A DNA stretch of 64,000 bases from Maribacter sp. (GTDB taxonomy: Bacteria > Bacteroidota > Bacteroidia > Flavobacteriales > Flavobacteriaceae). The translations under genes were made by a program, and so were the position numbers. The stretch lies in assembly GCA_024643345.1 (NCBI GenBank), contig JAHENB010000007.1, positions 9,455-73,454 on the forward strand, written 5' to 3'. Below the pieces are notes generated by a model that ran no database searches, was not told the origin of the DNA, and saw nothing but the letters and a program-made list of their open reading frames with translations. This document shows, one piece after another, positions 1 through 64,000 of the stretch. Positions within the stretch are counted from its first letter, which is position 1. Each line of letters begins with the position of its first letter.

Positions 1-896
1 TCACATATGGTATAGCCGAAACTGTCGTCGCCGATGAAAGATGGGTCGGGGGCATAGGTCACCGTGTCGTCGCTGGGATCGCCGGGGGTGCCCCCGTCGT
101 TGACCGTCAACGTGCCGCTGGAAGGGTCGGTCACCGTGAGCGTACCATCATCGGGCACGCCGGTATCGTTGGCCAGTACGTCGATATCCACTGCAGTGTC
201 CTCCGGGGTCGAAATGTTATCGTCATTGGCAACAACTCGGCAAACCAATGCCAAGATATTGGCATCGGTGGCACTCACGTTACCCTGCCCACCATTGGCA
301 ATTACAGGAATCCCTTTAACATCTATTGAACCAAGTAGGGTACCTTTAGCATTGATTTGTTCTTTTCCAAACTCAGCCGTCCCTTCCAAAGCGTCCGGAC
401 AACCATCATCGTCACTGTCAGTATCTATATAATCAGGATTGCCATCATGGCTTATCGGCTTAATACCCTCACCACTTCCAGGTGTTTTTTCATAAATATC
501 ATCAAGACCGTTTCCATCAATATCAAGTCCGCTTGGAGGCAAAAAACCAGAAATAGTCTGTGCTTCGACATTGTCTAAAATACCGTCATTATCAGAATCG
601 CTATCCAAATAGTTAGGGATTCCGTCTTTATCGGTATCTGTAGGGTTTGTGTAGGGTTTGTTATCCTTATCCTTATTTGCATCTTCAACCGAATCAATGA
701 TGCCATCGTTGTCATCGTCAATATCGATGTTGTTGGGAACCCCATCACCATCGGAATCCAAATAGTACGTATCCATTTTTTTTCCTATCGGTGCTTCAAC
801 AAATGAAGAAATAACGACATACAGTCCAAAAGCAAAAATCAGCAATATGGCATATTGCAGTTTTCCCGTAAAACTTAAAAGTATTTGCCTATTCAT
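1..896 (-). CDS. Surface/secreted protein with TSP3-like Ca-binding repeats and Ig-like module (3' end outside window)
   Basis: Read on the minus strand from an ATG at 894-896, the frame stays open to the window edge, giving 298 residues of a longer protein. The N-terminus has one hydrophobic segment (about residues 13-30) that can act as a signal or anchor. Residues ~45-170 hold four or more acidic repeats of the type D-x-D-x-D-G (for example [24 protein letters not shown]), the calcium-binding thrombospondin type 3 pattern. From ~residue 220 an Ig/cadherin-like module begins (VANDD...ILANDT-like spacing, then [17 protein letters not shown]), typical of long repeat arrays in flavobacterial adhesins. 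The part encoding this module is much more GC-rich than the rest. Role in adhesion or as a gliding-related secreted protein is inference; a C-terminal sorting domain, if any, is outside the window. Confidence 0.8.
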
Positions 897-1257
897 AAGT
901 GTCAGTAATTTAGGTTTTACCAATCACCAAGGCCTGTAGGTCATATTAAGTTTATAAGATGTTGGGACTTCTTAAAACTACTGCAAGATATACGTAAAAA
1001 ATAGAACTTCAAATGTTATTCAAGGGCGAAATTTTGAATTCTCCTCCAATAACCAGTTTATCGGTTGATGTGTTTAAATCTAATAAATCGTGGACCTTCC
1101 AAAGCGTCAAATCAAACAAATTTTATCCATATACTACTTCGTTTATCTGGTTTATTCGCTATTCATCGATACTAGATTTCACTGAACGGTACTTATACCA
1201 AACTTAATAAAATTGATTTGCCCTCGATAAAGAGATTCAATCGCCCGTTATGGAACA
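897..1257. other. Intergenic region without a recognisable gene
   Basis: AT-rich spacer between the divergent surface-protein gene and prfC. A 64-codon plus-strand frame at 1013-1207 has no recognisable features and no promoter-like sequence close upstream; I do not consider it coding. I see no RNA gene or clear promoter for the minus-strand gene. Confidence 0.5.
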
Positions 1258-1288
1258 TTTGGGGTAACCTTAATTTAGCGTATTTTTG
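1258..1288 (+). promoter_or_regulatory. Promoter of prfC
   Basis: TTTG at 1258-1261, 19 bp spacer, then TATTTTTG at 1281-1288. This matches the Bacteroidetes sigma-ABfr consensus (TTTG, 17-23 bp, TAnnTTTG). The prfC ATG lies 14 bases downstream of the -7 element, so the 5' leader would be very short. Confidence 0.75.
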
Positions 1289-1302
1289 CACAAATTTTTT
1301 GA

Positions 1303-2892
1303 ATGACATTTAGAGAACAGATCCAAAGAAGAAGAACCTTTGGTATTATTTCGCACCCGGATGCCGGTAAAACCACCCTGACCGAGAAACTTTTACTATT
1401 TGGGGGTGCCATACAGGAAGCAGGGGCGGTCAAGAGCAATAAAATTAAGAAGAGCGCTACGAGCGACTTTATGGAAATCGAACGGCAACGTGGTATCTCG
1501 GTTTCAACTTCAGTACTTGCCTTTTTATATAAGGATAAAAAAATAAATATCCTCGATACCCCTGGACATAAAGATTTTGCGGAGGATACCTTCAGGACCT
1601 TGACTGCGGTTGACAGCGTAATCGTGGTCATCGATGTGGCCAAAGGGGTTGAGGAACAGACTGAAAAACTGGTGGAGGTTTGCCGCATGCGCAGCATCCC
1701 GATCATTGTTTTCATCAATAAAATGGACCGAGAAGGGAAAGATGCCTTCGATCTTCTGGATGAACTGGAACAAAAATTGGGTTTTAGCGTAACCCCTTTG
1801 AGTTTCCCAATAGGTATGGGGTATGATTTTAAGGGCATTTACAATATTTATGAAAAGAACATCAACCTCTTTAGCGGCGATAGCAAGAAAAACATAGAGG
1901 ATACGATTGCCTTTGACGATATCGAAAGCCCTGAATTGGAGGAAATCATTGGGAACAAAGCCGCACGGGCCTTACGGGAAAATTTGGAATTGGTCAACGG
2001 GGTATATCCCAAATTCGATCGTGAAACCTATTTGAAAGGGCAGCAACAACCCGTATTTTTCGGATCTGCCCTGAATAATTTCGGTGTCAGGGAATTATTG
2101 GACTGTTTTATAGAAATCGCCCCGCCCCCCAAATCGAAAATGGCCGAAGAACGCTTGGTCGCGGCTGATGAAAAAGAACTTACCGGTTTTGTCTTCAAAA
2201 TACATGCGAACATGGATCCAAAACATCGTGACCGATTGGCGTTCGTGAAAATCGTATCGGGGACCTTTGAGCGAAACAAACCCTATTTGCATGTCCGCCA
2301 AAACAAGAAGTTGAAATTTTCAAGTCCGAATGCCTTTTTTGCAGAAAAAAAGGAAATAGTGGATATCTCCTATCCCGGGGATATCGTAGGATTGCACGAT
2401 ACCGGTAATTTTAAGATCGGGGATACGCTAACAGAGGGTGAACCTATACATTACAAAGGGATTCCCAGTTTCTCACCGGAACATTTTCGGTATATCAACA
2501 ATGCGGATCCCATGAAGGCCAAACAATTAAACAAAGGCATCGACCAATTGATGGATGAGGGAGTGGCACAATTGTTCACTTTGGAACTCAACGGAAGAAA
2601 GGTGATCGGAACTGTAGGAGCGCTGCAATTCGAAGTGATCCAATACCGTTTGGAACACGAATATGGAGCCAAGTGTTCTTATGAAAATTTTCCGGTCTAC
2701 AAGGCCTGTTGGGTCTCTACCGAGGATAAAAAAAGTAAGGAATTCCAAGAATTCAAAAGGGTAAAGCAAAAATTTCTGGCCAAAGACAAGCGCGGACAGT
2801 TGGTTTTTTTGGCAGATTCACAGTTTTCATTGCAAATGACCCAGCAAAAATATCCGAACGTAAAACTTCATTTTACCTCAGAATTTGACTAG
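1303..2892 (+). CDS. prfC: Peptide chain release factor 3
   Basis: RF3 is a cytoplasmic translational GTPase that removes RF1/RF2 from the ribosome after peptide release. The 529-residue length is normal for the family. GTPase motifs are intact: P-loop HPDAGKTT (residues 18-25), the switch region with RQRGISVSTS (~61-70), DTPGH (85-89) and NKMD (139-142), followed by the domain II/III regions. The ATG is preceded by a good promoter and no Shine-Dalgarno sequence, as expected in Flavobacteriia. The gene is monocistronic: a strong hairpin terminator follows ~100 bases after the stop. The motif set and length separate it from EF-G. Confidence 0.97.
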   Translation: MTFREQIQRRRTFGIISHPDAGKTTLTEKLLLFGGAIQEAGAVKSNKIKKSATSDFMEIERQRGISVSTSVLAFLYKDKKINILDTPGHKDFAEDTFRTLTAVDSVIVVIDVAKGVEEQTEKLVEVCRMRSIPIIVFINKMDREGKDAFDLLDELEQKLGFSVTPLSFPIGMGYDFKGIYNIYEKNINLFSGDSKKNIEDTIAFDDIESPELEEIIGNKAARALRENLELVNGVYPKFDRETYLKGQQQPVFFGSALNNFGVRELLDCFIEIAPPPKSKMAEERLVAADEKELTGFVFKIHANMDPKHRDRLAFVKIVSGTFERNKPYLHVRQNKKLKFSSPNAFFAEKKEIVDISYPGDIVGLHDTGNFKIGDTLTEGEPIHYKGIPSFSPEHFRYINNADPMKAKQLNKGIDQLMDEGVAQLFTLELNGRKVIGTVGALQFEVIQYRLEHEYGAKCSYENFPVYKACWVSTEDKKSKEFQEFKRVKQKFLAKDKRGQLVFLADSQFSLQMTQQKYPNVKLHFTSEFD

Positions 2893-2991
2893 GCTAGGCG
2901 CCATGTTCAAATAAAATTACGCCCATTTGAGTTGGCTTTGATCCTGGGTTCAGATCGATAACAAATAGCGAAGCAAGCAAGATGATTAAAG

Positions 2992-3024
2992 CAAAAGGGC
3001 CACATTTTGCATGTGGCCCTTTTG
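2992..3024. terminator. Bidirectional terminator between prfC and the DUF3467 gene
   Basis: Perfect 14-bp inverted repeat (CAAAAGGGCCACAT / ATGTGGCCCTTTTG) around a 5-base loop. A-rich and T-rich ends on the two arms let it serve both convergent genes: prfC ends 100 bp to the left and the DUF3467 gene stops immediately to the right. Confidence 0.85.
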
Positions 3025-3025
3025 T

Positions 3026-3331
3026 TCATGCCTCCCCAGTAGGCCCAAAATTGAGCGGAATGGCGGGTTGGTCATAATCTTTAATACTGCCATGGGCCTT
3101 TTCGAACCGATTTACATTGTCGTTTAAGGCCTTGAGAAATTTTTTGGCATGCTGAGGGGTCAATACGATACGGCTCTTCACTTTTGCCTTGGGCGCCCCT
3201 GGCATTAAGCTGATAAAATCGATTACAAATTCGGAAACCGAGTGGTTGATGATCGCCAAATTGGAATAAACCCCTTCGGCCGTTTTTTCATCAAGTTCTA
3301 TGTTGATTTGCTTTTGTTCTTTCTTTTCCAT
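3026..3331 (-). CDS. DUF3467 family protein
   Basis: A 101-residue conserved protein of unknown function that in Bacteroidetes commonly sits next to rpoC. I start it at the ATG at 3329-3331 (MEKKEQKQINIEL). The frame is open further upstream, but that extension would overlap the rpoC terminator and has an unnatural sequence. The body includes EGVYSNLAIINHS, FVIDFISLMPGAPKAKVKSR and TPQHAKKFLKAL, which resemble DUF3467 as I recall it. No membrane segment or signal peptide. It follows rpoC on the same strand but is separated by a terminator, so expression is by readthrough or its own unseen promoter. A link to transcription is suggested only by position. Confidence 0.85.
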   Translation of the reverse strand: MEKKEQKQINIELDEKTAEGVYSNLAIINHSVSEFVIDFISLMPGAPKAKVKSRIVLTPQHAKKFLKALNDNVNRFEKAHGSIKDYDQPAIPLNFGPTGEA

Positions 3332-3385
3332 GTTTGGATCATTGTGTTTTTGGCAGCGCCACCCCTTCGGAATGAGCGCGTAAAA

Positions 3386-3428
3386 CAAAAAAGAAAGCCC
3401 CCGATGCTTTGATGCACGAGGGCTTTTT
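3386..3428. terminator. rpoC terminator
   Basis: Immediately downstream of the rpoC stop. Arms AAAGCCCCCGATGC (3394-3407) and GCACGAGGGCTTT (3414-3426) pair with one bulge around a short loop. On the minus strand a T-rich run follows the hairpin (3386-3393), as expected for intrinsic termination of the long rpl-rpo transcript. Confidence 0.8.
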
Positions 3429-3430
3429 GA

Positions 3431-6400
3431 TTAGAATTTCATGGCTTCCTTGCGTGCCATGATTTCATCGTATTCCTCCTTAGATCCGACTATGATGCTC
3501 TCATAATCGCGCATTCCGGTACCTGCTGGTATTCTGTGGCCCACAATAACGTTTTCCTTCAAACCTTCCAAGGTATCTACCTTACCGCTCACCGCGGCTT
3601 CGTTCAATACTTTGGTCGTTTCCTGGAATGATGCCGCGGAAATAAAGGACTTCGTCTGTAACGAGGCCCTTGTAATCCCCTGTAGAATCGGTGTAGCGGT
3701 GGCCGAAACGGCATCCCTTGCCGTGGCCAATGCCTTATCTGCTCTTTTTAGGATAGAGTTTTCGTCTCTTAATTCCCTTGCGGTAATGATCATTCCCGCT
3801 TTTAGGTTTTCAGACTCCCCTGCTTCGAGTACAACCTTTTTTCCGAATATTTCATCGTTTTCTTCGATGAAATCATCTTTGTGCACCAACTGGTTCTCCA
3901 AGAAAATGGTATCTCCCGGATCTTCTATCCGTACCTTTCTCATCATCTGTCGAACCACCACTTCGAAATGCTTGTCATTGATCTTTACACCTTGTAAACG
4001 ATAGACTTCCTGCACCTCGTTCACCAAATACTGCTGAACCGCGGAAGGGCCTTTAATCGCCAAGATGTCTTCGGGTGTTACCGATCCATCCGATAAGGGC
4101 ATTCCGGCACGTACGTAGTCGTTTTCCTGAACCAATATTTGGTTCGAAAGTTTAACCAGATATTTCTTGACCTCACCAAGTTTCGATTCGATTATGATTT
4201 CACGGTTACCCCTTTTGATCTTGCCAAAGGAAACCACGCCATCAATTTCAGAAACAACGGCAGGATTGGAAGGGTTTCGAGCTTCGAACAATTCGGTCAC
4301 CCTTGGTAAACCACCAGTAATATCTCCTGTTTTAGCTGACTTTCTGGGTATTTTCACCAAAATTTTGCCTTCTTTGATCTTGTCCCCATCATCAACCATG
4401 ATGTGAGAGCCCACAGGAAGGTTATAGGAGCGTAGTACTTCATTCTTTGAGTTCATGATCAGAAGCGTAGGAATCAGTTTTTTATTTCTCGATTCCGAAA
4501 TTACTTTCTCCTGGAAACCGGTTTGTTCATCGATTTCAACTTGATAGGTAATCCCTTGCTCTATATTCTCATACGCGATCTTTCCAGGGAATTCAGAAAC
4601 GATGACCCCATTATACGGATCCCATTGACAGATGACCTCAGCAGCGGCAACCTTGGCCCCATTTTTCACGAACAATTGTGATCCATACGGTATGTTATTG
4701 GTGCTCAGTGTAATACCGGTTTTGGCATCCATTATCTTGATTTCCGAAGTTCTTGAAATAACAATTTCGGAAGCTTTCCCTTCGGCATCCTCTCCTTTCA
4801 CCGTGCGTAAATCCTCGATTTCGGCAATACCGCCAAACTTGGCCAATAATTTGCTTTCTTCGGAAATGTTACCTGCAATACCACCAACGTGGAAGGTTCT
4901 CAAGGTTAGCTGCGTACCCGGTTCCCCAATTGACTGTGCCGCCACGACGCCAACGGCTTCGCCGCGTTGAACCATCTTATTGGTCGATAGGTTTCTTCCA
5001 TAACATTTTGCACAAATTCCTTTAGGTGCTTCACAGGTAAGTGCTGAACGCACCTCCACCTTTTCTATAGGAGAAGCTTCGATCTTCCTCACATCGGCTT
5101 CCATGATTTCCTGACCTGCCTTTAAAAGCAATTCTTCGGTAAGCGGGTTGTATAGGTCGTGCAGGGAAACCCTACCCAAGATACGTTCTCCCAAAGACTC
5201 TACGATTTCCTCGTTCTTTTTCAAGGCTTCCACCAGAACCCCCCTTAAGGTTTCGCAATCCTCTATATTGATGATCACATCCTGGGATACGTCTACCAAT
5301 CGCCTGGTCAAATACCCGGCATCGGCAGTTTTCAAAGCGGTATCGGCCAATCCTTTACGGGCACCGTGGGTCGAGATGAAGTATTCCAAAATCGAAAGCC
5401 CTTCTTTAAAGTTAGAAAGAATGGGGTTTTCAATGATTTCACCACCCCCTGCTGTCGATTTTTTAGGCTTGGCCATCAATCCTCGCATACCGGTCAACTG
5501 ACGGATCTGCTCCTTGGAGCCCCTTGCGCCAGAATCAAGCATCATGTACACCGAGTTGAATCCTTGTTGGTCTTCCCGAATACGCTTCATCGCCAATTCG
5601 GTGAGAAGGGCATTGGTACTGGTCCAAACATCGATTACCTGATTGTATCGTTCGTTGTTGGTGATCAGACCCATGTTGTAGTTGGCCATGATACCGTCAA
5701 CTTGCTCATTGGCATCGGCTATCATTTCATGTTTTTCCTTAGGAATGATAATGTCGCCCAAACTGAAGGATAGTCCTCCCTTGAAGGCGAATTCATACCC
5801 CATGGTTTTGATTTTATCCAAGAAATCGGCTGTGGTCGGGACATCGGTCACCGCCAGAATATTACCGATAATATCGCGAAGCGACTTTTTGTTCAAAACC
5901 TCATTCACATAACCTGCCTGCTCAGGTACTACTTTGTTAAAGAGCACACGACCAACGGTGGTGGAAATGATCTGCTTGACCAAGTCACCATCTTCATTGA
6001 AATCTTTTGCCCTTACCTTGATACCGGCGTTCAAATCGAGCCTGCCTTCATTGAATGCAATGACCACTTCTTCGGCAGAATAAAAGGTCAACCCTTCACC
6101 CTTCACCTTAACCTCATCTGTTGATTTGCGTTCCTTGGTCATATAGTATAAACCCAAGACCATATCCTGAGAAGGTACGGTAATCGGGGAACCATTGGCA
6201 GGGTTCAAAATATTATGGGAAGCCAACATCAGCAATTGAGCCTCAAGAATGGCCTCTGGCCCCAAAGGTAGGTGTACGGCCATCTGATCTCCATCGAAAT
6301 CGGCGTTAAAAGCGGTACATACCAATGGGTGCAACCTAATGGCCTTGCCTTCGATCAGTTTGGGCTGAAATGCCTGAATGCCCAAACGGTGCAATGTTGG

Positions 6401-7729
6401 GGCCCTATTGAGAAGTACAGGATGTCCTTTCAATACATTCTCTAGGATATCCCATACCACCGGTTCTTTTTTATCGATAATTTTCTTGGCCGACTTCACG
6501 GTCTTTACAATACCACGTTCTATCAATTTTCGTATGATAAAGGGTTTGTAAAGTTCTGAAGCCATATCCTTTGGAAGACCGCATTCATATAAGCTCATTT
6601 CAGGACCTACGACAATGACCGAACGTGCAGAATAATCTACGCGTTTACCCAATAGGTTCTGACGAAAACGACCTTGTTTCCCCTTCAAGGAATCAGAAAG
6701 TGATTTCAATGGCCTGTTTGATTCGGTTTTTACTGCCGATGCCTTGCGGGTATTGTCAAATAGAGAATCAACCGCTTCTTGGAGCATCCGCTTCTCATTT
6801 CTAAGAATCACTTCAGGGGCTTTTATCTCTACCAATCTCTTAAGACGGTTGTTTCTGATGATCACCCTTCGGTACAGATCGTTCAGGTCGGAGGTCGCAA
6901 AACGACCACCATCCAGCGGAACCAACGGACGTAGTTCGGGTGGAATTACGGGAATCACCTTCATGATCATCCATTCGGGTTTGTTCTCCCTATTGTCTTG
7001 TGACTCGCGCAATGCCTCCACGACCTGAAGGCGCTTCAACGCCTCGGTTTTTCGCTGTTTCGAAGTTTCGGTATTGGCTTTATGCCTTAAATCATAGGAA
7101 AGCTCCTTCAGGTCAATGCGTCCCAAAAGATCGATCAAACATTCGGCGCCCATTTTGGCAATGAACTTGTTGGGGTCAGAATCTTCAAGATATTGGTTCT
7201 CCGCCGGAATCGACTCCAATATGTTCAAGTATTCCTCTTCCGTCAGGAAGTCCAACTGCTTGATTTCCTCTCCCTCAATTCCCTTGGCGACACCCGGTTG
7301 GATAACCACATAGCGCTCATAGTAAATGATCATGTCCAATTTTTTGGAGGGCAACCCCAGTAGGTATCCGATTTTATTGGGTAAAGACCGGAAGTACCAA
7401 ATATGGGCCACGGGTACGACCAAATTAATGTGTCCTACCCGATCTCTTCGAACTTTTTTCTCCGTAACCTCAACGCCGCAACGATCGCAAACAATACCGC
7501 GATATCGAATCCGTTTATATTTGCCGCAAGCACATTCATAATCCTTTACAGGTCCAAATATCCGCTCGCAAAACAGACCATCGCGTTCTGGCTTATGGGT
7601 TCTGTAATTGATGGTTTCAGGTTTTAAGACTTCCCCCCTCGACTCCGCCAAAATAGATTCTGGTGACGCCAAGCCGATCGAAATCTTATCAAACCTCTTT
7701 ACTGGTGCATTATCGTTAATTCTTGCCAT
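3431..7729 (-). CDS. rpoC: DNA-directed RNA polymerase subunit beta'
   Basis: Largest catalytic subunit of RNA polymerase, 1432 residues. The N-terminal zinc-binding module has Cys66, Cys68, Cys81 and Cys84. The absolutely conserved active-site loop NADFDGDQM (475-483) supplies the Mg-binding aspartates, and the second Cys cluster is at [11 protein letters not shown]. The frame is complete with no internal break. It lies 59 bp downstream of rpoB on the same strand and ends at a hairpin terminator. It belongs to the secE-nusG-rplKAJL-rpoBC superoperon. Confidence 0.99.
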
Positions 7730-7788
7730 GATATAATGGTGATACTAAATTAATTGTGTGTTCAAAAGTCGATATAAAACCGACTTGG

Positions 7789-10700
7789 CTATTCTTCCAA
7801 CCTGATGTCCAATCCCAATCCTTTGAGTTCGTGCATCAATACGTTGAACGATTCTGGTAATCCAGGCTCTGGCATGGTCTCTCCCTTCACGATCGCCTCA
7901 TAGGTTTTGGCCCTTCCAACGACATCATCTGATTTAACCGTCAAAATTTCACGTAATGTGGCCGAGGCGCCATAGGCTTCCAGTGCCCATACCTCCATCT
8001 CGCCAAAACGCTGGCCTCCAAACTGAGCCTTACCGCCCAAGGGCTGTTGTGTGATCAACGAGTACGGCCCAATTGATCTGGCGTGCATCTTATCGTCGAC
8101 CATATGGCCCAATTTCAACATATAGATCACCCCCACGGTGGCAGGTTGGTCGAAACGCTCTCCGGTACCCCCATCAAAAAGATAGGTGTGGCCGAATCTT
8201 GGGATTCCTGCTTCGTCGGTATAGGCATTGATCTGGTCTAAAGTGGCCCCATCGAAAATAGGGGTCGCATACTTTTTACCCAATTTAAGCCCAGCCCAGC
8301 CGAGTACGGTTTCGTAAATCTGCCCGATGTTCATACGTGAGGGAACCCCCAATGGGTTCAATACGATGTCTACCGGAGTACCATCTTCCAGGAAAGGCAT
8401 GTCTTCCTGACGAACGATTCGGGATACGATCCCTTTGTTACCGTGACGGCCAGCCATTTTATCGCCCACCTTTAACTTGCGTTTTTTGGCGATGTATACT
8501 TTGGCCAACTTCATGATGCCCGCTGGCAATTCGTCTCCTACGGAAATGGTGAACTTGTCCCTTCTCAAGTTTCCTTGAAGGTCGTTCAATTTGATCTTGT
8601 AGTTATGGAGCAAATCGGCCACATGGGTATTCGACTCCTTATCAGTGGTCCAGCTACCGCCAACCAAGTGTGCAAAATCGTCGACAGCGTTCAACATCTT
8701 CATGGTGTACTTTTTGCCCTTTGGCAAAACCTCTTCCCCTAAATCGTTCAATACGCCCTGTGAAGTCTTTCCATTGATCAAATTGAACAATTTGTCGATC
8801 AGCACCTCCTTAAGCTCCTGGAATTTCACTTCATATTCCAATTCGAGTTTGGAGATGGCTTCCTTATCTTCCGATCGTTTGCGTTTGTCCTTAATGGAAC
8901 GTGAAAACAATTTTTTATCGATGACCACACCGTTCAAAGATGGGGGCGCCTTTAACGAGGCATCCTTCACATCGCCTGCTTTATCTCCAAAAATGGCCCG
9001 TAAAAGCTTTTCTTCCGGAGTGGGATCGGATTCCCCTTTTGGGGTAATCTTACCGATCAGGATGTCTCCAGGTTTTACTTCAGCCCCTATTCGGATCATT
9101 CCGTTTTCATCTAAGTCTTTGGTCGCTTCTTCAGATACATTGGGGATATCATGGGTCAACTCTTCAGCACCCAGTTTGGTATCCCTAACTTCAAGTGAGT
9201 ATTCATCGACATGGATTGAAGTAAAGATATCTTCCCGAACCACTTTTTCAGAAATCACGATGGCATCCTCAAAGTTATACCCTTTCCATGGCATAAAAGC
9301 CACGGTTAGGTTTCTTCCCAGCGCAAGTTCACCACTCTCGGTGGCATAGCCTTCACAAAGCACCTGACCTTTTTTTACCTTATCCCCTTTTTTAACAATA
9401 GGTTTAAGGTTGATGCTGGTTCCTTGGTTGGTTTTTCTGAATTTAACCAGTTCATAGGTTTTGGAATCATCCTCAAAACTGATCATGCGCTCCTCCTCGG
9501 ATCGATTATATTTAATTGTAATCTTATGTGCATCAACATATTCAATGACCCCATCGCCTTCTGCATTGATCAATACCCTGGAATCGGAGGCCACCTGGCG
9601 TTCCAATCCTGTTCCCACTATCGGGGACTGCGGTTTGAGCAAGGGTACCGCCTGACGCATCATGTTTGAACCCATCAAGGCCCTGTTGGCATCATCATGC
9701 TCCAAAAACGGGATCAAGGATGCCGAAATGGAGGCAATTTGGTTAGGTGCTACATCGGTATAGTTGACTTCTTTGGGATCTACCACTGGGAAATCCCCTT
9801 CTTCCCTAACGATTACCTTATCGGCGTCTATGGTACCATTCTCTTTTTGGGGAATGTTCGCCTGGGCAATTTTCATGCCTTCTTCTTCCTCCGCACTTAA
9901 GTAGGAAAATTCCTTGGTATTTACCTTCCCGTCAGTAACCTGTCGATAAGGGGTTTCCAGAAAGCCCATACCGTTTACCTTGGCAAAAACCGAGAGCGAG
10001 GAAATCAATCCAATGTTCGGTCCTTCAGGGGTTTCAATGGGACATAATCTTCCATAGTGGGTATAGTGCACGTCACGAACCTCAAATCCGGCACGCTCTC
10101 TTGAAAGTCCACCTGGGCCTAAGGCCGACAACCTACGTTTGTGGGTAATCTCTGCCAAGGGGTTGGTTTGGTCCATGAACTGGGACAGCTGGTTGGTACC
10201 GAAAAAAGAGTTGATCACCGAAGACAGGGTCTTGGCATTGATCAGATCGATCGGTGTAAAAACCTCATTATCACGAACGTTCATACGTTCACGGATGGTC
10301 CTGGCCATACGTGCCAAACCTACGCCGAACTGTTGCGACAACTGCTCACCCACTGTACGAACGCGTCGGTTCGATAGGTGGTCGATATCATCGATCTCGG
10401 CCTTGGAATTGATCAGTTCGATCAAGTATTTGATGATTGTAATGATATCTTCCTTGGTCAAGACCTGCTTGTCCATTCCAATATCCAATCCCAATTTTTT
10501 ATTCATTCGATATCGGCCCACTTCGCCCAAATTGTAGCGTTGATCCGAGAAAAACAACTTATCAATAATGCCTCGCGCCGTTTCCTCATCGGGCGGTTCG
10601 GCATTTCTCAATTGTCGGTAAATATGTTCAACCGCTTCTTTTTCAGAGTTGGTAGGATCTTTTTGCAAGGTATTGTGGATAATGGCATAATCGCTTTGCG

Positions 10701-11598
10701 CATTGTTCTCCTTGTGCAAAAGAATGGTTTTTACATCAGCTTCAGTGATTTGGTTGATGTGGTCTTTGTCGAGAATGGTATCACGATCCAAAATTATTTC
10801 GTTCCGCTCGATCGAGACCACTTCCCCTGTATCCTCATCCACAAAATCTTCATGCCATGTATTCAAAACACGGGCGGCCAATTTACGGCCCAAGACCTTT
10901 TTTAAACCCGCTACCGAAACTTTGATCTCTTCGGAAAGGTCAAATATTTCAAGGATATCCTTATCCCTTTCAAAGCCAATGGCCCTGAACAAGGTAGTTA
11001 CGGGCAACTTTTTCTTTCTGTCTATATAAGCGTACATCACCCCATTGATATCGGTGGCAAACTCTATCCACGATCCCTTGAACGGAATGACCCTTGCAGA
11101 ATATAATTTGGTACCGTTCGCATGGAACGATTGCCCGAAGAAAACCCCGGGAGATCGGTGCAGCTGGGATACCACGACCCGCTCGGCCCCGTTGATGACG
11201 AAGGTACCGCTGGGAGTCATATAAGGGATGGTTCCCAAGTAAACGTCCTGTACGATGGTCTCGAAATCTTCATGTTCCACATCGGTGCAGTAGAGCTTTA
11301 ATCTTGCCTTCAGCGGCACGCTGTAGGTTAGACCGCGCTCAATGCATTCCTGGATGGAATATCTTGGTGGATCGATAAAGTAATCTAGAAACTCAAGTAC
11401 GAACTGATTTCTGGTGTCCGTAATTGGGAAGTTTTCCATGAAGGTATTGTACAATCCCTCATTGCCCCTTTCGTCAGATTTGGTTTCAAGTTGAAAGAAA
11501 TCTTGAAACGATTTAATCTGAATGTCCAAGAAATCCGGATATTCCGGTGTGTTCTTAGCGGATGCAAAATTTATTCTTTCAGTCTGTTGTGTGAACAT
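7789..11598 (-). CDS. rpoB: DNA-directed RNA polymerase subunit beta
   Basis: Second large RNA polymerase subunit, 1269 residues, complete. The rifampicin-binding cluster is easily seen as [15 protein letters not shown] followed by [13 protein letters not shown]; the residues most often changed in resistant strains (the Asp of FMDQ, the His of THKRR and the Ser of LSALG) are all wild type, so a rifampicin-sensitive enzyme is expected. The C-terminus contains the usual [19 protein letters not shown] segment. The gene is separated from rplL by 130 bp holding a long hairpin, and from rpoC by 59 bp. Confidence 0.99.
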
Positions 11599-11667
11599 CT
11601 ATGGACAAAATTTTGATCGTGAATATTATTGGGTGGTATATAACTTTATATACGATGTGTATAAAAT

Positions 11668-11706
11668 GGTTTAGGTCTAGCCACAAAATGTGGAAAGACC
11701 TAAACC
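11668..11706 (-). promoter_or_regulatory. Long hairpin in the rplL-rpoB spacer (attenuator or processing site)
   Basis: On the minus strand GGTTTAGGTCT (11706-11696) and AGACCTAAACC (11678-11668) form a perfect 11-bp stem. It is continued across a 2x2 internal loop by CCACA / TGTGG with a 3-base loop. It lies ~22 bases after the rplL stop and ~70 bases before rpoB, and is followed by ATTTTAT, a weak T-run. The position is that of the E. coli rplL-rpoB attenuator and RNase III site. Partial termination or processing is inference. Confidence 0.7.
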
Positions 11707-11728
11707 CATAGTGATATGGTTGATGCCC

Positions 11729-12109
11729 TTATTTAAGCTCAACTTCGGCTCCTGCTTCTTCCAATGATTTTTTGATGCCTTCAGCTTCGTCTTTGGAAAT
11801 ACCTTCCTTAACCGCTTTAGGAGCGCTATCGACGATGTCTTTAGCTTCTTTTAAACCAAGACCGGTCAATTCTTTTACCAATTTAACGACTGCCAATTTA
11901 GAAGGACCTGCTGCTTTCAATACTACGTCGAATTCAGACTGCTCTTCTGCGGCTGCTCCTGCTTCTGCACCACCACCACCGGCGGCAACGGCCACTGCGG
12001 CTGCAGCAGGCTCGATACCATATTCATTTTTTAGGATATCGGCCAACTCGTTCACCTCTTTTACGGTCAAGTTAACCAACTGTTCTGCGAAATCTTTTAA
12101 ATCTGCCAT
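11729..12109 (-). CDS. rplL: 50S ribosomal protein bL12 (L7/L12)
   Basis: Stalk protein of the large subunit that recruits translational GTPases; present as dimers bound to L10. 126 residues. The N-terminal dimerisation helix region ([22 protein letters not shown]) leads into an Ala/Gly-rich hinge (~residues 36-55). The globular C-terminal domain has the conserved helix [20 protein letters not shown]. It follows rplJ by 54 bp. The hinge is richer in Gly than usual but within family variation. Confidence 0.98.
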
Positions 12110-12163
12110 TTTTCTATCGTTTAATAAATTTTAAAAATATAATTGTTTTGAGTGCGTACGTAA

Positions 12164-12679
12164 TTATCTTTCGGACAAGGTTTTGAGGATACCGGCCAAT
12201 TTGCCACCACCGGATTTAAGTCCGGAAATAACATTTTTGGCGGGGGATTGCAATAATCCTATGATTTCCCCGATCATTTCGTCCCTGGATTTGATGTTCA
12301 CCAGTGCGTCCAAATATTCGTCTCCAATATAAATCGTCTCTTCAACGAAAGCCCCTTTAAGCAAGGGTCTGTTGGACTTCTTTCTAAAGGTTTTTATCAA
12401 TTTCGCCGGTCCGTTCCCCACTTCGGAGAACATGAGCGAAGTGTTTCCTTTAAGTACCTCGGGAAGTTCCCCGAATTCCTTGTCAGAGGCCTCCATGGCC
12501 TTTGCGAGCAAGGTATTTTTAACCACTGCAAGTTTGATGTTCGCTTTGAAGCAAGCCCTTCTCAAATCGGAAGTGGTCACCGCGTCCAACCCTGATATGT
12601 CCGCCAAATAAATGGTAGCATTATCGGCCAACTGAGCAGTTAAATCTTTTATAACGTTTGCTTTTTCTTCTCTTGTCAT
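12164..12679 (-). CDS. rplJ: 50S ribosomal protein uL10
   Basis: Base of the ribosomal stalk: binds 23S rRNA and carries the L7/L12 dimers on its C-terminal helix. 171 residues, typical length. The N-terminal segment TREEKANVIKDLTAQLADNATIY and the central VVKNTLLAKAM motif are characteristic, as is the L7/L12-binding tail SGGGKLAGILKTLSE. ATG at 12677-12679 with 26 bp to rplA. In many bacteria L10 represses its own operon by binding the leader; no such site is obvious here. Confidence 0.98.
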   Translation of the reverse strand: MTREEKANVIKDLTAQLADNATIYLADISGLDAVTTSDLRRACFKANIKLAVVKNTLLAKAMEASDKEFGELPEVLKGNTSLMFSEVGNGPAKLIKTFRKKSNRPLLKGAFVEETIYIGDEYLDALVNIKSRDEMIGEIIGLLQSPAKNVISGLKSGGGKLAGILKTLSER

Positions 12680-12705
12680 GATCTAAGTTTTAAACTACCC
12701 GTCGG

Positions 12706-13395
12706 TTAAACTGTTTTGGGATCCAATTGAACACTTGGGCTCATGGTACTCGATAAAAAGACACTTTTCATATATACCCCTTTCGCGGCGGCTGGTTTCA
12801 ATTTTATCAAAGTATCCAAAAGCTCTTTGGCATTGCTTGCAATCTTGTCCTCGGAAAAGGAAACCTTTCCGATCGCAGCATGCACTATACCTGTCTTGTC
12901 TACCTTAAAATCGATTTTACCGGCCTTCACCTCAGATACCGCTTTTCCGATATCCATAGTTACCGTTCCCGTTTTTGGATTGGGCATCAGACCCCTTGGG
13001 CCCAAAACACGGCCCAACGGACCCAATTTACCCATGACGCTGGGCATGGTGATGATCACATCAACATCGGTCCAACCGTTCTTGATTTTATCCAAATATT
13101 CATCCAACCCAACAAAATCGGCTCCTGCCTCTTTGGCCTCTGCCTCTTTATCCGGGGTTACCAAAGCCAAAACCTTGACATCCTTACCGGTTCCGTGTGG
13201 AAGTGTAACCACCCCACGTACCATTTGGTTTGCCTTTCTGGGGTCTACGCCCAATCGAACGGCGATATCCACGGAGGCATCAAATTTTGTATTGGTTATT
13301 TTTTTTATCAAAGCCGAAGCCTCGTCCAAGGAATAGAGCTTATCTTTCTCTATTTGGGCGCGTGCCTCTTTTTGATTTTTAGTTAATTTTGCCAT
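12706..13395 (-). CDS. rplA: 50S ribosomal protein uL1
   Basis: Forms the mobile L1 stalk near the ribosomal E site. 229 residues, normal length. The signature [10 protein letters not shown] and preceding GRVLGPRGL are intact, and the C-terminus carries the usual [19 protein letters not shown]. The gene starts 19 bp downstream of rplK, so the rplK-rplA pair is cotranscribed as in most bacteria, where L1 can autoregulate translation of this pair. I did not identify the L1 mRNA site. Confidence 0.98.
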
Positions 13396-13414
13396 TTAAA
13401 TTGCTTTTAAGATT

Positions 13415-13852
13415 TTAAAAAGGTCTTTTTCCAGCTACCTTAAGTCCCATAGACCTTGCTGTTCCGGCAACCATGCTCATAGCGGATTCCACTGTAAAAG
13501 CATTGAGGTCTACCATCTTGTCTTCGGCTATCGACTTGATTTGATCCCAAGTGACGTTGCCTAATTTAACCCGGTTTGGTTCGCCAGATCCTTTTTTAAT
13601 CTTAGCTGCTTCCAAAAGTTGAACTGCCGCTGGTGGTGTTTTTACGACGAAGTCGAAAGACTTGTCCTTGTACACGGTGATAACAACGGGCAATACCTTG
13701 CCTGGTTTATCCTGCGTCCTAGCATTGAACTGCTTACAGAATTCCATGATGTTAACGCCGGCAGCACCTAAGGCGGGTCCAACCGGTGGCGACGGATTCG
13801 CTGCACCTCCCCTTACTTGTAGTTTAACTACTTTACCTATTTCTTTTGCCAT
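13415..13852 (-). CDS. rplK: 50S ribosomal protein uL11
   Basis: Component of the GTPase-associated centre, binding 23S rRNA with L10/L12. 145 residues. The N-terminus contains the conserved [20 protein letters not shown] and [12 protein letters not shown]. The C-terminal RNA-binding half has [10 protein letters not shown]. It is 68 bp downstream of nusG, a spacing large enough for an internal promoter or L1 site, which I cannot define. Confidence 0.98.
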
Positions 13853-13920
13853 TGTTTAAATTTAAATTCAAATTGTGCTAGAATTGGAAGCAACACAATC
13901 TTTATATATGTAACACTTGT

Positions 13921-14472
13921 TTATACTTTTTCTACCTGCATGTAGCTCAATTCCAGGGGCGTTTTTCTTCCGAAAATTTTAACCATTACCTCGAGTTTAC
14001 GCTTTTCTTCATTGATCTTTTCCACGGTCCCGTTAAAACCATTGAACGGGCCATCAATAACCTTTACGGTTTCACCGAACACAAACGGAATGGCAACGCT
14101 ATCGGTATTGACCGCGAGCTCGTCGACCTTGCCCAACATCCTATTTACCTCCGATTTTCGCAATGGCACCGGATCCCCTCCTTTGGTCTCGCCCAAGAAC
14201 CCGATTACATTGGTGATCGAGCGTATAATGTGGACCATTTCTCCAACCAAATTGGCCTTGACCATAATATAGCCTGGAAAATAAACACGCTCTTTATTGA
14301 TTTTCTTGCCATTTCGTATCTGAACCACTTTCTCGGTAGGTACCAACACTTCTTCAAGATAATCTCCAAAACCATGGCGTTCCACCTCACTTTCAATATA
14401 GCCTTTGATCTTATTCTCCTGACCACTTACGGCGCGAACCACATACCATTTTTTTTCCAATACTTCTGACAT
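13921..14472 (-). CDS. nusG: Transcription elongation/antitermination factor NusG
   Basis: NusG binds RNA polymerase through its N-terminal NGN domain and links it to Rho or to ribosomal protein S10 through its C-terminal KOW domain. Here the NGN domain (residues ~8-115) starts KKWYVVRAVSGQENKIKGY, and the KOW motif is at GETVKVIDGPFNGFNGTVE (~128-146). 183 residues, complete. It follows secE by 16 bp, the classic secE-nusG pair, and precedes rplK. Confidence 0.97.
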   Translation of the reverse strand: MSEVLEKKWYVVRAVSGQENKIKGYIESEVERHGFGDYLEEVLVPTEKVVQIRNGKKINKERVYFPGYIMVKANLVGEMVHIIRSITNVIGFLGETKGGDPVPLRKSEVNRMLGKVDELAVNTDSVAIPFVFGETVKVIDGPFNGFNGTVEKINEEKRKLEVMVKIFGRKTPLELSYMQVEKV

Positions 14473-14488
14473 AGTGTTCGGCTTAATT

Positions 14489-14671
14489 TTATAGGTTGTT
14501 GAAATACAATCGAATCAATTTGCTCAGAAGCGAGTCAACACCCCAGGTCGCCAAAGCGAACATTATTGAAAACACGGCAACGATAACCATTAGATTGGAG
14601 GATTCCGCCCTTGATGGCAACGAAACGTTGTGCTTCAACTCTTCGAATGATTCTTTTATATAAGTCAACAT
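14489..14671 (-). CDS. secE: Preprotein translocase subunit SecE
   Basis: Small essential clamp subunit of the SecYEG channel in the inner membrane. The short single-span form: 60 residues from the ATG at 14669-14671. A GTG directly upstream would add one residue and is less likely. An amphipathic helix (YIKESFEELKHNVSLPSRAE) is followed by one transmembrane segment (LMVIVAVFSIMFALATWGVD). Position between tRNA-Trp and nusG supports the call, since the sequence alone is short. Confidence 0.93.
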   Translation of the reverse strand: MLTYIKESFEELKHNVSLPSRAESSNLMVIVAVFSIMFALATWGVDSLLSKLIRLYFNNL

Positions 14672-14761
14672 CACAATAGCTTTTATTAATTCTTAAAAGG
14701 CCCTTCACTTTTTAACCTTGGCATGTATCGTTTTAGCTTCTAAGGCCATACATCCCTAATT

Positions 14762-14837
14762 TGGCACGGGAGGAGAGACTCGAACTCCCGACACCTGGTT
14801 TTGGAGACCAGTGCTCTACCAACTGAGCTACACCCGT
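14762..14837 (-). tRNA. tRNA-Trp (CCA anticodon)
   Basis: 76-nt cloverleaf on the minus strand with encoded 3' CCA. D arm GCTC...GAGC, anticodon stem CTGGT/ACCAG with loop CTCCAAA giving anticodon CCA, and T arm GGGAG-TTCGAGT-CTCTC. The 7-bp acceptor stem has one T-T mismatch at pair 6. Located between tuf and secE, so probably cotranscribed with both. Confidence 0.95.
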
Positions 14838-14902
14838 TTATCAGTGCCACGCTTCCCCGAATGAATCGGGTTGGCCGACACCTATTTATATTTACGCCGA
14901 AA

Positions 14903-14929
14903 GGTATCCCGCCTGATCGGCGGGACACC
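14903..14929 (-). terminator. Hairpin downstream of tuf (possible weak terminator)
   Basis: On the minus strand GGTGTCCCGCC and GGCGGGATACC form an 11-bp stem with one G-U pair around loop GATCA, 31 bases after the tuf stop. It lacks a real T-run, so it may stabilise or process the tuf mRNA rather than end transcription; the downstream tRNA-Trp and secE would otherwise need their own promoter. Confidence 0.5.
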
Positions 14930-14959
14930 CTTATCGATGTAAGAATAATTGTTCTGGAA

Positions 14960-16147
14960 TTAATCCAATATTTTGGTCACCTGACCAGCACCAACGGTTC
15001 TACCACCTTCACGGATGGCAAAACGAAGCCCTACGCTCAAAGCGATCGGAGACAATAGGTCTACGGTAATGGTAAGGTTATCTCCAGGCATAACCATTTC
15101 AACACCACTGGGCAGGTTAATGGTTCCAGTGACGTCGGTGGTCCTTACATAGAACTGTGGACGATAGTTATTATGGAATGGTGTATGGCGACCGCCTTCT
15201 TCTTTCTTAAGGATATAAACCTCTGCCTCAAACTTGGCATGTGGTTTTACGGAACCTGGCTTACAGATCACCATACCCCTTTTGATTTGCGATTTTTCAA
15301 TACCTCTTAAAAGAATACCCACGTTATCTCCGGCTTCTCCACGATCCAAGATCTTACGGAACATCTCAACACCAGTAATGGTAGAGGTCAACTTTTCGGC
15401 CCCCATACCTATGATATCCACACCGTCACCAGTATTGGCTACCCCTGTTTCGATACGTCCTGTAGCAACAGTTCCACGACCAGTAATGGTGAAAACATCT
15501 TCAACAGGCATCAAGAAAGGCTTATCAATATCCCTGGCAGGCAATTCGATCCAAGTATCAACGGCTTCCATCAACTGCATTACGGTATCTACCCACTTTT
15601 GCTCACCGTTAAGTGCGCCCAGGGCAGAACCTGCGATCACGGGACCGTTATCACCATCATACTCATAAAACGAAAGCAGTTCCCTGATTTCCATTTCCAC
15701 AAGCTCCAAAAGCTCTTCATCATCGACCATGTCAACCTTGTTCATGAAAACGACCATTCTTGGAATACCTACCTGGCGACCCAAAAGGATGTGCTCCCTG
15801 GTTTGTGGCATTGGACCATCGGTTGCTGCAACCACTAGAATGGCACCGTCCATTTGTGCTGCACCGGTAACCATGTTCTTCACATAATCCGCGTGACCTG
15901 GACAGTCAACGTGCGCATAGTGACGGTTGGCCGTAGAATATTCAACGTGCGAGGTATTGATTGTAATACCCCTTTCTTTCTCCTCCGGAGCGTTATCGAT
16001 TGAATCGAAACTTCTCACTTCAGATAATCCAGCGTTAGCCAAAACTGTCGTTATAGCAGCTGTCAATGTAGTTTTACCGTGATCTACGTGTCCAATGGTA
16101 CCTATATTTAAGTGCGGTTTGGAACGATCAAAATTTGCCTTTGCCAT
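14960..16147 (-). CDS. tuf: Elongation factor Tu
   Basis: Delivers aminoacyl-tRNA to the ribosome as an EF-Tu-GTP ternary complex. 395 residues, full length. P-loop [10 protein letters not shown] (residues 19-28), [16 protein letters not shown], then domains II and III with the conserved [12 protein letters not shown] switch and the C-terminal [15 protein letters not shown]. It sits directly downstream of tRNA-Thr(GGT) and upstream of tRNA-Trp and secE, the same neighbourhood as tufB in E. coli. Confidence 0.98.
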
Positions 16148-16204
16148 TTTTAATGAAATTTAATCTTATGTTTATATTAGTATGTACAGATAATTATTTA
16201 CTAG

Positions 16205-16276
16205 AGCCAACGATGAGATTTGAACTCATGACCTCTTCCTTACCAAGGAAACGCTCTACCCCTGAGCTACGCCGGC
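16205..16276 (-). tRNA. tRNA-Thr (GGT anticodon)
   Basis: 72-nt cloverleaf without encoded CCA. Acceptor GCCGGCG pairs with CGTTGGC (two G-T pairs), anticodon loop TTGGTAA (anticodon GGT), T arm ATGAG-TTCAAAT-CTCAT. Immediately upstream of tuf, corresponding to thrT of E. coli. Confidence 0.95.
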
Positions 16277-16387
16277 TTATTTAGGTTCAAGGTTCAAGGT
16301 CTGCGATTTTGAAAACTGGAATCAAAACCACTACAACCATTTCACTTTAATAGTCAAAAAGCGGCGAACCACTTCATTCCCATGTAT

Positions 16388-16463
16388 TGGAGCGGGAGAC
16401 CGGGTTCGAACCGGCGACATTCAGCTTGGAAGGCTGACGCTCTACCAACTGAGCTACTCCCGC
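16388..16463 (-). tRNA. tRNA-Gly (TCC anticodon)
   Basis: 76-nt cloverleaf with encoded CCA. Acceptor GCGGGAG/CTCCCGC, anticodon stem TCAGC/GCTGA with loop CTTCCAA (anticodon TCC), T arm CCGGT-TCGAACC region. Third in the tRNA-tuf transcript. Confidence 0.95.
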
Positions 16464-16616
16464 ATATCGCATTTAAAACCATTGGGTTTAAAAGCTTTAA
16501 TACCTTTCAACATTTCAATTCGCTCAAACCCTCGCCCAAAGATCGTAGCTGGTTCCATTTCAGCCATATTCAAAAAATTGTCCCGATCCGGCGAATTCCT
16601 CTCCGCAGTACTAAAG

Positions 16617-16698
<82 letters not shown>

Positions 16699-16728
16699 CT
16701 AACTTATTAATGAACAACCTTAAATTTG

Positions 16729-16802
16729 AGCCGATAGAGGGACTCGAACCCACGACCTGCTGATTACAAATCAGCTGCTCTAGCCAGCTGAGCTACATCG
16801 GC
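16729..16802 (-). tRNA. tRNA-Thr (TGT anticodon)
   Basis: 74-nt cloverleaf without encoded CCA. Acceptor GCCGATG/TATCGGC, anticodon stem CTGAT/ATCAG with loop TTTGTAA (anticodon TGT), T arm GTGGG-TTCGAGT-CCCTC. First gene of the tRNA-tuf transcript, ~45 bases downstream of the predicted start site. Confidence 0.95.
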
Positions 16803-16823
16803 CTTTTACCTCTTTTTTGCGCA

Positions 16824-16851
16824 TAAAAAAGTCCGCTATTTCTAACGGACT
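16824..16851 (-). terminator. hpf terminator
   Basis: On the minus strand AGTCCG (16851-16846) and CGGACT (16835-16830) pair around a 10-base loop, followed by TTTTTT. It lies 53 bases past the hpf stop and ends the rpsU-xer-hpf group. It overlaps the likely start site of the next transcript (tRNA-Thr onward). Confidence 0.85.
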
Positions 16852-16852
16852 G

Positions 16853-16881
16853 CAAATGTAGATATTTATTTGTTTAATCAA
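16853..16881 (-). promoter_or_regulatory. Promoter of the tRNA-tuf-secE-nusG transcript
   Basis: On the minus strand TTG (16881-16879), 18 bp spacer, TACATTTG (16860-16853): a full match to the Bacteroidetes consensus. The start site should fall near 16846-16849, inside the upstream arm of the hpf terminator hairpin, so transcripts begun here cannot form that terminator. Confidence 0.8.
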
Positions 16882-16903
16882 AATAATTTATGAAAAATTT
16901 TAT

Positions 16904-17206
16904 TCATAGCTGAGGTCTCGATTTTTGCTTCCTCTTTATCAGCTTTCTTTCCAAAGAATTACAGGCCGAATCAACGGCTTCCTCAAAAGATTTGCACTGC
17001 TTTTTGACCACAAATTTATCTTTGGGAACATTTACCTGAATTTCAACGACCTTGTTTTCCTTGGTGCTGGTTTTCTGCACTTTTAAATAGACATCCGAAC
17101 TGATCACCTTGTCATAGAATAGTTCTAGCTTGTCTAACCGGGCTTGAATAAAATTGAAGAGTTTTCCGTCGGCATTGAAATTCACCGATTGTGCGTTTAC
17201 TTTCAT
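16904..17206 (-). CDS. hpf: Ribosome hibernation-promoting factor (short HPF/YfiA type)
   Basis: Small cytoplasmic protein that binds the 30S decoding region in slow growth and promotes inactive ribosomes. 100 residues: the short form without the dimerising C-terminal domain. The N-terminal MKVNAQSVNFNADGKLFNFIQARLDK region and the central FVVKKQCKSFEEAVDSACNSLERKL match the family pattern, and the C-terminus is Lys/Arg-rich. It lies 44 bp downstream of the Xer recombinase gene on the same strand and ends before a clear terminator. Confidence 0.92.
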   Translation of the reverse strand: MKVNAQSVNFNADGKLFNFIQARLDKLELFYDKVISSDVYLKVQKTSTKENKVVEIQVNVPKDKFVVKKQCKSFEEAVDSACNSLERKLIKRKQKSRPQL

Positions 17207-17250
17207 AGAACTGTACTCTGTTTAAATTAAACGTATTTCTTTTGGCGGTG

Positions 17251-18141
17251 CTAATCCTTGCTCCTGGGATGGGCGGAGGCGTGCACTTTTTTTAACTCGG
17301 CGATACTGTTATGGGTATAAACCTGGGTCGATGCCAGACTTGAATGGCCCAAAAGCTCTTTTACCGAATTTAGATCTGCACCTTTGTTGAGCAGATGGGT
17401 CGCAAATGTGTGCCTAAGGATATGTGGACTCTTTTTGACCTTGGAAGACACCTTACTAAAATACCTATTTATTACTCTATAAACAAGGGTTTCATACAAT
17501 TTGTTCCCCGATTTGGTCAAAAAAACATGTCGTTCATCGAGGATGTCCACAAGGTTGTCACGTTCTTCGAAATAGGTTCGAAAAAGGGCAATCGTAGATG
17601 GCAATAAAGGTAGAATACGTTCCTTGTTTCTTTTTCCGAGCACTTTGATATTCCGGGATTCAAGATCAACCGCCCCCATGTCCAGATTGATCAGTTCAGC
17701 TCTTCTAATGCCCGTGGTATAGAGCAGTTCGACCAACAAACCATCGCGTGCCCCTTCGAACCCGGGTTCGATCGACAGCTCTAACTGTACGCTTTCCATT
17801 TCCTGTTCCGAAAAGGGGACCTCGATTTTTTTTGAAGTCTTAAGCGCTTTGTGCTTCGATAAAGGGTTTACCGAGATTTCACCAATACGTTGCAAAAATT
17901 TATAAAAGGCTTTCAACGAAGCGATTTTGCGGTTGATCGAACGGTTGGAAATTCCCGAATCGACCAAACTCACGATCCAACTGCGAATCAGGGGATATTC
18001 GATAGACTCTATTTGGCTGGTCCCAAAATTTTCTTTGCAAAAGCCCAGAAAGGCCTCCAAGTCTTTTTGGTAGGCATTTACCGTATGCCCCGAATAGTTT
18101 TTTTCAAGGGACAGGAAGTTCAGAAAAGCTTGCATGGCCAT
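17251..18141 (-). CDS. Tyrosine recombinase of the XerC/XerD family
   Basis: A 296-residue site-specific recombinase, the usual Xer length. The N-terminal SAM-like core-binding domain (residues ~3-85) is followed by the catalytic domain. The catalytic residues are recognisable: Arg in TGIRRAELINL, His and Arg in SPHILRHTFATHL, His in LLGHSSLAST, and the nucleophile Tyr in QVYTHNSI. In Bacteroidetes this gene lies between rpsU and hpf and is thought to resolve chromosome dimers. I do not decide between XerC and XerD. No mobile-element context is visible, so a housekeeping role is likely. Confidence 0.92.
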   Translation of the reverse strand: MAMQAFLNFLSLEKNYSGHTVNAYQKDLEAFLGFCKENFGTSQIESIEYPLIRSWIVSLVDSGISNRSINRKIASLKAFYKFLQRIGEISVNPLSKHKALKTSKKIEVPFSEQEMESVQLELSIEPGFEGARDGLLVELLYTTGIRRAELINLDMGAVDLESRNIKVLGKRNKERILPLLPSTIALFRTYFEERDNLVDILDERHVFLTKSGNKLYETLVYRVINRYFSKVSSKVKKSPHILRHTFATHLLNKGADLNSVKELLGHSSLASTQVYTHNSIAELKKVHASAHPRSKD

Positions 18142-18186
18142 ATCCCAAAGTTAGTAAACATTGAAGGGCAAAACTGCTCCCAAAGA

Positions 18187-18216
18187 AAAAATCCCATCGA
18201 ATGACGATGGGATTTT
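18187..18216 (-). terminator. rpsU terminator
   Basis: On the minus strand AAAATCCCATCG (18216-18205) pairs with CGATGGGATTTT (18199-18188), a perfect 12-bp stem ending in a T-run, 28 bases after the rpsU stop. It would end most rpsU transcripts; the downstream recombinase gene starts at 18141, so some readthrough or another promoter is needed. Confidence 0.85.
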
Positions 18217-18243
18217 GATTTTTAGGATTACAAAAGGAAGAAA

Positions 18244-18438
18244 CTATATTTCTTCACGATCTCTTAATCCCTGGATATACTGTGCCTTTTGAATCTGGGC
18301 TCTTCGTTCTACAGAAGGCTTGTTGAACTGCTGCCTTTTGCGCAACTGCCTCATTGTACCTGTCTTATCGAACTTTCGCTTGAAACGCTTTAAAGCTCTG
18401 TCTATGTTTTCTCCTTCTTTAATCGGTATTATTAACAT
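18244..18438 (-). CDS. rpsU: 30S ribosomal protein bS21
   Basis: Small basic protein of the 30S platform next to the 3' end of 16S rRNA. 64 residues, with the family pattern MLIIPIKEGENIDRALKRFKR and an Arg/Lys-rich C-terminal helix (RQLRKRQQFNKPSVERRAQ). In Flavobacteriia the bS21/bS18/bS6 cluster holds the 16S 3' tail and hides the anti-Shine-Dalgarno sequence; ribosomes lacking bS21 can use it. This gene has a very strong Shine-Dalgarno sequence, consistent with the described autogenous control. Confidence 0.97.
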   Translation of the reverse strand: MLIIPIKEGENIDRALKRFKRKFDKTGTMRQLRKRQQFNKPSVERRAQIQKAQYIQGLRDREEI

Positions 18439-18445
18439 GGGCTAC

Positions 18446-18456
18446 AACCTCCTTTC
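18446..18456 (-). promoter_or_regulatory. Extended Shine-Dalgarno sequence of rpsU
   Basis: On the minus strand GAAAGGAGGTT, with one more A upstream, gives 11 bases (AGAAAGGAGGT) complementary to the expected 16S 3' tail (ACCUCCUUUCU). The GGAGG core ends 9 bases before the rpsU ATG, the ideal spacing. Other genes in the window lack such a site. Confidence 0.9.
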
Positions 18457-18473
18457 TTTAGTGATTAGGGTGG

Positions 18474-18481
18474 CAAATATA
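18474..18481 (-). promoter_or_regulatory. Likely -7 element of the rpsU promoter
   Basis: TATATTTG on the minus strand matches TAnnTTTG, 35 bases before the rpsU ATG. No TTG is found at the usual distance upstream (the nearest is 12 bp away), so only the -7 part is supported. Confidence 0.5.
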
Positions 18482-18507
18482 AAAGTAAATAATCAAAACT
18501 GCCGAAC

Positions 18508-19671
18508 TTATTTCAAAATATTTTTTGAGATGACCACCTTTTGTATTTCCGTGGTACCTTCCCCAATGGTGCACAATTTAGAATCGCGATAAAATTTTTC
18601 AACCGGGAAATCCTTGGTATAACCGTATCCGCCATGAATCTGCACCGCCTCATTGGCTACCCGCACACATACTTCGGAGGCGTACATTTTGCCCATGGCT
18701 CCCATTTTGGTCATCGGGCGCCCCGCGTTCTTTAGAAACCCTGCCTTGTGAACCAGCAACTCGGCCGCCTCAATTTCTGTGGCCATATCGGCAAGCTTGA
18801 AGGAAATGCCCTGAAATTCGCAGATCGGCTTCCCAAATTGCACCCGTTCCTTGGAATATTTCAGCGCCGCTTCATACGCTCCTTTTGCGATTCCCAAGGA
18901 AAGCGCACCAATTGAGATTCGACCGCCATCAAGTATTTTCATTGACTGAATAAAGCCGTCGCCAACATTGCCCAAGCGATTCGCATCGGGAATTTTACAA
19001 CTATCGAAAACCAATTCGGCCGTTTCACTGGCGCGCATGCCCAGTTTATCCTCTTTTTTTCCACTTGTAAATCCCGGAGTTCCCCTTTCGACCACAAAGG
19101 CCGTCATGCCGTGACTATCCCCTTTTTCACCGGTCCTCGCCACAACAACGGCGATATTGCCGCTTTTCCCATGGGTGATGAAATTCTTGGCGCCATTAAG
19201 GATCCATGAATTTCCCTCCTTTACCGCTGTGGTCGACATCGCCCCAGCGTCTGAACCCGTGTTGTGTTCTGTCAACCCCCATGCTCCGATCCATTCGGCA
19301 GTGGCCAATTTGGGAATCCATTTTTGCTTTTGCGACTCGTTACCAAATGACAATATATGATTGGTGCACAGTGAATTGTGCGCTGCAATGGAGAGGCCAA
19401 TCGATGGATCCACTTTTGAAATTTCCTCAATGATGGCAATGTATTCGTGATAGCCCAACCCCGACCCACCATAGTGTTCGGGAACCAAGATACCCATAAA
19501 GCCCAATTCCCCGGCCTTTTTTAAAACATCAATGGGCAAATACTGTTTCTCATCCCACTCCATTACATGTGGTCGAATGTATTGCTCGGCAAATTCACGC
19601 GCCGATGCAGCAGCCATTTGCTGGGTTTCGGAGTAGTCGAAATCCATTGTTGATAATGATTCGGTAACCAT
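18508..19671 (-). CDS. Acyl-CoA dehydrogenase
   Basis: FAD enzyme that introduces the alpha-beta double bond into acyl-CoA in beta-oxidation or branched-chain amino-acid breakdown. 387 residues from the ATG at 19669-19671 (MVTESLSTMDFDYSET); an upstream in-frame start would overlap the preceding gene. Family segments in order: YGGSGLGYHEYIAIIEEISK, LTEHNTGSDAGAM (FAD/substrate region), ERGTPGFTSGKKEDKLGMRAS, GKPICEFQGISFKLADMATE, and IHGGYGYTKDFPVEKFYRD before GEGTTEIQKVVISK, whose Glu is the expected catalytic base. It starts 13 bp after the helix-hairpin-helix gene. Exact acyl chain preference cannot be read. Confidence 0.93.
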   Translation of the reverse strand: MVTESLSTMDFDYSETQQMAAASAREFAEQYIRPHVMEWDEKQYLPIDVLKKAGELGFMGILVPEHYGGSGLGYHEYIAIIEEISKVDPSIGLSIAAHNSLCTNHILSFGNESQKQKWIPKLATAEWIGAWGLTEHNTGSDAGAMSTTAVKEGNSWILNGAKNFITHGKSGNIAVVVARTGEKGDSHGMTAFVVERGTPGFTSGKKEDKLGMRASETAELVFDSCKIPDANRLGNVGDGFIQSMKILDGGRISIGALSLGIAKGAYEAALKYSKERVQFGKPICEFQGISFKLADMATEIEAAELLVHKAGFLKNAGRPMTKMGAMGKMYASEVCVRVANEAVQIHGGYGYTKDFPVEKFYRDSKLCTIGEGTTEIQKVVISKNILK

Positions 19672-19684
19672 TTTTAGCAATTTT

Positions 19685-20584
19685 TTATAACGACAAATAT
19701 AGTCTAATTCTCTCAATCTTCTCGACCGGGAAATCTTCAATCTCTCTTAATTCGTCAAAGGAATCGATACTTCCGTTGCGTTGCCGATAGGCCACGATGT
19801 TAAGCGCCAGATTTTGGGAGATATAAATCAGTTGGCGCAATTCCGCCACCGAGGCCTCATTGATATTGATTTTTTCCACCTTGGGCGATGTAACGACTTC
19901 AAAGCGTTCCAAGGCCCTTGTTACCACCACCGGTTCCAAACCATATACGTCGTACAATTGGTCTCCCACCAAAAAACCGCCCAACCGATCCCTGAATTTT
20001 ATGATCCTCTCGGAGAGCACGTCACCGATGCCATTGATCCCTTTGAGGTCTTCGCTTGTGGCCAGGTTCAAATCTGACTTGGGCAAGTCTTTTGTATCTG
20101 TTCCCTTCCTTGCTTGGCCGGTCTCCTGCTTTTTGGTAGGTTTATGATCCATTCCGGTTTTCACTGCCCAATCTGGAAATTTAAAAAAGGGAGACAGGGT
20201 ATTCAACAGCGAATCGGAGATTTGGGTAATCTGTTTAAATTCCGCTGCTGAATTGATAAATTTACCGTCGGTACGGTAGGCCTTTAAACGGTCCAGTTCC
20301 GCGACGGACAGCCCGAGTAGATAACCTCTGTAATCTGTGATGTAATTTGGATTGAAAGGGTATATTTTAAGGGAATCCTTAGTAGAAATCCGCGCCTTTA
20401 GCGTATCGATCTGGGCTTGGGTATCCCCATCCAGAACAAAATTTTGATCGACCCCAATGGAGGGAAGCGTTTTAAGGAGAAAGTAGCCCAGTTGAAGCAA
20501 AATAATGATCAGAAGCAAGTAAAAGACGCCACTGCGTTCCTGCTTTGTAAAGGAAAAGAAATCTATTTTCTTCCTGCCTTTCAA
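19685..20584 (-). CDS. Membrane-anchored helix-hairpin-helix protein (ComEA-like)
   Basis: 299 residues. A short cytoplasmic N-terminus (KGRKKIDFFSFTKQERSG) is followed by one transmembrane segment (about residues 19-37) and an extracytoplasmic region with three helix-hairpin-helix units. These are near residues 70-125, 165-210 (INGIGDVLSERIIKFRDRLG) and 235-290 (INEASVAELRQLIYISQNLA). The arrangement resembles ComEA, the DNA receptor of natural transformation, but with more HhH units and a longer linker; proteins of this type are common in Flavobacteriia and their role is not established. It starts 4 bp after the transporter small-subunit gene, which suggests shared transcription rather than shared function. 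Confidence 0.82.
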   Translation of the reverse strand: MKGRKKIDFFSFTKQERSGVFYLLLIIILLQLGYFLLKTLPSIGVDQNFVLDGDTQAQIDTLKARISTKDSLKIYPFNPNYITDYRGYLLGLSVAELDRLKAYRTDGKFINSAAEFKQITQISDSLLNTLSPFFKFPDWAVKTGMDHKPTKKQETGQARKGTDTKDLPKSDLNLATSEDLKGINGIGDVLSERIIKFRDRLGGFLVGDQLYDVYGLEPVVVTRALERFEVVTSPKVEKININEASVAELRQLIYISQNLALNIVAYRQRNGSIDSFDELREIEDFPVEKIERIRLYLSL

Positions 20585-20588
20585 AAAA

Positions 20589-20744
20589 TCAAGTGTTTTG
20601 CCTTATGACCTCTTCATCGTTCTCCGAATAGGAATCAGGTTCCGGTTTGGGAGGCGTGGTCAATACTTTATAGAAAAAATATATGGCGATAATGGTTACG
20701 GTACCTTGCGCCAAAAACATGATGATCAATGCGGTGGTGTTCAT
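20589..20744 (-). CDS. Small subunit of an NSS transporter (MetS family)
   Basis: 51 residues from the ATG at 20742-20744, overlapping the stop of the large transporter gene as ATGA. One transmembrane helix (ALIIMFLAQGTVTIIAIYFF) followed by a Pro/Glu/Asp-rich cytoplasmic tail. This is the layout of MetS, the small partner that MetP needs for methionine/alanine uptake in Corynebacterium. A longer reading from 20822 lies inside the transporter gene and is rejected. Assignment rests on size, topology and the coupled position. Confidence 0.8.
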   Translation of the reverse strand: MNTTALIIMFLAQGTVTIIAIYFFYKVLTTPPKPEPDSYSENDEEVIRQNT

Positions 20745-22555
20745 ACGGTGGCCCTCCCTTCTTTTTTGCGTCTGCGATATGCTAAATATACCAATAAACA
20801 AATAAACAGGAAGGTAGCGCACAACAGTACCCTTCCTATGTTCTTATAAAACACTTTATTGGTGAATTCGCCGACGGCTATGGTATCTCCCGGATTTAAG
20901 ACTTCCCCCATTTTTACTGAGGTATGCTGGCCACCTTCAAAGCGGTATTCTTTAAAATCGGTGAACACTTCCTGAAATGACTCCCCCTTAACCTTATCAT
21001 ATCGTTTTCTGGTATTCTCAAAGGACAATTTCACATATTGGTCTTCAACCGCTTCCACTTTTCCGAATGTATTGGAATCACCATTGAGTTTCTCCAAATA
21101 AAACCTTTTGGCAAAGGCCTTGTTATTAAAGGTATCCTTGTGTAAAATATTATCCGCCATATTGGGGATGCTTGCAACAAATACCCAACCCAACAACAAT
21201 GGCGATACAAATTTGATGATAAACCTATATAATTTTGGAATCTTTATATCTGCCCCCCTATTGATTTCTGCCCATCCCTTATCCATACCAAAAATCCATC
21301 CAAAAAGAATGATCTCAAAAAATGCAAAAACCACCAGACTTACCGTACCGGCCCAATAATCATAGTCATCAAATACCCCTTGCTGGTAAAATAAAACCGT
21401 TGGCAAGCCGATCAACAAAGCCAATCCACCAAACGACCAAGCACCCTTATTCTTGTTCCAACCAAATTCGTCGGCCATAAAGCCCATCCAAGGCGTACCC
21501 ATAGCCAAGGAACTGGTAATACCTGCGAAGAAGAGCAATCCGAACCACATTACTCCCGCTACCGCGGCCAATATTGGGCCCCATTGCTGAAACAAATAGG
21601 GCATGGTCTGGAAAGCCATTCCAAACCCGGCATTGTTTAGAACCCAATCCAGGCCCAAATAACCTGCGGCAATCGGAATGACTATGGCACTGCCCAGAAC
21701 CACCTCAACAAATTCATTCATGAACCCCGCGGATACAGCGTTCAATGCAATATCATCCTTGCTTTTTACATAAGATGCATAGCAATGGATGGTACCCATG
21801 CCCACGGAAAGTGTGAAAAATATCTGTCCTGCGGCGGCCAACCAAACTTTCGGATTCAACAACGAATCATATTGGGGCGTCCATAAGAAGTTGAACCCCT
21901 CCCAGGCATTTGCATTCGGAAAAAGATCGGATGCTCCACTGGTTCCTAGGGTATAGGCCTTCAATGCCAAGAAAATACCGAACAAAATCAAAAGGGGCAT
22001 GCCAATTTTGGCCACTTTTTCAACCCCCTTCAATCCTTTGGACAGGATATAGGTGTTCAGGACCAAACACAGGATATAAAAGATTACCGCTTCATAGGGT
22101 ATTCCCGTAGTGCTGTGTGCCACATCAACATAAGAATTGAAAAAGCCCGCGACCTCGCCCTGTGTCATGTTGCTAAAAGTGCCCATTAATGAATGGTAGA
22201 CATAGGATATGGTCCAAGATTCGATATAGGCATAGTATGCGACTATGGCCACGTTGGTAAATATGCCAAAAACGCCTATGTATTTGAGCAACCTCCCTTT
22301 TACCATAGAATCGAAAATATAAGGAGTGCTATGATTGCCAAACCTACCGCCATACCTTCCAGAAGACCATTCCACAAAAAGTAGGGGAATGCCCATTAAA
22401 AGAAAACAGACCAGATAGGGAATGATAAAGGCCCCTCCGCCATTTTGAACTGCCTGTACCGGAAAGCGAAGAAAATTACCTAGACCTACGGCATTGCCAG
22501 CCATGGCCAGAATGAGTCCTACGCGAGAACCCCATGATTCAGAAGATTGTGCCAT
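20741..22555 (-). CDS. Sodium-dependent transporter, neurotransmitter:sodium symporter (SNF) family
   Basis: 604-residue inner-membrane symporter with the LeuT fold. TM1 carries the Na+/substrate signature GNAVGLGNFLRFPVQAVQNGGGAF (residues 16-39), and ~11 more hydrophobic segments follow. Between the last two segments (about residues 465-570) is a hydrophilic domain of ~100 residues not present in compact LeuT-like transporters; a final TM and an RRRKKEGRATV tail end the protein. Together with the coupled MetS-like gene this suggests amino-acid uptake, perhaps methionine or alanine, but the substrate is inference. Confidence 0.93.
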   Translation of the reverse strand: MAQSSESWGSRVGLILAMAGNAVGLGNFLRFPVQAVQNGGGAFIIPYLVCFLLMGIPLLFVEWSSGRYGGRFGNHSTPYIFDSMVKGRLLKYIGVFGIFTNVAIVAYYAYIESWTISYVYHSLMGTFSNMTQGEVAGFFNSYVDVAHSTTGIPYEAVIFYILCLVLNTYILSKGLKGVEKVAKIGMPLLILFGIFLALKAYTLGTSGASDLFPNANAWEGFNFLWTPQYDSLLNPKVWLAAAGQIFFTLSVGMGTIHCYASYVKSKDDIALNAVSAGFMNEFVEVVLGSAIVIPIAAGYLGLDWVLNNAGFGMAFQTMPYLFQQWGPILAAVAGVMWFGLLFFAGITSSLAMGTPWMGFMADEFGWNKNKGAWSFGGLALLIGLPTVLFYQQGVFDDYDYWAGTVSLVVFAFFEIILFGWIFGMDKGWAEINRGADIKIPKLYRFIIKFVSPLLLGWVFVASIPNMADNILHKDTFNNKAFAKRFYLEKLNGDSNTFGKVEAVEDQYVKLSFENTRKRYDKVKGESFQEVFTDFKEYRFEGGQHTSVKMGEVLNPGDTIAVGEFTNKVFYKNIGRVLLCATFLFICLLVYLAYRRRKKEGRATV

Positions 22556-22692
22556 TTAATTTAGGTTGGGGCGCTAAATAAATACCCAGGGAAATGTAGT
22601 GAATAATTACATATGCACCGATAAAAATGGTGAAAAAGAAAAGAAGGCCCAACAACCCAAAAATGTGTCGATTAGGATATGCCTAAAAGTTA

Positions 22693-24312
22693 TTAGCCAA
22701 CCGTTTTAATGGCATCCAAATACTTATTGAGTTCTTCCTTGACCCTTGGGAAAAGTATCAATAAGCCTATCATATTGGGAAATACCAAAGCCAAGATCAT
22801 GGCATCCGAAAATGCGAACACGGCGCCCATGGAGGCAGATGCCCCAATGATGATAAAAGCAACAAATAAAAATTTATAGCAAAGATCGGCAACTTTGCCC
22901 CTTCCAAACAAATATTTCCATGATTGTAGGCCATAATATGACCAAGAAATCATAGTGGAAACGGCGAAGAGCACCACGGCAAGGGTGAGCACATAGGGAA
23001 ACCAAGGGATGACCGATTCGAAAGCCATTGAAGTGAGCGTAACCCCGCCCACATTCATGCCCTCGACCACAACCTGTCCCGCACCATCACCTCCGTAGGC
23101 AAAAATACCGCCACTGTTATAAAAAATAATCACCAGCGCGGTCATGGTACAGATCACAACAGTATCAATAAAAGGTTCCAATAAAGCCACGATGCCCTCA
23201 CTTGCCGGGTATTTGGTCCTTACCGCGGAATGCGCAATGGCAGCAGAGCCCGCTCCGGCCTCATTGGAGAAAACGGCCCTTCTAAACCCAACGATAAGTA
23301 CTCCAAAGAGTCCGCCCAAACCGGCTTCTGGCGTAAACGCCCCTTTAAAAATGAGCCCAAAAGCATCGTCGATATAAGAAAAATTGGCAAAGATGACTAC
23401 CAAACAGGCCACTGCGTAGATGATGGCCATAAACGGGACAATCTTCTCCGTGACCGATGCGATACGTTTTATGCCCCCAATGATGACGATACCAACCAAA
23501 ATAGCGAGCACGACGCCGATGATAAAGCCCGAGGATCCACCTTCCATCCCCATCATGGCGATCAATTGTTCGGCCGCCTGGTTCGATTGCACGGCATTGC
23601 CCCCGCCAAAAGAAGCCCCAACGCATAGAATCGCAAAAATAACGGCCAAAGCTTTGCCCAGACCGGTGTAGCCCCTTTGGTTCAGGCCTCTGGAGAGGTA
23701 ATACATTGGGCCCCCATATACGGTCCCGTTCTCATCCACATCGCGATATTTGACACCAAGGGTGCATTCCACAAATTTGGTCGACATGCTCAGCAGGCCA
23801 CATACGATCATCCAAAATGTGGCACCAGGACCTCCAATGGCTATGGCCAATGCAACCCCTGCGATGTTGCCCAAACCAACGGTTCCAGAAACGGCGGTGG
23901 CCAAGGCCTGGAAATGGCTTACCTCCCCATGGCCCTCATCACGGATGGTATCGACAATATCTCCGTCGACAATGTTCACTTCCGCTTTCTCTACCCCATG
24001 GCCTTCGGGCATATCCACGGAATCATATTTGCCCCTGACCACATTAAGTGCCAATGGAAACTTTCTAATATTTACAAAACCAAAGTAAAGCGTAAAAAAA
24101 GTAGCCCCCAACACCAATACAATGACCACTAAAGGCACTCCTGTTCCAGGGACTTCCCAGAAAACGATGCCTTCCCAAACGGCGGTGATGGGCTCGAACC
24201 ATGCATTGATCCTTTGGTCGAGGCCGGGTTCCACGGTCGTGACGTTCTGTTCTTGTGAAAATATTGCTATTGGTAAAAGGGTTGCAAATAAGGAAAGAAA
24301 ACTTTGCTTCAT
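22693..24312 (-). CDS. Sodium:alanine/glycine symporter, AGCS family
   Basis: 539 residues, inner membrane. Characteristic AGCS motifs are present: GTVGLGNIAGVALAIAIGG near residue 145, and EAGAGSAAIAHSAV near residue 350. About 11 transmembrane segments. Unusually, the N-terminus looks like a cleavable signal peptide (MKQSFLSLFATLLPIAIFSQ) before TM1, and an acidic hydrophilic loop (about residues 92-130) separates TM1 from the first signature. Substrate is most likely alanine or glycine with Na+. Single gene; neighbours on the same strand are separated by ~90-140 bp. Confidence 0.93.
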   Translation of the reverse strand: MKQSFLSLFATLLPIAIFSQEQNVTTVEPGLDQRINAWFEPITAVWEGIVFWEVPGTGVPLVVIVLVLGATFFTLYFGFVNIRKFPLALNVVRGKYDSVDMPEGHGVEKAEVNIVDGDIVDTIRDEGHGEVSHFQALATAVSGTVGLGNIAGVALAIAIGGPGATFWMIVCGLLSMSTKFVECTLGVKYRDVDENGTVYGGPMYYLSRGLNQRGYTGLGKALAVIFAILCVGASFGGGNAVQSNQAAEQLIAMMGMEGGSSGFIIGVVLAILVGIVIIGGIKRIASVTEKIVPFMAIIYAVACLVVIFANFSYIDDAFGLIFKGAFTPEAGLGGLFGVLIVGFRRAVFSNEAGAGSAAIAHSAVRTKYPASEGIVALLEPFIDTVVICTMTALVIIFYNSGGIFAYGGDGAGQVVVEGMNVGGVTLTSMAFESVIPWFPYVLTLAVVLFAVSTMISWSYYGLQSWKYLFGRGKVADLCYKFLFVAFIIIGASASMGAVFAFSDAMILALVFPNMIGLLILFPRVKEELNKYLDAIKTVG

Positions 24313-24400
24313 AATCTGGTCTGTTGGTTCTTTTTTCTTGATGTTGGATGGGCAATATCCAAAAAATATTCAACCCAATCAAATAATGGGTCTAATTATA

Positions 24401-25408
24401 TCAATCGATATGGAACATTTCATTTAATTTTCGAATCTGTTCCGGTCTTCCAAGAACAATGACCTTGCTTCTGGGCTGTAGTTGCAGATCGGCCTCCGGA
24501 TTAATGATGTAGTTACCGTTAGGTTCAATATACCCAATGATGGTACAACCCGTTTTTTTACGAAGGTCGAGGTCTCGCAGTGAGTTACAGTCCAATTGAT
24601 CTTTAAAATCCTCAATGGCCACTTCCTCTAAATTGGTAGTATGCTCCCCTTCCATCGAAAGCTTATCCATAAAAGTTATCAGGTCGGGCATTACGACCAG
24701 TGAGGCCATATGGTCTCCCCCAATTTTATCGGGCATGATTACTTTATTGGCACCCGCCAATTCCAATTTCTTCAGTGAATTGGCCAAAGAAGCCCTACTG
24801 ATAATGAACAATTTTTTATTCATTTGACGGGCCGAAAGCACAACAAATAGATTGGCTGCATCATCGGGCATGGCCGCAATCAAATACTGGGCCCGTTCAA
24901 TGCCGGCGGCGATCAACACATCATCATCATTGGCGTCACCCTCCACAAAAAGCACTTCATTTTCATAACGCGAAATAATCTCTTTGTCCTTTTCGATGAC
25001 CAGAAAAGGGCGTTTGTAGGCTTTTAGACGTGCTGCGGCTTGCATCCCGTTTCGGCCATAGCCACAGACCACTACATGTTTGGATAATTTGTTGATCATA
25101 TTCCTAGTTTTTTTCTTTTTGAGGAGTTGGAGCGAATTTCTTCCCAGAACGTATTCGGTTATAACCGAAATGGCAAAAGCGAAGATGAAAACGCTGGCAA
25201 CGATTAAAATTACCGTAAATATCTTTCCTCGGACATCCATGGGCCCCACTTCCGAAAAACCAACCGTGGTAACCGTTATAACGGTCATATATATGGCATC
25301 CATCAAACTGTACCCCGTGATGAACATATAGCCCAAAATCCCAAAAATCAAAACGGCCGTCATTAAGGTAAGGGCCAAATACATTCTGGATCGAAAGAGG
25401 TTCAGCAT
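24401..25408 (-). CDS. Two-TM potassium channel with RCK (TrkA-N/TrkA-C) domains
   Basis: 335 residues. TM1 (about 9-30), pore helix and filter (residues 40-52), TM2 (about 63-88), then a cytoplasmic RCK domain with Rossmann motif VCGYGRNG (114-121) and a TrkA-C domain near the C-terminus. This is the MthK/Kch architecture, gating by ligand binding to RCK. The filter reads TTVGFS rather than the usual TVGYG, so ion selectivity needs care. It starts 2 bp after the PspC gene, so the two are cotranscribed. Confidence 0.9.
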   Translation of the reverse strand: MLNLFRSRMYLALTLMTAVLIFGILGYMFITGYSLMDAIYMTVITVTTVGFSEVGPMDVRGKIFTVILIVASVFIFAFAISVITEYVLGRNSLQLLKKKKTRNMINKLSKHVVVCGYGRNGMQAAARLKAYKRPFLVIEKDKEIISRYENEVLFVEGDANDDDVLIAAGIERAQYLIAAMPDDAANLFVVLSARQMNKKLFIISRASLANSLKKLELAGANKVIMPDKIGGDHMASLVVMPDLITFMDKLSMEGEHTTNLEEVAIEDFKDQLDCNSLRDLDLRKKTGCTIIGYIEPNGNYIINPEADLQLQPRSKVIVLGRPEQIRKLNEMFHID

Positions 25409-25410
25409 AA

Positions 25411-25638
25411 TTATAGATCAAATACGGAAGTGCGTTTTGTATAGACCAAATCTTTGATTTTCAACCAAAAAGCCAAAAAAAGGTACAATGCAAACCCAAA
25501 CCCCAGGGTCACGAATGTAAGATAAATAAAGGAGGTCCTTACTACGCGGGCCCGAATTCCCAATCGCTCCGCGATGCGTCGGCATACTTCAAAACCTCGC
25601 TTTTGAAAATAATACAGAATGGTGTAGAAAAGATTCAT
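25411..25638 (-). CDS. PspC domain protein
   Basis: 75 residues: a compact PspC domain (GFEVCRRIAERLGIRARVVRTSFIYL) running into one or two membrane segments (SFIYLTFVTLGFGFALYLFLAFWLK). PspC proteins act at the inner membrane in envelope-stress responses, but the flavobacterial single-domain forms are uncharacterised. Two bases separate it from the K+ channel gene, so a joint membrane role is plausible but not shown. Confidence 0.82.
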   Translation of the reverse strand: MNLFYTILYYFQKRGFEVCRRIAERLGIRARVVRTSFIYLTFVTLGFGFALYLFLAFWLKIKDLVYTKRTSVFDL

Positions 25639-25768
25639 GGTCTAAAATTAACAAAAGAAAACTGAAATTTGAAAAGCTTATGGCCATATCGAAGCCATGC
25701 AAATGGCAATGGCCCATTCGGCCCTCATTTTATGGTCATCACCAAACCGCCTAACCTTTTAACGGCAT

Positions 25769-27052
25769 TTAAACCTGAAGCAACTTTTGGGCCACTGCAC
25801 ATTGGAGGCATTTGTTTTTGCTGCAATATTCATTATACAATTGCAGCACGGATTGACTTTCCATTGCATTCCGGACAGTTATGCCCAGGGCTTCAAAATG
25901 GTCGATGATATGATTGGCCTCTTTGCCTATTTCATACATGACTTCGATGATCGCTTCGTCGATCGCTAGGCCTTTGGTTTTATAATACGCATATTTTAAG
26001 GGAAGGATGGCATTGATAAGCAACAGGTTGATAAAGGGTTTTGTGAGTCTTTTGGCGCTTTGTTTGGACGTTTTTCCGAAGGTAAAATGATTTTTCCAAT
26101 AGGCGCTTGCTTCGGCCCCGAACAGCTCGTAATATTCTTTCAGAGTAGCGGCCTGCATGGCTTCATTGAACAGATTTTGACTTTTTGCATACAGTTCGGC
26201 AAGTTGGGAGAGTCTTATGGTTGGGAAATTATGGGGCCTCAATTTGAAAAAATCAGGTCTTGGCACCAGCTGGGAAACGAATCCAAATTTGCGCTTCAAA
26301 AAATGATATTCTTTCCTTAATGTCTTATAATATTTATCTTCGACCTCCGTTTGATCCAACAACCCGCTCAATCCTAAGAATACACTTTCGAGTTTGAAGG
26401 CGCTCTGCTGAAGTTTTCGTACCGTAGCGTAATCCATGACGTCGGCCAGCGCCATAAAGGAAACCGCATTCACTTTCGATCCGAAATTTTTTAAAAGAAG
26501 CGAAAAAAGCACTTGCTCCCAATCGTTATTTGAATGTAACAGGCGTTCGAATATTAAATCGGACTTCGATTCGAGCCGCTCGATATAGAGCCGCTCGAGC
26601 CAATGCGACCAAATGATACCTTTTATTTGGCTTATTTGCTTTTCACAATTGATAAAAGTCTTGTGCCTTTGATCAAACAAGTTCAGATAGGCCAACAGGA
26701 GATCCGGTGAAATCATTTTTTGAAGTTCCAGAGTAGGGATTTCGCTGTTATCGCTCCTGAAAACACGTGCATCATCTTGCCAAACCACGTGGAGGATCAC
26801 GTTATCATAGTTTGTATCTCTTTCATGGTTGTGCACGTACCAATCGGAAGATTTTTGGTGGATTTCAACGTTTCCCGCCCATAACTGCCCATTGATCTTC
26901 AAATGGGCATTGAAAAAATCCGGACCTGCCAGGAGGTTATGGGTACCGAGATCGATGATCTGAAGCTTCTCGTTGTTGGATGTCACCAAATCCTGTAAGG
27001 GCAACCTCTTGTATTTCCAGATAAAATGTAGGAGATCCTCGGTCATGGCCAT
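25769..27052 (-). CDS. DUF2851 family protein
   Basis: 427 residues, soluble, no signal peptide. I recognise it as the Bacteroidetes-specific DUF2851 family from its N-terminus (EDLLHFIWKYKRLP), the segment NLLAGPDFFNAHLKINGQLWAGNVEIHQKSSDWY and the C-terminal Cys-rich tail (CSKNKCLQCAVAQKLL) that may bind metal. Function unknown. Two ATGs (27052 and 27046) are possible starts. The gene stands alone between PspC and rhodanese genes, with no clear terminator on either side. Confidence 0.85.
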   Translation of the reverse strand: MAMTEDLLHFIWKYKRLPLQDLVTSNNEKLQIIDLGTHNLLAGPDFFNAHLKINGQLWAGNVEIHQKSSDWYVHNHERDTNYDNVILHVVWQDDARVFRSDNSEIPTLELQKMISPDLLLAYLNLFDQRHKTFINCEKQISQIKGIIWSHWLERLYIERLESKSDLIFERLLHSNNDWEQVLFSLLLKNFGSKVNAVSFMALADVMDYATVRKLQQSAFKLESVFLGLSGLLDQTEVEDKYYKTLRKEYHFLKRKFGFVSQLVPRPDFFKLRPHNFPTIRLSQLAELYAKSQNLFNEAMQAATLKEYYELFGAEASAYWKNHFTFGKTSKQSAKRLTKPFINLLLINAILPLKYAYYKTKGLAIDEAIIEVMYEIGKEANHIIDHFEALGITVRNAMESQSVLQLYNEYCSKNKCLQCAVAQKLLQV

Positions 27053-27108
27053 TGCTATTATACTGCAGATAAAGCTATGACTTCATCCTGCATTTATTTC
27101 GCGTTGGC

Positions 27109-27116
27109 CAAATTTA
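27109..27116 (-). promoter_or_regulatory. Possible -7 element of the DUF2851 gene
   Basis: TAAATTTG on the minus strand matches TAnnTTTG, 56 bases upstream of the start codon. No TTG lies at the expected distance, so this is weak. Confidence 0.35.
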
Positions 27117-27217
27117 GGGTGTGGTTCGCTTGTTTTTAAGGAAATACAAAAAAACCAAAGAATCAAAAAACCCAAGGATTACATCTTTTAAGTGGTCGGC
27201 ATTGAAAAAATGGGTCG

Positions 27218-27526
27218 TTATTCGGCAATCTCACCTTCCCAATTCATAAAACCCCCCGCTAAATTATAAGTGTTTTTGAATCCCAAGCTATTCATGATGG
27301 CACATGCCTGTCCGCTTCGGTTCCCACTTCGGCAATACACATAGTAGTTTTTCCCCTTTTCCAATTTCTCGATTTCCGCCAGGAAATCCTGACCAAGATA
27401 AAAATCGATATTGATGGCATTGGGTATGAAACCCTCTTCGAGTTCTTCAGGAGTACGTACATCCAACACCACGGCATTGCCATCTTGTTGTAATTGTTCG
27501 CTCCATTCTTCTTGTGACAAATCCAT
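27218..27526 (-). CDS. Single-domain rhodanese
   Basis: 102 residues, one rhodanese fold. The active-site loop is YCRSGNRSGQA (Cys near residue 70), with the usual N-terminal VLDVRTPEELEEGFIPNAIN motif. Such proteins carry sulfane sulfur on the Cys as a persulfide; the acceptor is not evident here. Cytoplasmic, no signal peptide. Divergent from marR. A -7-like TACTTTTG lies on the minus strand at 27568-27575. Confidence 0.93.
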   Translation of the reverse strand: MDLSQEEWSEQLQQDGNAVVLDVRTPEELEEGFIPNAINIDFYLGQDFLAEIEKLEKGKNYYVYCRSGNRSGQACAIMNSLGFKNTYNLAGGFMNWEGEIAE

Positions 27527-27567
27527 AAGCCTTAAAAATAATTATCTATGTTTTCTGGATAGAGATT

Positions 27568-27575
27568 CAAAAGTA
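27568..27575 (-). promoter_or_regulatory. Possible -7 element of the rhodanese gene
   Basis: TACTTTTG on the minus strand fits TAnnTTTG, 41 bases before the start codon. No convincing TTG at the usual spacing. Confidence 0.4.
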
Positions 27576-27633
27576 ATGTTTTTGGCAGAAATATGGGATT
27601 TGAATTTTTAACAAAAATTTATCGCATGCGAAG

Positions 27634-27663
27634 TTTGAAAAGCAAAAATTTTATTTACATTTG
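27634..27663 (+). promoter_or_regulatory. Promoter of marR-yceI
   Basis: TTTG at 27634-27637, 18 bp spacer, TACATTTG at 27656-27663: a full consensus match. The start site should be near 27667-27670 and the marR ATG is at 27686. Confidence 0.8.
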
Positions 27664-27676
27664 TATATACAATTGT
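27657..27676 (+). promoter_or_regulatory. Palindromic operator overlapping the marR promoter
   Basis: A 20-bp inverted repeat with one mismatched pair; the central 12 bases (TTGTATATACAA, 27661-27672) are perfectly symmetrical. It covers the 3' half of the -7 element and the expected start site, the usual place for a MarR dimer to repress its own gene. Binding is inferred from symmetry and position. Confidence 0.65.
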
Positions 27677-27685
27677 TGTACTGAC

Positions 27686-28132
27686 ATGAATGTAGAGGAA
27701 GCTATAAAAACCAATAAAAAAATCCCGCTCGAAAGTAGGACGATCATACATTTTTTTTTGGTGAACAATAAAATCAACGAAATGATTTCAGCTTCCTTAA
27801 AAGATTTTGACGTTTCATTGCAACAATTCAATGTTTTGCGCATTCTCAGGGGGCAAAAGGGCGAACCGGCGAACCTATCGACCTTGAACGAGCGCATGGT
27901 CACCAAAATGAGCAATACGACAAGGCTGGTCGATAAATTGATATTGAAGGGTTACGTAGATCGGGTTGTATGCCCATCGAACCGGAGGAAAGTTGAAATA
28001 CGAATTACCGACGAGGGCAGAGCCGCACTTGAAAAAATGGACGTGAATATGGAGGTCGTAGAAAACGAAATACTCAAAAACCTTTCGTCAAAAGAAATGG
28101 AACAACTGAACGAATTGTTCAATAAATTTTAA
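27686..28132 (+). CDS. MarR family transcriptional regulator
   Basis: 148 residues from the ATG at 27686; the longer frame from 27593 runs through the promoter and is rejected. The winged-helix domain spans ~residues 20-115, with the recognition helix region MVTKMSNTTRLVDKLILKGYV and the wing CPSNRRKVEIRITDEG. Terminal helices for dimerisation (MNVEEAIKTN..., ENEILKNLSSKEMEQLNELF) are present. One Cys (residue 96) lies at the wing base. It is 42 bp upstream of yceI on the same strand, so it probably controls itself and yceI through the palindrome in its promoter. Confidence 0.92.
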   Translation: MNVEEAIKTNKKIPLESRTIIHFFLVNNKINEMISASLKDFDVSLQQFNVLRILRGQKGEPANLSTLNERMVTKMSNTTRLVDKLILKGYVDRVVCPSNRRKVEIRITDEGRAALEKMDVNMEVVENEILKNLSSKEMEQLNELFNKF

Positions 28133-28174
28133 ATAGAAACCTTAATTATTAATTGAATTTAAATTTTGAAGATT

Positions 28175-28753
28175 ATGAGAAAGAATGTTTTAAGCCTGGC
28201 ACTAGCCCTTGTATTTGGATTAACGGCAACCGCTACCGAACCCGTCATTGATGGCAAAAAAGAAGTAAAGTCAGATGCGAGCCGTGTAGCGTGGAAAGCG
28301 TATAAAGTGACCGGTTCCCATCAAGGAACCATAGCACTGAATTCTGGAGCGTTGATTTTTGACAATGATAAATTGACCGGAGGCGAGTTCGAGGTTCAAA
28401 TGACATCTTTGGTATCAACCGATTTGGAAGGGGATTCAAAAGGAAAACTGGAGGGACACCTAAAATCGGATGATTTTTTTGGCGTTGAGAACCATCCTAC
28501 ATCAACTCTGGTTTTTACCAAGGTTGAGCCCAGTGGTAAAAATTCCTATGAAGTTACCGGCGACTTAACCATCAAAGGCATTACCAAGCCCATTACTTTT
28601 GATGTTTCGGTTTATGGCAGCAAAGCAACTGCAACCATGAAAATAGATCGTTCGCAATACAATGTGCGATATGGTTCAGGAAGTTTCTTTGAGAACCTGG
28701 GCGACAAAACCATCTATGATGAGTTTGATCTGGTAGTGGATTTGGAATTCTAA
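28175..28753 (+). CDS. YceI family lipid-binding protein
   Basis: 192 residues from the ATG at 28175. A Sec signal peptide (MRKNVLSLALALVFGLTATA) targets it to the periplasm. The mature part is the YceI lipocalin-like beta-barrel that binds isoprenoid or amide lipids: segments SRVAWKAYKVTGSHQGTI, FEVQMTSLVSTDLEGDSKGK, HPTSTLVFTKVE and YEVTGDLTIKGITKPITFDV are typical. It is the second gene after marR and ends at a strong two-tier terminator. In Flavobacteriia such MarR-YceI pairs recur; the ligand is unknown. Confidence 0.95.
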   Translation: MRKNVLSLALALVFGLTATATEPVIDGKKEVKSDASRVAWKAYKVTGSHQGTIALNSGALIFDNDKLTGGEFEVQMTSLVSTDLEGDSKGKLEGHLKSDDFFGVENHPTSTLVFTKVEPSGKNSYEVTGDLTIKGITKPITFDVSVYGSKATATMKIDRSQYNVRYGSGSFFENLGDKTIYDEFDLVVDLEF

Positions 28754-28772
28754 GAAAAAGAAAATAAGCCTA

Positions 28773-28817
28773 AAAGTCCTGCTTCCCATCCCGATGGGCG
28801 GCAGGGCTTTTTTTTTT
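28773..28817 (+). terminator. yceI terminator
   Basis: Outer stem AAAGTCCTGC / GCAGGGCTTT (one G-T pair), inner stem CCCATC / GATGGG, and a run of ten T from 28808. A strong intrinsic terminator isolating marR-yceI from the trp operon. Confidence 0.92.
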
Positions 28818-28829
28818 GGATTTGGACCA

Positions 28830-28859
28830 TTGTAGTTTAAAAAAAGGTTTCTATATTTG
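28830..28859 (+). promoter_or_regulatory. Promoter of the trp operon
   Basis: TTG at 28830-28832, 19 bp spacer, TATATTTG at 28852-28859: a full consensus match. Only 5 bases separate the -7 element from the ATG of the leader peptide, so the transcript should start at or within a few bases of that ATG. Confidence 0.85.
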
Positions 28860-28864
28860 GACCA

Positions 28865-28921
28865 ATGAAGAATATCGGAATCAACACTTGGTGGTGGAAC
28901 AACTTACGAACCGTATCGTGA
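28865..28921 (+). CDS. trpL: trp operon leader peptide (18 residues, three consecutive Trp)
   Basis: An 18-codon frame, MKNIGINTWWWNNLRTVS, directly after a strong promoter and before an intrinsic terminator and trpE. The three tandem TGG codons (28889-28897) are the hallmark of a trp attenuation peptide: scarce charged tRNA-Trp stalls the ribosome there. No Shine-Dalgarno sequence is present and the start site almost coincides with the ATG, so translation is probably leaderless. The peptide needs no function of its own. It is too short for ordinary gene calling. The combination of codons, position and hairpins makes the identification firm. Confidence 0.93.
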   Translation: MKNIGINTWWWNNLRTVS

Positions 28922-28924
28922 GCT

Positions 28925-28979
28925 GAGCATCATTGTAGTTAAACCATACAAAGGCTTGTCATCACGACAGGCCTTTTTT
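28925..28979 (+). promoter_or_regulatory. trp transcription attenuator (antiterminator plus terminator)
   Basis: Terminator: arms 28950-28960 and 28966-28976 form an 11-bp stem with one G-U pair around ATCAC, then a T-run. Alternative fold: GAGC (28925-28928) pairs with GCTT (28954-28957) and TTGTA (28933-28937) with TACAA (28947-28951); this captures the first terminator arm, so the two folds exclude each other. A ribosome stalled at the Trp codons leaves 28925 onward free (antitermination); one at the stop codon (28919-28921) covers it (termination). The pairings are seen in the sequence; the mechanism is by analogy with the E. coli trp attenuator. Confidence 0.85.
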
Positions 28980-29002
28980 AATTAACAGATTTACATTTTG
29001 GC

Positions 29003-30400
29003 ATGAAGTATCAATTGACTACCCATTATAAAAAGATATTGGCAGACACCATTACCCCCGTGAGCGTTTATTTGAAGATACGCGATCGGTTTCCCAACAG
29101 TATACTGTTGGAAAGTAGCGACTATCACGCCAACGATAATAGCTTCTCCTATATCTGTTGCAATCCCATAGCCTCGATCAAAGTGGAGAACGAACTGGTT
29201 CAGCAACAATATCCCGATGGCCATACCGAAAATATCGAAATTAAAAAGGATACTGATGTGGTGGGGATAATCGACGGCTTCAGTCGAAGGTTTCAGGGAT
29301 CGGCCAACGATTTTAAATTTATAGACAACGGGCTCTTCGGCTACATGGCCTACGACGCGGTACGGTATTTCGAAGATTTGAGCCTGGGCAAAAAAGCCGA
29401 TAGCATCACCATTCCCGATATCTATTATGCGGTGTACCAGAACGTGATCGCCATCAACCACTTTAAGAATGAGGCCTATATTTTCGCACATTGCTACGAA
29501 TCGGAAAGCAACATTCCCGAATTGGAGCAAATCCTCAACATCAGAAATTTTGCATCCTATAATTTCAAAAAAGAAGGAAAGGCTTCCTCCAATCTGAAAG
29601 ACGAAGAGTTCAAAGAACAGGTGCGGCTCGCCAAAAAACACTGTCAAAGGGGAGATGTTTTTCAGTTGGTACTTTCAAGAAGGTTTTCACAAGCTTTTAA
29701 AGGGGACGAATTCAATGTTTATCGCGCACTGCGTTCTATCAACCCCTCTCCATATCTCTTTTATTTTGATTATGGGGATTTCAAGATTTTTGGAAGCTCC
29801 CCTGAAGCACAATTGATCGTAAAAGATGGTAAAGCGGAAATCCACCCCATCGCCGGAACCTTTAAACGCACCGGTAACGATGAAAAAGATGCCGAATTGG
29901 CCAAAAGACTCACCGAGGACCACAAGGAAAACAGCGAACATGTGATGTTGGTAGATTTAGCGCGCAACGACCTTAGCAGAAATGGCAATATGGTACAGGT
30001 GGCCAATTATAGGGAGGTGCAGTTTTTTTCACATGTAATCCACTTGGTTTCCAAGGTCACCGGACAGAAGAAGAAAGATATCCCTACCATGAAGGTGGTT
30101 GCAGATACCTTTCCGGCAGGTACTTTAAGCGGTGCCCCCAAACATATGGCCATGCAATTGATCGAAAAATATGAAAAAACGGGCCGGGGATACTATGGTG
30201 GGGCCATTGGCTTCATGGATTTCAATGGCAATTTCAACCATGCCATCATGATCCGCACTTTTTTAAGCAAAAACCATCAATTGCATTTTCAAGCGGGTGC
30301 CGGTCTGGTCGCCGCATCTGACCCGGAAGATGAATTGCAGGAAACCTACAACAAACTTGGCGCATTGACCAAGGCATTGGAAATCGCTGAGACCATATAG
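29003..30400 (+). CDS. trpE: Anthranilate synthase component I
   Basis: Converts chorismate to anthranilate with ammonia supplied by TrpG, the first step of tryptophan synthesis. 465 residues. The N-terminal feedback site ILLESS (34-39) that binds tryptophan is intact, so allosteric inhibition is expected as well as attenuation. The chorismate-binding domain has HPIAGTFKRTG, the segment around RNDLSRNG and LSGAPKHMAMQLIEKYE, then GYYGGAIG. It is followed by trpG after 2 bases. It could in principle be a pabB homologue, but the trp leader and neighbours settle it. Confidence 0.97.
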   Translation: MKYQLTTHYKKILADTITPVSVYLKIRDRFPNSILLESSDYHANDNSFSYICCNPIASIKVENELVQQQYPDGHTENIEIKKDTDVVGIIDGFSRRFQGSANDFKFIDNGLFGYMAYDAVRYFEDLSLGKKADSITIPDIYYAVYQNVIAINHFKNEAYIFAHCYESESNIPELEQILNIRNFASYNFKKEGKASSNLKDEEFKEQVRLAKKHCQRGDVFQLVLSRRFSQAFKGDEFNVYRALRSINPSPYLFYFDYGDFKIFGSSPEAQLIVKDGKAEIHPIAGTFKRTGNDEKDAELAKRLTEDHKENSEHVMLVDLARNDLSRNGNMVQVANYREVQFFSHVIHLVSKVTGQKKKDIPTMKVVADTFPAGTLSGAPKHMAMQLIEKYEKTGRGYYGGAIGFMDFNGNFNHAIMIRTFLSKNHQLHFQAGAGLVAASDPEDELQETYNKLGALTKALEIAETI

Positions 30401-30402
30401 TA

Positions 30403-30975
30403 ATGAAGAAAATTTTAGTCATAGATAATTACGATAGTTTCACCTATAACCTGGTGCATTATTTGGAGGACTTGGATTGTGCCGTAACCGTAAAAAGAAA
30501 CGACCAACTAGATTTGGCAGAAGTGGAAGCCTTTGATAAAATAGTTTTGTCTCCCGGACCGGGAATTCCCGACGAGGCCGGCTTATTGAAAAAAATCATC
30601 GCCAAATATGCCCCCACAAAAAGTATTTTCGGGGTATGTTTGGGACAACAGGCCATCGCGGAGGTTTTTGGGGGCTCCTTGGTCAATTTAGATAAAGTAT
30701 ATCATGGCATCGCCACCAAAATTAAAATCATAAAAGATGATCCGTTGTTCAAGGACATGCCCAAAGAAATAGAAGTAGGCCGCTATCATTCTTGGGTCGT
30801 CGACACCCGTTTGCCAGATGTTTTGGAAGTCACTTCCTTGGATGAAAACGGGCAGATCATGTCGTTGCGGCATAGGCAATACGATGTATGTTCGGTACAA
30901 TTCCACCCAGAATCGGTATTGACGCCTTTTGGGATGAAAATATTGCAAAATTGGGTGAACGCACCATCGCCTTAA
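30403..30975 (+). CDS. trpG: Anthranilate synthase component II (glutamine amidotransferase)
   Basis: Releases ammonia from glutamine and passes it to TrpE. 190 residues, a class I amidotransferase. The catalytic triad is recognisable: Cys79 in GVCLGQQA, His168 and Glu170 in QFHPES. The oxyanion-strand motif SPGPGIP is at ~50-56. The start codon lies 2 bases after trpE, so expression is tightly coupled. In some bacteria the same subunit also serves PabB; no pab gene is visible here. Confidence 0.97.
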   Translation: MKKILVIDNYDSFTYNLVHYLEDLDCAVTVKRNDQLDLAEVEAFDKIVLSPGPGIPDEAGLLKKIIAKYAPTKSIFGVCLGQQAIAEVFGGSLVNLDKVYHGIATKIKIIKDDPLFKDMPKEIEVGRYHSWVVDTRLPDVLEVTSLDENGQIMSLRHRQYDVCSVQFHPESVLTPFGMKILQNWVNAPSP

Positions 30976-31041
30976 TTGAAGAAATAAGCCAAGGCAGGGA
31001 GCGATAATTTAAGCATGCGTTCCTTATGGATTAATTACAAT

Positions 31042-31065
31042 TCCCATTTTAAAGAAGCAATGGGA
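31042..31065 (+). other. Hairpin in the trpG-trpD spacer
   Basis: TCCCATT (31042-31048) and AATGGGA (31059-31065) form a 7-bp stem in the only long gap (112 bp) inside the trp operon. No T-run follows, so it is not a terminator; an mRNA processing or stability role is possible. Confidence 0.4.
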
Positions 31066-31087
31066 TGAAAACAAAAGAAATTGCGCC

Positions 31088-32080
31088 ATGAAAGAAACAT
31101 TGAATAGACTGATCAATCATGAACAGCTTTCGAAAACCGATGCCAAAACCATTTTGGTCAACATAGCGAAAGGGGATTACAATAGCAGTCAGATCGCTGC
31201 GTTCCTCACGGTATATATGATGCGAAGCATCACTATAGAAGAATTGGAAGGTTTTAGGGATGCCCTCTTGGAACTCTGTCTGGCCATCGATTTGGCGGCC
31301 TATGACCCAATCGACCTATGCGGTACCGGGGGAGATGGCAAAGACACCTTCAATATTTCAACCCTGGCCTCATTTGTTACCGCCGGGGCGGGCATTAAGG
31401 TAACCAAGCATGGTAATTATGGCGTTTCCTCAACCTGTGGCAGCAGCAATGTCATGGAATTCCTAGGTATTAAATTTAGCAGTGATGCCGATTTTTTGGA
31501 AAAGTCGATCGACAAGGCCGGTATCTGCGTCCTACATGCACCGCTGTTCCATCCCGCCATGAAAAATGTGGCGCCGATACGTCGGGAATTGGGGGTAAAG
31601 ACCTTCTTTAACATGTTGGGGCCTATGGTAAATCCGGCATTCCCAAAAAACCAAATGGTGGGGGTGTTCAATCTTGAATTGGCCCGTATGTATGGTTACC
31701 TATATCAGAATACAGATAAAAAATTCACTGTGCTGCATGCCTTGGATGGCTATGATGAAATTTCCCTTACCGGACGAACCAAGACCATATCGAACCGATC
31801 GGAAGGGATACTGGAACCGGAAGATTTTGGGGTAAAGGCCATTTCCCCAACCGACATTATAGGAGGTAAAAGCATCGCCGATTCGGCTAAAATTTTCATG
31901 GAGGTGATCGAAGGAAAGGGAACGGAAGCGCAAAACAACGTGGTCTGCGCCAATGCCGGCATCGCCATTGCCACCGTAAAAGGAATCGGCGCCATGGAAG
32001 GATTTGATCTGGCTATGGAATCATTGCGCAGCGGAAATGGCCTACGGGCATTGAAAAAATTACGGGAAATGAGCAACTAA
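31088..32080 (+). CDS. trpD: Anthranilate phosphoribosyltransferase
   Basis: Transfers phosphoribose from PRPP to anthranilate, the second step of the pathway. 330 residues, normal length. The PRPP/Mg loop DLCGTGGDGKDTFNIST (~residues 77-93) and KHGNYGVSSTCGSSNVMEFLG are diagnostic, with the further motif HPAMKNVAPIRRELGVKTFFN. Its stop overlaps the trpC start by one base (TAATG). TrpD stands alone here, not fused to TrpG as in enterics. Confidence 0.97.
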   Translation: MKETLNRLINHEQLSKTDAKTILVNIAKGDYNSSQIAAFLTVYMMRSITIEELEGFRDALLELCLAIDLAAYDPIDLCGTGGDGKDTFNISTLASFVTAGAGIKVTKHGNYGVSSTCGSSNVMEFLGIKFSSDADFLEKSIDKAGICVLHAPLFHPAMKNVAPIRRELGVKTFFNMLGPMVNPAFPKNQMVGVFNLELARMYGYLYQNTDKKFTVLHALDGYDEISLTGRTKTISNRSEGILEPEDFGVKAISPTDIIGGKSIADSAKIFMEVIEGKGTEAQNNVVCANAGIAIATVKGIGAMEGFDLAMESLRSGNGLRALKKLREMSN

Positions 32081-32865
32081 TGGATATCCTTGAAAAAATT
32101 GTCGTAGACAAACACAAAGAAGTATTGTTGAAAAAATCGATTGTCCCTATCGCACAATTGGAAAACGCCATGCTTTTTAATCGGACCACCTTTTCTTTGG
32201 CCGAGGGCTTAAGAAATCGAGGTGCCGGAATCATTGCGGAACACAAACGACGATCGCCGTCAAAATCGATTATAAATCAGGATTTAAGTGTTCAGGAAGT
32301 GGCTTTGGGGTATCAACGGGCCGGGGCTTGTGGGATGTCGGTCTTGACCGATGGCAAATATTTCGGGGGATCATTGGATGATCTGCTTTTGGCACGTGCC
32401 GCAACCGGAATACCGCTTTTGCGGAAAGAATTTGTTATCGATGAATACCAGATCATTGAAGCCAGGGCCTATGGTGCCGATGTAATTTTATTGATCGCGG
32501 CCATCTTGTCCAAGGCACAGATCAAGTCGTTCTCGGAATTGGCCAAAAGTCTGCAAATGGAAGTGCTTTTGGAAGTTCATGACCAAGCGGAATTGGACCG
32601 GTCGATCATGCCCAGCCTAGACCTGTTGGGCGTAAACAATCGCAATCTGAAAACCTTTGAAGTAAGCCTCGAAACCAGTAAATCGCTTGCCAATGCCATC
32701 CCCGATGAATTCGTAAAGGTCTCCGAAAGTGGTATCGGCAACGTGGGTTCTATCAAAGAACTCATGCAATTTGGCTTTCAAGGGTTTCTAATCGGGGAAC
32801 AATTCATGGTTTCTGCCAAGCCAGGGGAAAGGGCCCGGGAATTTATCGAACTATTGACACTATGA
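32080..32865 (+). CDS. trpC: Indole-3-glycerol phosphate synthase
   Basis: Ring-closing decarboxylation of CdRP to indole-3-glycerol phosphate. 261-residue TIM barrel. Seen motifs: IIAEHKRRSPSK (catalytic Lys), SVLTDGKYFGGSLDDL, LRKEFVIDEYQI (second Lys), VLLEVHDQAELD, LGVNNRNLKTFEV and VSESGIGNVGSI. Separate from trpF, unlike the enteric TrpC-TrpF fusion. The stop overlaps the next start as ATGA. Confidence 0.97.
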   Translation: MDILEKIVVDKHKEVLLKKSIVPIAQLENAMLFNRTTFSLAEGLRNRGAGIIAEHKRRSPSKSIINQDLSVQEVALGYQRAGACGMSVLTDGKYFGGSLDDLLLARAATGIPLLRKEFVIDEYQIIEARAYGADVILLIAAILSKAQIKSFSELAKSLQMEVLLEVHDQAELDRSIMPSLDLLGVNNRNLKTFEVSLETSKSLANAIPDEFVKVSESGIGNVGSIKELMQFGFQGFLIGEQFMVSAKPGERAREFIELLTL

Positions 32866-33425
32866 AAATCGCCTATATCCTTTATGACGGGATTACCACT
32901 CTCGACTTTATCGGCATTTACGATCCGGTAAGTCGGCTAAGATCCATGGGGTTTTTGCCTGATCTCAGCTGGCATCTCTGTGCAGGCCAACCAAAGGTCA
33001 AAGACCATTTCGGCCTGGAAATCATCGTAGATAAGGTTTGGCCCAAATTGGATGGGTACGATGCCCTTGTAGTCCCGGGGGGCTTTGGGAGCAGGGCAAT
33101 GCAACAAGACAAAGATTTCATCAAATGGCTGCAGACAGCAGGTAAAGACACGCTAAAAATTTCCATTTGCACCGGAAGTCTATTACTGGGAGCCGCTGGT
33201 TTTTTAAAGGGGAAAAGAGCGACCACCCATTTTGCCGATTACCAACGGCTCGAAACTTACGCCAAGGAAGTACTGCGGGAACAAATTGTGGATGATGGTG
33301 ATGTCATCACGGCAGGGGCGGTCGCGGCATCTTTGGATCTGGGTTTATACCTTTGCCAGAAGTGGGCCGGCGAAGGAGCCATGGAAAAAATTGCAAAATC
33401 GATGAACTATAAGTTGGTGCGATGA
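32862..33425 (+). CDS. DJ-1/PfpI family protein inside the trp operon
   Basis: 187 residues, single flavodoxin-like domain. The nucleophile elbow is SICTGSLLLGAAG, with Cys103 followed by Thr104; an Asp lies near the N-terminus in TLDFIG (Asp15), and VVPGGFGSRAM precedes the elbow. This Asp/Cys/Thr set resembles isonitrile hydratase-type members more than proteases or DJ-1 chaperones. The gene overlaps trpC and trpF by 4 bases at both ends (ATGA), so it is translated with them and is not a passing insertion. No role in tryptophan synthesis is known to me. The substrate is unknown. Confidence 0.9.
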   Translation: MKIAYILYDGITTLDFIGIYDPVSRLRSMGFLPDLSWHLCAGQPKVKDHFGLEIIVDKVWPKLDGYDALVVPGGFGSRAMQQDKDFIKWLQTAGKDTLKISICTGSLLLGAAGFLKGKRATTHFADYQRLETYAKEVLREQIVDDGDVITAGAVAASLDLGLYLCQKWAGEGAMEKIAKSMNYKLVR

Positions 33426-34030
33426 AATTAAAGGTCTGCGGCATGAAACATAATGTCTTGGAGGTGGCGGGCTTAAAACCCGATTATCTAGGGTTCATTT
33501 TTTGGGAGCCATCGAAACGCTTTTTTGAAGGAGCCATTCCAAAGTTACCTGATAACATCAAAAAAGTTGGCGTTTTTGTTGATGCCACCTTGAAGGAAGT
33601 CAACGATCATATCGTTCAGCACGAACTTCAAATGGTGCAGTTGCACGGAAGGGAAACGCCGGCATTCTGCGCGGCCTTGCGCGATAGGGAAGTTGCGGTG
33701 ATCAAGGTATTTTCAATTGAAGATAATTTTGATTTTGAGGTGCTTAAACCCTATGAAGCAAGCTGTGATTACTTTTTGTTCGATACAAAAGGCAAACTAC
33801 CTGGAGGGAATGGTTTTGTTTTTAATTGGTCGGTTTTAAAAGAATACCCCTTGACCAAGCCATATTTTTTAAGTGGCGGTATCGGATTGGCGGAAAGCGA
33901 TTTGATAATGGAATTTTTAAAAAGACCCGAATCGAAGTATTGCCACGCCGTTGACGTTAACAGCAAGTTCGAGTCTCGGCCAGGATTAAAAGAGGTTGAG
34001 AAATTAGAAAAATTCAAAAAATTACTATGA
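33422..34030 (+). CDS. trpF: Phosphoribosylanthranilate isomerase
   Basis: Amadori rearrangement of PRA to CdRP, between TrpD and TrpC in the pathway. 202 residues, small TIM barrel. The catalytic Cys lies in KLKVCGMKH at the N-terminus and the general acid Asp in FLFDTKGKLPGG; LQMVQLHGRE and the C-terminal phosphate-binding FLSGGIG and AVDVNSKFESRPGLK are typical. The start overlaps the PfpI gene stop and its stop overlaps the trpB start, each by 4 bases. Confidence 0.96.
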   Translation: MKLKVCGMKHNVLEVAGLKPDYLGFIFWEPSKRFFEGAIPKLPDNIKKVGVFVDATLKEVNDHIVQHELQMVQLHGRETPAFCAALRDREVAVIKVFSIEDNFDFEVLKPYEASCDYFLFDTKGKLPGGNGFVFNWSVLKEYPLTKPYFLSGGIGLAESDLIMEFLKRPESKYCHAVDVNSKFESRPGLKEVEKLEKFKKLL

Positions 34031-35211
34031 GCACATACCACGCGAACGAAAAAGGGTATTATGGTGAGTTTGGCGGGGCCTTTATCCCTGAGATGCTTTA
34101 CCCCAACACCGAAGAACTGAGACAAAATTACATCAAAATCATGGAGGACCCGGGCTTTAAAGCGGAGTTCGACCAGTTGTTAAAAGACTATGTGGGCCGC
34201 CCTACCCCACTCTATTTTGCGAAACGGCTCTCCGATAAATATCGAACCAAGATATATCTCAAGAGGGAAGACCTCTGCCATACTGGGGCCCATAAGGTAA
34301 ACAACACCATTGGCCAGATCTTAATGGCCAAGAAATTGGGCAAGAACCGCATCATTGCCGAAACGGGCGCGGGACAGCACGGGGTGGCCACGGCCACGGT
34401 CTGCGCCTTGATGGGCATTGAATGCGTAGTGTATATGGGGGAAAAAGACATTGCACGTCAAGCACCCAATGTAGCACGGATGAAAATGTTGGGAGCCACG
34501 GTAAGACCTGCCCTTTCCGGGAGCAGAACATTGAAAGATGCAACGAACGAAGCCATCAGGGATTGGATCAACAACCCCGTAAATACCCATTACATCATCG
34601 GCTCTGTGGTGGGGCCACATCCATACCCCGATATGGTGGCCCGGTTTCAGTCGGTCATTTCCGAAGAAATCAAATGGCAATTGCTAGAAAAAGAAGGCCG
34701 GGATTATCCCGATTTTGTGATTGCCTGCGTAGGCGGTGGCAGTAACGCTGCCGGTGCCTACTATCATTATCTCGACCGACCGGAAGTGGGCATTATTGCC
34801 GTGGAGGCGGCGGGAAAAGGGGTCCATTCGGGAGAAAGCGCCGCAACTTCCGCCCTGGGCAGGGTCGGTATCATCCATGGAAGCAAAACCTTGTTGATGC
34901 AGACCCAAGACGGGCAGATCACCGAACCCTATTCCATCTCGGCTGGATTGGATTATCCGGGGGTAGGGCCCATGCATGCCCATTTGTATCGATCGGGCCG
35001 CGGAGAATTCATCTCCATAACCGATGATGAGGCCATGACCGCAGGTCTGATGGTTTCCCAAATGGAAGGCATTATCCCCGCGATTGAAACCTCGCACGCC
35101 TTCGCCATTTTCGACCACAGGCGATTTAGGCCAGACGATATTATCGTAATCAATCTTTCTGGACGTGGCGATAAAGACCTCAGCACCTATATCGATTATT
35201 TTAAACTCTAA
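34027..35211 (+). CDS. trpB: Tryptophan synthase beta chain
   Basis: PLP enzyme that condenses indole with serine. 394 residues, the standard TrpB1 type. The PLP lysine is in HTGAHKVNNTIGQ, the phosphate-binding loop is CVGGGSNAAGAYYH, and the C-terminus has HAFAIFDHRRF. The N-terminus YYGEFGGAFIPEML is typical of the form that partners TrpA. It is followed by trpA after 8 bases. Confidence 0.98.
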   Translation: MSTYHANEKGYYGEFGGAFIPEMLYPNTEELRQNYIKIMEDPGFKAEFDQLLKDYVGRPTPLYFAKRLSDKYRTKIYLKREDLCHTGAHKVNNTIGQILMAKKLGKNRIIAETGAGQHGVATATVCALMGIECVVYMGEKDIARQAPNVARMKMLGATVRPALSGSRTLKDATNEAIRDWINNPVNTHYIIGSVVGPHPYPDMVARFQSVISEEIKWQLLEKEGRDYPDFVIACVGGGSNAAGAYYHYLDRPEVGIIAVEAAGKGVHSGESAATSALGRVGIIHGSKTLLMQTQDGQITEPYSISAGLDYPGVGPMHAHLYRSGRGEFISITDDEAMTAGLMVSQMEGIIPAIETSHAFAIFDHRRFRPDDIIVINLSGRGDKDLSTYIDYFKL

Positions 35212-35219
35212 ATCCGCAA

Positions 35220-35987
35220 ATGAACAGAATCAACAAAAAATTAAACGAACCAGGGAAACTCCTCTCTATTTATTTTACTGCCGGATATCCCAAGATGGCG
35301 GATACGGTTCATATTATTCAGGAATTGGAGAAAAACGGGGTGGATATGGTAGAAATCGGCTTGCCGTTCAGCGACCCCTTGGCCGATGGGCCCACCATAC
35401 AGCAGAGTTCCACTGCCGCGTTGAGGAATGGGATGACCACTGAAAAGCTCTTTGCTCAATTGAAGGATATTCGAAAAACGGTATCCATACCATTGATCTT
35501 GATGGGGTATTTTAATCCGATGCTGCAATACGGCGTGGAGGCCTTTTGTGAAAAATGTAATGACATCGGAATCGATGGCATCATTATGCCCGACCTTCCC
35601 TTGGATGTTTATCTGGAAGAATATGAGACTACCTTTAAAAAGTTCGGATTGATCAACGTTTTCCTGATTACGCCCCAAACCAGCGATGATCGCATCCGAC
35701 AAATCGACAAGGCTTCGCAAGGATTCATTTACATGGTAAGCTCGGCCAGTGTTACGGGCTCAAAGACGGGCTTCGGCAAAACCCAGACCGAATATTTTGA
35801 CCGCATTGCCTCATTGAAACTGCATAACCCTCAAATCGTGGGATTTGGCATCAACAATGCCGACACCTTTCAACAAGCTACCGGAAAGGCCAAAGGCGCT
35901 ATCATCGGTTCGGCATTCATCAAGTACCTTACAGAAAAAGGAGTGGCCAATATCGGTGACTTCATCAAAACGATTAGGCCCCTATGA
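35220..35987 (+). CDS. trpA: Tryptophan synthase alpha chain
   Basis: Cleaves indole-3-glycerol phosphate to indole, which is channelled to TrpB. 255 residues. Catalytic Glu in MVEIGLPFSDPLADGPTIQ and catalytic Asp in IIMPDLPLDVY; the phosphate-binding segment is FGINNADTF...GAIIGSAFIKY. Some TrpA loop residues are shortened relative to E. coli (268 aa). Its stop overlaps the start of a 75-codon gene as ATGA. Confidence 0.97.
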   Translation: MNRINKKLNEPGKLLSIYFTAGYPKMADTVHIIQELEKNGVDMVEIGLPFSDPLADGPTIQQSSTAALRNGMTTEKLFAQLKDIRKTVSIPLILMGYFNPMLQYGVEAFCEKCNDIGIDGIIMPDLPLDVYLEEYETTFKKFGLINVFLITPQTSDDRIRQIDKASQGFIYMVSSASVTGSKTGFGKTQTEYFDRIASLKLHNPQIVGFGINNADTFQQATGKAKGAIIGSAFIKYLTEKGVANIGDFIKTIRPL

Positions 35988-36211
35988 AAGATCTTTTCAA
36001 CAATTGGAAAATCGTAGTACTGATTTGCCTCACCTTGGGTCTGGCACCATTTTTTCCGGAACCACATATTTGGGGCAAGATCAAATGGATTGCAGGAGGA
36101 GCGGTCGGCATGCGGTTCACCGACTGGTTCGATGTTGCTTTACATGGATTCCCTTTTGTACTCCTGCTTCGATTGACGGTACTAAAAATCATAAGCTTGG
36201 CCAAAACATAG
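35984..36211 (+). CDS. Small membrane protein of unknown function coupled to trpA
   Basis: 75 residues. Two hydrophobic segments (about 9-24 and 50-68) flank a loop with PEPHIWGKIKWIAGGAVGM. Four Trp codons are unusual for so short a protein. The start overlaps the trpA stop by 4 bases (ATGA), which argues it is a real gene translated with the operon. I do not recognise the family. Position at the end of the trp operon suggests regulation by tryptophan; whether it has a related role is unknown. Confidence 0.7.
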   Translation: MKDLFNNWKIVVLICLTLGLAPFFPEPHIWGKIKWIAGGAVGMRFTDWFDVALHGFPFVLLLRLTVLKIISLAKT

Positions 36212-36307
36212 TTTTGTCTATATTTAGGGCACACAAAACACTGAAGCCAGCACCGGAGTGCCCATGATCGACATATAATCTAAACCCTAATGAACCTAAA
36301 AGTTTTT

Positions 36308-37801
36308 ATGAAAAAACTGTTTCCTTTTTTATTCGTTTCAGCCACTTTTTTTGCTTTTTCCCAGGAGGACATAAAGCTAAAATCGCAGGTACGCCATAGT
36401 ATCGATGAACTTAAAGAATTTGTAGCCATACCCAACGACGCTTTGGAACATGCCGATATCAACAGAAACCTGAGCTGGTTGACCAATAAATTCAACGAAC
36501 GCGGGTTCAATACCTCAGTGCTCCCTACAGAAGGGGAATCCTTATTTTTTGCGGCACTTCCCATGGAAGACAATAAACCCACCATATTGTTCTACATGCA
36601 TTTCGACGGGCAATCGGTAGACCCCTCCAAATGGGAACAGCCCAATCCGTATGATATGGTCTTAAAATCATGGGAAGATGAGCGATGGAAAACCATGTCA
36701 TTCAACGATTTGACCGAAGACATTAATTACGACTGGCGATTGTTCGGTCGCTCCACTTCCGATGATAAAGGGCCCATTATCATGTTCCTGAATGCCATCG
36801 ACCTTTTAAAAAAGAACCAGGTATCCATACCCTTTAATGTAAAGGTCATCTTGGACAGTGAGGAGGAAAAGAGCAGTGCGCCTCTGCCCAAGGCGGTAAA
36901 AACCTACAGGGAATTATTGGAGGCCGATTTTTTGGTGATCAACGATGGCCCCGTGCATAATTCAGAAAAACCAACAGTGGTCTATGGATGTAGGGGAATC
37001 ACCACCATGTCGCTGACCACCTACGGCCCTATAAGGCCACAGCATAGCGGGCATTACGGTAATTATGCCCCAAACCCCGGATTTCAATTGGCGCAGGTTT
37101 TGGCCGGGATGAAAGATGAAGAGGGAAGGGTCTTGATCGAAGGGTTTTATGATGGCATTGTATTGGACGAGGCCACGATGGCCATCTTAAAAAGTGTTCC
37201 GGACGATGCCGCGACCATCAATGCCCAGCTCGAAATTAAAACTCCGGAAAAAGTGGGCGCATTTTATCAAGAAGCACTGCAATTCCCTTCCCTGAACATT
37301 CGTGGCTTGGGTTCGGGCTGGGTCGGGGAAAAGGCGCGTACCATTGTTCCCGAAAGTGCCACAGCCGAAATAGATTTACGTCTGGTTCCCGAATCCGATG
37401 GTACCCGATTGAAAGGACTGGTCAGAAAGTATATCGAGAGAAAAGGGTTCTTTATAGTGGATGAGACCCCGACCAAAGCACAACGGCTGGCGCATGACAA
37501 AATCATGACCATTTCGGAAGGAACGGTCACCGATGCCTTCCGTACCGATTTGGACAATCGTTATGGAAACTTTTTGGTGAATAGTTTAAAATCGACCTTT
37601 GGCGAGGACGTGGTCCAGATTCGCATCATGGGGGGCACCGTACCGATAGCGCCCTTTATCAATGAATTGAAAATTCCCGCTTTCATCGTACCCATGGTGA
37701 ATCCGGATAATAATCAGCACAGTCCGAACGAGAATTTGAAAATCGGAAATATCGCCTATGGGATCAAGGTGTTTTATGGAATATTGAGCAATAAATTATG
37801 A
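36308..37801 (+). CDS. M20/M25/M40 family metallopeptidase, secreted
   Basis: About 497 residues with a signal peptide (MKKLFPFLFVSATFFAFSQ). An ATG 18 bases upstream (36290) is an alternative start. The di-zinc site is visible: His in ILFYMHFDGQSVD, Asp in GRSTSDDKGP, Glu-Glu in DSEEEKSSAP, and a late His in PDNNQHSPNENL. The middle part holds the dimerisation domain insert. Probably a periplasmic or surface di/tripeptidase; the substrate is not readable. Separate from the trp operon by ~95 bp. Confidence 0.9.
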   Translation: MKKLFPFLFVSATFFAFSQEDIKLKSQVRHSIDELKEFVAIPNDALEHADINRNLSWLTNKFNERGFNTSVLPTEGESLFFAALPMEDNKPTILFYMHFDGQSVDPSKWEQPNPYDMVLKSWEDERWKTMSFNDLTEDINYDWRLFGRSTSDDKGPIIMFLNAIDLLKKNQVSIPFNVKVILDSEEEKSSAPLPKAVKTYRELLEADFLVINDGPVHNSEKPTVVYGCRGITTMSLTTYGPIRPQHSGHYGNYAPNPGFQLAQVLAGMKDEEGRVLIEGFYDGIVLDEATMAILKSVPDDAATINAQLEIKTPEKVGAFYQEALQFPSLNIRGLGSGWVGEKARTIVPESATAEIDLRLVPESDGTRLKGLVRKYIERKGFFIVDETPTKAQRLAHDKIMTISEGTVTDAFRTDLDNRYGNFLVNSLKSTFGEDVVQIRIMGGTVPIAPFINELKIPAFIVPMVNPDNNQHSPNENLKIGNIAYGIKVFYGILSNKL

Positions 37802-37827
37802 TGGTGCCCATTTATAGTCCCATCATG

Positions 37828-38007
37828 TTAATTTAAATAGGTGCTATGGGCTGTTCTGGGAAAGCCCTTGAGGTTTTTATAATATCCTTTCTCTTGTATC
37901 AATTTGTTCACATTTTGCCAAAATACTTTATACGTAAATTCTGGCTCGATCGATTGATCCCTTAATACTATAAGGATTGGCTTTAAATCATCTGCTTTAT
38001 TGCCCAC
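37828..38007 (-). pseudogene. Possible gene remnant or small ORF (59 codons, GTG start)
   Basis: The minus strand holds an open frame of 59 codons from a GTG at 38005-38007 to TAA at 37828-37830, with coding-like composition (for example EFTYKVFWQNVNKLIQEKG, GFPRTAHSTYLN). A TAG stop lies immediately before the GTG in the same frame, so either it is a short gene with a GTG start or the tail of a decayed longer gene. It does not match any family I know. It lies just past the end of the plug-domain gene, on the same strand. Confidence 0.35.
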
Positions 38008-38036
38008 CTATTTATGGCAGGATTTAAATGGGCCCC

Positions 38037-38681
38037 CTATTTTTTAAGATGGATAAGAAATACCCCGTTGGCACCCCTTGAACCATAAATTGCGGTATCT
38101 TCCCCTTTCAACAACACTATCGATTCTACTTCGGCGGGCTGAATAAATGAAATATCGGATACATACGAATCGTCCACAACAAAAAGTGGGGTACTGTCGC
38201 CAAATGAAGATACGCCCCTTACTACTATCCTACTTCCGTTTACCTCAACTCCCGTGAACATTTCACGGATAAGCTGATAAATATTGGAAAACTCCTTAAA
38301 TCTCGAAGGCGCAAGGGTTCCTTTTCGCGGTGCTTCAGTAACATAGCCCAATTCCTCCAAGTCATATTCCGTTAAATGATCGATACTGTTGACGAACTGA
38401 AAATTCATCTCGGCCACACCAACATAGGTTTTGCTAAGGATGCCATGGTCGGGAGCGTACACCATAATGGACTTGGTCTCCTTATCTATTGTGGTTTTAT
38501 AAATTCCCTTTTTGTTGGTTCTCACGAATGTCTTTACCGAATCTATAAAAAGTACGGCATTTTTAATGGGTTCTCCTCCAACCGTATTAACCAAGCCCGA
38601 TAGCTTAATTCTGGCATTATCATTTTTTTGCGCTAAAACCTGAATGCTTGCCAGAAGGCATATGTAAAGAAATGTTTTCAT
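38037..38681 (-). CDS. TonB-receptor plug domain protein without a beta-barrel
   Basis: 214 residues with a signal peptide (MKTFLYICLLASIQVLAQ). An N-terminal carboxypeptidase-regulatory-like domain (about 25-100) is followed by a TonB-dependent receptor plug-like domain (~130-214) with VVRGVSSFGDSTPLFVVDD and the ending LLKGEDTAIYGSRGANGVFLI. A SusC-type receptor would continue for ~800 residues as a barrel; this one stops at the end of the plug. The stop is clean. Such plug-only proteins recur in Bacteroidetes and may act in the periplasm; truncation of a once longer receptor is also possible. Confidence 0.82.
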   Translation of the reverse strand: MKTFLYICLLASIQVLAQKNDNARIKLSGLVNTVGGEPIKNAVLFIDSVKTFVRTNKKGIYKTTIDKETKSIMVYAPDHGILSKTYVGVAEMNFQFVNSIDHLTEYDLEELGYVTEAPRKGTLAPSRFKEFSNIYQLIREMFTGVEVNGSRIVVRGVSSFGDSTPLFVVDDSYVSDISFIQPAEVESIVLLKGEDTAIYGSRGANGVFLIHLKK

Positions 38682-38743
38682 AATTAAAGCATAGCCAGAA
38701 AATCATGAAAGGGCAAAGCTGCCAAAAGAAGGCCTCACTCGCC

Positions 38744-41290
38744 CTATGCCGAGTTCCTACTGGCGTTGATGTTCCCATAGAGCGACCGGGTCACGATTTT
38801 TTCATAAAGTTCGGTATGCTCCGATTTCTGTCCAATTCTCTGTAAGGCATACTGTTGGATCACCAATAAGGGCAATACGATGTTTTCCCTGATCTTGATC
38901 GATTCCCGGGAAATCGCCTCATTTTCCATAAGCATGTCATAGCCCGAAATAAGCAGCAACATTTTTTTGGATAGCAGGAACTCCTCGTGCAAGATCTTCC
39001 AGAAATCGCCATACTCCTTATCCACTTTCATATAGCTGGTAAGTTCAAAGTAGCATTTAGAGAGAGACATCATACTATTGTGCATCAAAGCCCTGAACAA
39101 GGGAACTTCCTTGAACAGTTTTTTAAGGTCCCCTAAACGCCCTTCATCCTTTAGGGTCTTGATGGCCGTACCGATACCGAAATACCCCGGAACATTTTGT
39201 TTCAACTGGCTCCAAGATCCCACGAAGGAAATGGCCCTTAGATCGCTCAGTTCCAACTTGCTCTTATTGCCCCGCTTGCCCGGCCTACTGCCAATATTGG
39301 CCTTATTGTAGTATTTCAAAGTGCTCATATTTTCGAGGTAGGGCATAAACTTGTTGTGATGCTTCAGGGCGTCATATTTTGCAAAACTCAAGTCGGAAAG
39401 ATCTTCCATCAGTTGACGCGATTCCTTGGAAATCACATTTTCCTTTCCGAATAGGTTGTTGGAAAGACCGGCTGTAAGCAATTGCTCGCTGTTGTGCATA
39501 AATTGTTCCTTCGTACCATAGGTACTGGTGATCGTTTGACCCTGGATCGTGAGCTGAATTTCGTGGTTGGCGATTTCTTTGGTCTGTGCGGCATAGAACC
39601 GATGCGTTTTGCCCCCGCCCCTTGCCGGTGGGCCACCGCGACCATCAAAAAATATGGCCATGATCTGGTTTTTCTTACAGATCTTTGATAACTTTTCCTT
39701 TGTCTTAAATATTGACCAGTTGGCCTTCACATAACCCCCATCTTTAGTGCCATCCGAAAAGCCTAACATTATGGTTTGTTTATTTTCCCTTTGTTCCATG
39801 TGCCTACGGTACTCCGGTAGGTCAAAAAGGGCCTGCATGGTGTCTTCTGAAGTATCCATGCCTTTCATGGTCTCAAAAAGGGGCACAATATCGAAAGTGA
39901 TTTGATCGGCTTCCCAACCGCACCAGCGGAATAGGGAATAAACGAACAGTACCGAGAACACGTCTTCGGAATTACTGATGATATACCGGTTACAGCCTTC
40001 CTGGCCATTTTTTTGTTGGATACCCTTGAGCTGTGAAATGTTTTTGATGGTATCCTTGACAATATCGTCTTCAAAATCCTCTTCCTTCAGATTGATCTGG
40101 TAATGGAGCAAAATATCGATCAATTCGCTTTCCTTCAGCTCCCCAAGCCCATCCTTTATCTTCCCATTTTGTCTTAAAACCGTCTCAATGACCCTTGTGT
40201 GCATCCCGTGATCCTGCCGAATATCGAGAGTGGCAAAATGGGTTTTGAATATTTTGACCTTGTCTATTAGGTGTTCCAGATTTTTCAGGTAAAGTCCGTG
40301 GTATTTTGTGATCAACAGGGATTGTATCGTGAGCAGGGGATCGATGATATCGTCATAACCGATATGGCGTTTTGTATCGAACATCGCAATATAAAGATTG
40401 TTCCTCAGCCTGTTCAAATGTGTCTGAAGGTCTTTAAAGGTTAGTTTTTGCTGTAAGCGCTTTACATCGTTATAATAGCATTTCATCAAATTGACACGAA
40501 GTTCATCGGCCACATCTTTTGTGATTTCGGCGGTTACAAATGGATTTCCATCACGGTCACCCCCTGGCCAGAAGCCCAGTTTCATGATATTATGGTTCTC
40601 AAATTGATTGTCCCTGATATTCTCCTTGATATAGGCATAAAGGTCACCAACGGCATCATAATAGACATTGCGGAGAATGTAGATGATATTCTTCGCCTCG
40701 TCAAACGGGGTAGGTTTTTTGGCATTGATCAGGGAGGTAAGGCCCAGTTGTTGTAAGGTTACATCTATCTCATCGATCTTGTCCTCGAGGATGAGTGACC
40801 GTAAGTCGGCTATAATATCCAAAACGGCCGGGGTATAAAACTGTGTAGGATGTGCGGTAAGGACGATCCTGGCACTGAATGTCGACAGTTTTTTGGATAC
40901 CAGGCCCCAACTCTTGTTCTTGTGAACCAACTGGAAATAATCTTTTATCGACAGCGACTCACTGTACTCGTGCAATTTTGGAAAAGCGGCATCCTCCACG
41001 CTATCGTAGAGTACAACTTGCCGTTCAACGTATTGGATGATTCTGAACATGAAATCGATACGGTCTTGCTCAGATCCGATTTCAGCATAATTCTGAAAAA
41101 AGGATTCCAGTATCTGCTGAGGGTTTTTTCCGGATTGCAGCCCTTTTTGGCACTGGTGCAATAACAAGGGAATCAGCATGCCCACATTCTCTATATTTCT
41201 GTAAGGCAAATTTAGAAACAGGCTGTTGTAAACATTGAATTTATTGTTGACCGATTTTTTAAACTCCTCCAGTCTTTCAGAATACTGCAT
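38744..41290 (-). CDS. ppc: Phosphoenolpyruvate carboxylase
   Basis: Anaplerotic enzyme making oxaloacetate from PEP and bicarbonate. 848 residues from the ATG at 41288-41290 (MQYSERLEEF); the frame is open further upstream but that extension is not PEPC-like. Catalytic motifs: LTAHPTQFYTP, GGDRDGNPFVTAEIT, the SDGTKDGGY segment and FDGRGGPPARGGG. The last residues read NASRNSA where many PEPCs end in xNTG. No phosphorylation motif at the N-terminus, as expected for bacterial enzymes. Monocistronic; the closest minus-strand neighbour ends ~290 bp upstream. Confidence 0.95.
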   Translation of the reverse strand: MQYSERLEEFKKSVNNKFNVYNSLFLNLPYRNIENVGMLIPLLLHQCQKGLQSGKNPQQILESFFQNYAEIGSEQDRIDFMFRIIQYVERQVVLYDSVEDAAFPKLHEYSESLSIKDYFQLVHKNKSWGLVSKKLSTFSARIVLTAHPTQFYTPAVLDIIADLRSLILEDKIDEIDVTLQQLGLTSLINAKKPTPFDEAKNIIYILRNVYYDAVGDLYAYIKENIRDNQFENHNIMKLGFWPGGDRDGNPFVTAEITKDVADELRVNLMKCYYNDVKRLQQKLTFKDLQTHLNRLRNNLYIAMFDTKRHIGYDDIIDPLLTIQSLLITKYHGLYLKNLEHLIDKVKIFKTHFATLDIRQDHGMHTRVIETVLRQNGKIKDGLGELKESELIDILLHYQINLKEEDFEDDIVKDTIKNISQLKGIQQKNGQEGCNRYIISNSEDVFSVLFVYSLFRWCGWEADQITFDIVPLFETMKGMDTSEDTMQALFDLPEYRRHMEQRENKQTIMLGFSDGTKDGGYVKANWSIFKTKEKLSKICKKNQIMAIFFDGRGGPPARGGGKTHRFYAAQTKEIANHEIQLTIQGQTITSTYGTKEQFMHNSEQLLTAGLSNNLFGKENVISKESRQLMEDLSDLSFAKYDALKHHNKFMPYLENMSTLKYYNKANIGSRPGKRGNKSKLELSDLRAISFVGSWSQLKQNVPGYFGIGTAIKTLKDEGRLGDLKKLFKEVPLFRALMHNSMMSLSKCYFELTSYMKVDKEYGDFWKILHEEFLLSKKMLLLISGYDMLMENEAISRESIKIRENIVLPLLVIQQYALQRIGQKSEHTELYEKIVTRSLYGNINASRNSA

Positions 41291-41539
41291 AAATTTTAGT
41301 GGTAAATAGTTGAAAAAAATTGTTTTGAATGCCATTTGGGCCGTCCTAGATCCCGTGTTAAATATCGGCAATATTACAGGACTAGCGGAGGTATTGATTC
41401 CCAAATAACAAAATAAAGCGTACACACCACAAAACCAACAACCTACACCACAATTATTTTGCCCGGGCCTGTCTTGCCCCTATTTTTACATCATAATCAA
41501 CCCTGCGTTCTCATTTTCATTTTCATATAGTGTTCTCGT

Positions 41540-41574
41540 AAAAGAGTCCTGTCAGTGATGATAGGGCTCTTTTT
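41540..41574. terminator. Bidirectional terminator after the UDG-family gene
   Basis: AAAAGAGTCCTGTCA (41540-41554) pairs with TGATAGGGCTCTTTT (41560-41574) through a near-perfect stem with GU pairs. A and T runs at both ends allow use on either strand; the glycosylase gene stops 9 bases away at 41583. Confidence 0.8.
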
Positions 41575-41582
41575 AGTTTCCC

Positions 41583-42290
41583 CTAGAAGTGGGCTTTATA
41601 TTGTAGTACCCTGAAATCAAAAGTGGTGAAGTTCGGATCGGCATCCTTCTGTTTTTTGTAGGCCAGCAAGCTCCCTACGGCACGGTTGGCAGCCCCTGAA
41701 GGCGCCGTCAGCGATACTGTTCTGATGGTCCTCATTTCAGCAGCAGAATTGATCTGATGGGAATTTCCGGAATCATTCCCCAACCCGATGGGCAATTGGA
41801 ATTCATGTATTCTCGGAACATCCGATGACACTACCCTTAAATCGGCCCCATGTTCCTTCAATTGTTTCCTAAAAAAGTACTCTGGACCATTTTTACTATT
41901 GCCTCCGGTAAAGAGCAGGGTATCTACCTTTGGACAGCGATGCAGGTACGAGATTAAATTCCTGAGCTTTACCGATCGCATGCCCAAATCGGAGGCATCT
42001 ATTTTGGACCGTGTGGCACTTTCGACAATATCGCAAATCCCTATGCGCCTTTCCCTCAGAAAATCGGTGCGCTGCTTAACCGCTTGCTCAGAATTTTCAT
42101 AGCGCAGTCCAAGATCAAAGATCTTATCCAAAATCGGCCATAATTGCCCGTCCTTGCTTCCATAGCAGAAGTGCACATCGCCAGGTTTAAGGTCATCGGT
42201 GGTAAATCGCGGCGGTGGCAGGGTACCCACTATCAATTTGGTGGCACCTTCGAAAAGAAATGGTTCATATGGGTGGCTGTGTAAAAACAT
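41583..42290 (-). CDS. Uracil-DNA glycosylase superfamily protein
   Basis: 235 residues, cytoplasmic. Superfamily features: motif 1-like KLIVGTLPPPRF near the N-terminus, the FCYGSKDGQLWPIL substrate region, a beta strand VDTLLFTGGNSKNG, and motif 2-like SLTAPSGAANRAVG near the C-terminus. This pattern is nearest to mismatch-type (MUG/TDG) or DNA-deoxyinosine glycosylases rather than family 1 UNG. It likely excises a damaged or mispaired base, but which one cannot be told. The C-terminal FDFRVLQYKAHF tail is non-standard. A terminator follows at once. Confidence 0.8.
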   Translation of the reverse strand: MFLHSHPYEPFLFEGATKLIVGTLPPPRFTTDDLKPGDVHFCYGSKDGQLWPILDKIFDLGLRYENSEQAVKQRTDFLRERRIGICDIVESATRSKIDASDLGMRSVKLRNLISYLHRCPKVDTLLFTGGNSKNGPEYFFRKQLKEHGADLRVVSSDVPRIHEFQLPIGLGNDSGNSHQINSAAEMRTIRTVSLTAPSGAANRAVGSLLAYKKQKDADPNFTTFDFRVLQYKAHF

Positions 42291-42353
42291 CTTTTTGATA
42301 ATATACGGGAATATAATGTTCCTAAGGGAAATTCAAAATAAGAACATGTCATC

Positions 42354-42384
42354 TTGATTTTTTGCAGCGATTTTGCTAGCTTTA
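42354..42384 (+). promoter_or_regulatory. Promoter of the THX gene
   Basis: TTG at 42354-42356, 20 bp spacer, TAGCTTTA at 42377-42384 (7 of 8 match to TAnnTTTG counting the fixed bases loosely). The ATG is 23 bases downstream. Confidence 0.55.
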
Positions 42385-42407
42385 AGAAAATCAAAAATAA
42401 TAGAACC

Positions 42408-42536
42408 ATGGGTAAAGGGGATAAAAAAACAAAAAGGGGCAAAATAGTGAACGGCACCTATGGCACCAGAAGGAAACGGAAAATTAAGAAAAGGGCAACC
42501 GTGGAAGAAAAAATCAAGGTGGGTAAACAGAAGTAA
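42408..42536 (+). CDS. 30S ribosomal protein THX
   Basis: 42 residues, extremely basic: MGKGDKKTKRGKIVNGTYG, then RRKRKIKKRATVEE. The start GKGDKKTKRGKI.. matches the THX peptide family found in Thermus and Bacteroidetes, where it sits at the top of the 30S head. I choose the ATG at 42408; a longer reading from 42354 begins inside the promoter. The stop codon abuts the stop of the convergent lipoprotein gene with no spacer. Confidence 0.9.
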   Translation: MGKGDKKTKRGKIVNGTYGTRRKRKIKKRATVEEKIKVGKQK

Positions 42537-42905
42537 TTACAGTTCTTGCTTAAATTCCAGGGCGATAAGGCCATCTTCCCCTATTTTCAATTCATAAGTG
42601 TAAAAACCCGGATTTAGAGGGGTTTCCCCCACAAAGTCGATGGGTTGCAACACATAGGTTTCCCCTGAAGCGACTATTCGAACATATGCGTATCTATAGG
42701 CCGTTTCGAACGGGATGTATTCGGAATATTTTCCTGCCGCAATGTCTGTGAGCGGTTTTTCGGAATCCCCCACTTGCACGGTTTCATATGTAAAATCGTT
42801 GTTGTTTTTTACCCTGATATTAACGGCTTCGGTGTCATCGTCCCTATCGGTACATCCAACCAATAGTAGCATAACCGTAAATATAAAAGGCAGTATATTT
42901 TTCAT
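42537..42905 (-). CDS. Small lipoprotein of unknown function
   Basis: 122 residues. The signal peptide MKNILPFIFTVMLLLVGC ends at a lipobox (LLVGC), so the mature protein begins with Cys18 and is membrane-anchored. The rest looks like an all-beta domain (VNIRVKNNNDFTYETVQVG, PFETAYRYAYVRIVASGET), perhaps Ig-like. No recognised family. It shares its 3' end boundary with THX with zero spacing. Confidence 0.82.
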   Translation of the reverse strand: MKNILPFIFTVMLLLVGCTDRDDDTEAVNIRVKNNNDFTYETVQVGDSEKPLTDIAAGKYSEYIPFETAYRYAYVRIVASGETYVLQPIDFVGETPLNPGFYTYELKIGEDGLIALEFKQEL

Positions 42906-42958
42906 GGCACCCGGTGTTTCAATAACTATATCAATAAAACGGCCGCGACCATAAAATA

Positions 42959-43720
42959 TTATCTGATAAAAACAGGTTGATTTTCGGCTAAGGTATGGGC
43001 CGCACTGAATTCGTAATCGTCCAGATTGAACTTTTTAATATCATCAAGGGTCTTTGCCCCGGAATCGATGATATAACGCACCATTGAACCTCTTGCCTTT
43101 TTGGCAAAGAAACTGATTACCTTTAAACGATCCCCTTTCCAATCTTTGAAAATGGGGGTGATGAGAGGCGCCTTCAATTTTTTGGCCTCAATGGCCCCAA
43201 AATATTCGTTACTCGCAAGGTTCACAAAAAGTTCCCCGTCTTGAAGCATATTATTGACGTAATCGGTTATGGGCGCCTTCCAGAATTCATAAAGGTTTTT
43301 CTTGCGACCGATTTTCAATTGGGTGCCCATTTCAAGCCGATAGGGCTGTATCAGGTCCAATGGCTTTAAGATTCCATAGAGTCCTGATAATATGCGCAGC
43401 GAATCCTGGAGCTTTTCCATCTTTTCCGCATTCAGCGAATAAGCGTCCAATCCTTGATAGACATCCCCGTTAAATGTAAAAATTGCGGGGCGCGCATTAT
43501 CCGTGGTAAAGGGCAATTCAAAATTTTGATTGCGTTCCCAGTTCAATTGGGCCAATTGATCCGAAATATCCATCAGTTTTGCCAGGGCCCTTGGCTTCTT
43601 TTTGGACAGCACTTTGTTCAATTTTTCCGATTCCTTTAAAAATTCTGGCTGTGTATATCCAAGAATTGGATATTCCCGCTCAATATCCAAGCTTTTTGCC
43701 GGAGAGATTACGATCTTCAT
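42959..43720 (-). CDS. yaaA: Peroxide stress protein YaaA
   Basis: 253 residues, the normal length. The family N-terminus MKIVISPAKSLD is unmistakable, with AKLMDISDQLAQLN, RPAIFTFNGDVYQGLDAY, SGLYGILKPLDLIQPYRLEMG and ISFFAKKARGSMVRYI. In E. coli YaaA lowers intracellular iron during peroxide stress; it binds DNA in vitro. It is encoded singly here. Confidence 0.96.
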   Translation of the reverse strand: MKIVISPAKSLDIEREYPILGYTQPEFLKESEKLNKVLSKKKPRALAKLMDISDQLAQLNWERNQNFELPFTTDNARPAIFTFNGDVYQGLDAYSLNAEKMEKLQDSLRILSGLYGILKPLDLIQPYRLEMGTQLKIGRKKNLYEFWKAPITDYVNNMLQDGELFVNLASNEYFGAIEAKKLKAPLITPIFKDWKGDRLKVISFFAKKARGSMVRYIIDSGAKTLDDIKKFNLDDYEFSAAHTLAENQPVFIR

Positions 43721-43840
43721 GCGTATTTTTTTATCATGTCAAAAATAGCAATGATTTTTGGGAAGAGGCCCTAGCAAGAAAAAGAGTTTCCAATCTAGGT
43801 ATCAAAAGAATTTATACCTTGACCCTTATAGAAGGTCACT

Positions 43841-44287
43841 TTATATTTTTTTGGCGAAGAGGTATCGCCCCGAATCCTTGAAGCCATGTCTCAAATAAAG
43901 TGCTTTGGCCGCGATGTTGTGCTTTTCCAGCTCCAACTGAATACGATTGATGCCCATTTCGATGGCTTTATTTTCCAAAAAAGTAATTGTGGCATTGCCA
44001 ATACCTAGGTTCCGATATGGCTCCTTCACATAGAACTCGTCTAAAAAAGCCATTTTCCCCCCATGCTCAAAACTAAATACGAAGGTGAGAACAGCGTACC
44101 CCACGATTTCGGTTTCCAATAACAGCATCCAAATCCTTCCCAATTGGGCATCCTTTATAAAAGTTTGGAGGTTGGCTCGTGTACGTCCTAAATGAAAAGG
44201 ATAACCATCGATTGCATAAAATTCCTGCATCATGCCCAAAAGGGCTGGTATTGAAGATTCGTTTGCTATTTGATGGTCGACCTTCAT
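43841..44287 (-). CDS. GNAT family N-acetyltransferase
   Basis: 148 residues, one GNAT fold. The acetyl-CoA-binding segment is EFYVKEPYRNLGIGNATITFLENKA, containing a R-x2-G-I/xG-x-A-like pattern, with MGINRIQLELEKHNIAAKALYLRHGF as the following motif B/C. N-terminal substrate part varies. Acceptor unknown. It begins 12 bases after the rluD-type gene stop, so they are cotranscribed. Confidence 0.88.
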   Translation of the reverse strand: MKVDHQIANESSIPALLGMMQEFYAIDGYPFHLGRTRANLQTFIKDAQLGRIWMLLLETEIVGYAVLTFVFSFEHGGKMAFLDEFYVKEPYRNLGIGNATITFLENKAIEMGINRIQLELEKHNIAAKALYLRHGFKDSGRYLFAKKI

Positions 44288-44299
44288 TGGCTTGTTGGC

Positions 44300-45325
44300 C
44301 TATTGGCTATGTTTTGAATAATCGCGCCATTTTTCGATGCATTCGGCCATATCCTGTGGTATTTCAGAATCGAACCGCATGTACGCCCCGCTAACCGGAT
44401 GCACAAAACCCAGTGTTTTGGCGTGCAGTGCTTGTCGGGGCAATATTTTAAATGCATTGTCAACGAATTGCTTGTATTTGGTAAAAGTGGTGCCTTTTAG
44501 CACCCGATCGCCCCCATAACGTTCATCGTTGAACAGGGTATGTCCTATGTATTTCATATGGGCACGGATCTGATGGGTACGACCGGTCTCCAATTTACAG
44601 GACACCAGGGTCACGTATCCTAAACGCTCCAACACCTTGTAATGGGTAACCGCTTCCTTACCCTCGTTACCCTCCGGAAATACCTGCATCTGTAGCCGGT
44701 TCTTGGGATTACGGCCCACATGGCCTTCAATGGTCCCTGATTCGGCTTCCATATTGCCCCAAACCAAGGCAATATATTCCCTTTCGCTGGTCTTGTCAAA
44801 AAACTGTTTTGCCAAATGCGTCATGGCCGCTTCGGTTTTCGCGATCACCAGTAGTCCGGAGGTGTCCTTGTCAATGCGATGCACCAGACCCGGACGATCG
44901 CTGCTGTTGTCGGGCAAGTCTTTGATGTGGTGCAACAGGGCATTGATCAGGGTGCCCGAATAATTGCCATGCCCTGGATGAACGACCATCCCGGCGGGTT
45001 TGTTGACTACAAGAAGAACGTCATCTTCATAAACGATGTTCAAGGGTATGTCTTCGGGAACCAATAAAAATTCATGTGGTGGATGCTCAAAAAGCACTTT
45101 TACCTCATCCCCGGGCTTTACCTTATAATTTTGTTTAACGATGGCTTCGTTGACCCATATATGTCCTGATTTGGCAGCCTGTTGAATTTTATTTCGGGTG
45201 GCATATTCAATAAAATTCATTAAAAATTTATCGACCCGGAGCGGTTCCTGACCTTTGGAGGCCACAAATCTGTGGTGTTCAAAAAGCTCCTCTCCTTCAA
45301 GATCGGCTTGGTCTTGCTGTTCCAT
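44300..45325 (-). CDS. RluA-family pseudouridine synthase (RluD-like)
   Basis: 341 residues. An S4 RNA-binding domain (about residues 28-80) precedes the catalytic domain. The catalytic Asp is in HRIDKDTSGLLVIAKT; other motifs are NKPAGMVVHPGHGNYSGTL and TGRTHQIRAHMKYIGHTLFND. Layout matches RluD/YlyB, which modify 23S helix 69; target is inferred. It starts 3 bases after the PASTA gene stop and is followed by GNAT. Confidence 0.94.
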   Translation of the reverse strand: MEQQDQADLEGEELFEHHRFVASKGQEPLRVDKFLMNFIEYATRNKIQQAAKSGHIWVNEAIVKQNYKVKPGDEVKVLFEHPPHEFLLVPEDIPLNIVYEDDVLLVVNKPAGMVVHPGHGNYSGTLINALLHHIKDLPDNSSDRPGLVHRIDKDTSGLLVIAKTEAAMTHLAKQFFDKTSEREYIALVWGNMEAESGTIEGHVGRNPKNRLQMQVFPEGNEGKEAVTHYKVLERLGYVTLVSCKLETGRTHQIRAHMKYIGHTLFNDERYGGDRVLKGTTFTKYKQFVDNAFKILPRQALHAKTLGFVHPVSGAYMRFDSEIPQDMAECIEKWRDYSKHSQ

Positions 45326-45328
45326 CTG

Positions 45329-45922
45329 TTATTCGGAATCGGAATCGGCCTTTATTTTGGACCTTTCTGTTCGGTCGCCATTGCCGCAGACCAACTCAAT
45401 TTTTGAAGTTTTGGGCAGTTTCTCACCTGCATTGATATTCTTGCCCTTGTATTTGACATAGTACACCATGTCCTCGCCAATTTCATCGATATAGGTAATG
45501 CGTTCCACATCCAATCCCACGGCGCGTAATTTGGAAGTGGCATTACGGATCGAATTTTGAATGATCTCTGGCACGGTCACCTTCTTATAGCCCGAGGGGT
45601 TTACCGTAAAGTAGATTTTTCGGTTCTCCTTAACCTTATTGCCGGGAGGTGGATTTTGAGCGATGATGGAAAAACGGGGATAATCGGGGTCATAGTTTGC
45701 CGAATCGATGACCTCATACCGGAGATTGGACCGCTCCACTGCATCTCGCATATCTTGGACCGACATCTTTGAAAAATCGGGAACTTCAACAAATTCCCCA
45801 TGGTTGGTCGTGCTCTTTAGCCATTGCATCATCACCAAAACCAAGAGTGCCAAAACCAAAAGTGCAAGGCCCAGCTGAATCAAAAATGTTTTGCTCCTTA
45901 GAAAGTTGATAAAATTTCGCAT
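45329..45922 (-). CDS. PASTA domain membrane protein
   Basis: 197 residues from the ATG at 45920-45922; a longer frame upstream crosses the promoter. One transmembrane segment (about 15-35) and an extracytoplasmic part with two PASTA repeats (VEVPDFSKMSVQDMRDAVER and VTVPEIIQNSIRNATSKLRA) and a partial third. PASTA repeats usually bind cell-wall muropeptides on kinases or PBPs; here there is no kinase. Divergent from ddl, a peptidoglycan precursor enzyme, which fits a cell-wall role. Likely cotranscribed with the rluD-type gene. Confidence 0.9.
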   Translation of the reverse strand: MRNFINFLRSKTFLIQLGLALLVLALLVLVMMQWLKSTTNHGEFVEVPDFSKMSVQDMRDAVERSNLRYEVIDSANYDPDYPRFSIIAQNPPPGNKVKENRKIYFTVNPSGYKKVTVPEIIQNSIRNATSKLRAVGLDVERITYIDEIGEDMVYYVKYKGKNINAGEKLPKTSKIELVCGNGDRTERSKIKADSDSE

Positions 45923-45941
45923 CGCTTTTAAGTCTACACTG

Positions 45942-45949
45942 CAAATATA
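45942..45949 (-). promoter_or_regulatory. Likely -7 element of the PASTA-rluD-GNAT transcript
   Basis: TATATTTG on the minus strand fits TAnnTTTG, 19 bases before the PASTA gene ATG. A TTG upstream is only 14 bp away, shorter than usual. Confidence 0.5.
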
Positions 45950-46104
45950 GGAAACGCTCCCAACAAACCGGAGGGGGCAGCTTCGAATTGTTGTCAAAGC
46001 AGGGTGCAACCCTCTTTTCAAGCTTAAAAAAATTGGGTTCCCCAAGAGAATCCACTTCTTTTTTACTTACTTTGGGTCGTAAATATCGGTTTAGTTTTTG
46101 AGGT

Positions 46105-47085
46105 ATGAAGAAAAATATCGCCATCATCATGGGTGGCTTTTCCAGTGAATTCAAAATCTCCCTAAAAAGTGGCAGCGTAGTGCACCAATATTTAGACAGG
46201 GAAAAGTATAACACTTACCGGATCCATATCTTGCGGGATAAATGGGTTTATATGGATGACGATGGAAACGAACGCCCCGTAGACCGAAATGATTTTTCAA
46301 TTTCAATCGCAAATAAAAAGCTGACCTTCGATTGTATTTTCAACGCCATTCATGGTTCTCCCGGCGAAAATGGCCTGATGCAAGCTTATTTTGAACTCTT
46401 GGGCATTCCCCAAACCTCCTGTGATTACTATCAATCGGCCCTTACCTTTAATAAAAGGGATTTATTGAGTGCGCTGAAACCTTACGGCATTCGGTCGGCA
46501 CCATCCTTTTACTTGAATTTGGGCGAGCCCATCGATGAAGACGCCATTGTGTCTGCGGTAGGCTTGCCTTGTTTCGTGAAAGCCAATAAGGCTGGAAGTA
46601 GTTTTGGAATTAGCAAAGTGTATCATAAAAACGATTTAAAGGCGGCTATAGATAAAGCCTATGCGGAAGACGATGAAATTATAATCGAAAGATTCATGGA
46701 TGGCACCGAAGTTTCGGTCGGCGTGATCAAGTACAAGGGGAAATCTATGGTATTGCCCATAACGGAAATCGTAAGCGAAAATGATTTTTTCGACTACGAG
46801 GCCAAATATGAGGGCAAATCGGAGGAAATAACCCCTGCAAGAATATCGCCATTACAGCAACAAAGAGTCTCAGAAATGGCGTTACGGGCCTATGACGTAT
46901 TGAAAATGAAGGGCTATTCGCGAAGTGAATTTATTTTTGTGGACGATGAACCTTATATGCTGGAAATGAACACTACCCCCGGTTTAACCACGGAGAGCAT
47001 TTTACCCAAACAAGCCGAAGCTGCGGGGATTGGTTTATCGGAACTTTTCGAAAGTGCTATTGTAGAGGCCTTACGCCAGAAATGA
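46105..47085 (+). CDS. ddl: D-alanine--D-alanine ligase
   Basis: ATP-grasp enzyme making D-Ala-D-Ala for peptidoglycan. 326 residues. N-terminal KKNIAIIMGGFSSEFKISLKS; an ATP-grasp central region (VKANKAGSSFGISKVYH; IIIERFMDGTEVSVGVI); the C-terminal metal site in FIFVDDEPYMLEMNTTPGLTTESILPKQA. Divergent from the PASTA gene; coaD follows 28 bp later. Confidence 0.97.
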   Translation: MKKNIAIIMGGFSSEFKISLKSGSVVHQYLDREKYNTYRIHILRDKWVYMDDDGNERPVDRNDFSISIANKKLTFDCIFNAIHGSPGENGLMQAYFELLGIPQTSCDYYQSALTFNKRDLLSALKPYGIRSAPSFYLNLGEPIDEDAIVSAVGLPCFVKANKAGSSFGISKVYHKNDLKAAIDKAYAEDDEIIIERFMDGTEVSVGVIKYKGKSMVLPITEIVSENDFFDYEAKYEGKSEEITPARISPLQQQRVSEMALRAYDVLKMKGYSRSEFIFVDDEPYMLEMNTTPGLTTESILPKQAEAAGIGLSELFESAIVEALRQK

Positions 47086-47113
47086 CTAACTTTGATACGC
47101 GCAAATTCGTACC

Positions 47114-47575
47114 ATGATCAAACGTGCCATTTTTCCAGGTTCCTTTGACCCCCTCACCTTGGGCCATTATGATATTATCCAAAGGGGAATTACCCTTTTC
47201 GACGAACTCGTTATCGCAATAGGCATCAATGCTGACAAAAACTATATGTTCTCCCTTGCGGAACGACAAAATTTTATCAAGGAGGCCTTCAAGGGCGACC
47301 CTAAAATAAAGGTAATGACCTACAAAGGCCTAACGGTAGACTTTTGTCAGAAAATCGGAGCAAATTTTATTCTAAGGGGCCTAAGAAATCCGGGGGATTT
47401 TGAATTTGAAAAAGCCATTGCGCACACCAACCGAAAACTTTCCGAAATCGAAACCGTATTCTTGTTGACCTCTTCAGGCAAATCTTACATCAGTTCTTCC
47501 ATTGTAAGGGATGTGATTAAAAATGGCGGCGACTACACTGGGCTGGTACCCGATTCTGTAAGAATCAAGCCATAA
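47114..47575 (+). CDS. coaD: Phosphopantetheine adenylyltransferase
   Basis: Penultimate enzyme of coenzyme A synthesis. 153 residues. Nucleotidyltransferase motif AIFPGSFDPLTLGHYDII (T/HxGH type) at the N-terminus and the SSSIVRDVI loop near the C-terminus are intact; FILRGLRNPGDFEFEKAIAHTNR is typical of the family. Cotranscribed with ddl. Confidence 0.97.
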   Translation: MIKRAIFPGSFDPLTLGHYDIIQRGITLFDELVIAIGINADKNYMFSLAERQNFIKEAFKGDPKIKVMTYKGLTVDFCQKIGANFILRGLRNPGDFEFEKAIAHTNRKLSEIETVFLLTSSGKSYISSSIVRDVIKNGGDYTGLVPDSVRIKP

Positions 47576-47784
47576 AAAAACTGCAAAGGCAATCAAGAGG
47601 GGGTCCACCAAGCATTCCATAGCTTTTTTTGCCTCTAAATATTATCTTTATTATTGTAGGAATTTTCGTATATTTAAACGATTTCAATCACAAATGGAGA
47701 ACACACAACGTAATTTGCACCATTCACAACAAACCTTCCAAAAAGTTGAATAATCGCTTTACATTAGTAGGAAATTACAACAAT

Positions 47785-49635
47785 ATGTTAAAGGGAACCC
47801 AAACAGGTACCAACAATTATTTGGTGAAACAGTTGCCTATTGCGACCGCTTTTCTGAATCGGAAATTGGAAGTGGTTCATGCCTCTGACAAATGGATAGA
47901 ATACTTCAATTTTCCCGACCGTGATGTATTTGGAAAAAAAATCTTCACCCTGTTCAAAGATTCGCACAAAAACTGGCAAAAGGTGTTGAACGACTGTTTG
48001 AAGGGTAAAGCCTCGGTGAACGGTGCCGAACGCTTTATGGATAGTGAGCAGAAAGATCGTTGGTTCGAATGGACCAACGTACCCTGGCACGACGAAAAGG
48101 AAAATGTCATAGGGGTCATCTTGCAAACCGAAGACATCACAGATAAAGTGAACAATGAGTTGAATCTGGAAAAACAGCACCTGCTCTTCAATGATAAGTC
48201 TGAAATTGCCAAAATTGGAAGTTGGAACCTGGATTTCATCAACCAAGAACTGACTTGGTGCACTACCTCCAAAAGAATTCACGAAGTATCCCTTGACTTT
48301 GAACCCAACATAGATACGGCCATTGACTTTTACAAACAGGGCTATAGTAGAAATACCATTTCAATGGCGGTCGAAAGGGCCATGGTAGAAGGCGTACCCT
48401 TCAGCGAGAAGTTACAGCTCGTTACGGCAAAGGGAAACGAAAAATGGGTTATCGCCTCTGGAAAGCCCATATTCAAGCACGGGATATTTTTAGGCCTAAT
48501 GGGCACCATTCAGGATATTAGCGAAGAGGTGCTAGCCGATATAAAGACCAAAGAAAATGAACTGTTGCTAAAAACTTTGATCGATAACTTACCGCTTAAC
48601 GTATTCATCAAAGATCTGGATTCTAAAAAAGTATTGGTCAATAAATCGGAATGTGATTATTTGGGGGTTAAAAATGCAAATGAATTATTGGGCAAGAACG
48701 ATTTTGACCTTTATGATAAGAAAATAGCCCAAATTTCAAGGGATGAAGACCTTCAGGTAATCAATTCATTAAAACCCATTTTGGGAAAGGAAACCCGATG
48801 CGTAAAAAAAGACGGAACGGTCACCACTTTTTTAACCTCAAAGATTCCCCTGATCGGGGACGACAAAACGGCCAATGGGCTTATAGGAATCAGCCTTGAC
48901 ATCTCCACTTTAAAACAAAAAGAGGAAGAACTCAGGGATTTGATCAATGTGACTTCCCTTCAAAATAAGAAGTTGATCAATTTTGCCCATATCGTTTCCC
49001 ATAACCTGCGTTCGCATTCTGCCAATTTTTCTATGCTTTTAGATTTCCTTATCAACGAACAGAACGGCGAAGAAAGGGAAAATATTACCAAAATGTTGGT
49101 GGAGGCCTCCGACAATTTATTGGAGACCTTGGAGAACCTCAATGAGGTGGTAGCGATTAATACCAATACCAATCTCAACAAAAAACCAACGGCACTTAAA
49201 GAAACGGTTGCAAAGGTAGTGTTGAACCTCGCTGGATTCCTCAAAAACAACAATGCGAAAATCATCGATGAAATTTCAGACGATCTGGTCATCAACGTAA
49301 TTCCGGCCTATCTGGAAAGTATTCTCATGAATTTCATCACCAATGCAGTGAAATATAAAGAGCCATCGAGAAATCCCAGGATTACTTTGGGTACGGCCAA
49401 ATCAGGAAAATATACCGTCTTATCCATCAAGGACAACGGCATGGGCATCGATTTGAAAAAATATGGCGACAAATTATTCGGCATGTACAAGACCTTTCAC
49501 AATCATAAAGATGCCAGGGGCATAGGACTGTACATTACAAAGAATCAAATTGAGGCCATGCAAGGAAAAATAGTAACCCAAAGTAAGGTAGGAATTGGTA
49601 CTACATTTAATATCTATTTTAATGATAAGAATTAG
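47785..49635 (+). CDS. PAS-domain sensor histidine kinase
   Basis: 616 residues from the ATG at 47785; the longer frame adds a non-homologous tail. No transmembrane segment, so a cytoplasmic sensor. Three PAS-like domains in tandem (about 15-130, 140-245 and 260-385; PAC tails such as VIGVILQTEDITDKV and FLGLMGTIQDISEEV), then a HisKA domain with the phospho-accepting His406 in FAHIVSHNLRSH, and an HATPase domain (NAVKYKEPS, DNGMGIDLKKYG, RGIGLYITKNQIEAMQGK). It overlaps the next gene by 14 bases. The signal is unknown. Confidence 0.93.
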   Translation: MLKGTQTGTNNYLVKQLPIATAFLNRKLEVVHASDKWIEYFNFPDRDVFGKKIFTLFKDSHKNWQKVLNDCLKGKASVNGAERFMDSEQKDRWFEWTNVPWHDEKENVIGVILQTEDITDKVNNELNLEKQHLLFNDKSEIAKIGSWNLDFINQELTWCTTSKRIHEVSLDFEPNIDTAIDFYKQGYSRNTISMAVERAMVEGVPFSEKLQLVTAKGNEKWVIASGKPIFKHGIFLGLMGTIQDISEEVLADIKTKENELLLKTLIDNLPLNVFIKDLDSKKVLVNKSECDYLGVKNANELLGKNDFDLYDKKIAQISRDEDLQVINSLKPILGKETRCVKKDGTVTTFLTSKIPLIGDDKTANGLIGISLDISTLKQKEEELRDLINVTSLQNKKLINFAHIVSHNLRSHSANFSMLLDFLINEQNGEERENITKMLVEASDNLLETLENLNEVVAINTNTNLNKKPTALKETVAKVVLNLAGFLKNNNAKIIDEISDDLVINVIPAYLESILMNFITNAVKYKEPSRNPRITLGTAKSGKYTVLSIKDNGMGIDLKKYGDKLFGMYKTFHNHKDARGIGLYITKNQIEAMQGKIVTQSKVGIGTTFNIYFNDKN

Positions 49636-50026
49636 CGCGATCTACATCATCGATGACGACCCTATTACCGTTTTTGGGATAAAAAAATTACTCAGTACCG
49701 TAGCAGAATGCGATGAAATCACCACTTATGCCAATGGCAAACTGGCCATTGATCAGATTAAGGCCACCCTGGAAAACAAAAAATCCCTTCCCGAGGTAAT
49801 TTTTTTGGACATCAACATGCCCATTATGGACGGTTGGCAGTTCCTGGAAGCCTTTATCTCATTGGCCATTCCCCAAAAGATTCGCATCAACATCGTAACC
49901 TCCTCCATTGATGCTGTAGACCGTGACAAATGGAAATGGTACAAAAGCAAAACGCACCATACGATCACCTTTAACAACAAACCGATAAAAAAAGAGGGGA
50001 TTTCCGAAATTACCAAAGTGGCTTAA
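49622..50026 (+). CDS. Single-domain response regulator
   Basis: 134 residues: a receiver domain only. Acidic pocket in IYIIDDDPITV, phospho-acceptor Asp63 in VIFLDINMPIMDGWQF, Ser/Thr switch in NIVTSSIDAVDR. No DNA-binding output domain, so it works by protein contact or in a phosphorelay. It starts within the kinase gene (14-base overlap), so the two form a pair. A longer reading from 49595 is rejected. Confidence 0.9.
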   Translation: MIRISAIYIIDDDPITVFGIKKLLSTVAECDEITTYANGKLAIDQIKATLENKKSLPEVIFLDINMPIMDGWQFLEAFISLAIPQKIRINIVTSSIDAVDRDKWKWYKSKTHHTITFNNKPIKKEGISEITKVA

Positions 50027-50116
50027 TCCATTAAGCTGATTTTTTTTGTTTAATTTTAGGGACTATTCCTTAGCCACTTTGGCGAAGCCCTTGTGATATA
50101 TAATCGGAACGTTCCC

Positions 50117-51880
50117 ATGAGAATCACTTTTACCGTTTTGATAGCGTTGCTCCTTCTTGGTTGTGAAACAAAGAAAGAGGACAAAATAGGAAGTTTCCCT
50201 ACCCAATTTGAAAATTCGGGCGGTACCGAAACCGCAACCTATGATCAGGTGATCGACTTCTATATACATTTGGCCAAAGAATTCCCCGAAATAAATTTCC
50301 AGACCATAGGGGAAACCGATAGCGGTTATCCCTTGCATATTGTGACCTTTAACCCCGATGGGGACTTCAATTTCAAAAAGCTTGGGGTGGCCAAGACGAT
50401 CATTTTGATCAATAATGGCATACATCCGGGCGAGAGTGACGGTATCGATGCCACCATGATGCTTATTCGCGATTTGGCCACCGGAAAGTTGGATACGCCA
50501 AAAAATACGGTCCTGGTCTCTATTCCGATTTATAATATCGGTGGGGCGCTGAACAGGAACAGTGGCACAAGGGCGAATCAAAATGGCCCAATTTCATATG
50601 GGTTCAGGGGCAATGCGAAAAACTACGATTTGAACCGGGATTTTATCAAGGCCGATAGTAAGAATGCCAGAACATTCGCAGAAATCTTCCACTTGGTGAA
50701 CCCGGATATTTTTATAGACAACCATGTGAGCAACGGGGCAGACTACCAATATACCCTGACCCATCTCTTTACCCAGCATAACAAATTGGGTGGTGACCTT
50801 GGCACTTATCTGCACGATGAAATGATGCCCGATTTGGTAAACAGCTTGGCAGAGAATAAATGGGACATCACCCCCTATGTCAACGTTTTCAATACACCTC
50901 CCGAACATGGATTCTCACAATTCATGGATTATCCAAGATACTCCACCGGGTATACCACTTTATGGAACACGCTTGGCCTGATGGTGGAAACCCATATGCT
51001 AAAACCATATGAACAACGTGTGAATGCCACTTATGAGCTGATGAAACAAATGATAGGCATCGCTGAATCAGACGGTGAAAAAATCAAAGCACTGCGAAAG
51101 GCAGCCTTGACAAATCATGCTGAATGGACCCATTACCCCACGCAATGGGCAATAGATACGACCCGCCAGAGCATGCTCGATTTTAAAGGCTATGAAGCAG
51201 ATACCCTTATAAGCGAGGTTACGGGCTTTCCCCGTTTGAAATATGACCATGATAAGCCCTTTGTCAAAAAGGTGGCGTACAGAAATTATATGGTGGCTTC
51301 AGATTCTGTGCGCATTCCAAAAGCCTATATCGTTAAAAAAGAATATAGAGAAGTAATCGAACGCATGACGCTCAATAAAATTTACTTAGAAACCCTGAAA
51401 ATCGACACTTTATTGGAAGTCGGCAGCTATAATATTGCTTCATATCGCACGGTCCCAAATGCCTACGAGGGCCATTATCCACATTTCCAGACCAAGGTTG
51501 CCGAAAGTGCCCAAAAAGTACGGTTTGCCGAAGGGGATTATTTGATTCCGACCGATCAGGCCGGCATTCGCTATATTTTGGAGACCTTGGAACCCGCAAC
51601 GAACGATTCTTTTTTCAATTGGAATTTTTTCGATGCGATTTTACAGCGAAAAGAAGGGTTCTCACCCTATGTTTTTGAGGATGAAGCCCTAAAGATTTTG
51701 AATGAAAATTCAATATTGAAAGATTCGTTCATGATGAAGAAAAGCCGAGACCCCATCTTTGCCAATGATTGGTATGCCCAATTGGATTGGCTGTACACCC
51801 AAAGCGATCATTATGAAAAAGCCTATTTACAGTACCCCGTTTATCGGGTTTTTTCGGCAGATATGGTCGATAAGGACTAA
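50117..51880 (+). CDS. M14 family zinc carboxypeptidase, lipoprotein
   Basis: 587 residues from the ATG at 50117. Signal peptide with lipobox (LLLLGC; Cys16) anchors it to a membrane. Zn ligands: His and Glu in INNGIHPGESDGID and His in FIDNHVSNGADYQY; substrate-binding Arg in NYDLNRDFIKAD; catalytic Glu probably in GLMVETHMLK. A C-terminal extension of ~250 residues follows the catalytic domain. Likely trims peptides at the cell surface; substrate unknown. Its stop lies 2 bases from the stop of the convergent NUDIX gene. Confidence 0.9.
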   Translation: MRITFTVLIALLLLGCETKKEDKIGSFPTQFENSGGTETATYDQVIDFYIHLAKEFPEINFQTIGETDSGYPLHIVTFNPDGDFNFKKLGVAKTIILINNGIHPGESDGIDATMMLIRDLATGKLDTPKNTVLVSIPIYNIGGALNRNSGTRANQNGPISYGFRGNAKNYDLNRDFIKADSKNARTFAEIFHLVNPDIFIDNHVSNGADYQYTLTHLFTQHNKLGGDLGTYLHDEMMPDLVNSLAENKWDITPYVNVFNTPPEHGFSQFMDYPRYSTGYTTLWNTLGLMVETHMLKPYEQRVNATYELMKQMIGIAESDGEKIKALRKAALTNHAEWTHYPTQWAIDTTRQSMLDFKGYEADTLISEVTGFPRLKYDHDKPFVKKVAYRNYMVASDSVRIPKAYIVKKEYREVIERMTLNKIYLETLKIDTLLEVGSYNIASYRTVPNAYEGHYPHFQTKVAESAQKVRFAEGDYLIPTDQAGIRYILETLEPATNDSFFNWNFFDAILQRKEGFSPYVFEDEALKILNENSILKDSFMMKKSRDPIFANDWYAQLDWLYTQSDHYEKAYLQYPVYRVFSADMVDKD

Positions 51881-51882
51881 AG

Positions 51883-52470
51883 TTAGTCCCCAAATAATAT
51901 TTTGATGTTGGTATAGGAATTCTCCAATGCTTTTTTGATTTTTTCAGGCCCTTTCCATTTTACCTTGATGATGCCCTCATTCGCCTGACCTTGTAGGGGA
52001 CCCGTGTAGGAGGTTCGCATCGCATACCAGTGTACTTCTTTGAGTTTGTACTTGCCATTGTTTTTGAAAACGTGATACGTGGTCTTGAGAAAATTTTCCA
52101 AAATCAAGCCCTGCACACCTGTTTCTTCGGCCACTTCCCTCAGGGCACAATCCTCAAAGGTCTCCCCTTTATCTAACTTACCTTTCGGCAAATCCCATTT
52201 ATCGTTGCGGTAAATAAAAAGTACTTTGCCCGCCTTGTTGGTCACTACACCACCGGCCGCCCTTACCAAGGGGATTTTTTTACAGAATTTTTTAAGGATT
52301 TCTTCGTGGTTCGGATGGTAGACGTAGGCCACCTGTAATTTGCTCTTTGTCAGTGCCGTTATAGCTGCCTTGATGGCGTTCTGATTCAATAGGAAATATT
52401 CTCCGCTTGCAGTTTCCGAGAGCTTATTTGTCAAAATCAAAGGCAGATCATTAACAAAAACTTTATACAT
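51883..52470 (-). CDS. NUDIX hydrolase
   Basis: 195 residues. Nudix box GKLDKGETFEDCALREVAEETGV (residues about 118-140) fits Gx5Ex7REUxEExGU exactly, with the Glu residues for Mg present. An N-terminal extension of ~65 residues (MYKVFVNDLPLIL...) precedes the fold; it is not a signal peptide. Substrate unknown. Start codon only 7 bases from that of divergent pyrE, so the control regions overlap. Confidence 0.92.
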   Translation of the reverse strand: MYKVFVNDLPLILTNKLSETASGEYFLLNQNAIKAAITALTKSKLQVAYVYHPNHEEILKKFCKKIPLVRAAGGVVTNKAGKVLFIYRNDKWDLPKGKLDKGETFEDCALREVAEETGVQGLILENFLKTTYHVFKNNGKYKLKEVHWYAMRTSYTGPLQGQANEGIIKVKWKGPEKIKKALENSYTNIKILFGD

Positions 52471-52473
52471 TTG
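52466..52473 (+). promoter_or_regulatory. Likely -7 element of the pyrE promoter (overlaps the NUDIX start codon)
   Basis: TACATTTG matches TAnnTTTG; the pyrE ATG begins 4 bases after it, so a transcript started from here would be leaderless. No TTG is found 17-23 bases upstream, so support is partial. The element covers the NUDIX ATG on the other strand. Confidence 0.5.
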
Positions 52474-52477
52474 TTAC

Positions 52478-53122
52478 ATGGTTTTGGACAAGTACACCGC
52501 TAAAAAAACAGCAGAGCTCCTGCTGCAAATTAATGCAATTAAATTGAAACCGGAAAATCCATTCACATGGGCTTCTGGATGGAAATCGCCAATTTACTGC
52601 GATAATCGAATTATCCTTTCCTATCCGATCATCAGAAATTTTGTAAGGGAGGAAATCGCCAAGCATCTAGAGGCGATTTATGGCAAACCCGATATCATTG
52701 CCGGTGTCGCTACCGGAGCCATTGGCATTGGTGCCCTGGTCGCCGATTATCTGGGGCTTCCCTTTATATATGTAAGGCCCGAACCCAAATCCCACGGTCG
52801 ACAGAACCAAATTGAAGGGGTACTTGAGCCTAATCAGACGGTCGTGGTCATAGAAGACCTGATCAGCACCGGGCAGAGCAGCCTTAACGCCGTGGAAGCC
52901 TTAACGGCTGCCGGAGCCAAGGTTAAGGGAATGTTGGCCATTTTTACTTATGGTTTTGACATTGCAGAGGAGAACTTCAAAAAACATGGCTTGGAACTTT
53001 ATACCCTGGGCGATTACGAACACCTGATCGAACAAGCGTCGGATAGCGATTATATCAATGAAGAACAGCTTGGCACTTTGAGGGAATGGCGCATGAACCC
53101 TTCTAAATGGAAACAAAAATAA
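52478..53122 (+). CDS. pyrE: Orotate phosphoribosyltransferase
   Basis: Adds phosphoribose to orotate in pyrimidine synthesis. 214 residues. PRPP motif VVVIEDLISTGQSSLNAVEAL (positions ~126-146) and the hood segment YVRPEPKSHGRQNQIEGV with the catalytic Lys/Arg are present, as is FTWASGWKSPIYCDNR. Second gene of the plus group is the SRPBCC gene, 1 base after the stop. Confidence 0.97.
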   Translation: MVLDKYTAKKTAELLLQINAIKLKPENPFTWASGWKSPIYCDNRIILSYPIIRNFVREEIAKHLEAIYGKPDIIAGVATGAIGIGALVADYLGLPFIYVRPEPKSHGRQNQIEGVLEPNQTVVVIEDLISTGQSSLNAVEALTAAGAKVKGMLAIFTYGFDIAEENFKKHGLELYTLGDYEHLIEQASDSDYINEEQLGTLREWRMNPSKWKQK

Positions 53123-53123
53123 A

Positions 53124-53516
53124 ATGTACGTAGAAACACCCAAAAAATCTTTGCCCAAGGGGCAAAAAGAAGTCTATCAATTTTTGAGTGATCTGAAGAA
53201 TTTTGAAAAACTGATGCCCGCATCGATTGCCAAATTTGAGGTGATCAATGAGGATCGTTTCCTATTTCAACTCAGCGGCATGCCAGAAATCGTCCTCGAG
53301 CGGAAACAACAAACTCCTGAAAGTCAAATTGTACTTGGGGCCGCCAGTGACAAACTCCCTTTTACGCTTACCGCCAATATTACCGAAACAAATGTGGGGC
53401 AATGTGAGGTAACCTTAAGTTTTGATGGAGAATTCAATGCCATGATGGCCATGATGATCAAAACTCCGATTACCAATTTTATGGGAACTTTAGCTGAAAA
53501 CCTGGCAAAAATCTGA
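53124..53516 (+). CDS. SRPBCC (START-like) family protein
   Basis: 130 residues forming a likely helix-grip fold: N-terminal strand and helix (YQFLSDLKNFEKLMPASIAKFE), beta strands with regularly spaced hydrophobics, and a C-terminal amphipathic helix (KTPITNFMGTLAENLAKI). Such proteins bind small lipids or cofactors; the ligand is unknown. It begins 1 base after pyrE, so the two are cotranscribed, an arrangement common in Flavobacteriia. Confidence 0.8.
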   Translation: MYVETPKKSLPKGQKEVYQFLSDLKNFEKLMPASIAKFEVINEDRFLFQLSGMPEIVLERKQQTPESQIVLGAASDKLPFTLTANITETNVGQCEVTLSFDGEFNAMMAMMIKTPITNFMGTLAENLAKI

Positions 53517-53558
53517 AGGGGGCGTCAGCGTCTTAAACATTCACCCCCAAGGTGGTTT

Positions 53559-54290
53559 TCAAAGCAGCAGTTTGATTTCTTTTAAACCAAAAGACCTCAA
53601 GGCTCCGTTTTCAAGTACTATATTTAGTTTTCCACCTGCCGAAATGCCCTCAATCCTTCCCAAAACAACTTGCCCCCCTTCGATCATGAATGAATGGGAA
53701 TTATCTTTTCCGAAAAGACTGGCTTCGTATTGTGACCATAGCACCGCTGTGTCGTCCTTTTGGTATGCAAGAAAACGCTGTTGCAAGTTTCGCAAAATAG
53801 CAATTTGTATCTGGTCCAAATCGAATTCGCGATCCATGATCAATTTCAAAGAGGACGCATTGGGCAAATCCACGAAATCGGTCTGGTTCACATTCAGACC
53901 CAAACCAATTATGGCCGATCGTATTTGGGTGCCCAAAAGGCTGTTTTCTATCAAGATGCCACCGATTTTACGGTTTCCTGACAATATGTCGTTAGGCCAC
54001 TTGATACTCAATTTGGGTATTTCAAGACTTTTAAGGGTATCGAAAACGGCCAATGACACACAAACATTAAGTGAAAATTGTTGTTCCGCAGGAAGGTCAT
54101 TGAAAATTTTTAAAACACTCATAATGAGATTCTTTCCTGGTTCAGAAGTCCATTTTGAGCCCATTTGGCCACGCCCCGAATTTTGGTGGTTGGCCACCAC
54201 CACGGTAAAATCTTCCAAGGCTTCGGTCTGCATAAGGCCCTTCAGGTAGCTGTTGGTCGAATCTATGGCATTAAGTTTGACTATTCGCAC
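53559..54290 (-). CDS. birA: Biotin--[acetyl-CoA-carboxylase] ligase
   Basis: Attaches biotin to carboxylase carrier proteins. 243 residues, the monofunctional form without an N-terminal DNA-binding domain, so it is not a transcriptional repressor. Biotin/ATP site GRGQMGSKWTSEPGKNLIMS, catalytic Lys in IKWPNDILSGNRKIGGILIE. Start codon is GTG at 54288-54290; there is no ATG near. Convergent with the SRPBCC gene. Confidence 0.94.
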   Translation of the reverse strand: MRIVKLNAIDSTNSYLKGLMQTEALEDFTVVVANHQNSGRGQMGSKWTSEPGKNLIMSVLKIFNDLPAEQQFSLNVCVSLAVFDTLKSLEIPKLSIKWPNDILSGNRKIGGILIENSLLGTQIRSAIIGLGLNVNQTDFVDLPNASSLKLIMDREFDLDQIQIAILRNLQQRFLAYQKDDTAVLWSQYEASLFGKDNSHSFMIEGGQVVLGRIEGISAGGKLNIVLENGALRSFGLKEIKLLL

Positions 54291-54356
54291 AAGAAGGTTG
54301 CTTAGGTAATCTTTAATCTATTCTTAAAAACTAGGTTTAAAAGAACAAAAAAATAA

Positions 54357-54364
54357 TAACTTTG
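54357..54364 (+). promoter_or_regulatory. Likely -7 element of the rsfS-ftsH group
   Basis: TAACTTTG fits TAnnTTTG, 19 bases before the rsfS ATG. At the -33 position there is only GTTTA, so the upstream half is poor. Confidence 0.5.
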
Positions 54365-54383
54365 TAAAAACTAAAATTATTGA

Positions 54384-54758
54384 ATGCAAAAAAAGAAAGC
54401 GAGCGCTGATGAGCTAATTGCATTGATCTTAGAGGGCATTGAAGAAGTAAAAGGGCAAAATATAAATTTACTCGACCTTAGGGCAATAGAAAATACAGTA
54501 TGTGACTACTTTATCATTTGTAATGGAACTTCCAATACGCATGTAAACGCAATAGTCGGATCTATCCAAAAAACGGTAAGCAAAGCGATCAAAGACAAAC
54601 CTTGGCATGTCGAAGGAGGAGACAATGCCGAGTGGGTACTCATGGATTACGTAAACGTAGTGGTACATGTTTTCCAAAAACACATCAGGGAGTTCTATGA
54701 CATCGAAGGCCTTTGGGGGGATGCCAAGGTAACTCTGGTGGAAAGTAGCATAAACTAA
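54384..54758 (+). CDS. rsfS: Ribosome silencing factor RsfS
   Basis: Binds L14 on the 50S subunit and blocks subunit joining in starvation. 124 residues, the usual Iojap length. Typical motifs: DLRAIENTVCDYFIICNGTSNTHVNAI, KPWHVEGGDNAEWVLMDYVNVVVHVF. First of a group with ftsH, 5 bases before it. Confidence 0.95.
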   Translation: MQKKKASADELIALILEGIEEVKGQNINLLDLRAIENTVCDYFIICNGTSNTHVNAIVGSIQKTVSKAIKDKPWHVEGGDNAEWVLMDYVNVVVHVFQKHIREFYDIEGLWGDAKVTLVESSIN

Positions 54759-54763
54759 AAAAA

Positions 54764-56773
54764 ATGGCAAAAGAAAATAATACAGGTCAAAAAAAACCAA
54801 GATTCAGTTCATGGTGGATATATGGGTTGATCATCGTCATGTTGATCGGTTTCCAATTTTTAAACAGTGAAAATTTTGCGAGCACAAAAAAAACCACCAC
54901 TTCCGAACTACAGGAATACCTCAGGAATGGTGATATCAGCAAGATACTGATCATCACCAATACGAATCAGGCCAAGGTTTTTCTCACCGATGAAGCGCTC
55001 TTAAAAGATGTCCATAAAGATGTCGCGCAAAAATCATTGCTCCCTTCAACTGGGGCCGTTCCGCAATACATACTCGATTATGGGGATCTGCAGATATTCC
55101 AAAGGGAAATTACGGACAGTAAAAAGGAGAACAACCTTGACACGGTGGTCGAATTCGATAAAGAATCGAACATCATCGGCAATTTGTTTATCAATATCCT
55201 ACCCTTTATCTTGATCATTGGTATTTGGATCTATCTCATGCGCAGAATGTCTGGTGGCGGTGGCGGTGGCGCTGGGGGTCAAATATTTAATATCGGCAAG
55301 TCAAAAGCCAAACTTTTTGACGAAAAAACCGATACCCGAACCTCTTTCAAGGATGTGGCCGGACTGGAAGGCGCCAAGGAAGAAGTGGAAGAAATCGTGG
55401 AATTTCTGAAATTTCCCGACAAATATACTTCCCTGGGCGGTAAGATTCCCAAAGGTGCTTTACTCGTAGGGCCTCCTGGTACGGGAAAGACGCTTTTGGC
55501 CAAGGCCGTGGCAGGCGAGGCAAAAGTACCTTTCTTTTCACTTTCCGGATCTGACTTCGTTGAGATGTTCGTTGGGGTAGGTGCTTCAAGGGTGCGTGAC
55601 CTTTTCAAACAGGCGAAGGACAAATCACCCGCAATCATATTTATCGATGAAATCGATGCCATCGGAAGGGCCAGGGGAAAGAATAACTTTACCGGCTCGA
55701 ACGATGAACGGGAAAACACTTTGAACCAGCTTTTGACCGAAATGGATGGCTTTGGCACCAATACCAACGTAATCGTATTGGCCGCGACCAACCGTGCCGA
55801 TGTGCTCGATAAGGCCCTCATGCGGGCAGGAAGGTTCGATCGCCAAATCTATGTTGACCTTCCGGACATCAAGGAACGTAAAGAAATTTTCGAAGTCCAT
55901 CTAAGACCTATAAAAACGGCGGAGACCTTAGATCTGGATTTTTTGGCCAGGCAAACCCCAGGGTTTTCGGGTGCAGACATTGCAAACGTTTGTAATGAGG
56001 CGGCCTTGATCGCTGCGCGAAAAGAGAAAAAAGCAGTTTCCAAACAAGACTTCCTTGATGCCGTTGATAGAATCGTTGGCGGTTTGGAAAAAAAGAACAA
56101 GATCATAACCCCAGGGGAAAAAAGAACCATTGCCTTTCATGAGGCGGGCCATGCCACGGTCAGCTGGATGCTGGAGCATGCAGCGCCTCTGGTCAAGGTC
56201 ACCATAGTGCCCAGGGGACAATCATTGGGAGCTGCCTGGTACTTGCCGGAAGAAAGGCTGATCGTTCGTCCCGAACAAATGAAAGATGAGATGTGCGCCA
56301 CCCTGGGAGGCAGGGCCGCAGAACGGGTTATTTTCGACCAAATATCGACAGGGGCGCTGAGCGATCTGGAAAAAGTGACCAAACAGGCTCGTGCCATGGT
56401 TACCATATATGGTCTCAATGATCAAATCGGCAACCTTACCTATTACGATTCATCGGGCCAAACCGATTATGGCTTTTCCAAACCATACAGTGAGGACACC
56501 GCACAAAAAATAGATAAGGAAATTTCGAAATTGATCGAAGAACAATATGCCCGGGCCATCGATGTCCTCAAAAAAAACAAGGATAAGTTGACCATTTTGG
56601 CCGAACGGTTATTGGAAAAAGAAGTGATTTTCAAAGAAGACCTTGAAAAAATATTCGGAAAGCGCCCTTTTGATAAGGAATTTGATGCACAAGGCCAGGA
56701 AATCATTAATAATGTAGAAGCAAGCTTGGAAGCTGAAAAGCCTTCCGAAGAAGTCAAAGAGGAAAAAAAATAG
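54764..56773 (+). CDS. ftsH: ATP-dependent zinc metalloprotease FtsH
   Basis: Inner-membrane AAA protease that degrades membrane and regulatory proteins. 669 residues. TM1 ~17-34, periplasmic domain, TM2 ~142-159, Gly-rich linker, AAA domain with Walker A GPPGTGKT (236-243), Walker B IIFIDEID (291-298), second region of homology NRADVLDKALMRAGRFDR (343-360), and zinc motif HEAGH (459-463). Complete. Often followed in Flavobacteriia by the LUD gene, as here. Confidence 0.98.
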   Translation: MAKENNTGQKKPRFSSWWIYGLIIVMLIGFQFLNSENFASTKKTTTSELQEYLRNGDISKILIITNTNQAKVFLTDEALLKDVHKDVAQKSLLPSTGAVPQYILDYGDLQIFQREITDSKKENNLDTVVEFDKESNIIGNLFINILPFILIIGIWIYLMRRMSGGGGGGAGGQIFNIGKSKAKLFDEKTDTRTSFKDVAGLEGAKEEVEEIVEFLKFPDKYTSLGGKIPKGALLVGPPGTGKTLLAKAVAGEAKVPFFSLSGSDFVEMFVGVGASRVRDLFKQAKDKSPAIIFIDEIDAIGRARGKNNFTGSNDERENTLNQLLTEMDGFGTNTNVIVLAATNRADVLDKALMRAGRFDRQIYVDLPDIKERKEIFEVHLRPIKTAETLDLDFLARQTPGFSGADIANVCNEAALIAARKEKKAVSKQDFLDAVDRIVGGLEKKNKIITPGEKRTIAFHEAGHATVSWMLEHAAPLVKVTIVPRGQSLGAAWYLPEERLIVRPEQMKDEMCATLGGRAAERVIFDQISTGALSDLEKVTKQARAMVTIYGLNDQIGNLTYYDSSGQTDYGFSKPYSEDTAQKIDKEISKLIEEQYARAIDVLKKNKDKLTILAERLLEKEVIFKEDLEKIFGKRPFDKEFDAQGQEIINNVEASLEAEKPSEEVKEEKK

Positions 56774-56829
56774 ATAAAGTCGATCACATTATTCTTAAAA
56801 AGAAATATAACGCATCGCACGATCATTAA

Positions 56830-57441
56830 ATGGGGATATTCGACAAATTATTTGGCGGCGGCAAAAAAAAAGGTTCTAAACTCATTGCAGAAACCAGGGG
56901 TGAACACATGCCCGACCTCAACATTCCCGTCGATGAAAAGTTTACCATCCATTTTAAAAAAAATGGCGGTAAATTCCTATACTGCGATTCATTTTCCGAG
57001 GTATTACAATCGCTAAAAAGTATCGTTTCCGAGAATGCATGGGAAAATAGTCCATTCTTCGTTTTAAATCCTGCCTTGGAGGAGAAATTTTCCAAAGAAA
57101 AAATCCTGTTTACCGATAGAAAAAAAGAAAGTGCGGTCTTTTTTACCACCTGTGAGCATTTGATCGCTCAAAACGGTTCTATTTTGGTATCCTCAAATCA
57201 ATTGAAGGAGAACAAACTCAGTGAACTTCCCGACAATTTGATCGTCTTCGCCACCACGAGCCAATTGGTTGGGTCGATTGGAGAGGGTCTCAAAAAAATC
57301 AAAAAGAAATATGGGCAGCAGATTCCTGCCAATATTACAACTATAAAGCATTTTCAAGCAACGGATAGCAATACGGATGATTTTTTGACCTACGGGAGCA
57401 GTTCTAAAAATTTGTATCTTTTGCTTTTGGAAGATCTATAA
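56830..57441 (+). CDS. LUD domain protein (LutC/YkgG family)
   Basis: 203 residues. The conserved FDKLFGGGKKKGSKLI N-terminus and C-terminal LUD signature (VFATTSQLVGSIGEGLKKIKKKYGQQIP) match the lactate-utilisation LutC-like fold. LutC partners (LutA/LutB) are absent, so a lactate role is uncertain. Sits 56 bp after ftsH and 1 base before cdsA. Confidence 0.85.
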   Translation: MGIFDKLFGGGKKKGSKLIAETRGEHMPDLNIPVDEKFTIHFKKNGGKFLYCDSFSEVLQSLKSIVSENAWENSPFFVLNPALEEKFSKEKILFTDRKKESAVFFTTCEHLIAQNGSILVSSNQLKENKLSELPDNLIVFATTSQLVGSIGEGLKKIKKKYGQQIPANITTIKHFQATDSNTDDFLTYGSSSKNLYLLLLEDL

Positions 57442-57442
57442 A

Positions 57443-58252
57443 ATGAGGGAAATCTTAAGACGTGCATTGACGGGGGCATTATTTATTATTTTATTGCTTT
57501 CCGCCATCTTCCTAAGTTCTGATGCCTTTGATTTTCTGATCATGATTTTTGGCCTTGCCTGCATATATGAATTCAAGCGTTTGGTGGGCCTCCAGGGATA
57601 TTACATCTTTTTAGCCTATTTGTCGCTCTGGTGGGTGTTTATCTATCTGATCAAGGAACATGACAAAGTACCGATCAATATTTTAATGACGGTCACTATA
57701 GCAGTGGATATTGCCATGATCTATTTTTTGTTTTCAAAAAAACCCAGTACCATAACCCGGTACAACAGGTTCATTGCTGGCCTTTTTTATATCGGTGGCG
57801 GTTGCATTTTCCTTACAATGATCCCTTATAAGAACAATGAATTTTCAAAGTTCTTGATTATGGGTATTTTTATTCTCATTTGGGTCAACGATTCCTTTGC
57901 CTATTTGGTCGGACGAAGTTTTGGAAAAACCAAACTTTTCCCTACTGTTTCACCCAAGAAAACCATAGAAGGTGCGATCGGCGGGCTGTTCTTTGCCATA
58001 GCCGCGGCTTTTTTGCTGGCCCGCTATGAACCTTCCATCAGCGCCCCGCAATGGATACTCTTGGCCTTGGTGATCGTAATATCAGGGGATTTGGGCGACT
58101 TGGTCGAATCGAAGCTCAAAAGACTTGCAGGAGTAAAAGACAGTGGTGCCCTTTTGCCAGGACATGGCGGCATGTTAGATCGATTGGACAGTTTGGTTTT
58201 TGCCGCTCCCTTTGCTTATTTAACCTTAACCCTCTTTACCTATGTTTCATAG
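57443..58252 (+). CDS. cdsA: Phosphatidate cytidylyltransferase
   Basis: Makes CDP-diacylglycerol, the branch-point of phospholipid synthesis. 269 residues, ~8 membrane segments. The C-terminal CDS signature is present as KLKRLAGVKDSGALLPGHGG, and the Mg/CTP-binding Asp in NDSFAYLVGRSFGKTK. The stop codon overlaps the psd start by 11 bases. Confidence 0.95.
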   Translation: MREILRRALTGALFIILLLSAIFLSSDAFDFLIMIFGLACIYEFKRLVGLQGYYIFLAYLSLWWVFIYLIKEHDKVPINILMTVTIAVDIAMIYFLFSKKPSTITRYNRFIAGLFYIGGGCIFLTMIPYKNNEFSKFLIMGIFILIWVNDSFAYLVGRSFGKTKLFPTVSPKKTIEGAIGGLFFAIAAAFLLARYEPSISAPQWILLALVIVISGDLGDLVESKLKRLAGVKDSGALLPGHGGMLDRLDSLVFAAPFAYLTLTLFTYVS

Positions 58253-58910
58253 AGAAGGCCAAAATATAATACTGACGACCTTTTTTCTGGTGGTTGCCAC
58301 CATTCTGATCTCAGAGTTCATCATTGTCATACCCTGGTTAAAATGGTCGCTGCAATTGGTCGCTTTGATCATCTTGGTAACGATACTTCAATTTTTTAGA
58401 AATCCAAAGCGTACCATAAAGCGAAACTTTGACGAAATTCTTGCCCCGGTCGATGGAAAGGTAGTTGTAATCGAGGAAGTGATGGAAACCGAATATTTCA
58501 ATGACAAACGCTTACAGATTTCCATTTTCATGTCGCCCATTAATGTGCATGTAACCCGGTATGCCGCCAGTGGGGAAATAAAATATTCGAAATACCATCC
58601 CGGAAAATACCTTGTGGCTTGGCATCCCAAATCGAGTACGGAGAACGAGCGTACCACGGTAGTCATACGCACCCCAAAATTCGGGGATATACTTTATCGG
58701 CAAATTGCCGGCGCCATGGCCAGACGCATCATCAATTACGCAGAAGTTGGCGACAGTGTGCAACAGGGAGAAGATGCAGGTTTCATTAAATTTGGCTCAA
58801 GGGTTGATTTGTTGTTACCTTTGAATAGTGCCGTTACGGTGAAGCTAAAGCAGTCGGTGGTCGGTGGTAAGACCTGTATAGCGACATTAGCCAAAAAGGA
58901 TGACAAATGA
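58242..58910 (+). CDS. psd: Phosphatidylserine decarboxylase
   Basis: Produces phosphatidylethanolamine. 222 residues, short type. Two N-terminal membrane segments (8-29 and ~35-51), then the proenzyme. It self-cleaves at Gly185-Ser186 in KFGSRVDLLLP, and Ser186 becomes the pyruvoyl group. His residues in FMSPINVHVTRY and KYHPGKYLVAWHP form the active site. Overlaps cdsA and the ACBP gene at both ends. Confidence 0.95.
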   Translation: MFHREGQNIILTTFFLVVATILISEFIIVIPWLKWSLQLVALIILVTILQFFRNPKRTIKRNFDEILAPVDGKVVVIEEVMETEYFNDKRLQISIFMSPINVHVTRYAASGEIKYSKYHPGKYLVAWHPKSSTENERTTVVIRTPKFGDILYRQIAGAMARRIINYAEVGDSVQQGEDAGFIKFGSRVDLLLPLNSAVTVKLKQSVVGGKTCIATLAKKDDK

Positions 58911-59154
58911 TAAACTACATATAAGGTTTTCCAAGGCCGTTGAGTTCATCAATAACTACACCCAGCCTTTGCCTGCAGACGTTCTGTTGAAGCTTTATGC
59001 CTATTACAAGATTGCCAGCGAGAACAAGAACAACCCCGGGAGCAAGACCCCTTTGATCAATGCATTTAAGGCAAATGCCCTGATACAAGCCAAGAACATG
59101 GACCAAAAAGCGGCCATGTTGAATTATATTAAATTGGTAAAAACTTTGAAGTGA
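58900..59154 (+). CDS. Acyl-CoA-binding protein
   Basis: 84 residues, a four-helix bundle that binds long-chain acyl-CoA. The motif YAYYKIASENKNN corresponds to the ligand-binding YxLYKQA helix, with KNMDQKAAMLNYIKLVKTL at the C-terminus. It overlaps psd by 11 bases, so it belongs to the cdsA-psd transcript and probably buffers acyl-CoA for phospholipid synthesis (inference). Confidence 0.9.
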   Translation: MTNDKLHIRFSKAVEFINNYTQPLPADVLLKLYAYYKIASENKNNPGSKTPLINAFKANALIQAKNMDQKAAMLNYIKLVKTLK

Positions 59155-59190
59155 GAAGTATCTTTCCACTCTTTTCTTGAGTGGGGACGT

Positions 59191-59952
59191 TCATTCATAA
59201 AGATCATCCAAATCAGCCTTACAGAGATCAAAAAAAAGATCGCCCATTTTCTCCGTGACATCCTTAAAAAAGCGTTCCCCTTTTAAGTCGGTTGATTTAT
59301 GGGGATTGCCGACTCCGGTGTCTTCACTTATTTTTGACCACTGGCGCTCGGCCCAAACCCAACCTTCCGAAAATGCCTTGATCTTATATTTTTTGTCTTT
59401 TCCATCGCCCCATTTTTCCCTGGGCAATACCAGTTCAGGTTTAAGGTACAGCATCAAACTAGTTTCCATTTCGTCTGCATGATCGCCCTTTTCTTCAAAA
59501 TAAAGGGATTTGTCCATTGCCTGGAACCAATTCGAAAAACTGATGAACATATCGGGAAATTTCAAGCCCAACTCCCGAACCAACGGTTTGAAGTTATTAC
59601 CGCCATGACTGTTGAAGATCAAAAATTTTCTGACCCCCTGCCTATCGAGAACGGCACAGATATCAGACAAGATGGCGAATTGTGTGCTAGGATTCAGGTT
59701 GATATCCAAATAAATATCAGACTGTCCTGTATTGACCCCGAATGGAATTGAGGGCAAAACAATAGGTTTTGCTCCTTTTTCCCAAGCCAATTTAGCCGCT
59801 TCGGCAGCAAGCAAATCGCTTTCATAAACATCGGTAGCATAGGGTAAGTGAAAGTTATGGGCCTCTGTAGCGCCCCACGGCAAAACCGCCAATTCAAATT
59901 TCGCATGTCTAAGGGCTTCCCAATTGGTTTCGGCTAAAATATAGGGTCTCAT
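59191..59952 (-). CDS. Creatininase family protein
   Basis: 253 residues from the ATG at 59950-59952. Amidohydrolase of the creatininase/FAPy-deformylase type. Metal ligands are visible in AVLPWGATEAHNFHLPYATDVYES (Glu, His, Asp), in IFNSHGGNNFK (His, Asn) and in KGDHADEMETSLML (His, Glu). These are the zinc positions of the family. Substrate in Flavobacteriia is unknown. Its 3' end faces the ACBP gene. Confidence 0.9.
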   Translation of the reverse strand: MRPYILAETNWEALRHAKFELAVLPWGATEAHNFHLPYATDVYESDLLAAEAAKLAWEKGAKPIVLPSIPFGVNTGQSDIYLDINLNPSTQFAILSDICAVLDRQGVRKFLIFNSHGGNNFKPLVRELGLKFPDMFISFSNWFQAMDKSLYFEEKGDHADEMETSLMLYLKPELVLPREKWGDGKDKKYKIKAFSEGWVWAERQWSKISEDTGVGNPHKSTDLKGERFFKDVTEKMGDLFFDLCKADLDDLYE

Positions 59953-59956
59953 AATC

Positions 59957-59970
59957 AATTCAATTGAATT
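59957..59970. repeat. 14-bp perfect palindrome upstream of the creatininase gene
   Basis: AATTCAATTGAATT is self-complementary, 4 bases before the start codon on the minus strand. It might be an operator; alone it could also be chance in AT-rich DNA. Confidence 0.4.
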
Positions 59971-60394
59971 ACTAAATTAAGAAGTATGAGGGTAATAAAT
60001 TGAAATCATGAATAAAACCTGCTGATGGGCTCCTAATTTTTTCTCCCTTTTTTATGCTTTCATTCTTTCAATGCCGCGGTATTCAAATTATCCGCAATGG
60101 AAAAAACCCAAAATACGGCACCTATACACCAATATATATTTTCTTCCCAAATCGCACTAAGATTCGATCGCTGCCTATCGATGGATTACCTGCCCCGTTA
60201 TTCAGGGGGTTGGGGGACCTGCCTTATTAATCCTCTTACTGCAAAAAATATTATGCCATGATTGCATATATCAATCATTAAAAAAACTAATTTGGCCGGA
60301 AATATCCTTGATTTCATACATTATTCGGAAAGTATCCATACGACCCTCCCAGCACTTCCAGAGAAAAGCTTCAGAGCAACCCATACCCTAATTT
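59971..60394. other. AT-rich spacer with possible gene remnant, before an outer-membrane operon
   Basis: 424 bases without a recognisable gene. On the minus strand an open stretch at 60060-60184 reads like part of a membrane protein (ends FWVFSIADNLNTAALKE) but has no start codon and a stop just upstream; it may be the tail of a decayed gene. A 53-codon plus frame overlaps it. I see no clean promoter for the gene at 60395. Confidence 0.35.
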
Positions 60395-61303
60395 ATGGCC
60401 CAAAAAATTGCCCTTTATCCATATATAGTGATGTTTTTGTTCACCCAATTTTCCATGTCGCAGGGACCTCTTGATGGCTTCCTTAAAGGCCAGGGCAATA
60501 TCGTCACGGCCATCTCCTTCAGTCATGAATCTTTCGACCGTTATTACGTAGGAAATCAAGGGACGATCAACCGTAATTTAGGAACGATTGGAACAAATTC
60601 GGCAAATTTATTCGTAGCTGGAGGATTAACGGAATACTTGGATCTCGTCCTAACCCTACCGTACATCAGTACCTCAGCATCAGAAGGTTTTTGGTCGGAT
60701 CAACATGATTTTCAGGATATCGCAGTCTATTTGAAAGGCAGCCTGTTTAAGTTAACCGTACCTGATCAAAGTCAACTTCAACTGTTGGCGGCAGTCGGGG
60801 TCACTACGCCCCTCACGGATTATATCGCAGACGCCCCAGTATCTATTGGCAACCAGTCAACCCAGATCGAAACACGTCTTATCGGACATTTCAAAAGTAT
60901 CAAAGGAATCTTTGTGACCTCACAATTCGGGTATATAAAACGCAATAACATCACCTTGGACAGGGAATTTGAAATCAGTGTCCCCGATGCTTGGGACTAT
61001 GTTCTGAGAACAGGGGGCAGTTATAAAAAATTGTATGTCGACGGATGGTTCCAATACCAAAATTCCAGATCCGGTACCGATATTGGTCCAGGCGTACCTT
61101 TTCCGAGCAACGAAATTGACTACACGAGGGTGGGTTTCACCCTATATCATCCGTTACCGTTAATGAACCATTTCGGTATTTCCCTCGGAGCTGCATTTAC
61201 ACTCAATGGAAAAAATATCGGCGATTCGAACCGCATCAGTGGTGCCTTAATTTATGAATTCAGTACCAAAAAATCTGCCCCACAAAATAAAAAGTCGTCA
61301 TGA
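60395..61303 (+). CDS. Putative outer-membrane beta-barrel protein
   Basis: 302 residues. N-terminal signal peptide (ends near FTQFSMSQ). The body has repeated amphipathic strands rich in Tyr/Phe and Gly (VAGGLTEYLDLVLTLPYIS, RSGTDIGPGVPFPSNEID, FGISLGAAFTLNGKNIG) and a terminal strand ALIYEF, which fits a channel-forming outer-membrane protein, perhaps related to the MetA/phenol-degradation type. No exact family. Its stop overlaps the next gene by 4 bases (ATGA), so it is coupled to a haloperoxidase-like lipoprotein. Confidence 0.68.
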   Translation: MAQKIALYPYIVMFLFTQFSMSQGPLDGFLKGQGNIVTAISFSHESFDRYYVGNQGTINRNLGTIGTNSANLFVAGGLTEYLDLVLTLPYISTSASEGFWSDQHDFQDIAVYLKGSLFKLTVPDQSQLQLLAAVGVTTPLTDYIADAPVSIGNQSTQIETRLIGHFKSIKGIFVTSQFGYIKRNNITLDREFEISVPDAWDYVLRTGGSYKKLYVDGWFQYQNSRSGTDIGPGVPFPSNEIDYTRVGFTLYHPLPLMNHFGISLGAAFTLNGKNIGDSNRISGALIYEFSTKKSAPQNKKSS

Positions 61304-62811
61304 GCCTGCAACGTAAAAAAATTCAATTTATCGTTTTTGTGCTATTATTGGCAACGGCCTGTAAGGAAGACATTCCAATAGAGGAGGCCCTTCCGGTGCA
61401 AATGCCAATTTCCCAGGATGTAAATGCCGGTGATTGGCAGACTGTTATGGACTATGATTATTTGTCCAATTCTTCAATCCCAATGCCGGCTGACATCAAT
61501 TCCGCAACATATCGTGCAGAGTTGGATCTTTTGGTCGAAACAAGCAATGCAACAACAGTCGAACAACAATCGAGAGTTGATTTTTGGGGTGCAGGTGGCG
61601 TTATGAGATGGAACCAATTGTTGCGAAAACTGGTAGCGAAATACAATTTGCCACTACCGGTGGGCAGCATACCCGATCCTGAAAAGCCGGTCGCAAGCCC
61701 TCCATTTGCCGCACGGGCTTACGCCTTGCTGAGTGTTGGCCAACACGACGCACTTATTGCTGCCTGGAAATTAAAATACAGTGTAAACAGGCCACCACCG
61801 GATATGAGCGAACCGTTGATCAAAAGGTCACTCCCTTTGACCAACCTTCCGTCATTCCCATCGGAGCAAGCGGTAATCGCCGGTGTTTCGAAAAAGATCC
61901 TTACCGCCTTGTTCCCGTTTGAGAAAGCCAATATCGAGTCCATAGCTATTGAGCATCTCAATACAATCGGTTGGGGCGGTACCGGTACTGAAAGTGATAT
62001 TATCGCGGGAAACCTCTTGGGAGATGAAGTTGCGAACATTATCCTTGCCCGAGCAAAAACCGATCGGATGGCCCTTGCCAGAGATCCTGAAAAGACCTAT
62101 TTGGACTATTTTGACATCGATGTTGCCACAGTGCCCAATCCTTGGATGAGCATCTCCGATCCCCCCACGGACCCACTCTTGCCCATGTTCGGAAGGGTAA
62201 AAACCTGGTCGGATTCCACAGAAGTCTTTTCGGCCCTCCCCCCACCACCGCCCATGGTTGGTTCGGTAGCATTTGAGGAAGATATCGCAAATGTATATCA
62301 TATAGCCAAGAATAGATCACGGGAGCAATGGCGGATTTCCGATTATTGGGCCGACGGTGCTGGCACCTATACCCCACCGGGCCATTGGAACCAAATTGCT
62401 GAAAAGTTGATTATTGGGTCGAAATGGAGCGAGGTTCGAACGGCCCGCGCCTTATCGTTGATCAATAGGGCCATGCTCGATAGCGGTATCCTATGTTGGT
62501 ATGCCAAGTATAAATATTATGTGCCCAGACCCTCCCAGATCAATCCCGATATAAAAACCTCCACCGGCATCCCTAACTTTCCTTCCTATACCTCAGGCCA
62601 CTCCAGCTTTTCTGCCTCGGCGGGGACCATATTGGGATATTTGTTCCCTGACCAAAAAGAAAACCTCATCAGCCAATACGTTGAGGCAGGGGACTCTAGA
62701 GTATATGGGGGAATTCATTATATGTTTGACAACATCGAAGGTAGAAAATCGGGCATTCTCATTGGGGAACTAATAATCGAAAATGCCTTATCGGACGGCG
62801 CCGACGACTGA
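61300..62811 (+). CDS. Vanadium-dependent haloperoxidase / PAP2-superfamily lipoprotein
   Basis: 503 residues with a lipobox (LLLATAC; Cys21). Three PAP2 motifs are complete in the C-terminal half: KYKYYVPRP (K-x6-RP), PSYTSGHSSFSASAG (PSGH region) and SRVYGGIHYMFDN (SR-x5-H-x3-D). The N-terminal ~330 residues are the helical region seen in vanadium-dependent haloperoxidases and related lipid phosphatases. Which reaction it performs, halogenation or dephosphorylation, cannot be read. Coupled by ATGA to the upstream outer-membrane protein gene. A secreted, membrane-bound location follows from the lipobox. Confidence 0.9.
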   Translation: MSLQRKKIQFIVFVLLLATACKEDIPIEEALPVQMPISQDVNAGDWQTVMDYDYLSNSSIPMPADINSATYRAELDLLVETSNATTVEQQSRVDFWGAGGVMRWNQLLRKLVAKYNLPLPVGSIPDPEKPVASPPFAARAYALLSVGQHDALIAAWKLKYSVNRPPPDMSEPLIKRSLPLTNLPSFPSEQAVIAGVSKKILTALFPFEKANIESIAIEHLNTIGWGGTGTESDIIAGNLLGDEVANIILARAKTDRMALARDPEKTYLDYFDIDVATVPNPWMSISDPPTDPLLPMFGRVKTWSDSTEVFSALPPPPPMVGSVAFEEDIANVYHIAKNRSREQWRISDYWADGAGTYTPPGHWNQIAEKLIIGSKWSEVRTARALSLINRAMLDSGILCWYAKYKYYVPRPSQINPDIKTSTGIPNFPSYTSGHSSFSASAGTILGYLFPDQKENLISQYVEAGDSRVYGGIHYMFDNIEGRKSGILIGELIIENALSDGADD

Positions 62812-62930
62812 GCAATCGCATTCATATCAATGAATTTTTACTTGAAGCGACCCTAATTCTTGTTTGCTATTACATGGCCGTTTGCCAAATTTCCTGGCCA
62901 TGCCAATATGCAACAAAAAACAGGGTGGTT

Positions 62931-64000
62931 TTAATAGGTGGTTTCCCCCAATAGGACCTTCTTTTCAAAATTGGTAAAGTATAAGCCCCCTAAAATGGTT
63001 AGGATGAAGTAAAAAGCAATCATAACGCTCCCAAATTTAAAGTAGGCATCAAGTCCAAACCAGTCGCCTTGCCACCAAATATAGGCAAGACCCAAAAGTC
63101 CCCTAAAAACTTCAATCCATAAGGCGAAACGATTCCTATCCATCAAACTGGTATACCCATAAATGCCCATAAAGATAAAAAGCCCGAACAACAAGAGTCC
63201 ATTAAATCCAATTTCAGAATAATTATAAAACATGAACAGTAATAAGATCAGATTAACCAACATCTGAAATACCACATATCCCTTCAAAAAAGTGCTTGCA
63301 GGGGTATCATAACGTTCAAAAGAATAGACATCGGATATGGTATCCATTGGATATTTCTCTTTAACATCCGCTGGCCGCCAACCCGTGGGCATCAACCAAA
63401 TGCGCAATTTATCCCAAAAGTTGCGGGTACGCCAGGCATCTTGCAACAACCTCCAAAAGTGTTGAAAATTGATAAGGATCGGGTTCCAAGTGGCGGCAGG
63501 TTTCAACACACCATATTGGGGCGGCACCTCCGGTAACTCTTCCTGAAAGGTCCCAAACCATCGGTCCCAAATACATAGGATTTGCCCAAGATTTTTATCT
63601 ATATATTGTGGATTGATCGCATGGTGTACCCTATGCTGCGATGGGGTGACGATGATATATTCCAACCAACCCATCTTTCCGATGTGTTGTGTATGGTACC
63701 AGAACTGGCCGAACAGATGTATGGGCCCCAAAATGGCGATTACTTCGTATGGAACGCCCACCACCGCCGCTGGGAACAACAACAAGGGGAAATAACCGAT
63801 CAAATTGGATATGGATTGCCTTAAGGCACAGGCCAAATTAAATTCCTCGCTACTGTGATGGATGACATGTTGGTTCCAAAAAATGTTTACCCGATGGCTG
63901 AGACGATGGTTCCAATACCCCGCAAAATCAATGACGATAAACGCCACCAACCAAACCAACCAAGTGGCCTTGATCTGGATGATGGCCATATGCTCTAAAA
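62931..64000 (-). CDS. Sterol desaturase/fatty acid hydroxylase family protein (5' end outside window)
   Basis: At least 356 residues; the frame is open to the right edge (…LEHMAII), so the true start lies outside. Several membrane segments. The histidine clusters that hold the di-iron centre are present: HRLSHR (HX3H), HVIHHSSEE (HX2HH) and HRVHHAINP (HX2HH). A C-terminal membrane region of ~150 residues follows. It probably hydroxylates or desaturates a membrane lipid; substrate unknown. Confidence 0.9.
   Translation of the reverse strand, partial: LEHMAIIQIKATWLVWLVAFIVIDFAGYWNHRLSHRVNIFWNQHVIHHSSEEFNLACALRQSISNLIGYFPLLLFPAAVVGVPYEVIAILGPIHLFGQFWYHTQHIGKMGWLEYIIVTPSQHRVHHAINPQYIDKNLGQILCIWDRWFGTFQEELPEVPPQYGVLKPAATWNPILINFQHFWRLLQDAWRTRNFWDKLRIWLMPTGWRPADVKEKYPMDTISDVYSFERYDTPASTFLKGYVVFQMLVNLILLLFMFYNYSEIGFNGLLLFGLFIFMGIYGYTSLMDRNRFALWIEVFRGLLGLAYIWWQGDWFGLDAYFKFGSVMIAFYFILTILGGLYFTNFEKKVLLGETTY

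Follow-up and report, generated by a model that had tools for sequence, protein, structure and literature searches.

Transcription attenuation by a translating ribosome requires prompt ribosome loading behind RNA polymerase, and the mRNAs of Bacteroidota are mostly without Shine-Dalgarno sites. How a trp operon could be controlled in this way in a flavobacterium was the question raised by the DNA upstream of trpE in Maribacter sp., of which a 64,000-nucleotide stretch (hereafter the window) was analysed. A first-pass annotation had proposed a complete ribosome-mediated attenuator at this place, and had pointed out that Shine-Dalgarno-driven initiation is mostly absent from the phylum. The attenuator (28852–28979 in window coordinates, Table 1) is located directly upstream of the tryptophan biosynthesis genes: a trpEGDC-(DJ-1/PfpI)-FBA cluster starts 23 nt past it, and the leader stop and the trpE start are 81 nt apart. 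The closest named relatives of the window's TrpE (82–88% identity, best 80 of 576) were from uncultured Flavobacteriaceae, Maribacter and similar bacteria. Its score was below the curated cut-off of TIGR00564, which was likewise exceeded in none of the 80 genomes of a class-wide draw. It was also observed that the DJ-1/PfpI-family gene (32862–33425) sits between trpC and trpF within the cluster, with a 4-base overlap with each.

Table 1. Features of the trp attenuator and of the genes behind it, in window coordinates.
Feature	Position	Strand	Basis
TTG, possible −33 element (weak)	28830–28832	+	sequence
−7 promoter box TATATTTG	28852–28859	+	fits Bacteroidota −7 consensus; 5 nt ahead of leader ATG
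Predicted transcription start, 0–1 nt 5′ UTR	28864–28865	+	inferred from published box-to-start spacing
Leader ORF MKNIGINTWWWNNLRTVS, 18 codons, ATG at 28865, stop UGA 28919–28921	28865–28921	+	sequence
Three tandem Trp codons (TGG ×3)	28889–28897	+	sequence
1:2 (protector) hairpin, 28903–28909:28916–28922 and 28889–28896:28928–28935	28889–28935	+	fold
2:3 antiterminator, closing helix 28916–28921:28962–28967, upper helices 28925–28928:28954–28957 and 28933–28937:28947–28951	28916–28967	+	fold
3:4 intrinsic terminator, 11 pairs, loop 5, T-rich tail to 28979	28950–28979 (stem 28950–28976)	+	terminator scan
trpE, first structural gene	29003–30400	+	TIGR00564 E 1.4e-129 (under curated cut-off); Pfam Anth_synt_I_N and Chorismate_bind
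trpG, trpD, trpC, DJ-1/PfpI gene, trpF, trpB, trpA	30403–35987	+	coordinates and family matches

A known RNA family was found at this position. Rfam RF01692 (Bacteroid-trp) matched 28845–28960 with 42.9 bits, below its gathering score of 49, at an E value of 5.3e-4 in a 301-base search and of 0.00155 genome-wide. The alignment spanned the full model (1–131) with several non-standard pairs, and the Trp-rich leader ORF and the 1:2 hairpin lay in the modelled place. Among 199 Flavobacteriaceae genomes, RF01692 was matched at E ≤ 0.01 in 154 and above the gathering score in 122; in a draw over the phylum it was matched in 35 of 296 genomes. From the leader and helices shared with above-score relatives, the element of the window is identified as a homologue of RF01692, one which Rfam itself would not list. 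Bacteroid-trp was listed as a likely cis-regulatory RNA by Weinberg et al. 2010 (PMC2864571), and was noted upstream of the F. psychrophilum trp operon (PMC6414381). Since the family has already been described, the attenuator is not new in kind. The window and RF01692 are alike in their position before trp genes, in the Trp leader ORF and in the 1:2 hairpin over the Trp codons, and the 3′ end of the model carries the same GGCUUGUC segment as the window. The Rfam structure line draws the 1:2 hairpin alone and leaves the antiterminator undrawn, and the model stops in the 5′ arm of the terminator. Columns 1 to ~20 of the model were observed to align with the promoter box of the window, DNA which is probably untranscribed in this clade.

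Neither a T-box nor the E. coli trp leader was among the six Rfam matches up to E 5 in 28760–29060. Weak matches to STnc370, OrzO-P, L10 leader and Atu_C9 were far under their gathering scores and were taken as chance; above the gathering score, the scan of the window for other Rfam riboregulators gave just five tRNAs. The E. coli trpL leader has tandem Trp codons, segments 1 to 4 and a stop codon at segment 2. The logic of the window's leader is alike in all three respects; in contrast to trpL, it probably starts leaderless or near-leaderless, with no Shine-Dalgarno site.

The 18-codon leader with its three consecutive TGG codons and the intrinsic terminator were present as first annotated, and a single terminator was found in 401 bases compared with 0.3 ± 0.5 in shuffled sequences. 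It might be argued that a short ORF happens by chance to precede an ordinary terminator here and that tryptophan is not sensed. Terminators of this kind are frequent (another hairpin with T's behind it was seen by eye after the upstream YceI gene, at ~28775–28820, unlisted by the terminator scan), and short ORFs with two adjacent Trp codons arose by chance farther upstream at some loci (L320, L323, L337), so that single WW cases are weak. However, the comparison with relatives showed that the tandem Trp codons were conserved: 183 of 187 leaders had three consecutive ones, the other four had two, and a WWW leader was found before trpE at all 80 named trpE loci (best 80 of 576). Together with the exclusive, co-evolving folds described below, this leaves the chance-ORF explanation with almost no probability. 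The 187 leaders were obtained from 197 by removing eight named loci with an inserted gene (see below) and L158 and L167, two Flavobacteriaceae trp leaders in which TTG was seen by eye in place of the start ATG. At least three loci were present with the same leader in both the named set and the other set (L033/L184, L061/L194, L083/L164); the other set was not one row per genus, and in part of the rows drawn by an RF01692 match trpE is presumed to follow.

The leader was within 300 nt of trpE in 72 of the 80 named loci. In the remaining eight, the Trp codons were 466–554 nt upstream of trpE, with a GIY-YIG gene intervening. This small gene is located between an intact attenuator and trpE (L040, L073, L076, L087, L091, L097, L099, L108); it has 94 codons in seven loci and 71 from the first ATG in L040, and is flanked by short stretches resembling inverted repeats by eye. 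The family call came from one protein of the eight that was scanned. The leader also extended beyond the detection of RF01692. Twenty of the 45 Flavobacteriaceae genomes without a match were searched, of which 13 gave a full-length TrpE-like match with upstream sequence, and a WW or WWW leader was found in 12 of them. In the class-wide draw of 80 genomes, a strong TrpE-like match was found in 25. After leaving out the window's own locus and two at contig starts, 23 loci were examined, and a WW leader within ~231 nt of trpE was found in 16, 15 of these outside the window's family. Of the other seven, one had a WW leader ~1.4 kb upstream and six had none, one of the six with only ~190 nt of upstream sequence.

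The RNA made before segment 4 (28916–28967) adopted a minimum-energy fold of −12.9 kcal/mol with three helices. Two of them had been annotated before as a second fold that excludes the terminator; they are real, but they make up just the upper section of the antiterminator, and the closing helix had been missed. It is formed between UCGUGA, which includes the stop UGA, and UCACGA, which lies in the terminator loop and extends over two bases into the 3′ arm. The closing helix and the terminator were mutually exclusive in folding. The region folded more stably than expected by chance, with z values of −3.7 for 28865–28985 and −2.6 for 28865–28978.

The effect of ribosome position was computed for the 187 leaders with the ribosome edge set 13 nt beyond the first base of the A-site codon, as known for the ribosome footprint. 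For the window, the probability of the 2:3 pairing was 0.95–0.97 when a Trp codon, whichever of the three, occupied the A site, 0.00 with the ribosome at the stop codon and 0.14 without a ribosome, in which case segment 2 was paired upstream (1:2) with a probability of 0.84. In the whole set, 2:3 was favoured in 182–183 leaders when stalled, in none at the stop codon and in 62 without a ribosome; the helix was scored in each row as the best contiguous pairing, which biases the counts towards 2:3. Because 62 of 187 leaders favoured 2:3 without a ribosome, a default-off state is not predicted everywhere. In the full-length RNA, the terminator was preferred in every ribosome state (0.91–0.97 for the window), which implies that antitermination, and thus the control, must be kinetic. 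Two features of a ribosome-mediated attenuator were thus found, namely a leader ORF with tandem codons for the regulated amino acid, and a terminator and an antiterminator which are exclusive and ribosome-dependent, the latter in folding and swap tests only.

The pairings were then compared in an alignment of 115 rows, which contained the window and loci sampled from the family and from the phylum. The closing 2:3 helix was paired in 671 of 690 cells (97%, slid controls 3–72%) and the 3:4 terminator in 1247 of 1259 (99%, slid controls 19–63%). Conservation in place was moderate for the upper antiterminator helices, paired in 332/458 (72%) and 249/389 (64%) cells, and for the aligned parts of the 1:2 hairpin, paired in 455/786 (58%) and 451/738 (61%). 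As some slid versions of the 1:2 hairpin were as high or higher (58 and 65%), these aligned counts prove little. Individual minimum-energy folds are better evidence for the 1:2 hairpin: segment 2 was paired upstream in 183 of 187 rows, compared with 75 of 187 when the upstream sequence was shuffled. The best contiguous 2:3 helix overlapped the stop codon in 140 of 187 rows, and in several lineages (L014, L015, L112) the stop codon was shifted with the pairing retained.

Under joint evolution of segment 2 and the terminator, the strongest pairing of a leader is expected with the terminator of the same locus. Across 63 distinct terminator arms, one row for each, the pairing energy was −13.12 kcal/mol with the own arm and −12.15 ± 0.23 kcal/mol with swapped arms, and none of 3000 swaps was as good; the decoys were null (reversed 513, upstream 1903 and shuffled 845 of 3000). 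For 27 further loci, which were chosen solely for a WW leader near trpE and a terminator and not for pairing, the values were −13.8 and −10.41 ± 0.50 kcal/mol (0 of 5000; reversed decoy 2268 of 5000), and for all 88 distinct arms they were −13.36 and −11.24 ± 0.23, again with none of 5000 as good. The swaps ignore relatedness, so that these fractions are not exact probabilities. For a single sequence, a median of 35% of the swapped arms paired equally well; the gain was small within Flavobacteriaceae because most of their terminators are nearly identical. By eye, the paired segments read UCGUGA:UCACGA in the window, UCGUAAUC:GAUUACGA in L190, GUCGCAA:UUGCGAC in L196, GGCAACC:GGUUGCC in L180 and GUGAACAG:CUGUUCAU in L321. 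A permutation on 19 'divergent' rows was discounted, the rows having been chosen by eye once the pairing had been seen. The 115-row alignment contained 8 double-change cells for the closing 2:3 helix (slid versions 2–8) and 16 for the inner helix (slid versions 0–21). Double changes thus fail to set 2:3 apart from slid versions, and the case for co-evolution therefore rests on the swap tests. By these tests, segments 2 and 3 co-evolve.

The leader peptide itself was also considered. Its C-terminal part, WWWNNLR, was alike across the named clade and was lost beyond it (WWWCFRN-stop and others). The Leu-Arg codons UUACGA constitute one arm of the inner 1:2 stem, so that RNA pairing can explain the conservation of Leu-Arg, and a conserved peptide was disfavoured. 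This bears on another explanation, in which the terminated leader RNA or the peptide acts in trans, besides or instead of attenuation. In the phylum-distant Sinorhizobium meliloti, according to the text consulted, the RNA of the trp attenuator starts with the leader-ORF AUG, and this short terminated RNA (rnTrpL) and the peptide (peTrpL) additionally act in trans (PMC7298713). Both systems are Trp attenuators with an AUG-initial RNA, which for the window is predicted, and the similarity of WWWNNLR across the named clade would fit a function of this type. However, outside the clade it is the RNA pairing that is kept and not the peptide after WWW, and within it the UUACGA codons can be accounted for as above. 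An action in trans is therefore considered improbable. The element is judged to be a real, functional-looking trp attenuator; ribosome-mediated attenuation, as first proposed, is the best reading of it and is supported by conservation. We regard it as very probable that it is a tRNA-Trp-sensing, ribosome-mediated transcription attenuator of the trp operon, with control in vivo as a prediction.

The remaining part of the question concerns how the leader is translated. The consensus promoter claimed earlier was confirmed as a Bacteroidota −7 box with a weak TTG upstream, but not as a generic promoter: a sigma-70 scan of the attenuator region found none, which was expected in this phylum since the scan addresses the wrong promoter type. 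F. johnsoniae has a weak −33 motif, and in its probable promoters 4 or 5 nt separate the −7 box from the start site (PMC6847099), and the promoter box of F. psychrophilum is at −12 to −5 (PMC9723704). Given the published distance of 4–5 nt and the spacing of 5 nt in the window, transcription would start at 28864 or 28865, with a 5′ UTR of 1 or 0 nt. The trp leader is thus probably read from a leaderless or near-leaderless mRNA, as inferred from promoter spacing. The likely answer to the Shine-Dalgarno puzzle is that such a leader requires no Shine-Dalgarno or other ribosome-binding site.

The distance from box end to leader ATG was 4–8 nt in 70 of 73 rows (the window and 72 named related loci, the eight GIY-YIG loci being left out of the spacing counts), compared with 83 of 14347 background upstream positions having a box at this distance. 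Among the non-overlapping ORFs of at least 150 codons in the window, a box 3–8 nt ahead of ATG was found in 2 of 46. The smallest value was taken if several boxes or ATGs were possible, which leans to short spacing (L021 also has boxes at 18 and 24). Outside the named set, 27 of 114 rows had a spacing of 4–8 nt, and 13–22 nt was commonest (63 of 114). These latter rows would agree with a different explanation, in which the attenuator is real but the true start is elsewhere, the leader mRNA is not leaderless and the 5-nt spacing is incidental. Leaderless mRNAs are also otherwise rare: they make up 5.5% of mapped F. psychrophilum mRNAs (PMC9723704), ~3.7% of the 5′ UTRs of B. thetaiotaomicron are shorter than 10 nt (PMC7366714), and 87% of predicted F. 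johnsoniae transcripts have a leader of more than 10 nt (PMC6847099). Nevertheless, the near-constant spacing in the window and named rows against the scarcity of the box in the background makes a start elsewhere unlikely.

Short spacing was further mapped on a TrpE tree of 62 rows, for which every fourth named locus was used (20, minus L073 and L097), and 12 rows without extracted TrpE as well as L130 were left out. The short-spacing state required at least 8 changes, 3 of them forced by well-supported branches, whereas the shuffled mean was 21.0. In the window's part of the tree, 22 of 24 rows had short spacing. Short box spacing is therefore typical of the clade, yet switchable.

The following sequence of events is proposed. 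RNA polymerase would begin at the leader AUG or one base earlier, and a ribosome would load onto the (near-)leaderless 5′ end. With ample tryptophan, the ribosome would pass UGG-UGG-UGG and halt at the UGA inside segment 2, masking it; segment 3 would then pair with segment 4, and transcription would end at ~28979. Under a shortage of charged tRNA-Trp, the ribosome would be expected to stall on the Trp codons and to open the 1:2 hairpin, and the freed segment 2 (28916–28921) would capture segment 3 (28962–28967 and above), so that the polymerase proceeds into trpE. Without translation, 1:2 would form, followed by the terminator. Taken together, we consider it fairly likely that tryptophan is sensed in this clade by a ribosome starting on a leaderless mRNA, with the box locked ~5 nt before the AUG and the 5′ end replacing a ribosome-binding site; that one attenuator core serves both lineages with a leaderless start and lineages with a short UTR, with several switches between the two; that the stop codon at the same time belongs to the antiterminator; and that the system is present across much of Bacteroidia, beyond the detection of RF01692.

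Two of these details, the co-evolving antiterminator running through the stop codon and the probable leaderless start, were not found in the sources consulted. A description of leaderless attenuators in Bacteroidota was likewise not found in the open-access texts searched. A transcriptome study of F. psychrophilum reports clues that leader peptides upstream of amino-acid operons act in attenuation, as well as conserved 5′ elements at pheA and hisG; (near-)leaderless attenuator leaders go unmentioned in the text consulted (PMC9723704).

Other candidate leaders were sought in the window's genome by a box 3–7 nt before ATG. TATATTTG was found at 29 places (reversed pattern 8) and TATCTTTG at 19 (reversed 5); given this three- to fourfold excess over the reversed patterns, a few dozen leaderless genes may exist in the genome. 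Among the 46 of 48 such places inspected (L200 and L240 excluded), no attenuator-like leader peptide was found besides the trp leader, and several places were seen to start long ORFs. Separately, all 18 loci with a hisG match (L248–L265) had a His-rich short ORF ~130–230 nt upstream of it under a loose criterion (HHH or at least four His), and 18 of the 20 loci with a prephenate dehydratase match (L266–L285, with none seen in L266 and L278) had a Phe-rich one ~150–210 nt upstream. In the window's genome these ORFs read MRKNTTHHHFYHCAQAR (L255) and MTKQYFWNGFYFYFFFKRGTGLL (L273), each followed by a terminator-like hairpin by eye. The box of the hisG leader resembles TAnnTTTA by eye, ~7 nt before the ATG, and this leader is perhaps near-leaderless too.

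If the leaderless start is true, a leader peptide on an AUG-initial mRNA would be a simple answer to the need for prompt ribosome loading. With the antiterminator, which is absent from the Rfam structure line, now defined, compensatory mutants can be designed, and a better model that includes it would find trp leaders across the class.
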